This document shows positions 1-64,000 of a DNA stretch of 64,000 nucleotides, in pieces. A program made the translations under genes and the position numbers. The stretch spans positions 3,801,501-3,865,500 of the forward strand of contig NC_014623.1 of NCBI RefSeq assembly GCF_000165485.1. Direction: 5' to 3'. Below the pieces are notes generated by a model, which did not search any database, was not told the DNA's origin, and saw only the letters and a program-made list of their open reading frames with translations. Each line of letters opens with the position of its first letter. Position 1 is the stretch's first letter. This stretch comes from Stigmatella aurantiaca DW4/3-1. Lineage in GTDB: Bacteria; Myxococcota; Myxococcia; Myxococcales; Myxococcaceae.

Positions 1-122
1 AGAGCGCAGGTACGAGTGGAAGGGGAAGTGTTACAAACCAATGATTAATCCCCCACGCCCCTCGACCTCCATCTCGCCGTGAAAACGTGTGCTCAGTCAT
101 GGCTGCCGCGCTTCAAGAGCGC

Positions 123-2273
123 CTACGGCATCTCCTCGACCAGCAAGAGGTTCTGTCCACGGTTCCAACCAAAATAATTGGAACCGCAGGAACTTCCATC
201 ACCATGTAAGGTGCTCGACCAGATCGCGAATGTGTGAATACCGGCTGCAAGGTTTGGGATGATGCACGTCAGGTTCACAGGGCGATGCTGGTCCTGTGCA
301 GCGCCTCCATTCCAAGAATACTGGCCAACGACACACCCAGAAGGCTGATTGTCGACGTATAACTGGAAGGCCCCCCAACGCCCGTTGCAGTTGTAAGTCG
401 CGCGGAAGGTGTCCGAGTAGGTGACTTTCACCGTTTTTCCGTGAGCGCTGACGGTGTGAAGGATCTGCCTGACGCCGACGCCAGACCAGTTTCCGGAAAG
501 CTCGCCGCTCGCGAAACCCGTGTTGGAGTAGGTCACACCCGTATTGGGAATTTCCTCGACGAGGAGAAGCGGATTGCTTCGCCCCCAGCCAAGATAGGCA
601 AGACCGCCAGAGTTCCCAGCAAGGGCAACTTGCAGGGTGTGCTGGGCAGCGGAGACATTCGGGAGGATGCAAGTCAGGACGAAGGGATTGTGAAAATCGC
701 TGCCGGTACCCTGGGTGCCGTACTTGCCCGTGTAGCAATTGGTAGCGGACCCGTCGAGCCAGAGCATCACTGTGCCCCAGCCTCCATTTTGATTATACCC
801 TACGCGAAGGGTGTCCGCGAGCGTCACTTTGAGGAGCGTCGACGCGGTTTGCTTCACGAAAGTGACTTCGCGTCCGGTTGCCTTGACGTACGCTGTGCCC
901 GTGGCGCTGGTGTCGCCTCCCGCTTTCGAGAAAGCGTAAGGATGGGGCGCATCCAGTTCCTCGGCGAGGAGCAATGCCCGGTCTGTCCCGGCGCCAACGT
1001 AGCTGGTTCCCCCGCTGGCGATAGCCCATACCTCGAATTCGTAAAGGCCTTTGGGGAGCTGCTCGGTGAGACAGACGTTCGCAAATGGCATGTGGTAGTC
1101 TTGAAGCCAACTGGATGCGTTCCAGTTGTATTGTTGGGCATCACAGCCCATTCCGCTGCCGTTCATTCGCACGGAATAGGTGCCAGCTCCTGCGGCGGCG
1201 TAGTTGGCTCCGACCCTGAAGCCATCGGAGACTGTGATTTTGATACGTGAGGTGTCACTGGTCTTGTAGAGCGAAATGCGGCGCCCAGCGGGAACCCACA
1301 CGTTGCTGATCTCGCCGGAGGCGTAGGTGCCTGCTGGGTTGCTCGCCCACTTTGTCCGGAAGAGATTGGCTGAACTGCATATGAATTGAGTCGTCTGGAC
1401 TTCCTGGTTGCTGAGGGTTCCGTCACCATTCGAGTCGAGGCCGCTCTTGACGGAGGTTCCACCGTAGGCGCAGGTGGAACCTGCGGGCTCGGAATCGAGC
1501 CGCACCAGAGCGTTCTTGCCGTTGCGCCCGGGGAGCCCATTGCACACGAAGGTGGTGTTGGAGACTTCGTCCACGTCAAGCTTGCCATTGGCATTCAAGT
1601 CGAGGCCGCTCTTCACGGCGGTACCGCCCTGACTGCAGTTGGCTCCGCTGGGTTCCACATCGAGCCGGATGAGAGCCTGGGCGCCCGTCAGGCTCGTGAC
1701 GCTCTGGCAGACGTATTGCTTGGTGGTCACCTCGGGGCTGCTCAGTTGCCCATCGGTATTCACATCGATGCCGCCGAGGATGGAGGTCCCACCTGCTGGG
1801 CAGTTCGACCCGGCCGATTCAGGCAGCATTTTGACGACGTAGGCCGATCCGTTCAATCCATCCGAACTGTTGCAGAGGTACTGAGTGCTGGTGACTTCGC
1901 TGTCATTCTGCAAGCCGTCGGCGTTTGAATCGAGGCCAGACAGGACGGCGATGCCACCGGAGGCGCACCGCGTGGAGCTTTCTTCGGGGAGCAACTTGAC
2001 GAGGGACATCTGACCGCTCGGATTGCTGCCACCGCTGCACACGAAGGAGGTTTGCTGGACCTCGCTGTCGTTCAGCACGCCATCCCCGTTGTCGTCCAAG
2101 CCGGTTTGGATCGCAGTGCCTCCCTGCGGGCAGCGCGCGCCTGGAGGCTCTGGCGTGAGCCGGACGGAGGCATCCTTGCCGTCGGTGCCGTGGTCAGAAG
2201 GCGAGACACATGACGTGAGTGCAAGGATGAATCCGGTGACGGCGGACCGGCGGAAACGCCACGGTTGGGACAT
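123..2273 (-). CDS. Surface lipoprotein with five EF-hand-like modules and three C-terminal beta domains
   Basis: A 716-aa predicted lipoprotein. The signal peptide ends in a lipobox L-T-S-C with the lipidated Cys at residue 22, and AAAGGGGAG precedes the ATG. Residues about 35-297 are five tandem modules of about 50 aa. Each has a Cys, a GGT/GGI step, then a 12-residue loop of the form D-x-N-x-D/N-G-x-L-x-x-x-E (for example DDNGDGVLNDSE), and a closing Cys. The loop fits the EF-hand calcium-binding consensus, and the paired Cys suggest a disulphide per module; this resembles the DUF7151-type repeat. Residues about 300-716 are three further repeats of about 135 aa, each beta-rich, with conserved Cys and ending LLL(V/A)EE(L/I/M). 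No catalytic motif is visible. Calcium-stabilised adhesion or matrix binding at the cell surface is inference. The upstream gene is divergent. Confidence 0.85.
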   Translation of the reverse strand: MSQPWRFRRSAVTGFILALTSCVSPSDHGTDGKDASVRLTPEPPGARCPQGGTAIQTGLDDNGDGVLNDSEVQQTSFVCSGGSNPSGQMSLVKLLPEESSTRCASGGIAVLSGLDSNADGLQNDSEVTSTQYLCNSSDGLNGSAYVVKMLPESAGSNCPAGGTSILGGIDVNTDGQLSSPEVTTKQYVCQSVTSLTGAQALIRLDVEPSGANCSQGGTAVKSGLDLNANGKLDVDEVSNTTFVCNGLPGRNGKNALVRLDSEPAGSTCAYGGTSVKSGLDSNGDGTLSNQEVQTTQFICSSANLFRTKWASNPAGTYASGEISNVWVPAGRRISLYKTSDTSRIKITVSDGFRVGANYAAAGAGTYSVRMNGSGMGCDAQQYNWNASSWLQDYHMPFANVCLTEQLPKGLYEFEVWAIASGGTSYVGAGTDRALLLAEELDAPHPYAFSKAGGDTSATGTAYVKATGREVTFVKQTASTLLKVTLADTLRVGYNQNGGWGTVMLWLDGSATNCYTGKYGTQGTGSDFHNPFVLTCILPNVSAAQHTLQVALAGNSGGLAYLGWGRSNPLLLVEEIPNTGVTYSNTGFASGELSGNWSGVGVRQILHTVSAHGKTVKVTYSDTFRATYNCNGRWGAFQLYVDNQPSGCVVGQYSWNGGAAQDQHRPVNLTCIIPNLAAGIHTFAIWSSTLHGDGSSCGSNYFGWNRGQNLLLVEEMP

Positions 2274-2608
2274 CCGGCTCCCCTTTGAGGGCTGAGAATT
2301 CTTAAAACAGTATGAGCTGATCAGCCTCTGCGAAGGGATAACCCCTCCGGACAGGAGAGCAGTTCAACCCAGGTCAAGAAGTTGCGACTTCATGCCCCGG
2401 TCTGTTTCAGCGCCGTCCGTCAGGGATTATGCGGGCAGGGCTTTTGATGTAATTTTTCAGTCTCCCGGGCTTGTGTCCCAGGTGATTCGCGGACGGAAGA
2501 GTCTTTACACCTCACGGTCCATTCCCCACGGCGGGTCGGCCTGTGTCGGACGGAACGGGGAACCTGTGTCCTTCCGTCCCCTGCGGGGGCGTTCACAGGA
2601 GGCCGTAC
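2274..2608. other. Intergenic region between divergent lipoprotein and toxin cassette
   Basis: About 335 bases separate the two divergent starts, so promoters for both directions should lie here. A 10-bp perfect palindrome GCTGATCAGC sits at 2316-2325. A relatively A/T-rich pocket lies around 2435-2462. Open frames across it are out of phase with recognisable protein and look like chance. I could not fix a -35/-10 pair with confidence. Confidence 0.4.
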
Positions 2609-3979
2609 ATGTTCGTGCATCGAATCTGGGCTGTGGTGGTGCTGCTGCTCCTGCCAGGGGAGGGGTGGACGGAGGACCTCACAGAGCCGCAGGCCAGAAG
2701 CGAGGTGCTGTCTTCACCGGTGGCCCTCCGCCCTCGCTCGAGGTGGGCGTACCTGCTGAGGCTGGAGGCCACGGCACTGGCACTGATACCGAAGCAGGGG
2801 ACGGAGGAAGGCGAGGGCTTCGTGCAGTTGGAGCCGATGGTGGTGTTGGACGGAGGAGAGACGTTCGGCCTCAATCTGGGGGCGCCGGTGCGGTTGCGGC
2901 TGTGGGGTGGAGGAAAGGGGGACCCCCTCGTGAGGAAGGAAGACTGGGACACTCTGTCCGACTGGGGGCAGCTCATCCGCCTTCTCAACCTGGGAAGCGA
3001 CGCGTCCCCGGTGTCGCTGTGGGCGGGCTCCCTGGACAGTTACAGCCTGCTGTCGGGTCATCTGGTGAGGCGTTACTCCAATCGAGGCAATCCGGATGAC
3101 CACCCGGCCGGGGCCGTACTGACGGGGAGCGTGGGGCCTCTGTACACCGAGGCGTTTGTCTCGGACGTGCTGGGGGCTCGCCTGGCGGGTGCGGAAGTCG
3201 AAGTGGACGTGCAGCATGTCCTTTCGGGCAGGCCCGAGGAGCCCGGGCGCTACACGTTGGCACTGTCGGCCGTGCATGACTGGGCAAGGGCCGGGGGCGC
3301 GGCGCGTCCGGTGACGCTGGCCCATGTGGATGGCACAGCGGTGGTGGGAGTCCGGAGGGGCCAGGACAGCGGCTTCGAGGCAGAGGTATTTGCCGGGTGG
3401 GGTGGGCGGCCGGGGGATGGGGGAGCGTGGGGGGCGGTGGCCGGGGTGGGCGCGGACGCGGTGTCGCCGACGCTGGACTTGCAGGCACGGCTGGAGGTGA
3501 GACGGCAGCAGGGAGGTTTCCGGCAGGGGTACTTCGGCCCGGACTACGAGTTGGCGCGCTTCCGGGTGGCGGGAAATTCCGGAGTGCCCCTGGCGGAGGA
3601 CGCCTTTCCCAAGGGGTATTCCGCTTTCGGAGAAGTGATTGTGGCCTGGGACGCGGTGTACCTGGGAGACCTGGTGCAGCGGCACCTGCGCTGCTCCGTC
3701 TCCGCGGAGGCCTTCACCTGGGGGCGGGTGGATGCGGACATGCGGCTGACGGCGCAGTTGTTCCGCCGCAACGTGGAGGTGGCCTTTCGAGGGTTGGCGG
3801 TGGGCATGCGCCAGCCGGGGGCGCGCTACCTGACCTCGGGTGAAGTGCGTTGGCGCTTCCTCGGAGGAAAGCTGTTCGCGCTGGGGCAGGGGGGGACGCT
3901 GCTGTATCCGGAGGCTGAGGGAGGGCTTCGCCCGGGAGCCTTCGCCTCTGTGGGCATGGGGGTGGACAATGTCCGCTGA
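2609..3979 (+). CDS. Predicted outer-membrane beta-barrel-like accessory protein, possible SitB
   Basis: A 456-aa exported protein. The start at 2609 is chosen because CAGGAGG lies 6 bases upstream and a clear signal peptide follows (MFVHRIWAVVVLLLLPGEGW). An upstream in-frame ATG at 2543 lacks both. The mature part is rich in alternating hydrophobic and polar stretches with many Gly, Tyr, Trp and Arg, as in outer-membrane beta strands; there are no internal membrane helices and no catalytic motif. It overlaps the next gene by 11 bases, so the two are probably translationally coupled. The position, first of three genes before a lipoprotein toxin and its partner, is that of sitB in the myxobacterial sitBAI toxin loci. 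The sitB equivalence is inferred from gene order and topology, not from recognised similarity. Confidence 0.6.
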   Translation: MFVHRIWAVVVLLLLPGEGWTEDLTEPQARSEVLSSPVALRPRSRWAYLLRLEATALALIPKQGTEEGEGFVQLEPMVVLDGGETFGLNLGAPVRLRLWGGGKGDPLVRKEDWDTLSDWGQLIRLLNLGSDASPVSLWAGSLDSYSLLSGHLVRRYSNRGNPDDHPAGAVLTGSVGPLYTEAFVSDVLGARLAGAEVEVDVQHVLSGRPEEPGRYTLALSAVHDWARAGGAARPVTLAHVDGTAVVGVRRGQDSGFEAEVFAGWGGRPGDGGAWGAVAGVGADAVSPTLDLQARLEVRRQQGGFRQGYFGPDYELARFRVAGNSGVPLAEDAFPKGYSAFGEVIVAWDAVYLGDLVQRHLRCSVSAEAFTWGRVDADMRLTAQLFRRNVEVAFRGLAVGMRQPGARYLTSGEVRWRFLGGKLFALGQGGTLLYPEAEGGLRPGAFASVGMGVDNVR

Positions 3980-6158
3980 ATCCCTGGGGTTGCGGTGCGT
4001 GCTGCTGTGCTGCGCAGCGTGGCTGGCCATGGGCTGCGGCACGCTGACGTCACGTGCTGTTCATGGCAGGGCGTTGGGCGAGGGACTCCACTCTCCGAGG
4101 GTTCTGAGGAACACGGCAGGTGGCGTGCTTCAGGGGGAGGTCTCTTCGTCTTCTTCCGAGGACTCGGGGGCAGCAGAGCGGCTGCGTCGCCGGCGTGGAC
4201 CGAAGCGCGACCAGGGGGCTGTCGCAAGTCAGCCAGTTCCAGATGAAGTGGGAGGAGGGAAGGCAGCCTCCTGCGGAGGCCAGGCCGTGCCCGCGGGCTG
4301 GCCCCACGTGGACTCCAGCCAGGAGGTGTTGGCCCCCTTCCTGGCATGCGCCTCGCCTGCGGAATTCGTGGCGATGCAGCAGGGGGTGGACATGGCCCGG
4401 CTGGTGGAGTCCCTGAAGGACTGGGATGCCGTCCGGCTGGGGGCCTTGGGGCCGATGGATGCGAAGGCCTCGGAAGTCCTCACCCGCAAGCGCGCGGCCT
4501 TCCTCGTCACTGCGACGGAGAAGTACGGCGTGGCGCTGGCCGAGGTGTTCGCCCTCTTCATCCTGCACACCGCCTTCGACGACGAACTGCGCGAGGTGGT
4601 GTGGCTCCTGGCTCGGGAGAAGCAGTTGGGGGAGACGTTGGGGAGCATGGCCACCGTCCGGGAGGAGTTGCAACGGCGGGGCCTGGAGCTGTCGGAGTAC
4701 CCGGAGCGAGCCGAGCGGGGCGGTGACGTCTTGCGAGGGTTGGGCCGAGCCAGCCGGGATGTGCTGGCCACCATCCCCCTGGTGGCGGAGCCTCAATATA
4801 CGGACTTCAGCGCGAAGCGTGGGCAGCTGCCACCGCCCTACCAGGAAGCGCTTCACGAGGTGGAGCGGGCGCTGATGGCGCAGCACTTCTCTCCGGGAAG
4901 TGTGGCGCTGGGCAGCTTCGATGCCCTGACGTTCGGTGTGCCGCTGGGCTTCTACCACTTGGCGGCTGGAGCGGGCCACGGGGCGTCCTCGCTGGCGCAG
5001 GGAAAGTACGAGCAGGCCACGCGCGAGCTGGCGCCAGCGGCGTTGATGGTGGCGTTGTACGCGGGGGGCAAGGGCGCACGATTTCTCTCGGAAGCCACAG
5101 ATGCCGGGCGGAGCAGGCTGCGATGGCTCCCACTTTCGGAATCTGGCTTGGACCATCTGAAGGCGGTGGTGGCTCGGTTGAAGGAGCAAGGGGGGGTGAA
5201 CGCCACCCGTGAGCTGTTTCGGTACATACAAGCGAACAGGGAGAGTGCTCTGGTCGCGGCCCAATGGGGCGAGGCCGGAGTCCTGGCGCTGTACGAGGCT
5301 CGTGGCAATGCGACGAAGGCGCAGGCCGTGCTTGCGGAGGCGAGCCGCGAGCGCCCAGGGGCCACGTCAACGAGCGGTGGTGTTGGGAAGGGGGGGAGTA
5401 CCACGGCCGCGCTGCTGCATGAGGTGGCAGGCTTCGAGCAGGACGCGCTGAGAGCGAAGTGGCTTCAAGTGGAGAAGGATGCGCCGGGTACACGCCTGTC
5501 CGCTGATGTGGCCAAACTGAAGAAGCATCGCCCTTCAATGGACGCCCCTCCGCAGGGGGCTGCAGGACACCCACTCTGGGGGGAATACGTCGTGTACTGG
5601 GAGCGTCGCCTCGCGGAGCTTGAGCGGGGTGTGGAGCTCAGAGGGCCTTGGACGTGGGTGGACTACCAGAAGTTGCGTGGGCTATTCATCCGAGGGTTGG
5701 CCTTTGAGCGAACCATGGTGTCCATGATCCAAGCGGACGCAGCACTGCCGCAACCGCAGCGCCGATGGCTCCAGGACTTCAACCGGCCCCGCATTGAAAC
5801 ACACGTGGGCGTGGTGAAGGCGGACCTCCGATTCGCGGACGTGCTTGTCATAGAGGAGCAGCCACCCATGGGCCAGCGACCCAGGGTAGAGACATTCAGC
5901 TTCAAGAGCCGGGATCTCAGGGGGGTGGGGGAAAAAGCGCTCACGGCGCAGATGATGGCGGACGCGAGCGATGCCCTGCGCTATTACGGCGAGACGTTGA
6001 ACATCCGCCGGCCCGGACTGGAGATGGAAGCGCAGGTCCAGAGGATCCGTCTCATTTACGAGGGAGGCGAACTCAAGCCCAGCGATCCGAAAGCCTTGAA
6101 GGCAGCCGTGAGAGAAACTCAGAACGAGGTTGAGGGAGTGGAGGTATCGTTCCAATGA
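3969..6158 (+). CDS. SitA-like polymorphic lipoprotein toxin
   Basis: A 729-aa lipoprotein. The start at 3969 lies inside the end of the previous gene and gives a signal peptide with lipobox L-A-M-G-C (Cys23, followed by Gly-Thr, so no inner-membrane retention Asp). The long middle region (about 100-500) is helical, with segments such as GPMDAKASEVLTRKR and LAPAALMVALYAGGKGARFL, which match my memory of the conserved delivery region of myxobacterial SitA-type toxins. A Gly/Ser-rich linker near residue 470 leads to a C-terminal module (about 540-729). That module has RWLQDFNRPRIETHVG and a stretch around RFADVLVIEE followed by VETFSFKSR, which might be a degenerate PD-(D/E)xK nuclease core, but this is unproven. 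SitA toxins pass between kin by outer-membrane exchange and kill recipients lacking immunity. The next gene overlaps by ATGA, as expected for immunity. The family call is from memory of such proteins, not a search. Confidence 0.65.
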   Translation: MSAESLGLRCVLLCCAAWLAMGCGTLTSRAVHGRALGEGLHSPRVLRNTAGGVLQGEVSSSSSEDSGAAERLRRRRGPKRDQGAVASQPVPDEVGGGKAASCGGQAVPAGWPHVDSSQEVLAPFLACASPAEFVAMQQGVDMARLVESLKDWDAVRLGALGPMDAKASEVLTRKRAAFLVTATEKYGVALAEVFALFILHTAFDDELREVVWLLAREKQLGETLGSMATVREELQRRGLELSEYPERAERGGDVLRGLGRASRDVLATIPLVAEPQYTDFSAKRGQLPPPYQEALHEVERALMAQHFSPGSVALGSFDALTFGVPLGFYHLAAGAGHGASSLAQGKYEQATRELAPAALMVALYAGGKGARFLSEATDAGRSRLRWLPLSESGLDHLKAVVARLKEQGGVNATRELFRYIQANRESALVAAQWGEAGVLALYEARGNATKAQAVLAEASRERPGATSTSGGVGKGGSTTAALLHEVAGFEQDALRAKWLQVEKDAPGTRLSADVAKLKKHRPSMDAPPQGAAGHPLWGEYVVYWERRLAELERGVELRGPWTWVDYQKLRGLFIRGLAFERTMVSMIQADAALPQPQRRWLQDFNRPRIETHVGVVKADLRFADVLVIEEQPPMGQRPRVETFSFKSRDLRGVGEKALTAQMMADASDALRYYGETLNIRRPGLEMEAQVQRIRLIYEGGELKPSDPKALKAAVRETQNEVEGVEVSFQ

Positions 6159-7486
6159 GGGTATTGGAGTTTCACGACTTGGATTCAGACGATCGCCTCC
6201 GGCTTTCCTTCGAAGGGATGTTTGATCCCCAGGCAGACTTGGAGCGCGAGATGGAGCCCCTTCTGGATGCCCTTGAGGCAGGGGCGGGTGAGTGGATGCC
6301 GGATGTTGTTGAAGGTACACGGCGGCGCACCTACTCCCGGGCTGCGGTTTGGAAGGCGCTGGAGGAAAAGCGCGGGAGAAAGAGCGTGGCCATCGGACTT
6401 TATCGCACGCAATGGCCTGCGCTGGACATGACGCTCAGGCTCTGGCTTCCGCCATCTCCTCCCCGGTTGTATCTCTGGGTGGCTGTGCAGCCGCTCTCTT
6501 TCTTTTCCGAGGCAGAGCGCAGCCGCAAGTTCGTAGAGATGGTGCGTGCGTGGGCATCCCGCTACGCGGTCACCCGTGCCACAGCCAGTAGCCTCGCTGA
6601 AGACCAACTGGTGGAAGCCTCTCATTCAGGCCGTGCTGAAACAACAGAGATGAATGAGGACGGCGGGATCGATGAAGTATCCTGGCTCAACGTCTTTGGG
6701 CCGAAGCGAGTGGAAAAGGTGGGCCGAGTGCGGATGTTGTCCACGCCGGCGCACCGGTTGGAAGAACTTCCCAATGGAGCCATCCTTTTGATGACGTGGC
6801 CCATTGCTGCGGACTTTGCCAGCGATGAGGCGCGCCAGGCCCAGGCCCAGGTCCAGGCCCATCTGCGGCCGGAACTCGATGTGAGCATGCTGCTGCGAAC
6901 CCTGCGCGAGCGCAGCGCCACACTTGCTCCCGTGGAGCCTCGATTCTATCCAGATGTGGCACCGCTCTTGTCGCGAGTGGTCGACAGAGCCACCATCAGC
7001 GAGCGGCAGCGGAAGATTGCCGAGTTTAACGCATACCGCCCCCCCGAACCGGAAGAGTGGCGCACCGTCGCGCTGCCGCCTGACGTCGAGGATGAGGAAC
7101 TGGTCCGAAAGCACTATGGGCACCTCGCCGAGGGTCTCGTGGCGTTGGTGCATACGCCGTTGCCCTCGGTGTTCGAGGCAACGGCCGAGTCGCTGACGGA
7201 CATCGACTCCTACTTCTGGACAGAGAACTTCCCGGAGACGTTCGCAAGGCAGAACATCGAGGGGCATGCGGTGCCCGCGGTGGGAGCGTACCTGGGGGAG
7301 GTGCTGGTGCGTCGCCTGGGTGGACAGTGGATACCGCGCCAGAAACTGGAGGAGGCGCAAGTCCGTGTTGGCCATCGCGTCTGGCTGCCCTTCGTCCGGG
7401 CCCATCGTTACATGCGCTCGCGCCAAGCGCTCCTGGACTACTCCCTCACCCAGTTCTACCGCGAGGCCGAGCGGCGCCGAGGCTGA
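6155..7486 (+). CDS. Probable cognate immunity protein (SitI-like position)
   Basis: A 443-aa soluble protein with no signal peptide or membrane segment, so cytoplasmic. Its ATG overlaps the toxin stop as ATGA, a strong sign of coupled synthesis. Two regions are visible. The N-terminal half (1-240) has segments such as EMEPLLDALEAGAGEW and a Trp-rich strand region. The C-terminal half (from about 300) has LGEVLVRRLGGQW, HRVWLPFVRA and a tail HRYMRSRQALLDYSLTQFYREAE. The two-part look suggests either a fused immunity pair or one domain with a general myxobacterial tail. The family is not recognised with certainty; the immunity role is inferred from gene order, overlap and predicted cytoplasmic location. 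Confidence 0.55.
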   Translation: MRVLEFHDLDSDDRLRLSFEGMFDPQADLEREMEPLLDALEAGAGEWMPDVVEGTRRRTYSRAAVWKALEEKRGRKSVAIGLYRTQWPALDMTLRLWLPPSPPRLYLWVAVQPLSFFSEAERSRKFVEMVRAWASRYAVTRATASSLAEDQLVEASHSGRAETTEMNEDGGIDEVSWLNVFGPKRVEKVGRVRMLSTPAHRLEELPNGAILLMTWPIAADFASDEARQAQAQVQAHLRPELDVSMLLRTLRERSATLAPVEPRFYPDVAPLLSRVVDRATISERQRKIAEFNAYRPPEPEEWRTVALPPDVEDEELVRKHYGHLAEGLVALVHTPLPSVFEATAESLTDIDSYFWTENFPETFARQNIEGHAVPAVGAYLGEVLVRRLGGQWIPRQKLEEAQVRVGHRVWLPFVRAHRYMRSRQALLDYSLTQFYREAERRRG

Positions 7487-7494
7487 GTGCTGAG

Positions 7495-7797
7495 TCAGGG
7501 GCAGAAATAGCCGTCCGTCACCCACCCTCGGCGGTTGATGTCGCCGTAGGCGAAGCCGTAGACCGAGCCTCCCGAGCGGCGCTCCACCAGGAACGTCTGC
7601 CCCTTGAAGAGCGTCCCCATCCAAGCCCCCGTTCCTGGATCGGTGCGCACGTACAAGTCGTTCGCGCAGACCGTCTCGCGCTTCCCGATGGTTCCGTTTG
7701 CCATCAGACCCAGTGCGCTGGGGGTCACGGAAGCGATGGCGGGGAGCGCTGCAACGAACAGCGCACACGACAGCAACACAGGGCGATGACGACGCAT
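7495..7797 (-). CDS. Small secreted SH3-like protein
   Basis: A 100-aa exported protein. The ATG at 7797 is preferred over one six bases upstream because GAGGAA then sits at proper spacing. A signal peptide (RPVLLSCALFVAALPAIAS) precedes a compact domain with the bacterial SH3 pattern: LYVRTDPGTGAWMG, then LFKGQTFLV, then a Gly/Tyr-rich strand and GWVTDGYFC. Two Cys in the mature part could form a disulphide. Bacterial SH3 domains often bind peptidoglycan or peptides in the envelope; the ligand here is unknown. It ends 9 bases from the convergent immunity-gene stop and follows a similar small secreted gene by 34 bases, so those two probably share a transcript. Confidence 0.7.
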   Translation of the reverse strand: MRRHRPVLLSCALFVAALPAIASVTPSALGLMANGTIGKRETVCANDLYVRTDPGTGAWMGTLFKGQTFLVERRSGGSVYGFAYGDINRRGWVTDGYFCP

Positions 7798-7831
7798 GAT
7801 CATTTCCTCGATTCAGGGGGCAAAAGCCACA

Positions 7832-8143
7832 TCACCAGGAGCCGTAACCGCCAATGCATTCGTAACGCATATAGCCCCAGTCGTTCGGGCCGTAGTCGAA
7901 GCTGGCCGCCCATCCGTTGTAGACCGGGTGGGCTCCCCGGGTATGGCCCACCTTGTCCCCCTTGGGCAGGACCCGTTTGAGACCCGTTGGACCTTGGGCG
8001 CTGTCGTAATTCGTGTAGAAACTCGCGGTCTGGCACGTCACGACCGCGTGATCTGGCGGGACCTGGGCGTACACGAGGGTGGCCAATGCCGCGGTGGAGG
8101 CAATGGCCGCACCGGTCAGGAGCTTCTGCTTTTTCAAGGTCAT
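7832..8143 (-). CDS. Small secreted SH3-like protein, tandem partner
   Basis: A 103-aa protein. The start at 8143 is chosen because GAGGG lies just upstream and the signal peptide (KLLTGAAIASTAALATLVYA) begins there; a frame-open extension upstream would run through the promoter. The mature domain has Cys residues at both ends and a pattern like the downstream gene: a strand after VTCQTASFYTNY, a Leu-Pro-Lys-Gly-Asp turn, and WGYMRYEC near the end. I read it as a diverged SH3-like fold; sequence identity with the neighbour is low. Function unknown, location periplasm or outside. Confidence 0.6.
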   Translation of the reverse strand: MTLKKQKLLTGAAIASTAALATLVYAQVPPDHAVVTCQTASFYTNYDSAQGPTGLKRVLPKGDKVGHTRGAHPVYNGWAASFDYGPNDWGYMRYECIGGYGSW

Positions 8144-8178
8144 CGAGCCCTCACTGCCAGGGAGAATGAGCGTTTGAT

Positions 8179-8206
8179 ATTTTAAGCAGAAAATCCTGAA
8201 AAGCAA
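8179..8206 (-). promoter_or_regulatory. Candidate sigma-70-type promoter for the SH3 pair
   Basis: On the minus strand a -10-like TAAAAT (8179-8184) lies 16 bases from TTGCTT (8201-8206). This is an unusually A/T-rich patch for the window, about 35 bases from the 8143 start. The -35 match is only partial. Confidence 0.35.
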
Positions 8207-8255
8207 GACTTTGCCGAATCCTGAGAAGGACTCGGCCAGCGGTCCCTGGGCGCTG

Positions 8256-11200
8256 CTACTTCCTGGGAGCGATCGCCACCTTCACGCCGTCAAGCCACGT
8301 CTTGTGCTCGTCCGTGTAGTAGAGGTAGGCGCGGCTCGCGGGGCCTGTGTACGTGCCGGGAACCGCCGCAATCAGAGACAGAGGAACGCTGAGCCGCTTT
8401 CGGGGCTCCACGCCTCTCCAGTAGAGGACCACGTCCCGGCCAATCACCTCGTAGGAGTCCACCGTCTTCTGCTTCACCAGCTCCTTGAGCTGGTCGTGCC
8501 GTACCTCCAGCCCTCCAGGGACGCCGAAGATGGCCACGGCGGTGGGCAGGGTCTCGTCGGTCTTGTTGGAGACCGTCACCCTCGCTTCGGTGGGCTCTCC
8601 CTCGGTGAGCGCGCCTTTGGCCAGGGCCACCTCCAGCGTGAGCTGGGTCTCCGGCGAGCTGGCGGGAACCAGCGCGTGGTAGACGACCTCCATGGAGTAC
8701 GGCAGTTGCGAGCCGCCCTCCATGCGCAGTTCGAGCTTCCGCTCACCCGGGGCGAGCAGCTCGGACACGTCGGGGAGCTTGAGGGCCTCCTGGGAGGCGG
8801 CCGTGAAGGGAATGGCGCTGCCCACGGGTTGGCCATTGACGTAGACCCGCACCGAGCCGGGGGCCCGCTTCGCCGCGCGGGCCTTGTCATAGGCGACGAT
8901 GGCGCGCAGCGCGAGCACCGTGCTCTGCGTCGAGCCGTAGCGGCCTCCCTGACACGAGTCCGCCAGGAACTTCATCGAGCGCTCCACGTTGCCCGCGCGG
9001 TCAGGCTCCCTCAGCCAGGCGAGCACCGCCAGCGCGGTGGTCTCGATGGCCAGCGCGTTGCCCTGGCTGCCCACGATGGACTGCGTGCCGCCCTCCACCG
9101 TGCCGTTGGGACCCTGTTTCGCGGCGAGCCGCTCCATCAGCTTCCGGGCCTCGGTGCCGTCTCCGGCGAGCGCCAGCACGTTCGCCGCGAGCGCCAGCAC
9201 GTAGCTGTTCTGGCTCTTCACCGCCGTCTGCTTCAGCGCGGCCACCTCCCGGGAAAGCTCCGGGACCGGGCGGCCCGCGCTCTCCATCAGCGCCCAGAGG
9301 ATGTAGGCATTCGAGGTGTCGGGGTCCTCCAGCCAGGTGTGGAGCGCGCGGCGCTTGCGGGCGAAGCCTCCCTGGCCGTCGCGCTGCCGCATCAGCCAGG
9401 CGCGCGTGCGCTCGATCATCGCCGCGTCCACCTCGCGCACCTGCTTCATGTCGGTGAAGTGCAGCAGGCCGAACGCCGTCAGCGCCTCGTGGCCGGGGTT
9501 CTCGCCGAACCACTCGTAGCCCTTCTCCGAGCACTCGAAGCCGGTCAGGCGCTTGTAGCCGGCATCCAGCTTTTCGCGCGCCGAGGCCACCAGCTTCGGA
9601 TCCACCCCGCTGTGGGACTGGAAGTACTGCTGCGCCATCGTCATCGGGTAGGTGGTAGAGCTTGTCTGCTCGAAGCAACCGGAGGGCTCTTGGATGAGCC
9701 GGGCCAGGGACTCGGTCAGGTTGGCCAGAGGGCTGGGGTACACGGTGATGGAGGTGCGGATGCTGCCGCGCACCAGGTTGGCCGGCAGGTTCACGGTGTG
9801 CACGGCGGGCTTTTGGGCGGAGAGGAGTCCGCCAAACGAGGTGCGCAGGGGAAAACCGTTCGGCTGGATCGTCAACGTGCGGGTCACCGTGTCCGAGTAG
9901 TCCCCCGCGGTGGCCGTGAGCATCAGGGGGAGGGGCTTCGACTCCTGGCCGATCTTCAGCTCGATGATGCGCCGGGCACGCTCCTTCGCGGCGAGGTCCA
10001 CCGTCCCCACGCTGGAGACGCGGACGTCGCCCGTCAGGAGGGCCTTCACGGCCGCCCCCTTGAGGGCTGCCGAGGTGCCGTTCACCAGGGCGACCGGGAG
10101 TTGGATGATGTCTCCCGAGGTGACCTCCAGCGGGAGCTTCGGCTCGGCATAGAAGGGCTGCACGGATTCGAGGCTCGCCACGGTGGAGCCGAGGGCGCCG
10201 TCGTTGCCCACCGCGCCGGCGAAGGCCTTGAAGGTGGTGACCGAGTCATTCAGGGCGAAGGAGATCCGGGCCTCACCGGTCTGGGCGTTGGTGCGCACCC
10301 CCGCGTTCCAGTAGAGCGTCTCCGCGAAGTCCACGCGGTCTCCGGGCCTGCGGTCCGGCCGCGCCGCGTGCGCGTACTCGCGGAAATAGACCATGGGCTG
10401 ATTCCACGCTGGCGCCTCCATGTCCTCCTCCATGGCCATGATGGCCTGGGGCTCCGGCCGCGCCCTGCGCTCCGCCCGGTTCGCGACGGGCTTGGCTGCG
10501 GACCGGTCTCGCTTGGCCTCCTGCTGGGGGACGGCCGGAGGAGGCGGCGGTGCGGCTTGGGCCACGGGGGGAGGCCTGGGCGCCATGACCTCCTTGGGCT
10601 TGGAGGCCTTGGAGGGGCGGGGCTTGTCTTGAGCAGGAGCGACTCCCCCGCGAGGCGCGGCCACCACCCCATCGGCGAAGGCCTCGGGCATGGCCGCCAC
10701 GGCGGCAGGCACAGGGGGCGAGGTCCGGACCGCCAGGGCACGCCGGGCCGCATCACCGTACTGGGAGATGAAGCTCTCCGCGTCGGTGAGGGCGAATCGC
10801 CGCCATCCCTGGGTCCCCAGGAGCAGGTCCACCGCTTGTTTCGACTTGGGGTTCTTCTCGTCGAAGTAGATCTGGGCGTCGGCGAGTTCTTGCACCTCGG
10901 GCTCCAGCAGCACCATCACGGGGAGTTGCGGTGCCTGGTCGCGCTTCTCGATGAGTTCGAGCATCGCATCGTCGGTGACGGTGAGCATCACCACCGCGGA
11001 GACCGGCTTGCCCTCCTGGGTTGCCCGGGCCGTGAGCTGCACGGTGTCGCCTGGCACGTAGCTCTTCTTGTCCGTGCGGACCTCGATGGCGATCGCCTTC
11101 GCGGGCTGGCGGAACACGAGCCGCTCCGCCAGGGGGCGGCCCTCGGGGTCCCAGAGGGTCGCCACGAGCACACCGTCCGCGCCCTTGGGATCGAGCGTCA

Positions 11201-12371
11201 CGGTGCCCTGCGGGCTCACTTCGGCCGAGGCGACTTGCACCTCGCGCTGGTTCAGCGTCACCCGCGCCCGGCTCATGCCCGCGAGTGCCACGGAGAGCGA
11301 GACGGGCTTGCCTGCGGGGATGACCTCGTCGCTGGAGCGGAGCGCCCCGCCTCGGGTCTTCACTTCGGGCAGGGGAAAGGTCTTCCGGATGCCCGAGGGC
11401 TCGTCGATGCGCAGCGCGTACTTCGCACCGGCCTTGGGGGTCAGCTCGAAGCGGCCGCGCCCCTCGTGCTCCGAGCGCACCCGGGAGACTTCCTGGCCGG
11501 TGGAGGGGTCGATCACCACACCCGTCAGGTCCGCGGGCTTCTGGGCGGGCGTCTTTGCCTGGAAGTAGACGCGGGTGGGCAGCCCCGCGACGAGGTCGCC
11601 TCCCTCGGGATAGAAGGCGATGTCCAGCGTCTGGAGGAGGATGGGGAGGGTTTTCGCGGCGGTCTCCACCACGCCGCCATCTTCGATGGCAAAGGCGAGG
11701 GAGCCCTCTCCGCGCTCGATGTTCACGGGCAGCTTGAAACTGACCGTGCAGAGCCCCTTCTCATTGACGGTGCCAGGCACCTGGGCCACGGAGACCCCAT
11801 CGACGAGCGCGGTGGCGGTGACCTTGGCGCCCGCGGGAACACCGCCTTCGGCGCGCTTGACGTCGAGGGTGGCGGTGACCGTGTCACCGGGGCCGTAGCC
11901 CTCCCGGAGGAACTCGATCTGCGACTTGAGCCGGGGAGCCCGGTAAGCCCGCACATCGAACTTCCGTTCCGCGGGGGCTTCCCCTTGCCAGGGGGAGGTG
12001 ACCTTGAGGGTGTATTCCCCGCCCGCCATGTCGGGGGGGACGAGCCACCGGTAGCCCCAGACGGAGTCCTGGAGCTGGACCTGTGCAGAGGTGACGACGT
12101 CCCCTTTGGGGCCGCGAATCTCGATGGTGGCCTGCGCCGAGCCGGGGTGGGGCTTGCGGCTGTTGGCTTCGAGCACGAGGCCCCGGGCCAGCACCTGTTC
12201 GCCGGGGCGGTACAGAGGCTTGTCGGTGCTGACGAAGGTCAGGTAGCGGGGGGACCCGCCGAGGGAGTCCGTGGTCGCCTTGGCGGCGAGCACGGAGGGA
12301 AGAAGGGCGGGAACGGTCAGGCCCATGGCGAGCAGCGTCAACAGGGCCCGGGGGGGCGAGGGAAAGCGCAT
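8256..12371 (-). CDS. Bacterial alpha-2-macroglobulin family protein
   Basis: A 1371-aa exported protein. The start at 12371 follows GAGGAC and begins a signal peptide (MRFPSPPRALLTLLAMGLTV) with no lipobox, so a soluble periplasmic or surface form is expected. Early macroglobulin beta domains include the MG2-type stretch DKPLYRPGEQVLARG. Around residues 555-665 is a long Pro/Lys/Ala-rich, probably disordered segment, where a bait or linker region could lie. The thioester motif is present as P-S-G-C-F-E-Q (Cys899, Gln902), followed by the helical thioester domain and a C-terminal receptor-like beta domain. The family traps attacking proteases through the Cys-Gln thioester. It follows the efflux operon on the same strand after 136 bases and may be independent. 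Confidence 0.92.
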   Translation of the reverse strand: MRFPSPPRALLTLLAMGLTVPALLPSVLAAKATTDSLGGSPRYLTFVSTDKPLYRPGEQVLARGLVLEANSRKPHPGSAQATIEIRGPKGDVVTSAQVQLQDSVWGYRWLVPPDMAGGEYTLKVTSPWQGEAPAERKFDVRAYRAPRLKSQIEFLREGYGPGDTVTATLDVKRAEGGVPAGAKVTATALVDGVSVAQVPGTVNEKGLCTVSFKLPVNIERGEGSLAFAIEDGGVVETAAKTLPILLQTLDIAFYPEGGDLVAGLPTRVYFQAKTPAQKPADLTGVVIDPSTGQEVSRVRSEHEGRGRFELTPKAGAKYALRIDEPSGIRKTFPLPEVKTRGGALRSSDEVIPAGKPVSLSVALAGMSRARVTLNQREVQVASAEVSPQGTVTLDPKGADGVLVATLWDPEGRPLAERLVFRQPAKAIAIEVRTDKKSYVPGDTVQLTARATQEGKPVSAVVMLTVTDDAMLELIEKRDQAPQLPVMVLLEPEVQELADAQIYFDEKNPKSKQAVDLLLGTQGWRRFALTDAESFISQYGDAARRALAVRTSPPVPAAVAAMPEAFADGVVAAPRGGVAPAQDKPRPSKASKPKEVMAPRPPPVAQAAPPPPPAVPQQEAKRDRSAAKPVANRAERRARPEPQAIMAMEEDMEAPAWNQPMVYFREYAHAARPDRRPGDRVDFAETLYWNAGVRTNAQTGEARISFALNDSVTTFKAFAGAVGNDGALGSTVASLESVQPFYAEPKLPLEVTSGDIIQLPVALVNGTSAALKGAAVKALLTGDVRVSSVGTVDLAAKERARRIIELKIGQESKPLPLMLTATAGDYSDTVTRTLTIQPNGFPLRTSFGGLLSAQKPAVHTVNLPANLVRGSIRTSITVYPSPLANLTESLARLIQEPSGCFEQTSSTTYPMTMAQQYFQSHSGVDPKLVASAREKLDAGYKRLTGFECSEKGYEWFGENPGHEALTAFGLLHFTDMKQVREVDAAMIERTRAWLMRQRDGQGGFARKRRALHTWLEDPDTSNAYILWALMESAGRPVPELSREVAALKQTAVKSQNSYVLALAANVLALAGDGTEARKLMERLAAKQGPNGTVEGGTQSIVGSQGNALAIETTALAVLAWLREPDRAGNVERSMKFLADSCQGGRYGSTQSTVLALRAIVAYDKARAAKRAPGSVRVYVNGQPVGSAIPFTAASQEALKLPDVSELLAPGERKLELRMEGGSQLPYSMEVVYHALVPASSPETQLTLEVALAKGALTEGEPTEARVTVSNKTDETLPTAVAIFGVPGGLEVRHDQLKELVKQKTVDSYEVIGRDVVLYWRGVEPRKRLSVPLSLIAAVPGTYTGPASRAYLYYTDEHKTWLDGVKVAIAPRK

Positions 12372-12507
12372 GAGGTCCTCGAAGGAGGGCTGAACGGCAC
12401 CCGTAACGGACCATCGCGCGAAAAGTTCTCCCGCGCATAGCAGGGAGTTCACTCCGTCAGGCTCAGTCCGTTCACGAAATCCGTTCTTGCCTCGGCTCCA
12501 AGGTGAA

Positions 12508-15500
12508 CTACGAGCCTTGGGTCTGCCCAGTCACGGGGACGTGAGACGGGCCGCCACGGGCCCGTCTCCGCGCCAGTCCACCCAGCACCAGATAGACGGC
12601 TGGTGTGGAAAAGAGCGTGAGGAGCTGGGAGAGAATCAGCCCGCCCACGATGGCAACCCCCAGTGGTCTGCGGAACTCCGAGCCGGAGCCGTGGCCCAAG
12701 GCGAGCGGGAGCCCTCCCAGGATTGCTGCGAGCGTCGTCATGAGAATGGGGCGAAAGCGCACCAGACAGGCTCCATGGATCGCTTCTCGCACCGAGAGCC
12801 CTTGGCTGCGCTCGGCCTCCAGCGCGAAGTCCACCATCAGGATTCCATTCTTCTTCACGATTCCGATGAGCAGGATGATTCCAATGAGCGCGATGATGCT
12901 CAACTCCATTCCGAAGAGCATGAGCGCGAGCAGGGCTCCCACCCCCGCCGAGGGCAGCGTGGAGAGGATCGTGAGCGGGTGCACGTAGCTCTCGTAGAGG
13001 ACACCGAGCACGATGTAGACGGTGAGGAGCGCGGCGAGAACCAGGAGCGGCTCGCGGGAGAGCGATTCGGTGAAGGCCTCTGCCGTCCCTTGGAATTGGG
13101 CGCTCACGCTTGCGGGAAGGCCGATGTCTGCCTGGGCCTGCTTGATGGCATTCACCGCCTGCCCGAGCGCCACTCCTGGAGCAAGGTTGAACGAGAGTGT
13201 CACCGCGGGGAACTGGCCTTGGTGGTTCACCGAGAGCAACGTCGAGTGGGGCTGGAACTGAACGACGGTCGTCAGCGGCACGGGGCTGCCCGTCGGCGGG
13301 CGGATGAAAATCTGGTTGAGCGCATCGGGGTGTGCGGAGAAGTTGGGATCAACCCCCAGCACCACGCGGTATTGCGTGGTGGGCGTGAAGAGCGTCGAGA
13401 CCTGACGTTGTCCGAAGGCATCGTAGAGGGTCTGATCAATGAGCGCGGGAGAGATTCCGAGGCGTGCGGCCGTGTCGCGGTCGATGGTTCCGGTGAGCTC
13501 CAACCCCGAGGTCTGTTGGTCGCTCGCCAGATCGCGCAGCTCGGGCAGGGTCCGGAGCTTCTCGAGCATGCGCGGAGCCCAGCTTTGAAGCTCGGTGAGG
13601 TTCTCGTCCTGGAGGGAGTATTGGTACTGTGTGCGCGACATGCGTCCTCCCATGCGCACGTCTTGCACCGACTGAAGGAAGACCTGGATGCCAGGGGTTC
13701 TTGAGAGTTGGCTTCGCAGCTCGGCGATCACCTGGTCCGAGCTCTGGCGGCGCTGGTGGGCCGGCTTGAGCTCGATGAAGGCGTTGCCGGTGTTGAGGGT
13801 GCTCCCTCCGATGAAGGCGGTGTAGTGGCTGACGGCGGGATGGCGCCGGATGATCTCGTTGGCCGCTTCCTGGCGCTCCATCATGGCAGGGAAGGAGATG
13901 TCCTGAGGCCCGTCGGAGATTCCGGTGAGGGCGCCGGTATCTTGCTGCGGGAAGAGCCCCTTGGGTACCACCACGTAGAGGTAGATGTTGAAGGTGACTG
14001 TCGCCGCCAGCACCAGCAGCGTCACCGCGGGGTGGCGCAGCACGACACTCAGCGCGCGATCGTAGGCGTTCAGCAGGCGCTGGAAAACTGACTCGAACCA
14101 ATCGTGTTTCCGGACCGCTGTGCGGCGCAGCAAGCGCGCAGCCAACATGGGCGTCAACGTGAGCGACACCAACGCGGAGGTCATGATCGCCACGCTCAGG
14201 GTCACCGCGAACTCCCTGAAGAGACGCCCGACGATGCCGCCCATGAGCAGCAAGGGAATGAAGACCGCGAGCAGTGACACGGTGATGGAGATGATGGTGA
14301 AGCCGATTTGCTTCGTGCCCCGGAGCGCGGCCTGGAGTGGGGTGTCACCTTGCTCGACGTAGCGGGCAATGTTCTCGGTGACCACGATCGCGTCGTCGAT
14401 GACGAAGCCGGTGGAAATGGTGAGTGCCATCAACGAGAGGTTGTCGATGCTGTATCCGCAAAGGTACATCACCGCGAACGTGCCGATCAGCGCGAGTGGC
14501 ACGGAGACGCTGGGGATGACCGTGGCGCGGGCGCTGCGCAAGAAGACGAACACCACCCACACCACCAGCGCCACGCTGAGCAGCAGCGACAGCTTCACGT
14601 CGGAGACCGAGGCGCGGATGGAACTGCTGCGATCCAGCACCACCTTGACGTCGATGGCCGGCGAGATGGAGTTCGACAGCGAAGGCAGCAGCGCCTTCAC
14701 CCGCTCGATCACGTCGATGACGTTGGCGCCGGGCTGGCGCCGGATGATGAGCGAGATGGATCGCTGGCCGTCCGTCCATGCCGCCACCCGCTCGTTCTCC
14801 ACGCCCTGGAAGACACGCCCGACATCCCGTAGCCGCACCGGCGCGCCGTTGTTGAACGCAAGGACGATGTCCTCGTAGAGCGGAGCCTCCAGAAGTTGGT
14901 CGGTCGCGGCGAGCACCATCGCCTGCTGGGGACCATTGAGCACCCCCTTGGGCCGATCAATGCTCGCCTGCGCGAGCGCGGCGCGGACATCCTCGAGGCC
15001 CAGGCCCACGCCGGCGAGTGCCATGGGATCGACCTGGACGCGCACGGCCGGGTTCTGCCCACCGCCGACGAAGACCTGGCCCACCCCGGGCACCTGAGCG
15101 ATCTTCTGGGCGAGGACGCTGTTGGCGGCATCGTATATCTGTGCCAGAGGCAGCGTGGGGGAGGTCAGCGCCAGGATGAGGATGGGCGCGTCGGCGGGGT
15201 TCACCTTGCGATAGGTGGGACGGCTCGGCAGGTTGGTGGGCAGCTCGCCGCCGGCGGCGTTGATGGCGGCCTGGACGTCGCGCCCGGCTGCGTCCACATC
15301 GCGGTCCAGATCAAACTGCAAGGTAATCGAAGTGCTACCCAGGGTGCTCGTGGAGGTGATCTCGTTGACTCCCGCGATACGCCCGAAGCGCCGCTCCAGC
15401 GGCGTGGCGACGGCGGAGGCCATCGTCCGTGGGCTGGCGCCAGGGAGGTTGGCGCTGACATTGATGGTGGGAAAGTCGACGCGAGGCAGCGGCGCGACGG

Positions 15501-15597
15501 GGAGCTGGGTGTAGGCCGTCGCGCCCGCGAGGAGGATGGCCGTGGCGAGCAGGGTGGTGGCGACCGAGCGCCGGATGAAGGGTTCCGAGATGTTCAC
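12508..15597 (-). CDS. mdtC: RND multidrug efflux pump, MdtC-type
   Basis: A 1029-aa inner-membrane proton/drug antiporter of the HAE1 RND family, the usual length. It begins MNISEPFIRR with one N-terminal helix, then a large periplasmic porter loop, the helix block, a second loop and the final helices. The TM4 proton-relay Asp pair is intact (TGFVIDDAIVV, Asp401-Asp402). The late block SIIALIGIILLIGIVKKNGI is typical. Its start overlaps the stop of the upstream paralogue by ATGA. In MdtABC systems two different pump subunits form a mixed trimer with 2 B to 1 C; that is likely here, given two adjacent but different pumps. Substrate cannot be read from sequence. Confidence 0.93.
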   Translation of the reverse strand: MNISEPFIRRSVATTLLATAILLAGATAYTQLPVAPLPRVDFPTINVSANLPGASPRTMASAVATPLERRFGRIAGVNEITSTSTLGSTSITLQFDLDRDVDAAGRDVQAAINAAGGELPTNLPSRPTYRKVNPADAPILILALTSPTLPLAQIYDAANSVLAQKIAQVPGVGQVFVGGGQNPAVRVQVDPMALAGVGLGLEDVRAALAQASIDRPKGVLNGPQQAMVLAATDQLLEAPLYEDIVLAFNNGAPVRLRDVGRVFQGVENERVAAWTDGQRSISLIIRRQPGANVIDVIERVKALLPSLSNSISPAIDVKVVLDRSSSIRASVSDVKLSLLLSVALVVWVVFVFLRSARATVIPSVSVPLALIGTFAVMYLCGYSIDNLSLMALTISTGFVIDDAIVVTENIARYVEQGDTPLQAALRGTKQIGFTIISITVSLLAVFIPLLLMGGIVGRLFREFAVTLSVAIMTSALVSLTLTPMLAARLLRRTAVRKHDWFESVFQRLLNAYDRALSVVLRHPAVTLLVLAATVTFNIYLYVVVPKGLFPQQDTGALTGISDGPQDISFPAMMERQEAANEIIRRHPAVSHYTAFIGGSTLNTGNAFIELKPAHQRRQSSDQVIAELRSQLSRTPGIQVFLQSVQDVRMGGRMSRTQYQYSLQDENLTELQSWAPRMLEKLRTLPELRDLASDQQTSGLELTGTIDRDTAARLGISPALIDQTLYDAFGQRQVSTLFTPTTQYRVVLGVDPNFSAHPDALNQIFIRPPTGSPVPLTTVVQFQPHSTLLSVNHQGQFPAVTLSFNLAPGVALGQAVNAIKQAQADIGLPASVSAQFQGTAEAFTESLSREPLLVLAALLTVYIVLGVLYESYVHPLTILSTLPSAGVGALLALMLFGMELSIIALIGIILLIGIVKKNGILMVDFALEAERSQGLSVREAIHGACLVRFRPILMTTLAAILGGLPLALGHGSGSEFRRPLGVAIVGGLILSQLLTLFSTPAVYLVLGGLARRRARGGPSHVPVTGQTQGS

Positions 15598-18500
15598 GGC
15601 GCTTCCGGGAGCTGCGATGGATGCTTGTGCGGCGCCAAGAAGCGGCCGAGACGCTCCATGGAGAGGTAGATGACAGGCGTGGTGAAGAGTGTGAGGAGTT
15701 GGGAGAGCAGCAGCCCGCCCACGATGCTGATGCCAAGCGGTTGCCGGAGTTCCGAGCCCGTGCCTTGGCCTAGCGCGAGCGGGAGGCCCCCGAGCAGCGC
15801 GGCCAACGTCGTCATCATGATGGGCCGGAACCGCAAAAGCGCTGCTTGTCGGATGGCCTCACGGGGGGACAGCTGCTGTTCGCGCTCGGCCTCCAGCGCG
15901 AAGTCGATCATCATGATGGCGTTCTTCTTCACGATGCCGATGAGCAGGACGATGCCGATGAGTGCGATGATGCTGAACTCGATCCGGAAGAGCATCAGCG
16001 CGAGCAGCGCCCCTACGCCTGCGGATGGGAGCGTCGAGAGGATGGTGATGGGGTGGATGTAGCTCTCATAGAGCACCCCCAGGACGATGTAGACGGTGAG
16101 CAAGGCGGCGAGGAGGAGCAGCGGCTCGCTGGCGAGAGACTCGCTGAATGATTGCGCGGTGCCTTCGAAGGAGGCGCGAATCCCGGGAGGCAACCCGAGC
16201 TCCGTCTCGGCCGCGCGGATGGCATCCACCGCCTGTCCGAGCGCCACGCCCCGCTTTGTGTCGAAGGACAGCGTCACCGAAGGGAACTGGTCCTGATGGC
16301 TGATGGTGAGCGCGGCTGGCTCGATTCGGGGCTGGACGATGGCCGAGAGAGGGACCACATCCCCTGTGGGAGCGCGCACGTGGAGCAGGTCCAGGGTGCT
16401 CGGGTCACGCTGGAGTTCGGGGTTGACCTCGAGGATGACGCGATACTGGTTGAGCTGCGTGAAGATGGTGGAGACCTGTCGCTGGCCAAAGGCGTCATAG
16501 AGCGTGTCGTCCACCACCTGTGTTGGCAGGCTCAGGCGCGCGGCTGTGTCCCGGTCGATCGTGAGCTTGAGTTGCAGTCCTCCCTCTTGCTGGTCGCTCG
16601 TCACGTCCCTGAGCTGCGGCAAGGACTGAAGCTTCTCCAGGATGCGGGGGGCCCACTCTGCCAGTTCCGCCGGGTTGGCATCCTCCAGCGTATACTGGAA
16701 CTGGGTGCGGCTCTGGCGGCTGCTGATCTGCAGATCCTGGACGGACTGGAGGAAGGCCTGGATGCCGCTGACCTGCGCGAGCTTGGGCTGGAGCCTCGCG
16801 ATGATCTCCGACGCGCTGGCCTCGCGCTCCTTGTGCGGCTTGAGGGTGATCGACAGCCGGCCGCTGGTGGTGGTGGGGTTGGTGCCGTCCGCGCCGATGA
16901 AGGAAGACACCGTCGCCACATCAGGGTCCTCACGGACCACCGCGGAGAGCCGCTGCTGCAAGTCCATCATGCGGGGGAAGGAGGCGTCGGGCGCGGCCTG
17001 GGTGATTCCAAGGATCAGGCCGGTGTCCTGTAGCGGGAAGAAGCCTTTGGGGATGAGACTCGCCAGGAGCACCGTGAGCGCGAGCGTCACTGCGGTCAGT
17101 CCGAGCATGAGCGCTTGGTGATCGAACACCCAGTCGAGGCCCTTGCGGTACACCCGGATCATCCCGTCGAAAAAGCGCTCCGAGGCTTGATGGAAGCGGG
17201 CCTGTGGCCGCGAGTCGCGGCCTTTGAGCAGGTGCGCGCTCATCATCGCGGTGAGGGTGAGCGAGAGCAGCGCCGAGACGCCGATGGCAATGGCCAGTGT
17301 CACCGCGAACTCGCGGAAGAGGCGTCCGATGAGCCCGCCCATGAAGAGCAGCGGGATGAGCACTGCGACCAGGGAGACGGTCAGCGAGACGATGGTGAAG
17401 CCGATCTGCTTGGCTCCCTTGAGGGCGGCGTTGAAGGGCGTGTCTCCCGCCTCAATGAAGCGGGAGATGTTCTCGATCATGACAATGGCGTCATCGACCA
17501 CGAACCCCGTGGCGATGGTCAGCGCCATCAGCGACAGGTTGTTGAGGCTGTATCCTGTCAGGTACATGACGCCGAACGTGCCCACCAGCGACAGGGGGAC
17601 GGCGATGCCAGGGATGATCGTGGCGCGCACTGAGCGCAAGAAGACGAAATTCACCGCGATCACGAGGAGCACGGTCAGCACGAGGGTGAATTGCACGTCC
17701 TCCACCGAGGCCCGCACGGTCTCGGTGCGGTCGCTGAGGATCGAGATGGTCAAGCCCTGCGCCAACGTGGGCGTCAGTTGTGGGAGCAGGGCCTTCACTC
17801 GGTCGGCGACCTGAATGATGTTGGCGCCGGGCTGGCGCTGCACGTTGAGGATGATGGCCCGTTTCTCTCCAGCCCAGCCGGCCAGTTGTGCGTTCTCCAC
17901 TCCGTCGATGGCGGAGCCCACATCGCGCAAGCGGATCGGGGCGCCGTTGGCATAGGCGAGCACCAGGGGTTCGAAGGAGGCAGCGGCGGAGAGCTGATCA
18001 TCGGTCTGCAGGGCGTAGTCGAGACGCGGGCCATCGAGATTGCCCTTCGGCTGGTTGACGTTGGCCGCGACCAGCGCGGTGCGCACGTCCTCCAGCGTCA
18101 GGTTCGCGCCCGCGAGCGCGGCGGGGTCTATCTGCACTCGGACCGCTGGCTTCTGCCCCCCGTTGATGGTGACCAGGCCTACGCCGGAGACTTGCGAGAT
18201 CTTCTGCGCCAGGATCGAGTCGGCCTGGTCACTCACCTGATCGAGCGGCAGCGAGTCGGAGGTGATGGCGAGGGTGAGGACCGGAGTGTCCGCGGGGTTG
18301 CTCTTGCTGTAGGTGGGAGGGGCTGGCAGCGTGGCCGGCAGCAGGTTCGAGGTGGCGTTGATGGCCGCCTGCACGTCCTGCTCGGCGGCATCAATGTCCC
18401 GCGTGAGTTCGAACTGGAGCGTGATCTGCGAGGTGCCGAGACTCGACACCGAGGTCATCTGAGAGAGGGCGGGGATCTGCCCGAACTGGCGCTCGAGCGG

Positions 18501-18695
18501 CGTCGTGACGGCTGACGCCATCGTCTCCGCGCTCGCGCCGGGCAGCAGGGTGGAGACCACGATGGTGGGGTAGTCCACCTGTGGGAGCGCCGAGACAGGG
18601 AGCTGGTTGTAGCCAGCAAGGCCCGCGAGCAGGAGCCCGCACGTCAGGAGCGTGGTGGCAACGGGGCGACGGATGAAGGGCTCGGAGATGCTCAA
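15594..18695 (-). CDS. mdtB: RND multidrug efflux pump, MdtB-type
   Basis: A 1033-aa RND transporter, paralogous to the next gene, with the same layout: N-terminal helix after MSISEPFIRRPVATTLL, porter loops, and TM4 proton-relay Asp401-Asp402 within TGFVVDDAIVM. It overlaps both neighbours by ATGA, linking adaptor, first pump and second pump in one translated unit. The B and C assignment follows gene order and sequence feel (for example QVDYPTIVVSTLLPGAS), and could be swapped without changing the role: energy-driven export of small molecules from periplasm or inner leaflet through the TolC-like channel encoded first in the operon. Confidence 0.93.
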   Translation of the reverse strand: MSISEPFIRRPVATTLLTCGLLLAGLAGYNQLPVSALPQVDYPTIVVSTLLPGASAETMASAVTTPLERQFGQIPALSQMTSVSSLGTSQITLQFELTRDIDAAEQDVQAAINATSNLLPATLPAPPTYSKSNPADTPVLTLAITSDSLPLDQVSDQADSILAQKISQVSGVGLVTINGGQKPAVRVQIDPAALAGANLTLEDVRTALVAANVNQPKGNLDGPRLDYALQTDDQLSAAASFEPLVLAYANGAPIRLRDVGSAIDGVENAQLAGWAGEKRAIILNVQRQPGANIIQVADRVKALLPQLTPTLAQGLTISILSDRTETVRASVEDVQFTLVLTVLLVIAVNFVFLRSVRATIIPGIAVPLSLVGTFGVMYLTGYSLNNLSLMALTIATGFVVDDAIVMIENISRFIEAGDTPFNAALKGAKQIGFTIVSLTVSLVAVLIPLLFMGGLIGRLFREFAVTLAIAIGVSALLSLTLTAMMSAHLLKGRDSRPQARFHQASERFFDGMIRVYRKGLDWVFDHQALMLGLTAVTLALTVLLASLIPKGFFPLQDTGLILGITQAAPDASFPRMMDLQQRLSAVVREDPDVATVSSFIGADGTNPTTTSGRLSITLKPHKEREASASEIIARLQPKLAQVSGIQAFLQSVQDLQISSRQSRTQFQYTLEDANPAELAEWAPRILEKLQSLPQLRDVTSDQQEGGLQLKLTIDRDTAARLSLPTQVVDDTLYDAFGQRQVSTIFTQLNQYRVILEVNPELQRDPSTLDLLHVRAPTGDVVPLSAIVQPRIEPAALTISHQDQFPSVTLSFDTKRGVALGQAVDAIRAAETELGLPPGIRASFEGTAQSFSESLASEPLLLLAALLTVYIVLGVLYESYIHPITILSTLPSAGVGALLALMLFRIEFSIIALIGIVLLIGIVKKNAIMMIDFALEAEREQQLSPREAIRQAALLRFRPIMMTTLAALLGGLPLALGQGTGSELRQPLGISIVGGLLLSQLLTLFTTPVIYLSMERLGRFLAPHKHPSQLPEAP

Positions 18696-19858
18696 GGGGT
18701 CCTCGGGCTACCGCCGACACCCTCGAAGGCATTCTCTGGAATGCCGCCGTCGGAGGGATTCTCCATGGGCCTGGGGGCCACCTTGCTCCCGGGGCGCAGC
18801 TGGCTCTGGCCTTCCGTCACCACGGCTTCGCCCGCCTGGAGTCCCTGGGTGATGATCGCCTGGTCGCCCTGCAGCAGGTCCACCGTGACGGGCCGGGACT
18901 GCACGGTCTGGTCCTGGCCTAGGACGTAGACGATGGTGCTGTTCGGTCCTCGCTGGAGCGCCGCTGCCGGCACCACCAGGGCGTCGCGCCGGGTGGTGAG
19001 CAGGATTCGCGCCTTGACGAACGCGTTCGGCCAGAGCACGTGCTTTGGATTGGGCAGCACTGCCTTGAGGCGCAGGGTGGAAGTGCTGGGGTTGATCAGG
19101 TTGTCGATCACTTCGAGGTTGCCGCGCCCCAGCTCGGTCTTGCCATCGCGGTTGAAGATCCGCACCTCGAGCTGGCCTTGGCTCTGTTGTTCGGCCACCT
19201 GCGCGAGGACGTCCTGGGGCAGGGCAATCAAGACAGCGATTGGATCGAGCTGGGTCACCACCACGATGCCTGTGGTGTCGGAGGCGTGGACCACGTTGCC
19301 AGGGTCGACGCTGCGAATGCCCGTGATGCCGTCGATGGGCGAGACGATGCGCGCGTAGGTGAGGTTGAGCCTGGCCGAGTCGACCGCGGCTTGGTCTGCG
19401 TGCACGGTCGCTGCTCCCTGCTCCACCAGCCCGCTCTGGTTGTCCGCCTGCTGCTGGGAGATCAGCTTGCGCTGGGCAAGAGCCTGGTAGCGCTCCAGGT
19501 CGCGCCGATTGGTGGCGAGCAGGGCCTTGTCGCGTGCCAGTGCTGCCTCGGCCTGGTGAAGCTGGTTGAGAAAGGGGCGTGGATCGATCTGCGCCAGTGG
19601 ATCGCCGCGGCGCACGGCTTGGCCCTCGCGGAAGAAGACCTCCCGAAGTTGCCCGTCGACCAGGGATCGCACGGTCACGGTTTGGAATGCCACGACGTTG
19701 CCCAGGCCCTCCAGGAAGATGGGAATGTCGAGCCGGTTCACTTTGGCCACCGACACCGGGACGGCTCGCTGCCCCGGGGCAGGTCCATCGGCCGGCTTGG
19801 AGCAGCTCGCGAGCGCCAGGGCGAACAGCCACGGAGCGATGCCTTGCCAGGGACGCAT
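18692..19858 (-). CDS. mdtA: RND periplasmic adaptor lipoprotein, MdtA-type
   Basis: A 388-aa membrane-fusion protein. The N-terminus has a lipobox L-A-S-C (Cys19), so it is probably anchored to the inner membrane by lipid. Then come the split lipoyl half-motif with VDGQLREVFFREGQAVRRGDP, a helical hairpin (about 100-165), the second lipoyl half (ARIVSPIDGITGIRSVDPG), a beta-barrel and a membrane-proximal domain. A Pro/Gly-rich tail follows. It joins the two RND pumps to the outer-membrane channel. It lies 9 bases after the tolC-like gene and overlaps the first pump gene by ATGA. Confidence 0.93.
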   Translation of the reverse strand: MRPWQGIAPWLFALALASCSKPADGPAPGQRAVPVSVAKVNRLDIPIFLEGLGNVVAFQTVTVRSLVDGQLREVFFREGQAVRRGDPLAQIDPRPFLNQLHQAEAALARDKALLATNRRDLERYQALAQRKLISQQQADNQSGLVEQGAATVHADQAAVDSARLNLTYARIVSPIDGITGIRSVDPGNVVHASDTTGIVVVTQLDPIAVLIALPQDVLAQVAEQQSQGQLEVRIFNRDGKTELGRGNLEVIDNLINPSTSTLRLKAVLPNPKHVLWPNAFVKARILLTTRRDALVVPAAALQRGPNSTIVYVLGQDQTVQSRPVTVDLLQGDQAIITQGLQAGEAVVTEGQSQLRPGSKVAPRPMENPSDGGIPENAFEGVGGSPRTP

Positions 19859-19867
19859 GGGGTGGCC

Positions 19868-21202
19868 TTACCAGTGCCCGAGGGCATACAGGAGTTGAGC
19901 GCGTGCGGTAGCCAGCTGTCCGTCTGTCTGGACTTGCTGGGCCTCGGCGCTGGTGAGCGCGACTTGGGCGTCCCCAATTTCGATGCCGTTGCCGACGCCC
20001 TCTGCATACCGCCCCTCGGCCAGGCGCAGCTGGTCGCGCGCATTGACCACCGCGTCGAGCTGCGCGCTGAGGAGGGCCTTGGCGGCGCGAACCGCGAGGC
20101 GCGCCTGTTCAAGGTCGACACGCACCTGCATGCGCTCCTGGTCGATCTGAGCGGAGAGCTGCTCCGCGACCGCCTCGGCTTCTCGCACCTGCGCTCGGGT
20201 CATGCCGCCCTGGAAGAGGGGCCAGGTGAGGGACAGGCCCCCGGCCACGTTCCAGCTCAGTGAGTCAAGCGCGGTGCCGCCGGGGGTGACGCTCAAGTTG
20301 CCCGAGAGGGTGGGCGCGTAGCCCCCCTTGATGGCGCGCACGGTGAGCAGCTGCGCGTCCAGCTGCCGTTGGAGCGAGGCGAGTTCTGGCCGGCTCTTGA
20401 GCGCTGCGGCCTCCAGCACTTCGATGGGCGAGTCCTCGCCCTCCACTGGATCCACGGTCCGGTCAGCCACCTCATAGTCGAGATTGAGGGTCCATCCCAC
20501 CGCCTGGTTGAGCAGGGCCTTCGCTGTGAGGTAGGCGTTCTCGGCGGACACGAGCTGAGCCCGGCCAGTGGCGAGGTTGGTTCGCGCCTGGGCAAGATCA
20601 ATCTCTGGCGCGGTCCCTACGGCGACCATGCCCTCGGTCTGCATGAGGTGTTTCTCGAGGTTGTGCAGCGTCTGTCGCGCCACTTCCACCAGTTCCTTGT
20701 CCACGTGCGCGGTGAAGTAGGTGCTGCGAACCGCGAGGGCGACTTGGAGTGCGACGGCGCGCTCGCTTTCACGTTGTCCGTCAATCCGAGCCTGCGCTGC
20801 GCGCCAGCGGCTGGAGGTCTGATTGAAGTCCCAGATGAGCTGGTTCACCGTGGCGCTGCCGCTGAAGAAGTTGAAAGTCTTCCAGCTCATGGGGAAGTTG
20901 CCGGAGCCGGTCGCGCTCGCTGGGAGGGTGCCCGGCCTGGAGGTGTAGTTCGCGGTCGTGCGCTCGTAGCCGAGGTTCATGCTGGCCTGAGGCAACAAAG
21001 GGGCCATGGCCTCGTCAGCGACCGCTCGCGCCGCCGCGGTGGCTGAGCGGGCCTGCCGCAGCTGGGGTTGGAGCTTGGCGGCTGCGCTCAAGGCTTCTTC
21101 CAGGGTCACAACCCTGGGTGCTGGCTGGGCCAGTGTTTTCTCCCCGGTCAGGAAAAGGAGGAACGCAGCCGCACAGGTTGCCAACTTCCACCGTCCAAAC
21201 AT
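19868..21202 (-). CDS. TolC-like outer-membrane efflux channel
   Basis: A 444-aa outer-membrane factor and first gene of the efflux operon. The start at 21202 is chosen for AAAGG five bases upstream and a signal peptide (FGRWKLATCAAAFLLFLTG) ending near TLAQ; more upstream in-frame ATGs give an implausible leader. The sequence has the two-fold repeat of long helices expected of TolC: VTLEEALSAAAKLQPQLRQARSA-type openings and Ala/Gln-rich coiled coils, with QLIWDFNQTS and a Thr/Ser-rich strand region between. It would form a trimeric channel docking with the adaptor. No local repressor or sensor gene is obvious, so control is unknown. Confidence 0.92.
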   Translation of the reverse strand: MFGRWKLATCAAAFLLFLTGEKTLAQPAPRVVTLEEALSAAAKLQPQLRQARSATAAARAVADEAMAPLLPQASMNLGYERTTANYTSRPGTLPASATGSGNFPMSWKTFNFFSGSATVNQLIWDFNQTSSRWRAAQARIDGQRESERAVALQVALAVRSTYFTAHVDKELVEVARQTLHNLEKHLMQTEGMVAVGTAPEIDLAQARTNLATGRAQLVSAENAYLTAKALLNQAVGWTLNLDYEVADRTVDPVEGEDSPIEVLEAAALKSRPELASLQRQLDAQLLTVRAIKGGYAPTLSGNLSVTPGGTALDSLSWNVAGGLSLTWPLFQGGMTRAQVREAEAVAEQLSAQIDQERMQVRVDLEQARLAVRAAKALLSAQLDAVVNARDQLRLAEGRYAEGVGNGIEIGDAQVALTSAEAQQVQTDGQLATARAQLLYALGHW

Positions 21203-21505
21203 GGCACCTTTCAGACAGTTCCCTGTAGACAGGAGTGAGAGGGGCGGCTTGCGCATGCTCCCACGTGTGGTGCTTGGCATGACGCTTCTTCCATCGGGGC
21301 GTCTGTAGATGGGAAGCGGCTTCGGATTCAGCAAGGCTCACGGACCGGGGGGAGATGTGTGTGTTGAAATCGCGGCTTCGCTGCTGGCCTTCAAGGCAGC
21401 ACCGCTCTCTCAGGGGAAAGCCTCGCGGGTCGTTATCTGTACCTTGAGCGTCTCAGTGCCTCTCTCTGCAGCTTTCTTCTGGCATAGGCACTCAGAGAGA
21501 GGCGG
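21203..21505. other. Divergent intergenic region, efflux operon / phosphoesterase
   Basis: About 300 bases between the tolC-like start and the phosphoesterase start. It must hold promoters for both directions. The right end carries two interleaved inverted repeats described separately. The remainder shows no convincing coding frame. Confidence 0.5.
21455..21503 (+). promoter_or_regulatory. Two mutually exclusive hairpins over the phosphoesterase RBS
   Basis: Arm AGTGCCT (21455-21461) can pair with AGGCACT (21486-21492). Arm GCCTCTCTCTG (21458-21468) can pair with CAGAGAGAGGC (21493-21503). Both pairings are perfect, but they share bases 21458-21461 and so cannot coexist. The second hairpin buries the GAGAGAGG just before the ATG at 21506; the first leaves it free. 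This looks like a translational switch in the leader, though no ligand or leader peptide is seen. Confidence 0.5.
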
Positions 21506-22855
21506 ATGGCTCCCATGATTCGGCGCAGAATGCTTTCGACCGTGCACCACGCGGAGCTGGCGATGTTTCAGTCTGCCTTGCACCAGGCTGCATCACGCCT
21601 CGTCGGCGCCTGCTCGATGGTCGAACATCCCGCCATGCGGACCGTTGTGGATGTGGCGCAACGCGTGATCGGAGAACACGAGGGTCGTGGCGAAGTGCTT
21701 CCGAAGGGTGGCTTGGTCCACCGCTGCGCCGAGTTGTGTGTGCGATACGCACTGGCGCTTGCCCATGGACAGCACGAGCGCGCCGCCATTTTCCGGTCAT
21801 ATTTGCAGTACCTGCCTTGTGATCCCCTTTGGCTCGAATCGGTGTTCACCTACGAGCAATTCCGCCAGAGGCGTTTGCCGCTGCCCTACATACGGCACGC
21901 ACACCTGGACGACTTCGTCCTGGCGCCGTTGCCCGACTCGGTGCGCGTGGCGCTGGTGTCCGATTGGGGAACGGGTACGCCAGCGGCGCAGGCACTGCTC
22001 GAACATGTGGCTTGTCTCAAGCCGCACGTCCTCGTCCATTTAGGGGACATCTACTACTCAGGCACTCCTCACGAGGTGCGCACCCATTTCCTTGACGTGC
22101 TCGACCGGGTGTTCACCTCGGGCCGTCCCCGCGTGTACGCATTGTCTGGCAACCACGACCGGTATTCGGGAGGGGAGGGCTATATGATGCTGCTCGAAGA
22201 GCTGGGCCAACCCGCCAGCTATTTCTGCTTGAGAACCGCTCATTGGCAGCTCTTGGCGCTGGACACGGGGCTTCACGATCAGGACCCAGCCATGCCCCGG
22301 CAGCGCGTGACGTACCTCGAGGCAGGAGAGGTCGAGTGGTTGCGTCACCACCTCACGGATCGCCGGGGATCGATCATTCTGTCTCACCATCCATACTTTT
22401 CGTGGGAAGGAACAGGTGTCGATGCCCAAGGAAGACGCCCAGCTGTCAACCCGAACCTCATGTTGGCCGTGGACCCGCTCCTGCGCTCCATCCACTGGTG
22501 GTTCTGGGGACACGAGCACAACTTGCTCATCTATGAGCCCTGGGCGAACTTGGTACGAGGACGCTGTATCGGAGCGGGCGCGATACCGAGGCTCGTAGGC
22601 GAGCAAAGGAACGCGCCGACGGCCGATCTCGTGCTACCGCGCGGAGAGTCGGCCCCACCACGCGTCCTGGCCGGAACTGGGCTCGAAAATGACGGAGTTG
22701 TCGACAACCACGCCTTTGCCGTACTGGATCTCGATGGCGACAAGGCCGTGGCCCGCTACTACCAGATTCCTGCCCGAGACCTCGTGCCAGGACGGCTTCG
22801 AACCGGCCTTCGCCCCTGCTTCGAGGAGACCGCACGCCCACGCCCCAAACGCTAA
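21506..22855 (+). CDS. Calcineurin-like metallophosphoesterase
   Basis: A 449-aa cytoplasmic protein with an N-terminal helical extension of about 140 residues. The metal-site motifs of the calcineurin-like phosphoesterase superfamily follow in order: D153 in VSDWGTG (the usual DxH His is replaced), GD181IYYSG, G-N216-H217-D218, S-H294-H295-P, and G-H336-E-H338-N. The two-metal site is therefore nearly complete. Substrate is unknown; the family includes nucleotidases, phosphodiesterases and protein phosphatases. Starts at 21506 or 21515 are both possible; GAGAGAGG favours the first. Its stop overlaps the convergent aldo/keto reductase stop (bases 22852-22855). Confidence 0.88.
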
Positions 22856-23841
22856 CGGTTCAGGAGCTTCATCATCGTTGCGGGGTACCGCGATCCGGCG
22901 GCGGCTCCCTGGGGGAACACCGCCTCCAGGGCCTTCAAGTCCTCGGCCGTCAGCGAGACGTCCAGGGCGTGGAGGTTTTCCTCGAGGTACTTGCGCCGCT
23001 TGGTCCCTGGGATGGGCACGAGGTCCTCACCCTGGGCCAGCACCCAGGCGAGGGCGAGTTGGGAAGGCGTACAGCCCTTCTGGGCCGCGAGCTCCTTCAC
23101 CTGTTGCACAAGCTCCAGGTTCTTGTGGAAGTTCTCCCCCTGGAAGCGGGGCGAGTTGCGGCGGTAGTCATCCGCTTCGAAGTCCTCGGGCCGGGTGATG
23201 GCGCCCGTGAGGAAGCCGCGCCCCAAGGGGCTGTAGGGCACGAAGCCGATGCCCAGGCGCCGACAGGTGGCAATCACCCCCTGCTCGGGGTCCCTCGTCC
23301 ACAGCGAGTATTCGCTCTGCAACGCGGTGATGGGGTGGGTGCGGTGGGCTCGCTCGATGATCTCGGGGGAGGCTTCGCTCAGCCCGAGGTAGCGGACTTT
23401 TCCCTGCTTCACGAGCTCGGCCATGGCCCCCACCGTCTCCTCGATGGGAACGGAGGGGTCGACCCGGTGCTGGTAGTAGAGATCGATCGTCTCGATGCCC
23501 AACCGCCGGAGGCTGTCCTCGCACGCCTGGCGCACGTACTCCGGTTTGCCATTCACCCCCCGTGCGGAGGGGTTCTTCGGATCGCGGACGATGCCGAACT
23601 TGGTGGCGAGAAACACCTGCGAGCGCTTGCCCTTGAGGGTCCGTCCGACCAGTTCTTCATTGAGGTGTGGACCGTAGACGTCCGCCGTATCGAGGAAGGT
23701 GACGCCCAGCTCCAGCGCTCGGTGGATCGTGGCGATGGATTCCGCATCATCGCGCCCGCCGTAGAACTCACTCATTCCCATGCAGCCCAGCCCGAGGGCC
23801 GAGACTTGAGGGCCTTGGCGGCCCAAGTGTCGGAGTTTCAT
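22852..23841 (-). CDS. Aldo/keto reductase
   Basis: A 329-aa NADPH-dependent oxidoreductase with the (beta/alpha)8 fold. The start at 23841 gives the family's usual N-terminus ([19 protein letters not shown]). The catalytic set is visible: Asp and Tyr in [10 protein letters not shown], Lys in LATKFG and His in LYYQHRVD. The cofactor end SEASPEI, then [13 protein letters not shown], is present. It belongs to the YajO/Tas-like and plant auxin-induced-like branch that reduces aldehydes or ketones; the substrate is not readable. It is convergent with the phosphoesterase gene and divergent from the sensor kinase gene. Confidence 0.93.
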
Positions 23842-23996
23842 GCCGTGCACCCTAACGGGCGGGTGGGCAGGGGGCTGCCTCACGGCCCAGGGGCGAGCGC
23901 CGCCTGTCCAGCAAGCGACAGACGTCCTGGGGGCTTCCGGGAGTGGGGTGGGGTGCCTCTCGTCAGGGTTTCCAGGCCTCGGTAAAGGAGCGTCCC

Positions 23997-26900
23997 ATGA
24001 GCGGCAAGGTCATGGATGAGGTGGTGGCGGGGGGCGGTGAGATGGGGGAGCGGATCCGGGCCATGGACTGGGCAGGCACACCGCTCGGTCCCGTGGAGCA
24101 CTGGCCTCAGAGTTTGCGCTCCGCCCTGAGCATCTGCCTGGGGTCGAGCTTTCCCATCGCCCTCTATTGGGGACAGTCCTTTGCCCTGCTCTACAACGAT
24201 GCCTGGAGCCCGATCGCGGGAAGCAAGCACCCCTGGGTGCTCGGGCGAGGCGCGGAGGAGGTGTGGCCCGAAATCTGGGACACCCTTCACCCGCTGCTGG
24301 AGAAGGTCATCCGCGCGGGGGAGGCCACCTATGCGGAAGACAGCCTGTTGCCCATGCATCGCCATGGCTACACGGAGGAGTGCTACTTCAACTTCACGCT
24401 GAGCCCCATCCGAGGGGAGAACGGCCGGGTCGAGGGCACGTTCAACGCGGTCATCGAGACGACCTACCGGGTGATCAGCGAACGCCGGACCCAGGTTCTC
24501 CGGGAGTTGGGGGAGCGGACGGCGATGGCGCGCTCGGCGGAGCAGGCCTGCGCGTTGGCGGCGAGCGCGCTGGGGGCCTCTCCCGCGGACGCGCCGTTCT
24601 GTGCGCTCTACCTCGTGGACGCGCCGGTTCAGGGCGCGCGGCTCGCCGGGTGTGCGGGGATTGCCGCGGGAAGTCCCGCGGCGCCGGAGTTCATTTCGCT
24701 CCAGGAGGGGGCCGTACCGCTGTGGCCCTTGGACGAGGTGCGGCGGACGGGGCGGCTGCTGACCGTGACGGGGTTGGTGGAGCGTCTGGGCGTCGCGCTG
24801 TCAGGAGGCCCTTGGCCAGAGCCCGTGCACTCGGCGTTGGTGGTGCCCCTGATGGTGGGTTCCGATGGGCACGCTTCTGGCTTCCTCATTCTGGGCACCA
24901 GCCCCCGGCGGGCGATTGACGAGGAGTACAAGCAGTTCGCCGAGCGGGTGGCGGCGAATGTCTCCAGCGTCGTGGGCCGCGCGATAGCCTATGAGGCCGA
25001 GCGCAAGCGGGCCGAAGCGCTCGCCGAGATTGACCGTGCCAAGACGGCGTTCTTCTCCAATGTCAGCCATGAGTTCCGCACCCCGCTGACCTTGATGATT
25101 GGTCCCACCGAGGATGCGCTCGCTTCCCCGGAGCGGGCCCTGCGCGGTTCCGAGCTGGAGCGGGTGTACCGCAACGAGGTGAGGCTGCTGCGGCTCGTCA
25201 ACACCCTGCTCGACTTCAGCCGCATCGAGGCAGGCCGCGTCCAGGCCACCTATGCGCCCGTGGACCTGTCACGGCTGACCGGTGAGCTTGCCAGCACCTT
25301 CCGGTCCGCCGTCGAGCGGGCTGGCCTGCGCCTTCGCCTGGAATTGCCCCCGCTGCCCGAGCGGATCTACGTCGACCACGACATGTGGGAGAAGATCGTG
25401 CTCAACCTTCTCTCCAACGCGCTGAAGTTCACGTTCGAGGGAGAGATCGCCGTTGTCCTGCGCTGGCTGGGCACGCATGTCGAGCTGACCATCCAGGATA
25501 CGGGGACGGGCATTCCCGCCGGAGAGCTTCCAAGGATCTTCGATCGTTTCCACCGCGTTCAGGGGGCTCGCTCGCGCACCCATGAGGGCAGTGGCATTGG
25601 ACTCTCCTTGGTACAGGAACTCGTGAAGTTCCATGGGGGAACGATCCGGGCCGAGAGCACCTTGGGCCAGGGGACGGCGTTCATCCTCTCCCTGCCCACG
25701 GGCAGCGCCCACCTGCCCCCGGAGCGGCTCGGCGAGTCGGGGGCACAGGCCTCGGCGGTCACCGGCGCGATGCCCTTCGTGGATGAGGCGTGGCGGTGGG
25801 TCTCTGAAGTGCCCGGGGAGAAGGCCGGGGAGACGGCTCTGGACATCGCTCTTCCCGTGGCGCCCAGTTCAGGAGGGGGCGCGGACGCGAAAGTGCGGAT
25901 CTTGCTCGCGGATGACAACGCGGACATGCGCGAGTACGTCGCGCGGCTGTTAAGTCCTCGCTGGACGGTCGAGGCCGTGGCCGATGGGGCCGCGGCCCTC
26001 GACGTGGCCCTCGCCCGGCCACCGGACCTGGTGCTCACCGACGTGATGATGCCGCGCCTTGATGGGTTCGGGTTGCTCCGGGCGCTCCGCTCGCAGGCGA
26101 GCACCCGCGCCATCCCAGTCATCATGCTCTCGGCCCGGGCGGGCGAGGAGGCGCGGGTGGAGGGAATGGAGGCGGGCGCGGACGACTATCTCGTGAAGCC
26201 TTTCTCGGCGAGGGAACTCCTGGCGCGGGTGAGTGCGCGCCTGGAGATCTCCCGCATGCGCATGGCCAATGCGGCCGAGGTGCTCCGCCTCAACCAGGAC
26301 CTGGAGCGGCGGGTGCGCGAGCGGACGGCGCAATTGGAGGAGAGCAACCGGGAGCTGGAGTCCTTCAGCTACTCGGTGAGCCATGATTTGCGCGCGCCCC
26401 TGCGGCACATCCTCGGCTTCGCCGGGCTGCTCGAGAAGAGTTCCCGGGGCAAGCTGGACGAGAAGTCGCAAAGCCATCTGCGCGTCATCGCGGAGGCGGC
26501 GCAGAAGGGCGGACAGCTCGTGGACGATTTGCTGGCGTTCAGCCGCTTGGGGCGGGCCGAGGTGAAGAAGCGCCCGGTGGAGCTGCGGAAACTGGTGGAA
26601 GAAGTTCGCGCGGAGCTCGTGACGGAAGCGGAGGGGCGCAAGGTGTCATGGCACGTGGCCCCCTTGCCGCAGGTGCAGGCCGATCCTTCCCTGCTGCGGC
26701 TCGTGCTGAAGAACCTGTTGTCCAATGCCCTCAAGTACACCCGGCCCCGGGCCGAGGCGGCCATTGACGTCTCCACCCGCCAGAATGACGGCGCGGTGGA
26801 GGTGTGCATCAAGGACAACGGGGTGGGGTTCGAGATGCAGTACGTGGGCAAGCTGTTCGGCGTCTTCCAGCGCCTGCACACCCCCGAGCAGTTCGAGGGC

Positions 26901-27059
26901 ACGGGCATTGGTCTGGCCAATGTGCGGCGCATCATCCTGCGCCACGGGGGCCGCGTGTGGGCCGAAGGCGCGGTCGGGGAGGGGGCCGCGTTTCACTTCA
27001 CGCTGCCTCAACCGCCTCGCTCAGGTGGGCCAGAACATGACCCACACCCAGACCGGTGA
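23997..27059 (+). CDS. Hybrid sensor kinase: PAS-GAF-kinase-receiver-kinase
   Basis: A 1020-aa soluble protein. The start at 23997 follows AAAGGAG. Order: PAS-like sensor (about 20-155), GAF-like domain (about 165-330), first kinase core with His358 in [11 protein letters not shown] plus an HATPase domain (N box [17 protein letters not shown]), a receiver domain with phospho-acceptor Asp682 ([13 protein letters not shown]) and Lys in [11 protein letters not shown], then a coiled coil and a second kinase core of the bacteriophytochrome-like HisKA type with His796 in [13 protein letters not shown] and its own HATPase ([25 protein letters not shown]). There is no membrane segment, so the signal is cytoplasmic. 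The C-terminus has no output domain. Partners are not encoded nearby. Its end overlaps a small convergent gene by 39 bases. Confidence 0.93.
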
Positions 27060-27158
27060 CCAGACCGCGGCGGGAGGGGTGGTGCGGGGGGCCGCCGGGC
27101 TGACGCTCCGGCGCTTGCGAAACTCTTCGAGATCGATGACTGCGGATGCTGGGTTCAT
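27021..27158 (-). CDS. 45-aa small protein with Trp-rich tail
   Basis: Only 45 codons, but AAAGGGGG sits at good spacing before the ATG at 27158. The peptide begins MNPASAVIDLEEFRKRR and ends with a Pro/Trp/Val-rich tail ([11 protein letters not shown]). The charged front resembles other small myxobacterial proteins I recall, without a known role; the hydrophobic tail may touch a membrane or a partner. The last 39 bases run antisense to the end of the sensor-kinase gene. Spurious coding is possible because of the overlap. Confidence 0.5.
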   Translation of the reverse strand: MNPASAVIDLEEFRKRRSVSPAAPRTTPPAAVWSPVWVWVMFWPT

Positions 27159-27291
27159 GGCAGACCCCCTTTCCGGGTGGAGGCGTTGAAGGGCACTCAC
27201 GGAAATTATCGGGGGGAGGGGGCTGCCAGTTGCGCGGACTCTTCTCCGCCCGAACGGAGGCTGTCCCCCCGTCCGGTTTGCCGCCAAGGGG

Positions 27292-27693
27292 TTAGCGCGC
27301 CGCCCAGGCGTTCCACTCCGGCCCCTGCTGCCGGCGCGCGGGGGCAGGGACCCACACCCACTCCTGCACCGTCTCGTAATGGCCGGGCACCTGACGCTGC
27401 TGGTAGAAGCCGCCCTCGCACCGCTCGCCCCGGCGGTTCGGAAGGGGCTTGCACTCGCGCTGCACCCACACCTTCTCGGTGTAGCCGGGGACCCACTTCT
27501 TCACGTTCTGGAGCTCGTAGCGGCCCTGCTGCTGGTTCACCGGAGGGGTCGGCTGCGGCCGGTGGCTGCGGAGGCTCTGGGGCTGGGCCGCGGGGCTGGC
27601 GGCGTGCTGCGAAGCCTGGGGGGCTGCCTGCGCGGCGGAACCCAGGAAGATCGCGCCGAGAGCCAGAAGGGAGAGGCCAGTCTTGAGTGCCAT
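27292..27693 (-). CDS. Secreted Gln/Arg-rich protein of unknown function
   Basis: A 133-aa exported protein. The start at 27693 follows GGAGGAA and begins a signal peptide (MALKTGLSLLALGAIFLGSAAQA). The mature N-terminal third is Ala/Gln/Pro/Ser-rich and probably disordered. The rest has repeated Tyr/Val/Trp strands (KKWVPGYTEKVWV and GHYETVQEWVWVPAP), which look like two copies of a short G-Y/H-Y/T-E-x-V motif, with a Cys pair between them (ECKPL and RCEGG). A similar short W-V-P motif occurs in many myxobacterial and planctomycete secreted proteins, but I do not recognise a named family. Confidence 0.65.
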   Translation of the reverse strand: MALKTGLSLLALGAIFLGSAAQAAPQASQHAASPAAQPQSLRSHRPQPTPPVNQQQGRYELQNVKKWVPGYTEKVWVQRECKPLPNRRGERCEGGFYQQRQVPGHYETVQEWVWVPAPARRQQGPEWNAWAAR

Positions 27694-27783
27694 GGTGCAG
27701 TTCCTCCGTCGTTGTTGAACCTTCTGACGGGGCACCCGCCGGGGCATTCATTCCCCTCTGCGAAGAGGTTCCCGCGCGAGGGC

Positions 27784-28518
27784 TCAGAACCGCCGGGAGG
27801 GCATGGACAAGGAGGAGAACCGTGAGGTGGGACGGGCGTGCATGGAGACGTAGGCCGCCCACCCCAGCAGCATCACGCCCAGCAGCGTCCACAGGGCGGC
27901 CCAGGCGATGGCGGGCACCCAGGTGTGCTGGGCCAGCAAGGCCGCGTCGCTGATGGAGCGGATCGAGCTGTTCCAGAGATCGTCCCGGAGATCAAAGAGG
28001 GCGTAGAGCGCGGTGAAGGCCGCCAGGAAGAGGTTGAGCACGTCCACGGCCCCCTCCGGCAGGAACTTCGCCGCCAGTGCCAGCACCCCCGCGGTGCCCA
28101 GACAGAAGGCCAGGGTGAATGGATCCCCCGCGTAGATGACCCCCATGGCGCCCAACCACACACATGCGGCGCCCAAGACCCACCGCCGCAACCGGAAGCG
28201 GAAGGTGGCCAGCAGCAGCCCGGCACCGGCCACCGCGCTGCCCAGGTAGCCCCCGGAAAAGACGATGATCTTCCGGAAGATCCCCGGGGGCAGGCTGGAC
28301 AGGCATGCGCCGGACTCATCGATTCTCAGGGTGATGTGCTCCACGGAGCCACCCACGAGCAGGGTGGCGAGCGCGTGCCCGCTCTCGTGCATCATCACCA
28401 CCAGCAGCTTCAGGGGAAGCAAGGCGGCCGTCTCCCAGAAGTACCATCCTGCTCCCAGAAAAAGGAGGAGGAGGGCGACTCGGCCTGCATTCAGCTTGGC
28501 GCCACTGGCAGTCTGCAT
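27784..28518 (-). CDS. M50-type membrane metalloprotease-like protein
   Basis: A 244-aa polytopic membrane protein of about seven hydrophobic segments. The start at 28518 follows AGGAG. H44-E-S-G-H48 fits HExxH and sits in a membrane-associated helix (KLLVVMMHESGHALATLL), as in the M50B-like proteins. Further membrane helices follow, with FSGGYLGSAVAGAG as a second conserved Gly-rich block. M50 enzymes cut within membranes, but this compact subgroup has not been shown to be proteolytic in general. The gene is divergent from the S46 peptidase with 107 bases between. Confidence 0.75.
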   Translation of the reverse strand: MQTASGAKLNAGRVALLLLFLGAGWYFWETAALLPLKLLVVMMHESGHALATLLVGGSVEHITLRIDESGACLSSLPPGIFRKIIVFSGGYLGSAVAGAGLLLATFRFRLRRWVLGAACVWLGAMGVIYAGDPFTLAFCLGTAGVLALAAKFLPEGAVDVLNLFLAAFTALYALFDLRDDLWNSSIRSISDAALLAQHTWVPAIAWAALWTLLGVMLLGWAAYVSMHARPTSRFSSLSMPSRRF

Positions 28519-28625
28519 GGGTCTCCTTCCCCCCGGAACACTTGGCTGGGCCTCATCTTCCGTGAAAAAAGCCCGGCCGGACACAGGGGGTCGCCTGCGG
28601 GCGTCAGACAGGGTAGGGAGGACCC

Positions 28626-30803
28626 ATGAAGACGATGTGGCTGCTACTGCTCTGGGGGGTGGCACTCCCGGTGTTCGCGGGCGAGGGGAAATGGACGCCC
28701 CAGCAGGTGCTCGAACTCGACCCGGCCTGGCTCAAGGCGCAGGGGCTCAAGTTGCCTCCCCAGCGGTTGTGGGATCCCAAGCGGGGAACGGGGCTCCTGG
28801 CGGGGACCGTGAACGTGGGTGGGTGCTCGGGCGCCTTCATCTCCTCCTCGGGCCTGGTCATCACCAACCACCACTGTGTCTTCTCCATCGTTCAGGAGCA
28901 CAGCTCGCCCCAGCGGGATTTGATCTCCCAGGGCTTCCTTGCGCAGAACCGTGAAGCGGAGCTGCCGGGCAAAGGGGCCCGGATCCTCGTGCCCCGGGCG
29001 TTCACGGACGTGACGAAGGAAGTGCGGGCCGCCGTTCCCGCGGGGGCGGATGACTTGGTGCGCTTCAAGGCCATCGAGCGCCAGCAGAAGGAGCTGGTCG
29101 CCGGGTGCGAGAAGCGTCCGGCCACGCGGTGCCAGGTGGCCTCGTTCGATGGCGGCTCCCAGTATGTGCTGGTGGACTCGGTGGAACTGGCGGACGTGCG
29201 GCTCGTCTATGCCCCGCCCCGCGCGGTGGGCGAGTTCGGGGGCGAGGAGGACAACTGGATGTGGCCTCGCCACACCGGGGATTTCGCCATTGTCCGGGCC
29301 TACACCGCGCCCGATGGCTCCGCGGCGCAGTACAGCGAGAAGAACGTTCCCCACAAGGCGGAGTTCTTCTTCCCGCTCGCTCCCCAGGGGGTCAAACCGG
29401 GAGACTTCGTCATGGTGCTGGGCTATCCCGGCATCTCGTTCCGCGGCCTGCTGGCCGAGGAGATGGCGGACCGCCAGGCGCGGTACTACCCGCGGGTCAT
29501 CGACGTCTATGGGGAGTCCATCCGCGTCCTGGAGGAAGAGGGGGCGAAGGATGCCGCGGGGAAGATCGCCGTGGCCTCGACGCTCAAGAGCCTCCACAAC
29601 CGCGCCAAGAACGCCAGCGGCCAACTCGCCGGCCTTGCGCGCGGACGCATCGTCGAGAAGCAGCGTGAGGCGGAAGCCGCCGTGGTGCGGTGGGCGGAGA
29701 AGCGCCCCGCGCACGTGGGGGCACTGCGGGCACGCGAGGATCTGCTGACGGGCCTGAAGGAGGAGGCGCGGACGTGGGATCGCGAGTTCCTGCTCGGCAA
29801 CCTCCGCGCGGGCGCGCGCGGGGTGACGCTGGCGGCGACACTGGCGCAGCTGGCGCGCGAGCGGGTGAAGCCCGACATGGAACGTGAGCCCGAATTCATG
29901 GAGCGCGAGCTGGTGCGGCTGAAGGATCAGTTCGAGCGCGAGCAGAAGAACCTCTTCGTGCCCGCGGAGAAGCGGCTGCTCCAGGCCTTCGTGCGGCGCG
30001 CCCAGGCGCTGGGGCCCGGGGAGCGCATCGCCGCGGTGGACAAGCACTTTGGTCCCACCTTCTCGGAGAAGGCAGTGGCCGCGAAGGCCGATGCGATGTA
30101 CGGCGCGACGAAGGTGCTCACGCTCAACGAGCGCATGGCCATGTTCCAGGAGTCCGAGGCCCAGCTCCAGGCGCGCCAGGACCCGTTGCTGGCCTTCGGG
30201 CTCGATCTGGCCACCGAGCTCACCGCCCTGGACGAGGTGAAGGATCGCCGGGAGGGTGCCCGGCAGCGCCTGCGCCCGGAGTGGCGGCGGGCGGTGCTGG
30301 CCCACGCGGGCAAGCCCGTGGCCCCGGATGCCAACGGCACCCTGCGTGTCACCTTCGCCAAGGTGCAGGGCTACTCCCCCCGGGATGGGGTCTTTTACAC
30401 GCCGCAGACGACGCTCTCGGGCGTGCTCGCCAAGCACACGGATGCCGAGCCGTTCGACGTGCCGGAGAAGGTCCTCGCCTCGGCGCAGGCGAAGCGCTTC
30501 GGGCCCTGGGCGGACGCGGCGCTGAAGGACGTGCCGGTGGACTTCCTGGCGGACGCGGACACCACGGGAGGCAACTCCGGCAGCCCCACGGTGAACGGCA
30601 AGGGAGAGCTGGTGGGGGTGAACTTCGACCGGGTCTGGGAGAACGTGGCCAATGACTTCGGCTACAACCCGGATGTGGCGCGCAACGTGAACGTGGATGT
30701 CCGCTACGTGCTGTGGATGTTGGATCAGGTGGAGAACGCAGAGGGGCTGCTGCGGGAGCTGGGTGTCCGCAAGGGTCCTTCGGTGACAGGGGAGGGCCGC
30801 TGA
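28626..30803 (+). CDS. S46 family dipeptidyl-peptidase (DPP7/DPP11 type)
   Basis: A 725-aa exported serine peptidase of usual family length. GGGAGG precedes the ATG, and the signal peptide ends near VFAGEG. The trypsin-like catalytic parts are split: the His motif GLVITNHHC (His82/83) and, after a large helical insertion (about 280-560) that covers the active site in this family, the Ser motif TTGGNSGSP with Ser651. Arg669 lies 18 residues after Ser651, the spacing of the Arg that gives Porphyromonas DPP11 its Asp/Glu preference, so an acidic P1 preference is predicted. Such enzymes remove dipeptides from peptides in the periplasm. The stop overlaps the next ATG (TGATG). Confidence 0.92.
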   Translation: MKTMWLLLLWGVALPVFAGEGKWTPQQVLELDPAWLKAQGLKLPPQRLWDPKRGTGLLAGTVNVGGCSGAFISSSGLVITNHHCVFSIVQEHSSPQRDLISQGFLAQNREAELPGKGARILVPRAFTDVTKEVRAAVPAGADDLVRFKAIERQQKELVAGCEKRPATRCQVASFDGGSQYVLVDSVELADVRLVYAPPRAVGEFGGEEDNWMWPRHTGDFAIVRAYTAPDGSAAQYSEKNVPHKAEFFFPLAPQGVKPGDFVMVLGYPGISFRGLLAEEMADRQARYYPRVIDVYGESIRVLEEEGAKDAAGKIAVASTLKSLHNRAKNASGQLAGLARGRIVEKQREAEAAVVRWAEKRPAHVGALRAREDLLTGLKEEARTWDREFLLGNLRAGARGVTLAATLAQLARERVKPDMEREPEFMERELVRLKDQFEREQKNLFVPAEKRLLQAFVRRAQALGPGERIAAVDKHFGPTFSEKAVAAKADAMYGATKVLTLNERMAMFQESEAQLQARQDPLLAFGLDLATELTALDEVKDRREGARQRLRPEWRRAVLAHAGKPVAPDANGTLRVTFAKVQGYSPRDGVFYTPQTTLSGVLAKHTDAEPFDVPEKVLASAQAKRFGPWADAALKDVPVDFLADADTTGGNSGSPTVNGKGELVGVNFDRVWENVANDFGYNPDVARNVNVDVRYVLWMLDQVENAEGLLRELGVRKGPSVTGEGR

Positions 30804-31450
30804 TGCCGGATGACTTGCCGCCCGCGCTGCCCACCTTCCAGCCAGAAGAGCGGGTTTGCGGTAACTGCAAGCTGTGGAGCCCTCACTCGGTGGACCACCG
30901 CGGATGGGTGGGGCCATGCCGCATCTACCCCGGCCGTGGCTTGTTTCCGCCCTCGGCGCCCATCTGTGACAAGTTCGCGCCCAAGGGAGGGGTGAGCGCT
31001 CCAGCCCCCGTGGCCTCTTCCCGGGCCCGGGCCGTGCGCGACGTGGCCCCCGTGGTGCGGCGCAAGAGCGATCCCAACGAGCTCGTCGAGCTTGGAGACC
31101 TGAACATGACGCGTGAAGAGCTGATGGAGATTTTCCGGGAGGCCTCGGGTGAGGGCGAGGCGCCGCCGCTGGCGGGCAAGTGGGAGGGCGGGACGATCAA
31201 GCTCATTCCGGGCAAGCCGGATGTGCAGGGCCGGGACATGCCCATCGACAGCCTGTTCCACAAGGTGGTGATGGTGCGGGACAGGCTTCGCACGCTGGAG
31301 CAGAAGCTCAATGCCCACCCGAAGCTGACGGATGCCGAGAAGGTGGAGATGCAGAACTACATCACCCGCGTGTACGGCTCCCTGACCAGTTTCAATCATC
31401 TCTTCCGGGAGAAGGGCGATCAGTTTGTGGGGCAGAAGGGCGACGAGTAG
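30803..31450 (+). CDS. Conserved protein with four-Cys putative metal site
   Basis: A 215-aa cytoplasmic protein whose start overlaps the S46 peptidase stop by one base (TGATG), so it is probably co-translated. The N-terminal 60 residues carry C19-x-x-C22 (CGNCKLWS), then a Cys in GPCRIYP and one in PICDKF, with Gly/Pro turns. This pattern suggests a zinc or iron-sulphur binding knuckle. A flexible Ala/Pro linker leads to a helical C-terminal half (about 90-215) with many charged residues. I do not recognise a family. Confidence 0.65.
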   Translation: MPDDLPPALPTFQPEERVCGNCKLWSPHSVDHRGWVGPCRIYPGRGLFPPSAPICDKFAPKGGVSAPAPVASSRARAVRDVAPVVRRKSDPNELVELGDLNMTREELMEIFREASGEGEAPPLAGKWEGGTIKLIPGKPDVQGRDMPIDSLFHKVVMVRDRLRTLEQKLNAHPKLTDAEKVEMQNYITRVYGSLTSFNHLFREKGDQFVGQKGDE

Positions 31451-31484
31451 CGTTGCGCTTCACTCGCCACCCCGGAGCGGCCCC

Positions 31485-31835
31485 ATGCGCACCTTTCAGG
31501 CTCTGCCGATGTTGCTCCTGTCCTCCACCCTTGCGTGCCGAGGGGTGCAGACAGCGGAGGACTCCCAGCAGGCCTCTCCGGCGAGGACCACCGTGGAGAT
31601 CCGCAACAACAAGCAGATCGACTTCACCTTCTATGTGCTGAGCGCGACGAACCGCATTCGTCTGGGGATCGTGCCGAGTGCCAGCTCGAGAATCTTCACC
31701 GTGCCGGCACACCTCATCCAGGGCCAGGGCAGCCTCCGCTTTCAGGCGGACCCCATCGGCTCCAACGACGTGTTGTCCAGTGAGGACGAGCTGTCGGTGC
31801 GGGAGGGCGATGCCCTCCAGCTGACCCTTCACTAG
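31485..31835 (+). CDS. Small lipoprotein of unknown function
   Basis: A 116-aa protein. The start at 31485 has GGAG eight bases upstream and a lipoprotein signal peptide (MRTFQALPMLLLSSTLAC; lipobox T-L-A-C, Cys18). The mature part is predicted as a small beta sandwich: VEIRNNKQIDFTFYVL, then IVPSASSRIFTVP, then a Leu-rich strand. This resembles the fold seen in many outer-membrane lipoproteins that bind or support other proteins, but there is no specific match. The next gene is convergent. Confidence 0.65.
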   Translation: MRTFQALPMLLLSSTLACRGVQTAEDSQQASPARTTVEIRNNKQIDFTFYVLSATNRIRLGIVPSASSRIFTVPAHLIQGQGSLRFQADPIGSNDVLSSEDELSVREGDALQLTLH

Positions 31836-31859
31836 GGCCCTTGGCTGGGGCTTGCCGCC

Positions 31860-32480
31860 TCAGTATCGACCATCGCGTGCTTCGCGCCGGTCCTCGCGTG
31901 ACTCCCGGCGGTCCTCCCGGATCTCCTGTTGGTTGCGCGCCTGCTCGGTGCGCGCCATCTGGAGCAGTTCCATCATCAGCGAGCGCTTGCGCTCCAGGCT
32001 GTTGCGATCCACGCGTCCATACAGCCCCTCCAGCTCTCGCTGGATGCCGCGGGTCCGCCTCAGCGCTTCGGCCTCCACGCGCACGTCCCGTTTGTCGTCT
32101 TGGCGGTCACGTTGGGCGTCCTGGAACTCTCTGCGGTCACGTGCGTAGCGCGCATCCCGAACTTCGTGGGTGTCCCGCCGTACCTCGGACTGGGCGTCGG
32201 AGAGCTCATACCGGTTCTCCGCCAGGTCCGCGGCCACGTAGGCGCGGAGGTCCGCATCCACTTGCCGCAGAGCGTCATGGTGGCGGCGAGACGAGGCTGC
32301 GTCGAAACGGGCAATCAGGTTCTCCAATTGCTTCAGGTCCCGCCGGTCATCGCGTTGCTCCTGGCGGTTCTGCTGGGCCTCCCGGCGGTTTTCGATCCGC
32401 TCACCCCGGTGATGAGGACCGTCCGCGTACGCCAGGACGGGAAGAGAGAAAGCCATCGTTGCCAGCAGCCACTTCGACAT
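31860..32480 (-). CDS. Secreted Arg/Asp/Glu-rich helical protein
   Basis: A 206-aa exported protein with a short signal peptide (MSKWLLATMAFSLPVLAYA). Most of the mature chain is highly charged (Arg, Asp, Glu, Gln), with repeated RR-x-DRR-like steps such as QEQRDDRRDLKQLEN and EIREDRRESREDRRE; it should form one or two long helices or a coiled coil. There is no Cys and no enzyme motif. It could act as a periplasmic spacer or bind acidic polymers; that is speculation. Codon use matches the window. Confidence 0.6.
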   Translation of the reverse strand: MSKWLLATMAFSLPVLAYADGPHHRGERIENRREAQQNRQEQRDDRRDLKQLENLIARFDAASSRRHHDALRQVDADLRAYVAADLAENRYELSDAQSEVRRDTHEVRDARYARDRREFQDAQRDRQDDKRDVRVEAEALRRTRGIQRELEGLYGRVDRNSLERKRSLMMELLQMARTEQARNQQEIREDRRESREDRREARDGRY

Positions 32481-32553
32481 GGGGAGAACTCCAGATTATC
32501 GCGTTCTGGAGAGAGGACGGGGGAGGACAGGGAAGATTCAAGCCCCCATGTCT

Positions 32554-33007
32554 TCAGGTCCGCCCTCCCGGCGGGCCAGGCTTCCAGAGGGGGACGAAGA
32601 GGACCGCGAGGACGAATGCCAGGAGCAGCCCCGTGCTTGAGGAAGTGGGCCAGTTCGCGCACGGCCCTCACGACGCCCTTGTCCTCCAGGTAGGGATGGA
32701 AGTCCTTGAGCACCACCAGCGAGGGCTCGGTGAGCTTCTCGATGGCGGCGATGGCATCGATGGGATTGCGCGTGTCCTCGGGCAGGCTCGCCGCGCGGGC
32801 GCTGCCCACGTTGCGCAGTCCCCGGATGATCGACCAATGAAAGAGCGCCTTGCCGTGCGAGCGGGCCAGCTCGGCCAGAAGGGACTCCACCCGGTGTTCC
32901 TCCCACGAGACCAGATAGAGCATCGGGTAGCGGGCGCGGATGAGGATGTCCAATTCCTCCAGCCACGGTGCCGTGGAGGGAGTGCCTGCGGAGGCCATGT
33001 CTCTCAT
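32554..33007 (-). pseudogene. Broken AAA-ATPase gene joined to a foreign tail
   Basis: The first 120 or so codons read as the N-terminal domain of a large cytoplasmic AAA ATPase found in many myxobacteria (WLEELDILIRARYPMLYLVS, then LVVLKDFHPYLED and RELAHFLK). The ATPase core with Walker motifs, which should follow, is absent. Just after LKHG (near base 32635) the open frame becomes low-complexity. A different frame there encodes a membrane-helix end (LLLAFVLAVLFVPLWKP) closed by a stop at 32554-32556. The simplest reading is a deletion that fused two gene ends. Start 33007 or 32998 is uncertain, and the product is probably non-functional. Confidence 0.55.
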
Positions 33008-33056
33008 GATAGCAGCCTGGAAGTCCCCCTTGGCGGGGCCTTCCCAGGCCGCTGTC

Positions 33057-35225
33057 CTACGGGAGCGAGGGGCTTTCGGCGGGAGCGGGGGAGGCCAGCT
33101 CCTGGGCATGTGTGAGCGCGGCGTTGGCGGGCTTCACGTTGCCCAACGCCAGCTCCCGGGCCGCGAGCGCCTTCCACAGGGCCGCCGAGTCTGGATAGAG
33201 CCTCACGAAGAGCCGCAGCAGATCCGCCGCGAGCGGGTGCCGGTTTGCCCGCGCCAGCAGCTTCTCGGGCGAGAGCAGCTCGGGGCCCAACGGCCTCGCC
33301 AGGGCCTGCCGGTACAACACCTCCGCGGCCTCGGCATCTCCCAGCCGGAGAAAGCCCTCTGCCCGGGCGAGCAGCACGGGGATGGAGCCAGGGTGGGTCC
33401 GCCCCGCCCACTCGAGCAGCAGCGCCGTGCGCTCGGGAGGGGTTCCCGGGGCCTGGGCGAGCCACAGGACCTCCTCGGAGAAGTCCGGGTGCACGGGCGC
33501 TCCGCTGAAGGCGCGCTGGAGGGACTCGAGCGTCGCGGGCAACTCTGGCCCCGCGCGCAGCGTCATCGTGCGGATGGCCTCGGCATTGGCCGTCTTCCAG
33601 GGGCCCGCGAGCCGGGCGATGTGGGCCCGGAGCTCAGGGGTGAACTGGAGGGCTTCCGGGCACTGCTGCTGCGCGCAGACGCGCAGGTAGTCCTCGAAGA
33701 AGCGCAGCGCTCCCTCGGCGGGGTAGGAGGCCAGGACCTCGGGGCCGAGCGTGGTGGCGAGCTGCTCCGCCATCTGGACGCCAACGCGGATGAACAGCCG
33801 GTGGGCCCGGGGCTGGTGGGCCTGTTTCAGCGTCTTGAGCGCGGCCCGGGGATCCGCGGCGAGGGACTCCCGGGAGAGCAACGCCGACACCTCGGTGAAC
33901 GCGGCGGGGAGATCCCCTGGCTCGGGCGGCGCCGCGAAGCCCGCGCGGTGGAAGGTGTGAAAGGCGCGGCCATAGGTGAAGACGCGGTACAACCCCTCGT
34001 GCAGCACCTCGTCCAGGGGATCCTCCGCGGAGACGGGCCGCCGCCGGGAGCCACCTTCCAGGAACAGCTCGGCGATGGCGCTGGCGAGGTCTTTCAGCAA
34101 CTCCGCCTGGTCCTCCACGTTCGCGGAGAGGGCAATCGCCAGCCGCTCCGCGGGGATGAGGAGCAGGAACGTGCTCGTCTCGGGTTGGCCGCCCGCGTGC
34201 GCCACCACGTAGTGGCCGCGCACAGGGTAGGTGGCCCAGCCCATCCCGTAGTCGGTCATCCGCCCATCCCGCGTCTCCATCGAGACCTGCATGAGGCGTG
34301 TCGTCTCGGGCTGGACGAGCGTGCTGGCCATCACCGCCCGCCCGAACGCGAGCAGATCGACGACCGAGGAGCGCGCTCCCCCTCCGGCGAAGCGGGACGA
34401 GACATCCAACCGGGAAGAGCGCAGCAGGGTGCCGTTCACCAGGCGGTAGCCCACGGCATGGTGGAGGTCCCGGGTGCGGAAGTCATCCAGCGCCGTGTTC
34501 ACCATCCCCGCGGGGGCGAAGACCTTCTCCTGGAGGTACTTCCCATAGGGCATCCCGGAGGCGTTTTCGATCAGCGCGCCCAGGAGGTTGAACCCATAGG
34601 ACGTGTAGACGAACTCCGTTCCGGGCTCGGTGACGAGGGGCCAGTCCTTGAAGAGCGCGAGCGCCTCGGAGGTGCCCATCCGCTTCGTGATGTGGTTTTC
34701 CCGGGCAGGGTCCCGGTAGTGGCTCACCCCGCCCAGGTGCCCGAGGAGCTGGCGCACCGTGACGGGCCAGGCCTTGGCGGGGAACTCGGGCACCCAGCGG
34801 CGGATGTCATCGTCCAGGCCGACCTTGCCTGCCTCCACCAACTGCAACACCGCCATGGCGGTGAAGGACTTGGAGATGGAGGCGGTGCGGTACGTCGTCC
34901 TCGGGGTCGCCGGGCGATGCTGCGCGATGTCCCGGAGGCCATAGCCCATCGTCCAGGCGGCATCGCCCTGGGCGACGCCCACCGAGAGTCCCGCCAGGAG
35001 CCGGCCCTTGAGGTGCTCGCGGATGCGGGCCTCCAGGGCCTGGGCCTTCCCGGCCGGCAGGGGCTCGGTCCCGGGGGGGAGCAGGACGGACGTGGCCGCC
35101 GTCCGGCTCCGGGAGGGTGGGGGGGCTCCCTCGTTCCGGGGGGCCGCCGAGGCACTGCCCAACAGCAGCGCAGACAGGAGGAGCCATCCTCGGCTGGTGA
35201 AGCTCAGCCCGCGAAGGACGCTCAT
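33057..35225 (-). CDS. Exported serine hydrolase, beta-lactamase/penicillin-binding-like, with helical tail
   Basis: A 722-aa protein. The ATG at 35225 overlaps the upstream stop as ATGA, and a signal peptide follows (SRGWLLLSALLLGSASA). The N-terminal half is a beta-lactamase-fold (S12-type) domain with catalytic S116-x-x-K119 (TASISKSF), a Y-x-S in place of the Y-x-N motif (VYTSYGFNLLG), and H-A-G-G for the K-T-G box. The C-terminal half (about 400-722) is helical and repeat-like, TPR-like in feel, with Ala/Leu-rich pairs. Relatives include D-Ala carboxypeptidases and esterases. Its neighbours (SGNH and GH3) suggest peptidoglycan as substrate, but that is inference. Confidence 0.82.
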   Translation of the reverse strand: MSVLRGLSFTSRGWLLLSALLLGSASAAPRNEGAPPPSRSRTAATSVLLPPGTEPLPAGKAQALEARIREHLKGRLLAGLSVGVAQGDAAWTMGYGLRDIAQHRPATPRTTYRTASISKSFTAMAVLQLVEAGKVGLDDDIRRWVPEFPAKAWPVTVRQLLGHLGGVSHYRDPARENHITKRMGTSEALALFKDWPLVTEPGTEFVYTSYGFNLLGALIENASGMPYGKYLQEKVFAPAGMVNTALDDFRTRDLHHAVGYRLVNGTLLRSSRLDVSSRFAGGGARSSVVDLLAFGRAVMASTLVQPETTRLMQVSMETRDGRMTDYGMGWATYPVRGHYVVAHAGGQPETSTFLLLIPAERLAIALSANVEDQAELLKDLASAIAELFLEGGSRRRPVSAEDPLDEVLHEGLYRVFTYGRAFHTFHRAGFAAPPEPGDLPAAFTEVSALLSRESLAADPRAALKTLKQAHQPRAHRLFIRVGVQMAEQLATTLGPEVLASYPAEGALRFFEDYLRVCAQQQCPEALQFTPELRAHIARLAGPWKTANAEAIRTMTLRAGPELPATLESLQRAFSGAPVHPDFSEEVLWLAQAPGTPPERTALLLEWAGRTHPGSIPVLLARAEGFLRLGDAEAAEVLYRQALARPLGPELLSPEKLLARANRHPLAADLLRLFVRLYPDSAALWKALAARELALGNVKPANAALTHAQELASPAPAESPSLP

Positions 35226-37048
35226 GGGACCTGCCAGGCCGAGGCCAGGGTGTCGTACCGGACAAGCTCCGCCAGGAGCCAGGCGCCGACCACGCTGCCA
35301 CGCTGGAACGGATCCTGGAGGCCCGCGGGAAACGGAGGAGGCGTGACGGGAAGGCAGCCGCTGCCATCCGCCGCCATGCCCAGGCGGGGAACGAGCGTCG
35401 CGCACTTCAAGGACGAGGGGCCCGCCAGCGAGAGTCCCGGGGAGGGGCCTCGGGTCCGGGCCGTGTCGAGCACGCGCCGGATGCCAGCCGTCCAGGGACC
35501 TTCCGGCTCACCGGGCAGCAGCGCCACGCCCCGGGCTTGGGGCGTGGGGTGCGCCCCATGGGACAGAAGTTCGACGCCCAGGAGCGTTGCCCAGGCTCGC
35601 GCCAGCGCGGCGGAGGGCTCGGTGCGGGGAGTGTCCTCCCAGCTGCGCAGCAGCCCATCCGCCAGCAAGGCGCCCAGCACATCCAGCCCTCGCCCCTTGG
35701 GGTGCACCAGGTCCTCGTGCATGAGCCCCTGGGTGTGGAATCGCTGGATGGCGCCCGTGCCGCCCATGGCCGTGAACATGTCGAAGAAGGCGCATCCCTC
35801 CTCCAGGGCAATCTCCCGCTCCATGTCGATGACTTCGTCCAGGTGCTCCCGCTGCTGGAAGGGCTGGGTGGCCTCGGGGCCCAGGACGGCATCCACGGGG
35901 CCCACCACCAGGCAGGCTGCGTTGGGCGTGGCCCGCGTGACACGCTGGAGGAACCGGCGAAGGTCCCGCTCCACCTGGCTGGACGTGGAGCGCTTCCACT
36001 GGAGGCGCTTCACCTCGTTGCCGCCCAGCATGACGAGCACCAGCGAGGGCGCGCGGGCCCGGAGCTGATCGGCGACCATCGCCGCGTCCGCCCGGAGAAA
36101 GAGGCTGGCGTCCGCCGAGGGAACTCCCAGCGTATCGAGGATGATGCCCGGGCCGGACTTGTCGAGGGCGAGCCCCTGGAGCGCCGTTCCGCGCTGGTGG
36201 GCAATGAGCTCCAGCGTCTTGGCCCCCGCGGGCAGCATGAAGTCCGCCTGCTGGTGCTGGCCCTCGTTCCGAGGCTCCGTCTGGAGCAAGGGGTGTCCGT
36301 CGACGCGCAGCTCCACGGGGCCCGGATTCTGGTCCAGCCAGAACAGGGTGCCCCGGCTCTCGCCCGAGAGGCTGAAGCGGGACCGAGCGCGCGGTTGGTT
36401 CGAGACGTGCACCACCCCCGAGAGCCCAAACGGCCAGGAGGACTCCTTGAGTTCTCCCACCGTGTGCACCGCCCAGCCGTCCGCAGTGCCCGTGCGCGTC
36501 CGGGGGCCATAGGGGGCAAGCCGGTCGATGAGCAGCAGGCCTCGGCCCCCGTCTCCGAACCGGCGCACGAACTGCTCCCGGACGATGTCGACGATCCGGT
36601 CTCCGGCGATCAGCGAATTGCCGAACGCAGCGATCTTCACCGGCGAGGACGTCTGGCCCGTGCGCAGCCCATCCAGCGCGGAGAAGAACGGCTCGAGCAC
36701 GGTCCGGGTGCAGAACGGACCTGTCCGCTCCAGGCAGGGGTTCTCCAGGTGGGCTCCTGGGGCATGGAGCGATGCCGCCAGCCGGCGCAACTCCTGCTCC
36801 TCCGCCGAGTGCTCGGTCAGCCGGCGGGAGTCCGCCGGTGCCAACGCGCGCGCGATGAACTGGGCGGCGGCAAGCCGCTCCTGGCGGGCTTCCTGGGGGG
36901 CCTCCGCGGGGGGCGGGCTGCCCGCGGCCGCAGCGGGGCGGAAGGCCATCAAAGCCCCCACGGCCACGAACGAGGCGACAGCGATTGTGACCTTTTGTCC
37001 CCCAGGAAGACGTCTCTGGGAGGCTCCCATCCGGTGCGGCTCGTCCAT
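35222..37048 (-). CDS. Exported SGNH/GDSL hydrolase, possible peptidoglycan O-acetylesterase
   Basis: A 608-aa protein with an N-terminal membrane segment (VTIAVASFVAVGALMAF) acting as anchor or signal. The SGNH blocks are visible: block I as G-N-S145-L (variant of GDSL) in AAFGNSLIAGD, the block III GGNE-type in MLGGNEV, and block V with D446-x-x-H449 in HEDLVHPKG. A helical region precedes block I and a Trp/Pro-rich tail follows. Relatives de-O-acetylate cell-wall or other polysaccharides. The gene overlaps the serine hydrolase by ATGA and lies 70 bases after the GH3 gene, so the three form one likely operon. Confidence 0.8.
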   Translation of the reverse strand: MDEPHRMGASQRRLPGGQKVTIAVASFVAVGALMAFRPAAAAGSPPPAEAPQEARQERLAAAQFIARALAPADSRRLTEHSAEEQELRRLAASLHAPGAHLENPCLERTGPFCTRTVLEPFFSALDGLRTGQTSSPVKIAAFGNSLIAGDRIVDIVREQFVRRFGDGGRGLLLIDRLAPYGPRTRTGTADGWAVHTVGELKESSWPFGLSGVVHVSNQPRARSRFSLSGESRGTLFWLDQNPGPVELRVDGHPLLQTEPRNEGQHQQADFMLPAGAKTLELIAHQRGTALQGLALDKSGPGIILDTLGVPSADASLFLRADAAMVADQLRARAPSLVLVMLGGNEVKRLQWKRSTSSQVERDLRRFLQRVTRATPNAACLVVGPVDAVLGPEATQPFQQREHLDEVIDMEREIALEEGCAFFDMFTAMGGTGAIQRFHTQGLMHEDLVHPKGRGLDVLGALLADGLLRSWEDTPRTEPSAALARAWATLLGVELLSHGAHPTPQARGVALLPGEPEGPWTAGIRRVLDTARTRGPSPGLSLAGPSSLKCATLVPRLGMAADGSGCLPVTPPPFPAGLQDPFQRGSVVGAWLLAELVRYDTLASAWQVP

Positions 37049-37118
37049 TCATCCCGAGTCTAGCCAGATGGGGATCCAGGTCCACCCGGCGGCACGCTCG
37101 CCAGGACGCTCCCCCTGC

Positions 37119-38225
37119 CTACATTCCGTCCAGCAGCCCCATCCGGTCCTTGAGACGGAGGACACGCCGCACTGCGGCGTCCAGGCGCTCCGTGTTCTGG
37201 GGCGTCGATTCGGCCAGCGTCATCAAGATGCCGAAGTAGTCCAACCCCTGGGCCCAGTCGGGGGGGGCGGTGGTCAGGATGAGATCATTTCCCGCCAGGA
37301 AGGCCTGCCGGAGCACCTCCTCTGGCTCGGCGCCGATCTGATCGGCCAGGGCGCGGATGGCCACGTCGTCGGTCACGCTGAGCCCCCCGCCCTCATGCGC
37401 CAGGGCCACCAAGGCTGGCTCGAGGATGGCGGGCTTCGGTCCAAACCGTGAGTAGACGATGTTCGACATCATCACCCCTCCCAGGAAGCGGTCCGCTGCC
37501 CGGAATGCCTCGGCCTCCCTGCGCACGCGCGCCTCGTCCCAGTCGACGGTGGCGCGCTCGTGGTCCGAGTCGGCGTCGAGGTCTCCATAGCCTGGGAAGT
37601 GCTTGCCGATGGCCACCACCCCCGCCTTGGCCAGGCCTCGCGCGAAGGCCGTGGCTTTCTTCTTCACCACCGCGGGGTCTCCCGAGAAGGCGCGCCCATT
37701 GCGGAACATGTGGCCTTGGGGAGCCACATCGAACACAGGGGCCAGGTTCATGTTGAGCCCCACCTCCTGCATGGCCTTACCGGCGCGCAGGCCCCACGCC
37801 TCGACTTCGGCGTCCTCCAGCGCGGCCAGCTCCCGGGCGAGCGGCAGGGCCTTGAGGGAGGGGTACCGGTCGAGCCGGTTGAAGCTCCCGCCTTCGATGT
37901 CCACCGCGAAGAAGGGCGGAATCCGGGCGCGCTCCCGGCTCGAACGGATGCGGGCCTTCGCCGCGTCGAGCTTCTTGAGCGTGCCGCCCACGAACAGCAC
38001 GCCCCCCACCTCCACGGGCCCGTCCTTGTTGAGCTGCGGGTAGGCCAGGAGCAACTGCCCCACCTTCTCGCGCAGGGACAGGGTGGCGAGGAGGCGCTCC
38101 ACGCGTGCTTCGTTGGGAGAACGGCTGCTGAAGCCCTGCGGCTTGCCTGCTTGAGCGGAGGCGCTACCCGGGACAAGCAGCACGAGCGCGAGGAGGACGA
38201 GCGATGAACGGAGTGCGGCGCTCAT
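37119..38225 (-). CDS. Exported GH3 beta-N-acetylhexosaminidase-like enzyme
   Basis: A 368-aa one-domain glycoside hydrolase family 3 protein, like NagZ. A signal peptide (SLVLLALVLLVPGSASA) makes it exported, unlike cytoplasmic NagZ of enterobacteria. The family marks are KHFPGYGDLDADSDHE (the KH(F)PGHGxxxxDSH motif that carries the acid/base His, with an extra Asp) and the nucleophile Asp286 in SVTDDVAI. NagZ-type enzymes cut N-acetylglucosamine from cell-wall fragments. First gene of the three-gene hydrolase set; divergent from the CAP lipoprotein. RBS weak. Confidence 0.85.
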   Translation of the reverse strand: MSAALRSSLVLLALVLLVPGSASAQAGKPQGFSSRSPNEARVERLLATLSLREKVGQLLLAYPQLNKDGPVEVGGVLFVGGTLKKLDAAKARIRSSRERARIPPFFAVDIEGGSFNRLDRYPSLKALPLARELAALEDAEVEAWGLRAGKAMQEVGLNMNLAPVFDVAPQGHMFRNGRAFSGDPAVVKKKATAFARGLAKAGVVAIGKHFPGYGDLDADSDHERATVDWDEARVRREAEAFRAADRFLGGVMMSNIVYSRFGPKPAILEPALVALAHEGGGLSVTDDVAIRALADQIGAEPEEVLRQAFLAGNDLILTTAPPDWAQGLDYFGILMTLAESTPQNTERLDAAVRRVLRLKDRMGLLDGM

Positions 38226-38337
38226 GGCGCCCAGTCTCGCTCTCGCAACAGTCCTTTACGACGTGTTTTCTTTGGTGCAGTCTTCCCGGTGAAGTCTGGA
38301 ATACGTGTAATAGCAGCAAACTTCAAAGGAGAGAACC

Positions 38338-38949
38338 ATGGTGCGCATGAATCGTTCGGGGGCCGTTCTGGTGGGGTTCGCGTTGCTGGCGGGATGTGGC
38401 GCGGAGGAGCACGTCGAGGCGACGCCCGACGGGGTGGTGGGCGAGGCCCTCCAAATCGAGGGCTCCGGGGAAGAGGGGTACTCGGCCCTGGCCTACTGTG
38501 ATGACGTGACGACGTGGGATGCGAACTGGGCCAACTTCGAGAGCCAGGTCCTCACGCTGGTGAACCAGCGGCGCGCGGCGGGTGCGAGCTGTGGCGGCGT
38601 GAGCAAGCCCGCCGTCCCCGCGCTCGCCCTCGATACGCGGCTGCGCTGTGCCTCGCGCAAGCACTCCAAGGACATGGCGGTGAATAACTTCTTCAGCCAC
38701 ACGGGCACGGGCAACACCACGCCCTGGGACCGGATGGCCTCCGCGGGCTACACCAGCTACACGTCCGCGGGCGAGAACATCGCCGCGGGCCAAACCACGC
38801 CCGCCGCGGTCGTGACGGGCTGGATGAACAGCACCGGCCACTGCAACAACATCATGAACGGCAGCTTCAAGAAGCTGGGCGTGGGGTACTACTACCGGGC
38901 TGGCAGCACCTACGGGCACTACTGGACGCAAGACTTCGGCGCCCCGTAA
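38338..38949 (+). CDS. CAP-domain (SCP/PR-1-like) lipoprotein
   Basis: A 203-aa protein. AAAGGAG lies before the ATG at 38338. A signal peptide ends in lipobox L-A-G-C (Cys21). Residues about 70-203 form a CAP domain: LVNQRRAAGASCGG, then HSKDMAVNNFFSHTG, then AGENIAAGQ, then GWMNSTGHCNNIMNGSF, ending with YWTQDFG. The His/Glu/His metal-site residues (HSKDM, GENI, TGHC) are intact. Four Cys suggest two disulphides. Bacterial CAP proteins act in adhesion or as hydrolases with unclear substrate; surface anchoring here is predicted. Confidence 0.9.
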   Translation: MVRMNRSGAVLVGFALLAGCGAEEHVEATPDGVVGEALQIEGSGEEGYSALAYCDDVTTWDANWANFESQVLTLVNQRRAAGASCGGVSKPAVPALALDTRLRCASRKHSKDMAVNNFFSHTGTGNTTPWDRMASAGYTSYTSAGENIAAGQTTPAAVVTGWMNSTGHCNNIMNGSFKKLGVGYYYRAGSTYGHYWTQDFGAP

Positions 38950-38962
38950 GCGCCCCGCGGGC

Positions 38963-38989
38963 GCGCCGGTCTCTTTCAGGGACCGGCGC
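38963..38989. terminator. Bidirectional hairpin between convergent genes
   Basis: Perfect 9-bp stem GCGCCGGTC / GACCGGCGC around a 9-base loop, between the CAP gene stop and the transporter stop. Its place suggests termination for both; there is no U tract. Confidence 0.55.
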
Positions 38990-38994
38990 ACCGC

Positions 38995-40527
38995 TCACTG
39001 GGAAGAGGACGCCATCGCCCGTTTCAGCGGCTTGTTGAACAGCCAGATGGCGGTGCCCGCGGCGAGCCCCATGACCATGAGGACGAGGAAGAAGCCCTCC
39101 TTGGACATCGTCGTGTAGAGCCGCCCGATGAAGCCGGACAGGGTGTTGCCGAAGAAGCTGGACATGTACCAGATGCCCATCATCAACGAGACGACGCGCA
39201 CCGGAGCCACCTTCGTCACCAGCGACAGGCCGATGGGGGACAGGTAGAGCTCGCCCACGGTCAGCAGCATCGCGCAGGCCACGGGCCAGAGCAGGCTGCC
39301 CGTGCCATCGCCCACCACGCGGGCCCCCACCACCATGACGATGAAGGACAGGCCGAGGATGAAGCAGCCAATGGCCATCTTCGCCACCGAGGAGGGTTCG
39401 GAGCCACGCTTGCTCTGCCAGGCCCAGAAGCGATCGAAGAACGGCGCCAGCACGAAGATGAAGAAGGGGTTGGCGGACTGGTACCAAGTGGAAGAGGCCC
39501 ACGAAGGCCAATTCGATTTCTCGTCGGCCCAGGTCTGCATCGTGTTGCCTTGCTGCTCGTAGACGGCCCAGAAGACGATGTTGAGCGCGCACAGCGCCAC
39601 CAAGGCCCACACGCGCTTCCACTCGCCGGGGGTCAGCGGCTGCGCCTGGGCCATCGCGCCGTTGTCCTCCCGCTGCTGCCGGGTGTCCGGGGCGAGGTAC
39701 TTCTGCCCGAAGAGCTGCACCAGCAGGCCCAGGCACATGCCCACCCCCGCGGCGAGGAAGCCATAGCGCCAGCCCACCATCGCCGCCAGGGTGCCGCAGA
39801 TGAGGTTGCAGATGAAGGCGCCCAGGTTGATGCCCACGTAGAAGATGGTGAAGGCACCGTCGCGGCGAGGATCTCCCGGGGGATAGAGGCTGCCCACCTG
39901 GGTGGCGATGTTCGGCTTGAAGAAGCCGTTGCCGATGATGAGCAGCAGCAGGCCAATGAAGAACAGGGATTCGGAGCCGAAGAGGACGAACTGGCCCAGG
40001 GCCATCAGGATGCCGCCGATGAAGACCGACTGCCTCTGGCCCAGGTACCGGTCGGCGAGGAGACCGCCCGCGACTGGCGTCAGGTAGACCAGGCCCGTGT
40101 AGATGCCATAGAGCACCGAGGCGTTGGGGCTCACGCTGCACGTCTGCTGGGCGATGCTGTGGGCCGTGTCCGCCGCCAGGGGCAGGATTCCCGCGGCCGC
40201 GTCGCCCGCCATGAGGCCCTTCACCTTCTCCGTGACGCACAGGGAGAGTTCCGAGGGGTCCACCGAGGGCAGCAGGGACCGGATGAAGCCCCAGCCCAGC
40301 ACCTCCTCCGGGTTGCCCACCCCGTCATAGGCCTTGCCCTGCAACGTCTGCCGCACGGTGATGAACAGGTAGTTCACCATGTACAGCTTCATGAGGCCGC
40401 GCATCCCGTAATACGAGAAGCGCTCCCACATCTCGGTGAAGAAGAGCACGAAGAGACCGACGGGGTGTCCCAGCCATTGGCGGTTCGAGGCAGGGCCCTT
40501 CCACTCAACAGGCGCGGTCGATGACAT
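38995..40527 (-). CDS. POT/PTR2 family proton-coupled peptide transporter
   Basis: A 510-aa inner-membrane transporter with about 12 to 14 helices. AGGAG precedes the ATG. The proton-coupling ExxERFxYY motif is intact in helix 1 (FFTEMWERFSYYGMRG), and the second POT signature follows (FTIFYVGINLGAF). The family, which includes DtpA and PepT, imports di- and tripeptides using the proton gradient. That suits a predator that makes extracellular dipeptides, for example by the S46 peptidase encoded 8 kb away. The GST gene lies upstream on the same strand but is separated by a terminator-like hairpin. Confidence 0.92.
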   Translation of the reverse strand: MSSTAPVEWKGPASNRQWLGHPVGLFVLFFTEMWERFSYYGMRGLMKLYMVNYLFITVRQTLQGKAYDGVGNPEEVLGWGFIRSLLPSVDPSELSLCVTEKVKGLMAGDAAAGILPLAADTAHSIAQQTCSVSPNASVLYGIYTGLVYLTPVAGGLLADRYLGQRQSVFIGGILMALGQFVLFGSESLFFIGLLLLIIGNGFFKPNIATQVGSLYPPGDPRRDGAFTIFYVGINLGAFICNLICGTLAAMVGWRYGFLAAGVGMCLGLLVQLFGQKYLAPDTRQQREDNGAMAQAQPLTPGEWKRVWALVALCALNIVFWAVYEQQGNTMQTWADEKSNWPSWASSTWYQSANPFFIFVLAPFFDRFWAWQSKRGSEPSSVAKMAIGCFILGLSFIVMVVGARVVGDGTGSLLWPVACAMLLTVGELYLSPIGLSLVTKVAPVRVVSLMMGIWYMSSFFGNTLSGFIGRLYTTMSKEGFFLVLMVMGLAAGTAIWLFNKPLKRAMASSSQ

Positions 40528-40580
40528 TCAATCTCCTGAAGGCCGACCGTCCTCGCACCAAACACCGAGGGAGGCAACAA

Positions 40581-40611
40581 GAGGGCGGGATGCGTTGCGT
40601 CAACCGCCCTC
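40581..40611 (-). terminator. Intrinsic-like terminator after the GST gene
   Basis: Perfect 8-bp stem GAGGGCGG / CCGCCCTC around a 15-base loop, with TTGTTGCC following in the leftward transcript. It should separate GST from the peptide transporter. Confidence 0.55.
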
Positions 40612-40625
40612 GTGTCCGCCCAAGC

Positions 40626-41237
40626 CTACGACTTGGTGAGGCCTTCGGCCTCCAGCGTGGCCTTGACGGCGGGCCGGGCGCTGACGCGCTCGTGGAAGGA
40701 CTTCAGCGCGGGCCACTGGGCGATGTCCGGGCCCAGGTTCTTGGCCCAGTTCAACATCACGAACAGGTAGGTGTCCGCCCCGGTGAGGTGCTCGCCCAGC
40801 AGGAACGGCTTGCCCTCGAGCTGCTTGGCGACGTACTCGAAGCGCTTGCTCAGCTTCTCGAGCGCGGCCTGCTTGGCCTCCGCGGTGATGGCCGGGTTGA
40901 ACAGCGGGCTGTAGGTCTTGTGAATCTCGGTGCCGATGAAGTGCAGCCACTCCTGCAGGCGGGCCCGCTCGAGCGAGCCGGCCGCGGGCGCCAGCTTCGT
41001 CTCCGGCTTCTGGTCCGCGACGTACTGGACGATGGCGGGGCCCTCGGTCAGCACCTGGCCGTTGTCGAGCTGCAGTGCCGGCACGTAGCCCTTCGGATTG
41101 ATGCTGTAGTAGTCCGTGCCCTTCTCGGTCTTGTGGGAGCGCAGATCGACCTTCTCGATCTCGAACTTCAAACCGGACTCGCGCAGCACGATGTGGGGCG
41201 ACTGGGAGCAGGCACCCGGCGTGTAATAGAGCTTCAT
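40626..41237 (-). CDS. Glutathione S-transferase, beta-class
   Basis: A 203-aa cytoplasmic enzyme of usual length. The N-terminal thioredoxin-fold domain has MKLYYTPGACSQSPHIVLRE with Cys10 of bacterial beta-class GSTs (similar to E. coli GstA), the cis-Pro region YVPALQL and the glutathione-contacting EGPAIVQYVAD. The C-terminal helical domain starts near residue 90 and has GADTYLFVMLNWA. The reaction joins glutathione to electrophiles or reduces peroxides; the specific role is unknown. The ECF sigma gene lies 70 bases upstream on the same strand, so common control is possible. Confidence 0.93.
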   Translation of the reverse strand: MKLYYTPGACSQSPHIVLRESGLKFEIEKVDLRSHKTEKGTDYYSINPKGYVPALQLDNGQVLTEGPAIVQYVADQKPETKLAPAAGSLERARLQEWLHFIGTEIHKTYSPLFNPAITAEAKQAALEKLSKRFEYVAKQLEGKPFLLGEHLTGADTYLFVMLNWAKNLGPDIAQWPALKSFHERVSARPAVKATLEAEGLTKS

Positions 41238-41307
41238 GTTCGGAGGTCTCCTGGGCGGCGGGAAAGGCCCGCTCCATATAAGACCTGCGGTCGAGTCGGG
41301 TAGCCCC

Positions 41308-41817
41308 TTATGGGCGTTGATCGCGTTCCTCCAACACTTCCAGGGTCCTCACCCGTCCCCGGTGGAGCGCGCTCTTCACCGTGCCCTCGGGGATGTGCAG
41401 CACCTGGGCAATCTCCGGGTAGCTGAAGCCCCGCACCTCCCGGAGCCACAGCACCTGGCGCTGAAGCTCGTTGGTCTCCTTCAGGGCCTCTCCGAAGTGC
41501 CGCTGCATCTCCTGGCCCACTGCCTGGGCTTCCGGAGACGCGGGCTCCTGGGGCTCGTGGCTCAGCCGCTCCCGGCGCTTGCGCGCCCTGAGCCAGTTGA
41601 TGCTGCTGTTCACCATGATGCGGTGCAGCCACGTCGTCCAGGCGGCCCGTCCCTGGAAATTTTCGGGCTGATGGGCCAGACGGGCGAACACGTCCTGGAC
41701 CACGTCCTCCGCATCGTCGGAGTCCCCCACGATGCGCCGCGCAATGGCCAGCGCACGGGTACGATGCATACGGTAGATCTGCGTGACTGCGGGTAAACCG
41801 GCGACACCGGCGGTCAT
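41308..41817 (-). CDS. ECF-type RNA polymerase sigma factor
   Basis: A 169-aa sigma-70-family protein. A perfect AGGAGG before the ATG at 41817 sets this start. Region 2 is intact (ALAIARRIVGDSDDAEDVVQDVFARL, with WTTWLHRIMVN), and region 4 shows its helix-turn-helix (GFSYPEIAQVLHIPEGTVKSALHRGR). No anti-sigma factor gene is adjacent, which is less usual for this class, so activity may be set by expression or by an unlinked partner. GST follows 70 bases downstream. Confidence 0.92.
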   Translation of the reverse strand: MTAGVAGLPAVTQIYRMHRTRALAIARRIVGDSDDAEDVVQDVFARLAHQPENFQGRAAWTTWLHRIMVNSSINWLRARKRRERLSHEPQEPASPEAQAVGQEMQRHFGEALKETNELQRQVLWLREVRGFSYPEIAQVLHIPEGTVKSALHRGRVRTLEVLEERDQRP

Positions 41818-41832
41818 GACTGCCTCCTGAAC

Positions 41833-41848
41833 CCCCCGCATAAGGGGG
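41833..41848 (-). other. Hairpin in front of the ECF sigma gene
   Basis: CCCCC / GGGGG stem around GCATAA, between the FHA-activator stop and the sigma RBS. It may limit read-through from the T2SS operon. There is no U tract, so terminator function is uncertain. Confidence 0.35.
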
Positions 41849-41921
41849 CCCCAGATTGCTAACGCGCGAGAGACTGAAACGTTTTCTCCCCGCGCCAGGT
41901 CAGGCCATGTCGGTGGAGGGC

Positions 41922-43559
<1,638 letters not shown>

Positions 43560-43664
43560 GCAGGCCTCCCTGGAGGGCCACCGGGGCTGGCTTTACACGA
43601 CGGAGCGCCGTCTTTTCAACCCAACAGGTTGGGTGGGGTTCAGGTGGCGATTCAGGTAGGGTGC

Positions 43665-44672
43665 TCAGCGCTTGGGCAGGAAGGACAGCTTGCCGAGGGA
43701 GCCACTCAGACGGCCCGCGCGGAACTTCGGATCGTCCTTGTCGGGGGGGAGGAAAGAGAGCCCCGCCCCCGCGGCGCCCAGTTTCTGCACCAGCTCCGGC
43801 TCGACGCGCAGCCTCACGTCCATGGCCGGCTCGGTGTACTGCAGGCGCGGCTTGAGCCGCAGGGTGCCCGTGGCCTGAAGCTCCAACTGATCGCTGCGAA
43901 GCTGCAGGGTCTCCACCGTGCCCTGGCCCTTCTCGAAGCGGACGACACCCTGCAACTCCCCCAGGGGGATGCTGGGCAGTCCCTCCGGGAACAGCAGGGC
44001 CACGGGGCTCTGGCCGACGAGGCCGGTGCCAGGCACGCTTCCATTGATTTGCAGACCCTGGCCCTCCAGGGCCAGCTCCCCGTCGGCCTGGGCCAGATCC
44101 GGCTCGCCCGGCTTGCCCCCCGTCCCCACGCCGGGGGGCAGGAGCAGCTCCAACGAGCCGTTCAGGCGGCCCACCATGTCCAGGCCGGTGAAGTTCTTGA
44201 GGTTGCCCTGGGAGGGATCCAACCCCGCGAGGCGCACCTTCAGCCGCCGCTCCGTCCTGCCGCCGATGGAGCCGCTCACCGTTCCCCCCATCACCTGGGC
44301 CTCGAAGGCCACGCCGAGAGGAAAGAGGGTAGGGCGCGCGAAGACGGACTCGAGGATCAGCGGCTCGCCCAGCTCCGCCGGAGCCAGCAGCTTCACTGCG
44401 TCCGGATCGCCGCTGGTGAGCGCCGCCATCGTCTCCGCGCTGAGTGGGGCGGGCGGCACGCTGAGGCGCACGTCCCGGGCCGTCATGCCGATGAGCCCCG
44501 GACGCAGCGAGCCGATGCGCAGGGCGTAGCCTGCCCGCAGTGCCTCGGTGGCCGCCCGGGCGCGCAGGGCGCTGTACGGGAAGGTCAGCAGGAAACAGAC
44601 GACGAGGGCCAGCACCGTGAAGGCGCTGTACCCCAGGACAATCTTCCAGCGGGCGGGCTTTTCGGTCGCCAT
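43665..44672 (-). CDS. gspN: Type II secretion protein GspN
   Basis: A 335-aa inner-membrane protein with one N-terminal helix (IVLGYSAFTVLALVVCFLL) and a long beta-rich periplasmic domain, as in the GspN family. It is the last structural T2SS gene, 4 bases after gspM, with no clear RBS, which suggests translation coupled to gspM. GspN is absent from many systems and its role is unclear; it may help place the secretin or the minor pseudopilins. Weak sequence conservation is normal, so the call rests on position and topology. Confidence 0.8.
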   Translation of the reverse strand: MATEKPARWKIVLGYSAFTVLALVVCFLLTFPYSALRARAATEALRAGYALRIGSLRPGLIGMTARDVRLSVPPAPLSAETMAALTSGDPDAVKLLAPAELGEPLILESVFARPTLFPLGVAFEAQVMGGTVSGSIGGRTERRLKVRLAGLDPSQGNLKNFTGLDMVGRLNGSLELLLPPGVGTGGKPGEPDLAQADGELALEGQGLQINGSVPGTGLVGQSPVALLFPEGLPSIPLGELQGVVRFEKGQGTVETLQLRSDQLELQATGTLRLKPRLQYTEPAMDVRLRVEPELVQKLGAAGAGLSFLPPDKDDPKFRAGRLSGSLGKLSFLPKR

Positions 44673-44676
44673 GAGG

Positions 44677-45234
44677 TTAATTCTTGAGCTTGTAGGTGGA
44701 GACGGTGGTCCAGGCCGTCAGGGATTCGGAGGCGGGGCGGGGCTCGACGCGCAGGTACTTCACCTTCACGATGCCCGGGCCGCTCTCCACGGAGCGCAGG
44801 AAGTCGGTCAGCTTGCGCAGATCCACGTCCGTGAAGGTCAGCTCCATGCTGCTCTCCAGGATCTTCCCGTCGCCGATGCCCACCTCGCCCTTGGGCGTCA
44901 TGTTGGGCACCTCGAGGCCGGAGGCCGTGGCCTTGTCGGAGATGTAGCTCAGCAGGCGCACGTCGCTGGCGGTGAGCTGCTGTTCGATCGACTTCCGGGC
45001 CTGCGTCGCCTCGTTGTAGCTGGCGGCCAGCTGCTGCACCTGCTGGAGCTTGGCCAGCTTGTCCTGGGTGCGGCGCCGGTAGCCCGAGGCGCTGTTGGAG
45101 AAGGACAGCAGGGTGATGAACAGGATGAAGACCAGCACGGCCGTGCCTGCCACCGTGACCAGCCGCCGCTCGCGGGCGCTGAGCTGGTCGAACCGGGTGC
45201 GCGCATCGGTGAAGAGTTGGCGAAGCTTGTCCAT
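44677..45234 (-). CDS. gspM: Type II secretion protein GspM
   Basis: A 185-aa bitopic inner-membrane protein: cytoplasmic start (MDKLRQLFTDARTRFDQLS), one helix (LVTVAGTAVLVFILFITLL), a coiled coil and a small ferredoxin-like periplasmic domain. It pairs with GspL in the inner-membrane platform. It starts 3 bases after the gspL stop. Size and layout match the family. Confidence 0.88.
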   Translation of the reverse strand: MDKLRQLFTDARTRFDQLSARERRLVTVAGTAVLVFILFITLLSFSNSASGYRRRTQDKLAKLQQVQQLAASYNEATQARKSIEQQLTASDVRLLSYISDKATASGLEVPNMTPKGEVGIGDGKILESSMELTFTDVDLRKLTDFLRSVESGPGIVKVKYLRVEPRPASESLTAWTTVSTYKLKN

Positions 45235-45237
45235 GTC

Positions 45238-46830
45238 CTAGCTCTCCACGGTGGGCTGGTTGGGGCACTGCACCTGGATGTCCAGGCGGAAGGAGACCTT
45301 GGATCCGTCCCGCGTCTTCTCCACCTTGCCCGGGCTCACTTCCTTGAAGCAGCGGTGGCCCTTGAGGGCGGTGGTCAGCGTGTCGATCTCCTTGGAGCTG
45401 TCCGCCTCTCCCTGGAGGATGATGCGCTCCAGGTCGATCTGGATGCGGTCCAGTTTCACCGGCACCTCGGCGGGGATGCGCTGGGTCACCTCTGCCAGCA
45501 GGTTGATCGCCGACTGCTGGGGCAGCGCCGCCGCGGGGCTCTCCACGCCCCGAAGCAGGTTGAGCGCGCGGTCGTAGTTCGTCTCGCAGGTGCCGAGGAT
45601 GCGCTGGGTGGTGGCGCACAGCAGCGCGTCCACCTGGGCTTCCCGTCGCGCGAGCACCGAGTTGCGGACCACGCCGCTGGCGATGAGCAGCAGGAGGAGT
45701 GTGGCGGCGAAGGAGGCGAGCAACCCCACCTTGTCCTTCACGTAGTCATAGTCGCCCTTGAAGGCGAACTCTCCCCGCCGGAGGTTGAACCGGGGCGCTT
45801 TGGCGCCGGAGGCCTGGCCCCGAAGCGCCAACGAGTATGCCTGGGCCACCTGGGGCTGGGCCTCGGGGGGCACCGTCGAGCTGGCCTCGTTCGGCAGCGC
45901 CAGCACGCGGGCCGGCATGTGGAGTTCCTTGCCGATCTGCTCGGCGAGCCCCTTCAGGCGCGCGGTGCCACCGCACAACACCACGGCCCCCACCTGGCGC
46001 CGGCTGCGCGCGGTGAACGACTTGAAGGTGGGCCGCAGCTCTCGCAGGAGCGGCTGGAGCCCTCGGAGAAAGGCCCCCGCGGCCCGCTCGGCGTCCGGCC
46101 CCTGCGAGGCGGCCACGCTGGCCATCGCCCCGTGCACTTCTTTCCAGTGGTGGGCCTCCGGCAGCGGCGTCTGAAACTCGGCGGCCAGCGCACGGCTCAG
46201 ATCCTTGCCGCCGCCCGAGAAGGTGCGGGCGAACTCCAGCCCCACCCCCGGCCGGCCGATGGCCACCGTGGTGCGCTCGTGGCCGATGTCCACCACGGCC
46301 ACCGCGTCCACCCCCTCGAACCCCTCGAACGCCGCGGGCGTCTGGAGGAAGAGGTTCTGGTAGGTGATGCCCGGGTGGGTGACGATGCGCGGGGTGACGT
46401 TCAGGTCGGTGAACAGCCCCAGCAGCGAGGCCAGCTCCTCCTTGCGCACCACGCCCACCAGCACGTCGCTGCTCGTCTTCTCCTTCTGCCCTGTCACCTG
46501 GTAGTCGAAGACGACGTCGGACAAGTCGAAAGGCAGCTGGCTCTCCACCTCGAAAGGCAGCGCTGCCTCGATGCGCTTCGGATCGGCAAAGGGCAGGGTG
46601 AAGGTGTGAGTCATCAGCGCTGGGCCGGGCAGGGCGATGATGACCTGGTCCGCCTGGAGCGCCGGGTTCGAGAGCAGCTCCTGGAGGGCGGCCTTCAGCG
46701 TCTCGTTGCGCTCACCCTCGGCGCGGCGCACCTCGGCGTAGGCCTTGGTGGCGTATCCCCTCATGTTCGACTCGAAGAGCACGCCCTTCACGGCGTAGCT
46801 GCCCAGGTCGAGGCCTAGAATCCGGGCCAT
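45238..46830 (-). CDS. gspL: Type II secretion protein GspL (PilM-like head)
   Basis: A 530-aa protein. The N-terminal 1-340 is an actin-like ATPase-fold domain as in PilM and GspL (ARILGLDLGSYAVKGVLFE, then VVDIGHERTTVAIG, then VVLCGGTARLKGLAEQIG). A helix at about 370-395 (VGLLASFAATLLLLLIASG) leads to a periplasmic ferredoxin-like domain. GspL links the ATPase GspE to GspM. The head keeps the DxGS phosphate loop, which GspL often loses, so it is closer to PilM than to enterobacterial GspL. Confidence 0.9.
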   Translation of the reverse strand: MARILGLDLGSYAVKGVLFESNMRGYATKAYAEVRRAEGERNETLKAALQELLSNPALQADQVIIALPGPALMTHTFTLPFADPKRIEAALPFEVESQLPFDLSDVVFDYQVTGQKEKTSSDVLVGVVRKEELASLLGLFTDLNVTPRIVTHPGITYQNLFLQTPAAFEGFEGVDAVAVVDIGHERTTVAIGRPGVGLEFARTFSGGGKDLSRALAAEFQTPLPEAHHWKEVHGAMASVAASQGPDAERAAGAFLRGLQPLLRELRPTFKSFTARSRRQVGAVVLCGGTARLKGLAEQIGKELHMPARVLALPNEASSTVPPEAQPQVAQAYSLALRGQASGAKAPRFNLRRGEFAFKGDYDYVKDKVGLLASFAATLLLLLIASGVVRNSVLARREAQVDALLCATTQRILGTCETNYDRALNLLRGVESPAAALPQQSAINLLAEVTQRIPAEVPVKLDRIQIDLERIILQGEADSSKEIDTLTTALKGHRCFKEVSPGKVEKTRDGSKVSFRLDIQVQCPNQPTVES

Positions 46831-46833
46831 CGT

Positions 46834-48207
46834 TTATTCCTCTCTCCAGTACAGGAGCCGGCCGAGCGTGTCGTCGAGCCGGACCACGGCGGTGAGCGTC
46901 TTCTGGACGCTGCCCGCCTCTCCCACGGATTTGATGGTGAAAGTCTGGCTCTTGTCACCCACGAGCCGGTTGTTGTTCGCCGCGTTCTGGTTCACCGAGG
47001 GATTGACGCTCGGGTTGATGGGCACGCCCGCGCTGGCGACGATGTTGACGAAGTCCGCCACGGACATGCCCATGAAGCTGAACATGCGCGCGGTGCGGAT
47101 CTGGGTGATGATCTCCTGAATGAACACAGGATCCTGCAACCGGGGGTCCGGCTTCGTCTGGTCCGCCACGGACAGGATGGCCATGTACATCATCATCGGA
47201 TCATCCGTGTTGATGTTGGGCCGGGAGTTGATGTCCGGGTAGACGGTGAGCCGGTCCCGGAAGGCCGCCATGAAGCGGTCCGTCACGCCATGCACCCGGT
47301 ACAGCTCATCCAAGCTGTCGAAGCGCGCGTTCTTCGCCTCGTAGCGCGGATCGAAGCGGTCGTAGTGCATGCCCTCGTCGGCGAAGCCGGAGGCAAACGG
47401 ATTGACGGGGTCCGCCAGGTTGATGGCCGACTGCACCTCGTCCTCGTCCACCCAGTCCTTGAGGGCGATCACCACGTCCTGTGGCGTGACACGGACCTTG
47501 TTGGAGTCCTCCCGGTCGAAGAGGAACTCGAAGCGCTTGTCGCCGAACAGGTCCATCATGCGCGCCGCGGTGGGCAGCGCATCCGTGGCCAGCGAGGAGA
47601 GGCGGTGGACGTTGAGCTTCTCCTCCTCGTCGTGGATGTCCGCCAGGAAGCAGCCCTCGAAGCCGCCGAAGGAGCGCCGGATGGGGGGCGCGGACGGATC
47701 AGGCGTCTCGCCATCGTCCATCTGGAAGTTCGAGTCCTGGGCAGGCGCCCCTTCCGCGGAGGCGTCGCTGTTCACCATCCCCTTGAGCATGTGGCAGTCC
47801 ACGCGCGCCAGCTTCCAGAGCTGGATGTTGAGCGAGGAGGGGGCTGCACTCGGTGTGCCCCCGGCGGGGGCGCCGCCCGTGAGCTGCTGGAGCATGTTGC
47901 CCAGGTTCGGAATGGGCGTCTGGTCCACCTGGCGCTGGAAGCGCAGCAGGAGCCGGCCGAGCGCGATGCCCGAGCGCGCCATGTAGAAGGCGCGGACCTC
48001 GTCCCGCTGGTTGGCCGCCAGCTGCAAATCCACCCGGGTGTTGTAGGCGAACTCGGTGGCCACCACCGTGAGCACGGTGATGGAGATGACGGCGATGATG
48101 AGGGCCACACCCCGGGCGCGCCGGTCTCGCCGGACGGCGGGAGCAGCCACGGGAGCGGGCGGGGGGGCGGGGCGCCGCCGGGCCTTCTGGGAGAAGAATC
48201 CGCGCAT
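46834..48207 (-). CDS. gspK: Type II secretion minor pseudopilin GspK
   Basis: A 457-aa minor pseudopilin, larger than the usual 300-330 aa. After a Pro/Ala/Arg-rich leader the processing site is G33 followed by VALIIAVISITVLTV; Glu+5 is absent as is normal for GspK. The large globular domain has the alpha-domain DIHDEEEKLNVHRLSS, in which the conserved Asp/Glu and Asn near the pilus tip occur. GspK caps the pseudopilus with GspI and GspJ. Its start overlaps the gspJ stop (TGATG). Confidence 0.9.
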   Translation of the reverse strand: MRGFFSQKARRRPAPPPAPVAAPAVRRDRRARGVALIIAVISITVLTVVATEFAYNTRVDLQLAANQRDEVRAFYMARSGIALGRLLLRFQRQVDQTPIPNLGNMLQQLTGGAPAGGTPSAAPSSLNIQLWKLARVDCHMLKGMVNSDASAEGAPAQDSNFQMDDGETPDPSAPPIRRSFGGFEGCFLADIHDEEEKLNVHRLSSLATDALPTAARMMDLFGDKRFEFLFDREDSNKVRVTPQDVVIALKDWVDEDEVQSAINLADPVNPFASGFADEGMHYDRFDPRYEAKNARFDSLDELYRVHGVTDRFMAAFRDRLTVYPDINSRPNINTDDPMMMYMAILSVADQTKPDPRLQDPVFIQEIITQIRTARMFSFMGMSVADFVNIVASAGVPINPSVNPSVNQNAANNNRLVGDKSQTFTIKSVGEAGSVQKTLTAVVRLDDTLGRLLYWREE

Positions 48208-48878
48208 CAGAACCTCGGGAGCTCCGTGTTCAGCATGATCCGAGCCTGGGTGGTGTAACGCGCTTCCTTGCCGTTCTCGTCCAGGGCCGTCACCGTGATG
48301 CGCACCCGGGTGGGAAGGATGGACTTCTTTTCATTGCGGCGCGTGTCCCACTCGTCATCCCACTCCTTGCGGGTGGAGTCCCAGTAGGCGAACTCCACCT
48401 TCTTCACCCCTTCGAAGAGCACGTCCGTGGTGCCGCCCCGGTCCATCCGCTCGCCGATGTTGGGGTTCACCCGCCGCTTCAGGTCCTGCCGGCCCCGCGC
48501 GTTTTTCTCCGTGGAGTTCTCCACGAAGTACTCCACCACGGCCTGGTCCGACTCCTTGGAGTCCGTGTACAGGCGCTGGTGCGCGAACGTGGTGAAGAGC
48601 AGCCGGTCCTGCTCGCCCACGAAGTTGGTGGGCCGGTCGTTGGCGTCCCGGTAGCGCTTGGGATCGTACCGGTCGCTCACGAACGCCGAGCCCACCTCGC
48701 GCGCCATGCGGTTGAGCGCCACGCGCACCATGCGGTAGCGCTCCGCCTCGCCCTCGACCACTTCCTTGGCGCGGAAGCCCGTCTGGAAGGCCATGGACAC
48801 GATGGTGCCGATGAGTGCGGTGATGGCCACGGCGACCATCACCTCCATCAACGTGAAGCCTCGGAAAGCGCGTCTCAT
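48207..48878 (-). CDS. gspJ: Type II secretion minor pseudopilin GspJ
   Basis: A 223-aa protein. The ATG at 48878 overlaps the gspI stop as ATGA. The prepilin site is G7 followed by FTLMEVMVAVAITALIG, with Glu+5. The globular part has ALNRMAREVGSAFVSDRYDP and a C-terminal strand set, in line with GspJ of about 200 aa. It forms the tip complex with GspI and GspK. An in-frame extension upstream exists but lacks a prepilin leader. Confidence 0.9.
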   Translation of the reverse strand: MRRAFRGFTLMEVMVAVAITALIGTIVSMAFQTGFRAKEVVEGEAERYRMVRVALNRMAREVGSAFVSDRYDPKRYRDANDRPTNFVGEQDRLLFTTFAHQRLYTDSKESDQAVVEYFVENSTEKNARGRQDLKRRVNPNIGERMDRGGTTDVLFEGVKKVEFAYWDSTRKEWDDEWDTRRNEKKSILPTRVRITVTALDENGKEARYTTQARIMLNTELPRF

Positions 48879-49711
48879 CGGATGGCTCCCTTGCCCTGGA
48901 GGCCGTTCAGCGAGCCGCCCTTCTGTTGCATCCACTGCATGCGGTTCATGAGTGGCTGGCGCGTGCGCGGATCCAGCATCTGTCCGTTGGGGCCCGGAAC
49001 CGGGCTGGGGACGACCTGGCCCGTGGCCGGGTCCACCCACTGGCTGGAGGGGTCCCCGTCTCCCCCTCCACTGGAGCCGCCGCCGCCCGCGCTGGCACCG
49101 CCGTTGCGGTCCGAGCCGGGCCCCAGTGACACCATGTGCGTCACCACGTCGATGCTCTCCACCTGCGTCCCTTCCTTCCAGGTGACGGTGAGGTGGACTT
49201 CGCGCACGGTCTTGGTGAGCTGGTCGATCATCTGGGTGAACATGGGCTGCGCCATGCCCATGGCCATGCCGGCCATGCCACCCCCGGCCGGCGTCTGCCC
49301 GCTGGGCATGCCCTCTTTGCCCGCGCCGCCTCCAAAGAGGGAGGCGATGCCGCCCATGTCGCCCATGTCCCCGATGGGCAGGTTGAAGATGGCGCCGATG
49401 AGCTGATCGGGAGAGACGCCGTCCGTCTTGGGCGCGATGATCTTCGCGCGCCACTTGAAGGTGGGCCACCCCTCCTCGGAGAAGTCGCCGGCCTCCTCGT
49501 CATCGTCGGCGGAGAAGCCATCGTCGTAGAGCTTCTGCTCCAGGTCCGTCATCTTCGAGCGGGCCAGGAGCGAGGCCACCGTGAGGTGCTTGCTGTAGAC
49601 GTGGTTGGCGACCGCGCCGGAGTTGAGATCGAAGATGGCCATCAGCGCCAACGCCAGGATGGCGAGCGCGACGACGGTTTCCAACAGGGTGAAGCCGCGG
49701 GTGCGCTTCAT
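48875..49711 (-). CDS. gspI: Type II secretion minor pseudopilin GspI, unusually long
   Basis: A 278-aa protein, about twice the usual GspI. The start at 49711 overlaps the gspH stop as ATGA. The prepilin site is G6 followed by FTLLETVVALAILALALMAI, with Glu+5. The normal GspI core is interrupted or extended by a Gly/Met-rich region (around GDMGDMGGIASLFGGGAG and MAGMAMGMAQPM) and a Gly/Ser/Pro-rich tail ending MQWMQQKGGSLNG. The core strand VREVHLTVTWKEG is at its usual place. Low-complexity insertions could make a flexible patch at the pilus tip. GspI starts assembly of the I-J-K tip. Confidence 0.88.
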   Translation of the reverse strand: MKRTRGFTLLETVVALAILALALMAIFDLNSGAVANHVYSKHLTVASLLARSKMTDLEQKLYDDGFSADDDEEAGDFSEEGWPTFKWRAKIIAPKTDGVSPDQLIGAIFNLPIGDMGDMGGIASLFGGGAGKEGMPSGQTPAGGGMAGMAMGMAQPMFTQMIDQLTKTVREVHLTVTWKEGTQVESIDVVTHMVSLGPGSDRNGGASAGGGGSSGGGDGDPSSQWVDPATGQVVPSPVPGPNGQMLDPRTRQPLMNRMQWMQQKGGSLNGLQGKGAIR

Positions 49712-50424
49712 GACTTGGGCACCTCCAGCTCCTCGCCCACCACCGCCACCTTGCCGGTGAGCGGTGACAGGCTGAGGGTCCAGACGTTGTCCCCCTGGCG
49801 CACGTACACCTGGGCCTTCTCCGTGTAGCCCTGGGGGAAGAAGTAGAGGTAGGCCACGCCCTCGTGCACTGGCTCCTTCTGCTGCCGCGTCCACACCGAG
49901 ATGCTCACGCTGCTGGGCAGCTCCCGCGGCGCCAGCTCTTCATTGGTGTAGCTGGAGAAGCGCGCTGCGTCCTCCACGCGGTTCTCCTCCTGCGCCATCA
50001 GCTCCTGGAGGCTGGGGGCCCCGCCGCTGTTGGAACTGGTGAAGTTGCGCCGATCGTCGCCGAAGCGTGCCTGGTCCTCCCGCGTGCGGTTCTCCTCCTT
50101 GAGCGCATCATCCCGGTTGCGCGCGGTGGTGACGCCGCTCGCGGCGCACTCGGCGTGGTAGCGCGCCGTCCCCTCGCTCTTCGCATCGGGAATCTCGAAG
50201 ACCAGCCGGCACGTCTTCCCCGAGAGCGCGGCGGTGTCGTAGAGCGAGCGGATGATGCCCGCGAGTTCCCCGGCGGCCGCCTTGGCCTTGCTGCCGGTGA
50301 TGGCGCCCACGCCCGTCACCACCGCGGAGAAGAGCACCGCGGCGATGAGCAGGGCGATGGCGATTTCGATGAGCGTCAGGCCCCGCTCGGCGCGCCGGTT
50401 GATCCGCATGGAAGGACTCCTCAT
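49708..50424 (-). CDS. gspH: Type II secretion minor pseudopilin GspH
   Basis: A 238-aa protein. The start at 50424 is chosen because it overlaps the upstream stop as ATGA and has GGAGGAG before it; a second ATG at 50409 also has AGGAG. The prepilin site is G15 followed by LTLIEIAIALLIAAVLFSA, with Glu+5. The globular domain contains a charged stretch rich in Arg, Asp and Glu (around NRDDALKEENRTRED), probably a loop. Then come beta strands typical of GspH (VSISVWTRQQKEPV, then AYLYFFPQGYTEKAQVYV). GspH joins the tip trimer to the GspG filament. Confidence 0.88.
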   Translation of the reverse strand: MRSPSMRINRRAERGLTLIEIAIALLIAAVLFSAVVTGVGAITGSKAKAAAGELAGIIRSLYDTAALSGKTCRLVFEIPDAKSEGTARYHAECAASGVTTARNRDDALKEENRTREDQARFGDDRRNFTSSNSGGAPSLQELMAQEENRVEDAARFSSYTNEELAPRELPSSVSISVWTRQQKEPVHEGVAYLYFFPQGYTEKAQVYVRQGDNVWTLSLSPLTGKVAVVGEELEVPKS

Positions 50425-50855
50425 GGCCGTGTCTCCTCCAGCCCGCCGCTGGTGATGTCCGCGGCGTCTCCCTGGCCTCCTGGGACTCCATCCGAGCCAT
50501 AGGAGACGATGCCGGCGTGCACCCCGTTCATCCGGTACACGTAGGGGTGGCCCCACGGGTCCATGGGCGGGCTGTCCATCACCTTGGCCTGCACGAGCGG
50601 GGTGAAGCCCTCCTGCTCCGTGGGAAAACGCCCCGTGGCGCGGTGGAAAGCCTGGAAGTAGCCCTCCAGGCGGCGGATCTGCGCCCGGGCCCGGCGCTGC
50701 TTCTGGCCCAGGGTGTCATCCTGCGTCAGGTACACCAGCCCGAAGGCCATGGCCGTGGCGAGGGCGAAGACGATGGCCAGCACCCACCGCCCCAGCCGGG
50801 CCGGGTTCGCGGTGCTGCCGGCGTTCTGGAGGGAGAGGTGCTCGGCCATGGCCAT
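50421..50855 (-). CDS. GspG-like membrane-anchored protein without a prepilin site
   Basis: A 144-aa protein between gspG and gspH. GAGGA precedes the ATG at 50855. It has one membrane segment (LGRWVLAIVFALATAMAFGLVYL) but no G/FTLxE cleavage site. The periplasmic part copies the C-terminal domain of the neighbouring GspG: a helix like IRRLEGYFQAFHRATGRFP, then the GF-TPLV turn, then MDPWGHPYVY and the calcium-site segment (SYGSDGVPGGQGDAADI). It cannot be trimmed like a pseudopilin and is probably held in the inner membrane. It is read as a paralogue of gspG, perhaps a platform or chaperone for the filament; function unknown. Confidence 0.75.
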   Translation of the reverse strand: MAMAEHLSLQNAGSTANPARLGRWVLAIVFALATAMAFGLVYLTQDDTLGQKQRRARAQIRRLEGYFQAFHRATGRFPTEQEGFTPLVQAKVMDSPPMDPWGHPYVYRMNGVHAGIVSYGSDGVPGGQGDAADITSGGLEETRP

Positions 50856-50866
50856 GGGGTCCTCGC

Positions 50867-51286
50867 TTACTTGGAACCGGGGTTCGCGTCGCGGGACGAG
50901 ATGTCCGCGTCCTGCCCCTCGCCGCCCGCGGTGCCATCCCCTCCGTAGGAGATGATCACGGGCTTGCCGCCCTCGTTCAGGTACACGTACTCGTTGTTCC
51001 AGGGGTCCCTCGGAATGGACTCCAGGGCCTGCATCTCCACGAGCCCCCGCAGGCCGGTGGCCGTGTCGGGGTAGTTGCCCTTCTTCGTGTAGTAGAGCTT
51101 GAGCGCGTTCTGGATGCTCTTGATGTCCAGCTCGGCGCGGTCCCGGCGGGCCTGGTTGAGCTGGGGGATGACCGCCACGCCCACCGCCGCGGCGATGAGG
51201 CCGAGAATGGTGATGACGACCATGATTTCGATCAGGGTCATGCCGCGGTTGCGGCGGCGGCGCTGCTGCTTCTTCGTCGTGTCCAT
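50867..51286 (-). CDS. gspG: Type II secretion major pseudopilin GspG
   Basis: A 139-aa major pseudopilin. The prepilin site is G15 followed by MTLIEIMVVITILGLIAAA, with Glu+5 (Glu20). The C-terminal domain holds the calcium-binding loop of GspG (DPWNNEYVY, then SYGGDGTAGGEGQDADI). It forms the shaft of the pseudopilus that drives substrates through the secretin, after removal of the leader by a prepilin peptidase not encoded in this window. It lies 63 bases after a small membrane-protein gene. Confidence 0.93.
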   Translation of the reverse strand: MDTTKKQQRRRRNRGMTLIEIMVVITILGLIAAAVGVAVIPQLNQARRDRAELDIKSIQNALKLYYTKKGNYPDTATGLRGLVEMQALESIPRDPWNNEYVYLNEGGKPVIISYGGDGTAGGEGQDADISSRDANPGSK

Positions 51287-51349
51287 CGTGTCCCTCGATT
51301 GACTTTCTGGCAGGCGTTGGGGCCCTGCCCATGCCGTTGTGTCAAAGGC

Positions 51350-51496
51350 TCAAGGCTCGCTTCGGACGGGGGCCGGAGCGCTGGCCTGCGAATCGGAAGC
51401 GTAGAGGACGGCACCCACCCCCATCAGGGCCGCCGCCAGGGCCAACAAGGCCGCCAGGGTGATGCCTTGGACCCATCTGTCGAGCGTGTCATTCAT
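51350..51496 (-). CDS. 48-aa single-pass membrane protein between gspF and gspG
   Basis: A very short gene. GAGG lies 9 bases before the ATG at 51496, and it starts 11 bases after the gspF stop. The peptide has a polar start (MNDTLDRWVQG), one hydrophobic helix (ITLAALLALAAALMGVGAVLY) and a Ser/Ala/Pro tail (ASDSQASAPAPVRSEP) probably facing the periplasm. It is not a prepilin. Its place inside the T2SS operon, with its own RBS, suggests a subunit or regulator of the platform. No known family. Confidence 0.6.
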   Translation of the reverse strand: MNDTLDRWVQGITLAALLALAAALMGVGAVLYASDSQASAPAPVRSEP

Positions 51497-51507
51497 CGCC
51501 GCGCCTC

Positions 51508-52764
51508 TTACCGGATGACCGAGTTCACCTGCAGAATGGGCATCAGGATCGAGAAGGCGACGAATGCAATCACCGCGCCCATTATCACGATGAGGATGGG
51601 CTCGAGCAGCGAGGTGAGGGCGCCGATGCGCACATCCACCTGCGTCTCGTAGCTGTCGGCCACCGAGAACAGCATCTCCTCCAACTGGCCGGAGCGCTCA
51701 CCAATGGCCACCATGTGGTAGACGAGCGGGGGGAACTCCCCGGAGCGCTTGAGCGGGTTGGCGATGCTCTCGCCCTCGCGGATGGCATCCCGCGCTTTCT
51801 CCACCACCTCCGAGAGCACCGAGTTGGTGATGACCGCCTTGACGATGTCCATGGCGGCCAGCAGGGGCACACCGCTCTTGAGCAGGGTGGCCAGCGTGCG
51901 CGCGAAGCGCGAGATGGCCAGGAGCCGCACCAGGCTGCCGAAGACGGGCGCCTTGAGGGCGAAGCGGTCCCAGAGGGGCTTGCCGCGCGGGCTGGCAAAG
52001 AACGTCACCGCCCCGAAGATGGCCAGGCCCAGCACGGGGAAGATGAAGAACCACCAGTTCTGGAGGAAATTGCTCACGCCGATGAGCACCCGCGTGGTGA
52101 AGGGCAGGGTGGCGTTCATCGTCTCGAAGATCTTCGTCACCTTCGGCACGACGACGGTCATCAGCAGCACGAGGATGCCGCCGCCCACCACCAGCATGAT
52201 GGCGGGGTAGAGCATGGTGCCGACGATCTTCTGCCGCAGCTTGGCCTGGCCCTCGGTGAAGTCCGCCAGCCGCTGGAGCACCGTGTCCAGCGCGCCCGAG
52301 GCTTCGCCGGCCCGTACCATGTTGATGTAGAGCGAGCCGAACACCTTCTGGTGCTGCCCCAGCGCGTCCGCGAGCGAGGAGCCCTCGTTCACCCGCTGCT
52401 TGATGTCGGACAGGATGCGCTTGAAGCGCTCCTTCTCCACCTGGTCCACCAGCGCGGTGAGCGACTCCACCAGGGTGACGCCCGCGGCCAGCAGCGTGGC
52501 GAGCTGGCGCGTGGTGATGGCGATGTCCTCGGTGGTGACGCGGCCGCGCGCCATCTTGCGCAGGTCGATGTCGCGCTCGGCGAGCGCCGCCCCGGCCCCC
52601 TTGCGCACCGCCCCCCGGCTGCCTTCGGCCTGGCCGAGCACGTCCGTGAGGAAGATGCCGTCCTTGCGCAGCTGGCTGCGCAGGGTCTTGGGCGAGTCGG
52701 CCTCCAGCAGCCCCTTGATGGTCTTGCCCGCGCTGTTGAGACCTCTGTACTCGAAGACAGGCAT
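51508..52764 (-). CDS. gspF: Type II secretion platform protein GspF
   Basis: A 418-aa inner-membrane protein. The N-terminal cytoplasmic part starts MPVFEYRGLNSAGKTIKG. Two repeated T2SSF domains follow (RQLATLLAAGVTLVESL and SRFARTLATLLKSGVPLLAAM) with three membrane helices, the last near the C-terminus (GAVIAFVAFSILMPI). It is the platform that couples GspE ATP hydrolysis to pseudopilus growth. A strong hairpin lies between gspE and this gene. Confidence 0.94.
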   Translation of the reverse strand: MPVFEYRGLNSAGKTIKGLLEADSPKTLRSQLRKDGIFLTDVLGQAEGSRGAVRKGAGAALAERDIDLRKMARGRVTTEDIAITTRQLATLLAAGVTLVESLTALVDQVEKERFKRILSDIKQRVNEGSSLADALGQHQKVFGSLYINMVRAGEASGALDTVLQRLADFTEGQAKLRQKIVGTMLYPAIMLVVGGGILVLLMTVVVPKVTKIFETMNATLPFTTRVLIGVSNFLQNWWFFIFPVLGLAIFGAVTFFASPRGKPLWDRFALKAPVFGSLVRLLAISRFARTLATLLKSGVPLLAAMDIVKAVITNSVLSEVVEKARDAIREGESIANPLKRSGEFPPLVYHMVAIGERSGQLEEMLFSVADSYETQVDVRIGALTSLLEPILIVIMGAVIAFVAFSILMPILQVNSVIR

Positions 52765-52779
52765 GATGGCTCACCCCGG

Positions 52780-52797
52780 CCCCTCCCGTGGGAGGGG
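52780..52797 (-). other. Strong hairpin between gspE and gspF
   Basis: CCCCTCCC / GGGAGGGG, an almost loopless inverted repeat in the 40-base gap. It may set the ratio of GspE to GspF by pausing, RNA processing or masking the GGAGGGG that could serve as an RBS. There is no U tract, so full termination is unlikely. Confidence 0.5.
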
Positions 52798-52804
52798 TTG
52801 GTGG

Positions 52805-54616
52805 TTAGATGTCCTCCTGCGTGATGCTGAGGACCTCGGCGATGGTCGTCTCTCCCAGGGCCACCTTGCGCGCGCCATCATCCAGCAGGGTGAGCATCCC
52901 CTTGCTCATGGCGGACTTCTTGATGGTGGACGCGTCCACGTTCTTCAGCACCAACTGGCGCACATCGTCGTCCACCAGCAGGAACTCGTAGATGCCCGTA
53001 CGGCCTCGGTATCCGGTGCGGTTGCAGTTGGGGCAGCCCGTGGCCTTGTAGATGCGGTCCACGCCATAGCGCTCCTTGAAGGAGGCGCGCGTGTGGGACA
53101 GCTCCTTGAGCTCGTGGTCCTCGGTGGAGGTGGGCACGCGGCAGTCCGGGCACACCCGGCGCACCAGGCGCTGGGCCAGGATGGCGGTGAGCGAGGAGGC
53201 CACGAGGAAGGGCTCCACGCCCATGTCCACCAGACGGGTGACGGCGCCCGCCGCGTCGTTGGTGTGCACCGTGGAGAGCACCAGGTGGCCCGTCAGCGAC
53301 GCCTGGATGGCGATCTCCGCCGTCTCCTTGTCGCGGATCTCGCCCACCATGATGACGTCCGGATCCTGGCGGAGGAAGGAGCGCAAGCCCTGGGCGAAGG
53401 TGAGGCCGATCTTCGGGCTGATGGCCATCTGGCCAATGCCCTTGAGCTGGTACTCGACCGGGTCCTCGACGGTGAGGATGTTGAGGTCCGGGGTGTTGAT
53501 CTTCGACAACGCGCCGTAGAGCGTCGTCGTCTTTCCGGAGCCGGTGGGGCCCGTCACCAGGATGATGCCGTGCGAGCGCTTGATGACGGAGGCCATCCCG
53601 GCGAGCGTCTGCTGGCTCATGCCGATCTCGGCCAGGTCCAGGAGCGTCGCGGTCTTGTCCAGGAGGCGCATGACGATGCGCTCGCCGAACGTGGTGGGGA
53701 TGGTGGACAGACGGATGTCGATGTCGCGGCCGGCCAGCTTGATGCGGATGCGGCCGTCCTGGGGCAGGCGCTTCTCGGCGATGTTGAGCTGCCCCATCAC
53801 CTTCACGCGGCTGACGATGGAGTTCTGGTAGCGCTTGGGAGGCTTGATGACCTCCTGGAGCACGCCGTCCACGCGGAAGCGCACGAGCAGCTCGCGCTCC
53901 ATGGGCTCGATGTGAATATCGCTCGCGCGCTCCTTGGCGGCGCGGAAGAGGATGGAGTTGACGAGCCGGATGACGGGGGCCTCGTCGTCCGTGTCGAGCA
54001 GGTCCTTGGGCTCTTCCAGCTCGTGGGCCAGCGAGTCGAGGTCCGCCTCTTCCATCTCGTCCACGAGCTGCTCGGCCTCGTTGATGGACCGGTCGTAGAC
54101 GGCGTTGATGGCATCCACGATGGTGGAGCCCAGGGCGATGCGCGGGCTGATGTTCTGGCCGAGCAGCAGGCGGGCGTTGTCCAGCACCGCCGTGTCCAGC
54201 GGGTCCGCCACGGCGATGATGACCGTCTCGTCCTCCAGCGCGAGCGGCAGCAGCTTGGCCTGCTTGGCGAAGTTGATGGGAACCTTCTTCACCAGCTCCG
54301 GGTCCACCTCATCCACGAAGATGCGCTGGAGGAAGGGCAGATCGAGCTGGGTGCCGAGCGCCTTGGCCACGTCCTCTTCGCTCACCGCCTTGAGGCCGAC
54401 GAGCACCTCGCCGATGCGGCCTCCCTTCTCTGCCTGGACACCGAGCGCCTCCTGGAGCTTCTCCTCGGAGAGCGAGGCGGTGGCCTGGAGGATCTCCCCC
54501 AGCGGGCGGCCGGACAGATACGCCTGGCTGTGCGCGACGATCTGGGTCGCGTCGTTGCGGGACGGGCTGGGGGTCGGCACGAGGTCCGAGGCGGAGGGAT
54601 TGGTGGTCAGGCTCAT
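52805..54616 (-). CDS. gspE: Type II secretion ATPase GspE
   Basis: A 603-aa cytoplasmic AAA-type secretion ATPase. N-terminal helical and N2 domains (LGEILQATASLSEEKL, the docking part for GspL) lead to the core with Walker A GPTGSGKTT (Lys362), the Asp box (ILTVEDPVEYQL), Walker B DPDVIMVGEIRDKETAE and the His box (LVLSTVHTNDA). A tetracysteine zinc site is present (CPDC and CPNC). All parts needed for ATP hydrolysis are intact. It powers pseudopilus assembly through GspF. It lies 5 bases after gspD. Confidence 0.96.
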   Translation of the reverse strand: MSLTTNPSASDLVPTPSPSRNDATQIVAHSQAYLSGRPLGEILQATASLSEEKLQEALGVQAEKGGRIGEVLVGLKAVSEEDVAKALGTQLDLPFLQRIFVDEVDPELVKKVPINFAKQAKLLPLALEDETVIIAVADPLDTAVLDNARLLLGQNISPRIALGSTIVDAINAVYDRSINEAEQLVDEMEEADLDSLAHELEEPKDLLDTDDEAPVIRLVNSILFRAAKERASDIHIEPMERELLVRFRVDGVLQEVIKPPKRYQNSIVSRVKVMGQLNIAEKRLPQDGRIRIKLAGRDIDIRLSTIPTTFGERIVMRLLDKTATLLDLAEIGMSQQTLAGMASVIKRSHGIILVTGPTGSGKTTTLYGALSKINTPDLNILTVEDPVEYQLKGIGQMAISPKIGLTFAQGLRSFLRQDPDVIMVGEIRDKETAEIAIQASLTGHLVLSTVHTNDAAGAVTRLVDMGVEPFLVASSLTAILAQRLVRRVCPDCRVPTSTEDHELKELSHTRASFKERYGVDRIYKATGCPNCNRTGYRGRTGIYEFLLVDDDVRQLVLKNVDASTIKKSAMSKGMLTLLDDGARKVALGETTIAEVLSITQEDI

Positions 54617-54621
54617 GAGGA

Positions 54622-57174
54622 TTACTCACCCTCTCCCGTGTCAGGCTGGATGCGCAGCTGCTCCGGGGATTCGGGAGGAGGCGTTGACTCCTCTGAACCC
54701 GGGGGGGCGCTCGGAGCTTCCCGCACCGCCGGCCCGGGCGGGGGTGCCTGCGGGGCTCCGGGCGCTTGCTGGGGCGCCAGTCCGCCCCGCGGGGGCGGGT
54801 TGGTGGGGTTGGGGGCCGTGCGCTCCTCGGTGGGGCCGATCACCCGCTCGCCCACGCCGCCCGGGCCCCCATTCTCCGCCTTCATCTGCTCGCGCAGCAC
54901 CGTCTGGTTCATCCGCGACAGCGGGCCCGGCTTGCGGCTGAAGTCGATGGCCACGTCGTAGCCTGGCACCTGGCCGTAGAACTGCTCCACGAACTGCTGC
55001 CGCTCCTTCATCTTGCGCTCGAAGATGGTGCGGAAGTCGCTCTGGTTGCGGATGATGTAGGGCGTCAGGAACAGCAGCAGGTTCGTCTTCGTCTTGCGGC
55101 GGGTGGTCTCCCGGAACAGGTGACCCAGCAGGGGGATGTCGCCCAGGATGGGCACCTTGGAGACGCTCTCGATGGTGCGGTCCTGCATGATGCCGCCGAT
55201 GACCACCGTCTCCTGATCCTTGGCCACCACCGTCGTCTTCGCGCTGCGCTTCGAGGTGGTCGGGCCGAGCACGGGATCGCTGGAGGCGATCTCCTCGGTC
55301 TGCTCGGTGATGACCATGCGGATGAAGTCGCTCTCGTTGATCTGCGGCTTGACGGTGAGCTTCAGCTCCACGTTCTGGCGGGTGATGGGGGCGAAGGAGG
55401 AGCCCAGGCCGAGCAGCGCGCTGCTCAAACCGGTGTTGGTGCCGCCCGTGACGCCGCCGATGCCGCCGATGGTTCCACCCAGCGAGCCAGGGGAGAAGCC
55501 GGCCTGGAAGGGCACGTTCTGACCCACGGTGATTTCAGCCTCCTCGTTGTCGCTGGTGAGCAGGTGCGGGGTGGAGAGCACGTTCACGTCCGAGTTCTGC
55601 TGGAGCGCGTGCAGCACCACACCGAAGGCCGGCACGTCGATGCCCAGGTTCTTCAGCTCTGGAATGACGGGCCCCTGGAGGCCCGCGAGGAAGCCGCCCA
55701 GGTTGACCAGCGAGCCCAGGCTCAACGAGGGCGGTGCGCCCTGCTTGGTGTACTTGGTGCCCACGATGCCCGTCGCCGCGCCGTCGCTGGTGTCCAGCTT
55801 GTAGCCGGAGTGCAGGTTGATGCCGAACTCGGAGTTGCGGTCGAGGTTGACCTCCATGATGACGGCCTCGACGAAGACCTGGCGGCGCGGAATGTCGAGC
55901 TTCTCGATGACCCGGACGATGTTCTTGAAATCCGCCTGGCTGGCGACGATGACGAGCGAGTTGGTGGCCTTGTCGGCGGACACCTTCACCTCGCCAGAGA
56001 ACAGCTCGGCGGCCACGGCCGCGTTCTGGCGGGGAACGCCCGGCGGCTGCTGCTGGGCGGGGTTGCGGGGCCGGTTGGCGGTGCCCTGGGCCAGCGTCTG
56101 CAGCGTGCTGGCCAGCTCCTCGGAGTCCGCGTTCTCCAGCGGGTAGACGTTGATGCGTCCGCCGGAGTCCGTGGGGATGTCCACCTCCCGGACGATCTCC
56201 TGGATGCGGTCGAAGGCGCCCGGGCTGGCCACGATGATGAGCTTGTTGGTGCGCTCATCCGGGATGATCTGCGAGAGCGTCACCGGCCCCCCCGTGTCGC
56301 CCGAGCCCTGGGACATGTCGGGGGGCGGCATGCCCCCCGGGGTGGGGTTGCCGCCAAAGCCGCCCACGCGCTGGCCGGGGCGCCCCTTGGACTCGAACAG
56401 CTTCTGCACCGTGGAGGCGACTTCCTGGGCGCTGGCGTACTGCACCTGGATGATGCGCAGCTCGTCGCTGGAGGAGCGCGTGTCCAGCTGGTTGATGATG
56501 CGCTCCAGGCGGTGCATGTTGGAGCCCACGTCGTTGACGATGATGGTGTCCGGCGGGTACGGGATGGTGTCGCCATCCTTGGACACGAGCTGCTGGAGCA
56601 CGCCGCGCAGGGGCTCCACCTCGACGTACTGGATCCGGAACAGCTTCGTCACCATCTGCTCATTGGTGGTGTAGGGCGTGTCCGAGTCGATGATCGTCGG
56701 AATGGGGTTCTGCTTCGCCGAGCGCTTGTCGACGATCTTCAGGAAACGGCCGTGCGGGTAGACGGACAGCCCGTTGGCGTCCAAGGCCGCCAGGAAGGCG
56801 GCGTAGAACGAGTCCGCGTCCACCTCCACGCGGCCATTCTCGGGGCCGATGATGGAGATCTTCCCGCGCACGTTCTCCGGGAGGATGAACGTCTTGCAGG
56901 TGGCATCCGACACCGTCTGCACCAGCTTCTCGATGTCGACCTTGTCGAAGTAGATGCCATAGCGGGCGCGGCGCCGGGCCTCCTCGCAGCTGGGGGTGGC
57001 ACGCACGGTGGCGGAGGTGCCCTCGCTGCCCGGGGCCGTCGCCTGCGGGGCGATCTGCCGCTCCCCGGCGTTGTCGGGGTTGGTGTCTTGCGAGAGGGGG
57101 CGGCGCTGGGCCCAGGCGGGCGGGGTGGCCAGCACCAGGCACAGAAGGAGCGACCAGGACGGGAGCGTCTTCAT
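54622..57174 (-). CDS. gspD: Type II secretion secretin GspD
   Basis: An 850-aa outer-membrane secretin. After a signal peptide (WSLLLCLVLATPPAWA) come the N0 domain (YGIYFDKVDIEKLVQTVSD), N1 to N3 repeats with disordered inserts (one Gly/Pro-rich after KGRPGQRVGG; one near NRPRNPAQQQPPG), and the C-domain with secretin signature VELKLTVKPQINE. The gate loop region is Gly-rich (GGTIGGIGGVTGG). A long Pro/Gly/Glu tail (last about 90 residues) is probably flexible, possibly a pilotin site. It forms the outer-membrane exit for folded proteins. Confidence 0.96.
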   Translation of the reverse strand: MKTLPSWSLLLCLVLATPPAWAQRRPLSQDTNPDNAGERQIAPQATAPGSEGTSATVRATPSCEEARRRARYGIYFDKVDIEKLVQTVSDATCKTFILPENVRGKISIIGPENGRVEVDADSFYAAFLAALDANGLSVYPHGRFLKIVDKRSAKQNPIPTIIDSDTPYTTNEQMVTKLFRIQYVEVEPLRGVLQQLVSKDGDTIPYPPDTIIVNDVGSNMHRLERIINQLDTRSSSDELRIIQVQYASAQEVASTVQKLFESKGRPGQRVGGFGGNPTPGGMPPPDMSQGSGDTGGPVTLSQIIPDERTNKLIIVASPGAFDRIQEIVREVDIPTDSGGRINVYPLENADSEELASTLQTLAQGTANRPRNPAQQQPPGVPRQNAAVAAELFSGEVKVSADKATNSLVIVASQADFKNIVRVIEKLDIPRRQVFVEAVIMEVNLDRNSEFGINLHSGYKLDTSDGAATGIVGTKYTKQGAPPSLSLGSLVNLGGFLAGLQGPVIPELKNLGIDVPAFGVVLHALQQNSDVNVLSTPHLLTSDNEEAEITVGQNVPFQAGFSPGSLGGTIGGIGGVTGGTNTGLSSALLGLGSSFAPITRQNVELKLTVKPQINESDFIRMVITEQTEEIASSDPVLGPTTSKRSAKTTVVAKDQETVVIGGIMQDRTIESVSKVPILGDIPLLGHLFRETTRRKTKTNLLLFLTPYIIRNQSDFRTIFERKMKERQQFVEQFYGQVPGYDVAIDFSRKPGPLSRMNQTVLREQMKAENGGPGGVGERVIGPTEERTAPNPTNPPPRGGLAPQQAPGAPQAPPPGPAVREAPSAPPGSEESTPPPESPEQLRIQPDTGEGE

Positions 57175-57201
57175 TGGCAGGAAGGGCGTGCGCTGCGGGG
57201 G

Positions 57202-58128
57202 TTAACGGACGTTGTACGTCTTGCGGATCGGCGCTCCGTTGCGCTCGATCTCGATCTCGATGCGGCCGGCTTCCTTCAGCTTCGAGTAGACCTCCAGGGC
57301 CTTCTCGGGGCTGTTCAGCTCGAAGCCATTGATGCGGCGGATGACGTCGCCGTTCTGGACGCCGATCTTCGAATAGATGGAGTCCGGACGGATGGAGAAG
57401 AGCTTGAAGCCCTGGGCCTGGCCATCCTTGAAGGCCGGCACGATGCGCGCCTGCATGGCCACCTCGTTGAGGTTGGACAGGGTGCGATCAATCTCCGTGC
57501 GGGGAACTTCATACTCGTTCTCCCCGGTGGAGCGGATGCCGGAGCCCAGGCCGCTGCTGGGCGGCCCCGCGGGGCGCGCCTCGGCCACGGGCGGAGGCGT
57601 GTAGGCGGGCACGGGCGCGGTGCCATCTCCCGGCTGCCCGTCGATGAACTCCCGGCGGCCGTTGTTGATGATGATGACGCGCTCGCGAAGGATGTCCGTC
57701 ACCTCGGCGCCCTGGATGCGGTCGCCAACCATGTACGTCTGCGAGCGCTGGGTGCTCATGTCCTGGACCGAGGCGAAGGACCAGAGCTTGTCGGCGGCCA
57801 CCAGTGTGCCCAGCAGCTTCACCCTCAGGCCGCTCTTGACGGGCTCCGCGTTCTCATCCACGGCCGGGGACGTGGTGGGCTCCTGCACGGCCACTTCGGG
57901 TTCGGGGATCTTGATGCCGGTCAGCCGCGACAGGGTCTCTATGTCCAGCACGGCCTGCTGATCGGCCGCGTGGGGACGCTGCGGCGCGCGGGCCACCTGC
58001 TCCGAGCCGAGGCCGGGCGCAATGGCGGATTCCACGAACAGGTTCGCCGTGCGCGCCACCATCCAGGCGACGAGCAGGATGAACACCAGGTTCACGGTCC
58101 AGAAGTATTTGCGAAAGAAGAGTTCCAT
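57202..58128 (-). CDS. gspC: Type II secretion protein GspC
   Basis: A 308-aa inner-membrane protein. The start at 58128 (MELFFRKYFW) is fixed by the sigma-54 promoter upstream: an in-frame ATG at 58167 would fall inside it. Layout: one helix (TVNLVFILLVAWMVA), the homology region (KLLGTLVAADKLWSFASVQD), a Pro-rich linker and a C-terminal PDZ domain (FSIRPDSIYSKIGVQNGDVI). GspC links the inner platform to GspD and helps choose substrates. First gene of the secretion operon. Confidence 0.93.
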   Translation of the reverse strand: MELFFRKYFWTVNLVFILLVAWMVARTANLFVESAIAPGLGSEQVARAPQRPHAADQQAVLDIETLSRLTGIKIPEPEVAVQEPTTSPAVDENAEPVKSGLRVKLLGTLVAADKLWSFASVQDMSTQRSQTYMVGDRIQGAEVTDILRERVIIINNGRREFIDGQPGDGTAPVPAYTPPPVAEARPAGPPSSGLGSGIRSTGENEYEVPRTEIDRTLSNLNEVAMQARIVPAFKDGQAQGFKLFSIRPDSIYSKIGVQNGDVIRRINGFELNSPEKALEVYSKLKEAGRIEIEIERNGAPIRKTYNVR

Positions 58129-58157
58129 CACGCGTCCAGAAGGGCTGCCCGTCATTG

Positions 58158-58173
58158 AGCAAGCCAAGTGCCA
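58158..58173 (-). promoter_or_regulatory. Sigma-54 (-24/-12) promoter of the T2SS operon
   Basis: The minus strand reads TGGCACTTGGCTTGCT, matching TGGCAC-N5-TTGCW exactly. A transcription start about 12 bases on (near 58147) leaves a leader of about 20 bases before gspC. Activity needs an enhancer-binding protein; an NtrC-type gene is directly upstream. Confidence 0.85.
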
Positions 58174-58276
58174 CCCCTGGGGCGGCGTGAAACCGGTGGG
58201 CTACGGCCAAGTCCGCGAAATTATTCCGAGAGCAGGCCCTCGCTGGCCCAAGGGAGCAAGCGGTGGGGAAGGCGTG

Positions 58277-58287
58277 GACAATTTGTC
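58277..58287 (-). promoter_or_regulatory. Candidate enhancer dyad for the gspC promoter
   Basis: GACAATTTGTC is a near-perfect dyad (arms GACAA and TTGTC) about 105 bases upstream of the -24 element, a usual distance for sigma-54 enhancer sites. Only one clear copy is seen, so this is tentative. Confidence 0.35.
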
Positions 58288-58318
58288 AAAGCCCGGAGGG
58301 GCGCCGCATGACGGGCTG

Positions 58319-59737
<1,419 letters not shown>

Positions 59738-59797
59738 GGATGGAAGGCCTCTTAACACGGCCTTGCAATCCTTATTCCCACGGTGCCTTCCCGGAGG

Positions 59798-61147
59798 CTA
59801 CAGCCCGAACGGGTAGGTGTCGGGTGCGTCCTCCTCTTCGTGTCCGGCGTCCGCGTCCAGGGGCTGGAGGGCCCATGTCTCGTCGCAATGCACCACCGCG
59901 TCGAATTGCGCGGGCAAGTCCGCCAGGAAGTAGTGGCTCCAGCGCTCCGTCCGGGGCGCGTACACCACGCCGATCGCGCGCTCCAGCCGGCGCTCGCGCA
60001 GGCCCAGAGCGGCCTCGCCCAGGTCTTCCATGCGCAGCAAGAAGCGCGCGATGTCCACCTCGTGGAACAGGTGCTCGTAGCTGCCCGGCAGCGCGGGGCG
60101 GATCCGGCGGCGCAAACCCGGCCCATCCCATTGCTTCGCCGCGATGACGGTCCCCGTGTATGTGCTGAAGCCCACGTTGTAGGTGGCCTTGCCGTGCCGC
60201 TGCCGCAGGAGCTGCCCCAGGTTCAGCTCGCCCTGTTCCCCCAGTTGGGTGGCCCGCGCGTCCCCCAGGTGCGAGTTGTGCGCCCACACCACCATTCTCG
60301 CGGGCTGGCCCGTCTTCCGGGACAGGTGCTGCGCCAGCGCATCCACCGCATCCGCCATGTGCGTGTCCCGCAGGTTCCAGCTGTCATGGCGGCCTGCGAA
60401 CATCGTCCGGTAGTAGGCCTCTGCGTTCCGTGCCAGCCGTGCGTTCTGCTCGGCGAAGAAGCGCGCGTCCTCATCCCACGCGCCGTGGGGGCTGCGTTGT
60501 TGCAACTCCAGGAGTTGCGCCACGGCCTCTTCTTCGCAAGGGCTGGCATGGCCATAAGCCGTGGCATGGCCGTAGTGCTGCGGATCCTCGCCGAAGTGAT
60601 CGAAGCACGCGTAGCGCTGCCGGGCCCGCTCAGCCGCCTCGGGATCCACCTTCTCCAGGTAGTCCACCACCGCGCGCATCGAAGTATGCAGGCTGTAGAG
60701 GTCCAATCCGTAGAAGCCCGCCCGGCGCTCCGAGGGTTGAGAGGCGTTGTGCGCCCGCATCCAACGCACCAACTCCGCCACTTCCTGATTGCGCCACATC
60801 CACCGGGGGAAGCGCTGGAAGTCTCCCAAGGCCCCCTCCACCTCCGGGTCGTCCCCCTCTGCCTGGACGAAGGCGTTGACCCGGAGCGCGTCTGGCCAGT
60901 CCGCCTCCACCGCCACCGCCGTGAAGCCATGCTCGGCGATCAGCCGGCGGGTGAGTGCCGCACGCATCGCATAGAAGTCGTGGGTTCCGTGCGTCGCCTC
61001 CCCCAAAAGGACGAAGCGCGCCTCGCCGATGCCTTCCACCAGCGCATCCAAATCCGAGGCTGCCCCGGTCAGTGGCACGGCCGCCGAGCGCACTCCGTTC
61101 AACAACGCCTGGGAAATGCTTGGCTTGTCGTTCAAGAGGGAGCCCAT
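59798..61147 (-). CDS. Erythromycin esterase family protein
   Basis: A 449-aa protein without signal peptide. The active-site motifs of the EreA/succinoglycan-biosynthesis family are present: LLGEATHGTHDFY (Glu50, His53, His56), VEADWPDALRVNAF, and WAHNSHLGD with its His. The family includes macrolide lactone esterases, but many members act on other substrates, so antibiotic resistance is not proven. RBS before 61147 is weak. It lies 106 bases after the oxidoreductase gene on the same strand, with a short frame between. Confidence 0.9.
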   Translation of the reverse strand: MGSLLNDKPSISQALLNGVRSAAVPLTGAASDLDALVEGIGEARFVLLGEATHGTHDFYAMRAALTRRLIAEHGFTAVAVEADWPDALRVNAFVQAEGDDPEVEGALGDFQRFPRWMWRNQEVAELVRWMRAHNASQPSERRAGFYGLDLYSLHTSMRAVVDYLEKVDPEAAERARQRYACFDHFGEDPQHYGHATAYGHASPCEEEAVAQLLELQQRSPHGAWDEDARFFAEQNARLARNAEAYYRTMFAGRHDSWNLRDTHMADAVDALAQHLSRKTGQPARMVVWAHNSHLGDARATQLGEQGELNLGQLLRQRHGKATYNVGFSTYTGTVIAAKQWDGPGLRRRIRPALPGSYEHLFHEVDIARFLLRMEDLGEAALGLRERRLERAIGVVYAPRTERWSHYFLADLPAQFDAVVHCDETWALQPLDADAGHEEEDAPDTYPFGL

Positions 61148-61257
61148 GCCGGTAAAATGATCAGGCGTCCCAAGGCCGCCCAGTCATCGATCCGCAGCAG
61201 GCTCTTGTCCAGGCAGGCAGACAGGGGCTGGCTCAGGATCGTCTGTTCCTGGGTCAT
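61132..61257 (-). CDS. Possible 41-aa peptide coupled to the oxidoreductase gene
   Basis: The ATG overlaps the upstream stop as ATGA and the frame runs 41 codons (MTQEQTILSQPLSACLDKSL, ending LIILPAWAPS), overlapping the erythromycin-esterase start by 16 bases. The overlap suggests coupled translation, but there is no independent RBS and no recognised family. It could be a leader peptide or chance. Confidence 0.25.
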   Translation of the reverse strand: MTQEQTILSQPLSACLDKSLLRIDDWAALGRLIILPAWAPS

Positions 61258-61904
61258 TCGCGCTTGAGGAGTTTGAAGGCGATTTGGCGGCCCTGGCCGC
61301 CCTTCACGGCCAGGTGAATCCACAGGACCGCCAGGCTCTCGAGCAGCGCGGCATTGCGCAGGGGGCCCGCATCCACGGGCGTGAAGCCTGCCTTCGTGGC
61401 GATGGATGACACCAGCGCCTTGGCCTCCGCGTCATCGCTGGCGAGCTGCACATCCACCGAGGTGCCTCCCACGGAGGGGTTGAGGTGGAACTCGGAACCG
61501 AAAGTGGAAAAGCCCTTCACGACACGCCACCCGGGGAAGGCCGTGGCCAGCATCGCCGCGGTGGAGCCCTCGGCCGGGGAGGCCAGCTTGGGTCCGTCGC
61601 TGCCCCAGGCGACCGGGTTGGTGCAGTCCACCAAGATCTTGCCCTTCACCTCGCCCAGGGAACGCACCGCCTCCCGGGCTGCCTCTCCCGGCACCGCGAG
61701 GAAGACGATGTCCGCCCATTGCGCCGCGGCGGAGACATGGATTGCCTCGGCGCGGCCCTGGCACTTCTTGAGGAGTTCGTCCGAGACGCCGGAGCCCTCC
61801 CGGACACCAAAGCGGATGGAATAGCCGTGACCAGCGAGGTTGATGCCCAGGCTGGCGCCGACATTGCCGGCACCGATGATGGCGATCTTGGACGTCTGGC
61901 TCAT
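61254..61904 (-). CDS. NADPH-dependent F420 reductase-like oxidoreductase
   Basis: A 216-aa protein with the Rossmann nucleotide motif at the N-terminus (IAIIGAGNVGASLGINLAG), then SAAAQWADIVFLAVPG and ILVDCTNPV, as in the F420H2:NADP+ oxidoreductase-like family. The C-terminal part is short and helical. Many family members bind NADP and act on other substrates, so F420 use is not certain. Divergent from a LysR-type regulator that probably controls it through the operator between them. Confidence 0.88.
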   Translation of the reverse strand: MSQTSKIAIIGAGNVGASLGINLAGHGYSIRFGVREGSGVSDELLKKCQGRAEAIHVSAAAQWADIVFLAVPGEAAREAVRSLGEVKGKILVDCTNPVAWGSDGPKLASPAEGSTAAMLATAFPGWRVVKGFSTFGSEFHLNPSVGGTSVDVQLASDDAEAKALVSSIATKAGFTPVDAGPLRNAALLESLAVLWIHLAVKGGQGRQIAFKLLKRE

Positions 61905-61925
61905 GGGGATGTCCTTGGGGGGAGC

Positions 61926-61979
61926 GGTTGAATGGGCACAACCCTACCTGCCCGGAACGTCCTGTGAGCTGCAGGGTTG
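61926..61979. promoter_or_regulatory. LysR-type operator between divergent genes
   Basis: GGTTG (61926-61930) and CAACC (61939-61943) form an 8-base-spaced inverted repeat of T-N11-A type; AGGGTTG (61973-61979) repeats the half-site again, inverted to CAACCCT at 61939. Three half-sites in an 86-base divergent gap fit LysR binding. Confidence 0.5.
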
Positions 61980-61990
61980 GCATGGGATAC

Positions 61991-62932
61991 ATGCACCCTG
62001 TGCAGCTCTCCTCCATCGATACCAATCTCCTCGTGGTCCTGGATGCCCTCCTTCAAGAGGGGCATGTGGGCCGCGCGTCCAAGCGGGTGGCGCTCAGCCC
62101 GTCGGCCACCAGTCACGCCTTGGCGCGCCTGCGCGAGCTGCTGGGGGATGAACTGCTGGTCCGCGCCGGACGCCAGCTCGTGCTCACCCCGAGGGCCATC
62201 GCACTGGCCCCTCAGGTGCGTCAACTCATGGAGCAGATGGAGCGCATCCTCCGGCCCGCGGAGAGCTTCCACCCCGCGAAGCTGGAGCACACCTTTCGCG
62301 TGCTCACCACGGATCACATCGAGTTCGTGCTTCTGCGGCCTCTGGATCGCTTCCTGACGGACGAGGCACCCAGGGTCATTCTCCACAACCGGCCCATGGT
62401 TCCGGACGCGGTGGAGGAGCTGCGGGGGGGGCGGGCGGATCTCGCCTTCGGGGTGTTCACCGATCTGCCGGACGACATCTCCAGCCAGGAACTCTTCAAG
62501 GATCGGTTCGTCACGCTCGTGCGTGAGGGCCACCCGGTGCTTGCCCGGCCCTTGACGCTCAAGCGGTTCGCCGAGCTCGATCATGTCCTGGTCGCCCCGC
62601 GCGGTACGGCCACCTCGCGCATGGACCTCTTGCTGGCGGAGCGGAACCTGAAGCGGCGCGTGGTGCGGACGCTGGGCTCCTTCCTCTCCGCCCCCTTCTT
62701 CGTGGCCCAGTCGGACCATGCGGTCACCCTGTCGGCTCGCATCGCGGATGCATTGGCGCCCCTGCTGGGGCTTCGCGTGCTGGAGCCCCCCATCGCCTAC
62801 GAGTACACGCTGACGCAGATCTGGCACCGCCGGTGGGACGCGGATCCCGCCCATGCCTGGTTGCGCCAGCTCACCGCACGCGTGGCCTCGGGGTTGCCAG
62901 CCCTGCGGCCGAAGGCCGCGAAGCTTCCCTGA
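61991..62932 (+). CDS. LysR-family transcription regulator
   Basis: A 313-aa regulator. The start at 61991 gives the usual N-terminus just before the helix-turn-helix (IDTNLLVVLDALLQEGHVGRASKRVALSPSATSHALARL); 61982 is possible too. The effector-binding half has the periplasmic-binding-protein fold with TFRVLTTDHIEFVLLRP and DLAFGVFTDLPDD. This branch resembles NodD/NahR/LinR-type activators for aromatic ligands, from motif feel only. It should act on the divergent oxidoreductase gene and on itself. Confidence 0.93.
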   Translation: MHPVQLSSIDTNLLVVLDALLQEGHVGRASKRVALSPSATSHALARLRELLGDELLVRAGRQLVLTPRAIALAPQVRQLMEQMERILRPAESFHPAKLEHTFRVLTTDHIEFVLLRPLDRFLTDEAPRVILHNRPMVPDAVEELRGGRADLAFGVFTDLPDDISSQELFKDRFVTLVREGHPVLARPLTLKRFAELDHVLVAPRGTATSRMDLLLAERNLKRRVVRTLGSFLSAPFFVAQSDHAVTLSARIADALAPLLGLRVLEPPIAYEYTLTQIWHRRWDADPAHAWLRQLTARVASGLPALRPKAAKLP

Positions 62933-62938
62933 AGGCCG

Positions 62939-62954
62939 CACGGCCCGGGCCGTG
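62939..62954. terminator. 16-bp palindrome between convergent genes
   Basis: CACGGCCCGGGCCGTG is a perfect palindrome exactly filling the gap between the LysR gene stop and the DUF2000 gene stop. It could fold in both transcripts; there is no U tract. Confidence 0.45.
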
Positions 62955-63371
62955 TCACTTGTGGAGCGCCAGCCCCTTCACCGCCTTGTCGATCTGTTTC
63001 CGGTCGCCACGGAGCGCGAGGCCCACCAGATCGAGATCCTCCGGGTTCTCGGCCCGGAACACCGTGCGGTTCGCCTCATCGTTTCCTGTTGCGAACATGG
63101 CGCCGACATAGACCGCGGCGGTCAGTCCGCGTTCGAGTGCCGCCCGGTGCGCGCCCTGGAGTTGCGCCCGTGAGGCGCCGAAGACGAGCATGGGCTGGCC
63201 GAGCATCCGGCTGTAGCGCCGCCCCGCGGCATCCTCATAGGGCTCACCGAGGGCCTCGGGGGCCGAGGCGGTGATGCCAGAGGCCAGAAAGGCGGTGACA
63301 TTCAGCTTCTGCCAACCGGCGAGATCCTCTCGCACGATGAGGGCGATCTTGGTCGTGAACATCTCGGGCAT
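62955..63371 (-). CDS. DUF2000 family protein
   Basis: A 138-aa cytoplasmic protein. GGAGAG precedes the ATG. The N-terminus KIALIVREDLAGWQKLNVTAFLASGI is typical of DUF2000, a small alpha/beta family related in fold to peptidyl-tRNA hydrolase 2; YVGAMFATGNDEANR follows in the second half. No function is known. The AraC-type gene lies 27 bases upstream on the same strand, so the pair is probably one unit. Confidence 0.85.
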   Translation of the reverse strand: MPEMFTTKIALIVREDLAGWQKLNVTAFLASGITASAPEALGEPYEDAAGRRYSRMLGQPMLVFGASRAQLQGAHRAALERGLTAAVYVGAMFATGNDEANRTVFRAENPEDLDLVGLALRGDRKQIDKAVKGLALHK

Positions 63372-63398
63372 GGTGCTCTCCGCTGTGGAGGCCCATGC

Positions 63399-64000
63399 TC
63401 AGCGAAGGCGGTTCTGTCCGTCTGGAACGTTTGTGCACATGGCGCGGTAGGCTGCGGGCGTCAAACCGAACGCTCGGCGGAACCAGCGGCCCAGGTGACT
63501 CTGGTCGGCAAAGCCCACGGTGGCCGCGACGTCCGCGGGAGCCTCGCCCGCCGCGAGCCGTCGGCGTGCGGCGGCCAGGCGGAGCTGGACGAGGTAGGCA
63601 TGCGGTGGCAGCCCATACGCCGCGCGAAAAGCCCGCGACAGTTGGAAGCGGTCCGCGCCGCAGCGTTGGGACAGCTCGTCGAGTCCGAGGTCTTGCTCCA
63701 GCCGCTCATGCAGCAGGTCGCGGGCCCGGCGGGCGGCGCGGGCGGCCGCCTCGCCCATCCTCGTCATCACGGACGCACCGATGAGCGGATTGAGCGCCGC
63801 GGCCAGCCCATCCAGCGCTTCATCTCGTGCGAGCCGGGACTCCGGCGCGTGCAGTCTCCAGAACGCCCGGCGGATGGCGGCCGCGAGCCGGGGTTCGTCA
63901 TGGAGCGTGGCACTGAATCCGACAGGGTGGGCTGGGAAGCGGCCGTCCGCCGCCCGGGCGCAAGTCTCGGCGAGCCAGGACGGTGTCAGGTAGAGCATCG
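63399..64000 (-). CDS. AraC-family transcription regulator, cut by window end
   Basis: The C-terminal 200 or so residues of an AraC-type regulator; the frame is open to the window edge, and the first Met visible (YLTPSWLAET region) is inside the sensor domain, so the true start lies beyond base 64000. The DNA-binding part has both helix-turn-helix motifs (LGLDELSQRCGADRFQLSRAF and PADVAATVGFADQSHLGRWFRRAFG, ending PAAYR). It probably controls the DUF2000 gene and unseen genes to the right. Ligand unknown. Confidence 0.9.
   Translation of the reverse strand, partial: MLYLTPSWLAETCARAADGRFPAHPVGFSATLHDEPRLAAAIRRAFWRLHAPESRLARDEALDGLAAALNPLIGASVMTRMGEAAARAARRARDLLHERLEQDLGLDELSQRCGADRFQLSRAFRAAYGLPPHAYLVQLRLAAARRRLAAGEAPADVAATVGFADQSHLGRWFRRAFGLTPAAYRAMCTNVPDGQNRLR

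Follow-up and report, generated by a model that had tools for sequence, protein, structure and literature searches.

A conserved 48-residue single-helix membrane protein encoded between gspF and gspG in myxococcal type II secretion operons

In the 64,000-nucleotide stretch of Stigmatella aurantiaca DW4/3-1 DNA analysed here (the window), the type II secretion system (T2SS) operon contains, between gspF and gspG, a 48-codon open reading frame (51350–51496, minus strand) that, judging from its conservation and substitution pattern, is a genuine protein-coding gene of the myxococcal T2SS operon. The product is a predicted single-pass membrane protein that no Pfam or NCBIfam family covers. Our leading reading, to which we give a probability of roughly 0.5, is that it would be an accessory one-helix part of the T2SS inner-membrane platform, with GspF or the pseudopilins as its packing partner.

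In the operon, gspC-D-E-F are followed by the small ORF, then by gspG and a GspG-like gene, and finally by H, I, J, K, L, M and N. Ten of the operon's proteins were queried against Pfam. GspC to GspG, GspK, GspM and the GspG-like protein each hit the expected model; GspL matches PilM_2, with its T2SSL match below the cut-off, and the protein read as GspN has no Pfam match. H, I and J, which lay outside those ten queries, were named from prepilin-like N termini and gene order. The small ORF begins with an ATG at 51494–51496 and ends with a stop at 51350–51352. Because gspF (T2SSF, Pfam PF00482; 51508–52764, minus strand) ends at 51508, the gap between the two genes is the 11 nt at 51497–51507, exactly as the original prediction had placed it. 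Downstream, a spacer (51287–51349, minus strand) that carries a conserved TGCCAGAAAGTCA element (51300–51312), recognized from sequence and alignment, separates the ORF from gspG (50867–51286, minus strand; Pfam PF08334 and PF07963), which encodes the major pseudopilin with its N-methylation motif. The ORF had also been credited with its own ribosome-binding site, and GAGG (51504–51507, minus strand), located 7 nt 5′ of the ATG, is a plausible candidate: by simple pattern match, a Shine–Dalgarno-like pattern precedes the ORF in 64 of 65 core genomes (the core is defined below) and in 10 of 25 non-core genomes of the family, against a baseline of 12% for random 14-nt stretches inside gspF.

An open frame alone proves little here, because another frame is open across the same span in 53 of the 65 core genomes, as would be expected if the ORF had arisen by chance in GC-rich DNA. 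The substitution pattern argues otherwise. The in-frame pN/pS, computed over 59 distinct core sequences, is 0.40; the two alternative forward frames give 1.2 and 2.1, and the reverse frames 1.19, 0.70 and 2.41. Within five genera pN/pS ranges from 0.16 to 0.47 for the helix part and from 0.53 to 0.96 for the tail, and the corresponding values among the four closest genomes are 0.24 and 0.35. This in-frame purifying selection, the conservation between families and the Shine–Dalgarno-like site of the core genomes together make a chance ORF exceedingly improbable, and we reject that reading. The claim that the operon includes a gene for a small membrane protein is thus upheld.

The protein is little more than a helix. 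AlphaFold2, given a 38-row alignment, predicts a single helix at residues 3–38 followed by no structure (mean pLDDT 85.4), and hydropathy reaches a Kyte–Doolittle maximum of 2.42 (17-residue window), in agreement with the one strong helix originally described. The Pro/Ser tail described alongside it is present, as a Pro/Ser/Ala tail, but it is weakly conserved and variable and is absent from several genera, in which the protein ends at LYV. The nearly fixed part is D-R-W-[IV]-Q-R followed by A22, L24, V27, G28, L31 and Y32. Among the 59 distinct core sequences, W8, L14, A22, L24, G28, L31 and Y32 are invariant and N2, D6, R7, Q10, R11, T13, A19 and V27 are nearly so; the conserved residues do not cluster significantly on one side of the helix (P = 0.19, taking 100 degrees). 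Arginines on the N-terminal side suggest a cytoplasmic N terminus and a periplasmic tail, an orientation that is weakly indicated for the window copy, which has one arginine on either side of the helix.

The original prediction had staked itself on conservation of the frame in close relatives, and conservation was found. We sought GspF in 145 genomes of the order and took gspF with about 1.6 kb of downstream sequence from 136 of them, leaving out nine in which the GspF match was absent, distant only or partial; two of the nine (G008 and G015) belong to the window's family, and a profile search there gave only weak matches. A one-helix ORF occupies the gspF–gspG slot in 93 of 94 loci of the window's family (f1), a count that includes one partial locus at a contig end (L111), scored as present from its profile match. 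The same type of ORF is found in all ten loci of four other families (f2, 1/1; f3, 4/4; f6, 2/2; f9, 3/3). In all 31 loci of three further families (1 in f4, 21 in f5 and 9 in f7), fewer than 60 nt separate gspF from gspG, leaving no room for it as a non-overlapping ORF. The remaining f1 locus (L142, from genome G092, whose assembly is 79% complete) is the only one in the family read with both gspF and gspG but without the small ORF; the two genes are 11 nt apart there (around 1239–1250). The sole f8 locus (L196, genome G041) has a hydrophobic 92-residue ORF of a different type in the slot, 7–286 nt after gspF. Outside the order, where 49 genomes were sampled and 40 loci read, one locus (L232, from the same taxonomic class) has a candidate ORF, and in another (L225) gspG was not found. 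Five f13 loci (L220, L222, L224, L228 and L229) have 552–580 nt between gspF and a GspG-like match that is itself weak, an interval that may hold a different gene. One carrier of the myxococcal small gene, contig BNCN01000003.1 (L214), is titled Comamonas sp. KCTC 72670, a title that looks wrong.

Profile comparisons connect the copies in different families. A profile built from 38 members, 37 of them in f1, matched a nine-member profile from f3, f6 and f9 with E = 7 × 10−8 over 35 columns; the controls gave 0.0023 (best of 60 column shuffles), 0.051 (reversed) and 0.012 (best GspF stretch, drawn from genomes like those of the f3/f6/f9 profile). Searched against 146 genomes of the phylum at E ≤ 0.001, the 38-row profile found one match per genome in all 65 f1 genomes sampled, some of which are members of the profile and so match by construction. 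Further matches at this threshold fell in one f2, two f3, one f5 and one f23 genome, those in f5 and f23 being weak (6 × 10−4 and 2 × 10−4) and inside long open frames; none of the f6 or f9 copies was reached. The window's own genome contains one convincing match, the next having E = 0.095. In 15 chosen genomes, 12 of them from families without the ORF, a search for copies outside the slot returned only weak matches, the best (E = 0.0013) in a 723-residue open frame. The small gene is single-copy and located in the gspF–gspG slot.

The window protein has no Pfam family at E ≤ 1, and its only NCBIfam match, to CU044_5270 at E = 0.093, scores 12.5 bits where the cut-off is 100. In a 26-row set of relatives, eight rows touch CU044_5270, the best at E = 0.007 and far below the cut-off, and one row touches the Pfam model GspL_C at E = 0.011. 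A search of PDB sequences gave no convincing relative, only a weak match to a γ-glutamyltranspeptidase chain (E = 0.019). As no Pfam or NCBIfam model matches, we rejected identity with a known T2SS component (GspC–GspN). A pseudopilin (G–K) was rejected as well: none of the 26 rows (one of them a wrong row) has an N_methyl match, and DRWIQR-like residues stand where a prepilin motif would precede the helix.

The ORF had been called overlooked, which is only partly right. In the open-licence literature we found no study of the protein's function, but the gene itself very probably has a locus tag already. In Myxococcus xanthus, MXAN2514 is GspD and MXAN2505 is GspK (PMC3222651), and this numbering, combined with the gene order in the window, would make MXAN_2511 the small ORF and MXAN_2510 gspG. 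A published list gives MXAN2511 as the head of a T2SS unit of ten genes that becomes active 1 hour into development (PMC9765219, 2022), and the ten genes from the small ORF through the last gene of the operon equal the count of that published unit. Its promoter is reported to combine three putative half-sites for Nla28 with a putative σ54 site, GGGCGCG-N4-TTGCA, and the DNA-binding domain of Nla28 shifts the promoter fragment in vitro (PMC9765219). On a contig of M. xanthus strain AM003 (L217), a relative of the small ORF sits after gspF, and 8.1 kb of sequence contain a single occurrence of the published σ54 string and a single one of the complete half-site string, both just upstream of this relative. 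The small ORF is thus very probably the ortholog of MXAN_2511 of M. xanthus DK1622, which, going by numbering and promoter strings, likewise lies between gspF and gspG. In a search of the open-licence literature for tags MXAN_2511 to MXAN_2516, MXAN_2511 was named only in PMC9765219, which gives the tag in Table 1 and a figure legend, both concerned with the promoter rather than the protein. The suggestion that the ORF is too short for most gene callers meets one counter-case in this ortholog, if the tag is correctly assigned. Insertion in MXAN2510 is reported to delay aggregation, to reduce viable spores to <0.1% of wild type and to cut soft-agar swarming to 48% (PMC9765219), a phenotype that speaks for the importance of the operon and not for that of the small gene.

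The published σ54 string also occurs in the window, within the 3′ end of gspF (51565–51580, minus strand). We examined its conservation in the family core, 66 genomes (loci L061–L126) that head the ranking by GspF similarity, with GspF identity of 76% or more. The TTGCA of the element is spelled by the rare gspF codons ATT GCA, and these are fixed in 66/66 core genomes, a count that is true partly by definition because the core was named after the genera carrying ATT GCA had been seen. The −24/−12 pattern GG-N10-GC is likewise present in 66/66, as ATG GGC and ATT GCA TTC at fixed spacing. Among 188 invariant, degenerate GspF columns in these genomes, the ATT GCA pair is the only place where rare codons are fixed (a codon found in >90% of genomes at the column and used in <25% of cases); their usage is 0.099 and 0.034, the site itself included. 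In the family outside the core, ATC GCC or GCG is usual and ATT GCA occurs in 2 of 28 loci. Taken with the literature, these data show that in the family core no other gene intervenes between the conserved σ54-like element within gspF and the start of the small gene. Since the element lies in the M. xanthus promoter fragment bound by Nla28, the small gene and gspG–gspN may be made independently of gspC–gspF. Such a promoter within a gene, with its fixed rare codons, would account for the driving of one operon as two units, and would tie the small gene to starvation-induced development.

What the protein does can be approached from its position, single copy, retention across families and strictly conserved helix residues, which together suggest a helix packed in the T2SS inner-membrane platform. 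The conserved residues would pack against an inner-membrane component, most likely GspF or the adjacent pseudopilins, and the protein would thereby stabilize or tune assembly of the endopilus. PulF, the Klebsiella GspF, is reported to be trimeric and to work with the PulE ATPase (PMC10790770), which would make GspF, or the incoming pseudopilins, natural partners. The single-pass platform proteins GspC, GspL and GspM share with the small protein an inner-membrane location, one helix and the same operon; they differ in having large extramembrane domains, and each has its own gene here. GspG and the other pseudopilins are also small proteins with one hydrophobic helix encoded in the same operon, but the small protein has neither their prepilin motif nor their globular domain. 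Whatever the role, it would be accessory, as whole families have a T2SS without the protein in the gspF–gspG slot; its absence from the 31 f4, f5 and f7 loci and from G092 indicates that T2SSs in general do not need it. A regulatory function and an accessory structural role fit equally well.

Other explanations were weighed against a platform subunit. The protein might handle pseudopilins rather than partner GspF, acting as a membrane chaperone that escorts GspG before incorporation. Its gene immediately precedes gspG, and in the core it belongs with the pseudopilin genes, the internal promoter making it separable from gspF, but the sequence favours GspG no more than GspF and is not homologous to the membrane helix of the GspG-like protein encoded beyond gspG (50421–50855); we regard an escort as possible although unlikely. 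In a profile comparison, homology to that helix scored E = 0.0047; the reversed control scored the same and the best shuffles reached 0.0014, and the homology was rejected.

More doubtful is a leader or coupling ORF, whose translation would set expression of gspG while the peptide itself mattered little. Consistent with it, the published transcription unit begins with the small ORF, the distance from its stop to the alignment-placed gspG start is −1 to 28 nt in 24 of 25 non-core family loci (168 nt in the other, L127), and the core spacer contains a conserved element. Against it, the amino acids are conserved and not the frame alone, with seven residues invariant among 59 sequences and a residue pattern that persists across families; the core spacer measures 26–81 nt, so tight coupling is not general; and 17 spacers gave no covarying RNA structure. 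Least credible of these is an unrelated small membrane protein that merely hitchhikes in the operon: that three families and G092 lack it in the slot would be expected of a hitchhiker, but no convincing copy occurs elsewhere in the window's genome or in the 15 genomes searched, and we think this very unlikely.

Should the protein prove to belong to the platform, T2SS motor models based on enteric bacteria would lack a component retained by many myxobacteria, and a helix of 48 residues beside GspF would give access to the tuning of the platform. The ORF also represents a protein family without a model in Pfam or NCBIfam. More tentatively, and with the odds against it, many Myxococcales T2SSs may have an undescribed helix-only subunit of the GspF platform that, in core Myxococcaceae, is switched on separately with the endopilus genes by the intragenic σ54 promoter during starvation, so that the machine could be retuned for development through a changed ratio of this subunit and the pseudopilins to GspE and GspF.

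Some further features were seen around gspG. An element like TGCC(R)GAAAGTCA lies 5′ of gspG in most of 27 chosen, aligned core loci (51300–51312 in the window, minus strand), and in many core loci TGAC stands about 38 nt upstream of it, near the stop of the small ORF. Folding of the 17 spacers gave four pairs, no covariation and −0.39 kcal/mol, and we claim no structure; a search of Rfam over 50800–52800 returned one sub-threshold match only. The GspG-like protein (minus strand) has a T2SSG domain (E = 1.1 × 10−16), no N_methyl match and an ordinary N-terminal membrane helix. By tblastn, its gene follows gspG in 66 of the 136 loci, namely L147 and 65 of the 66 core loci, the exception being L111, which is cut by its contig end.
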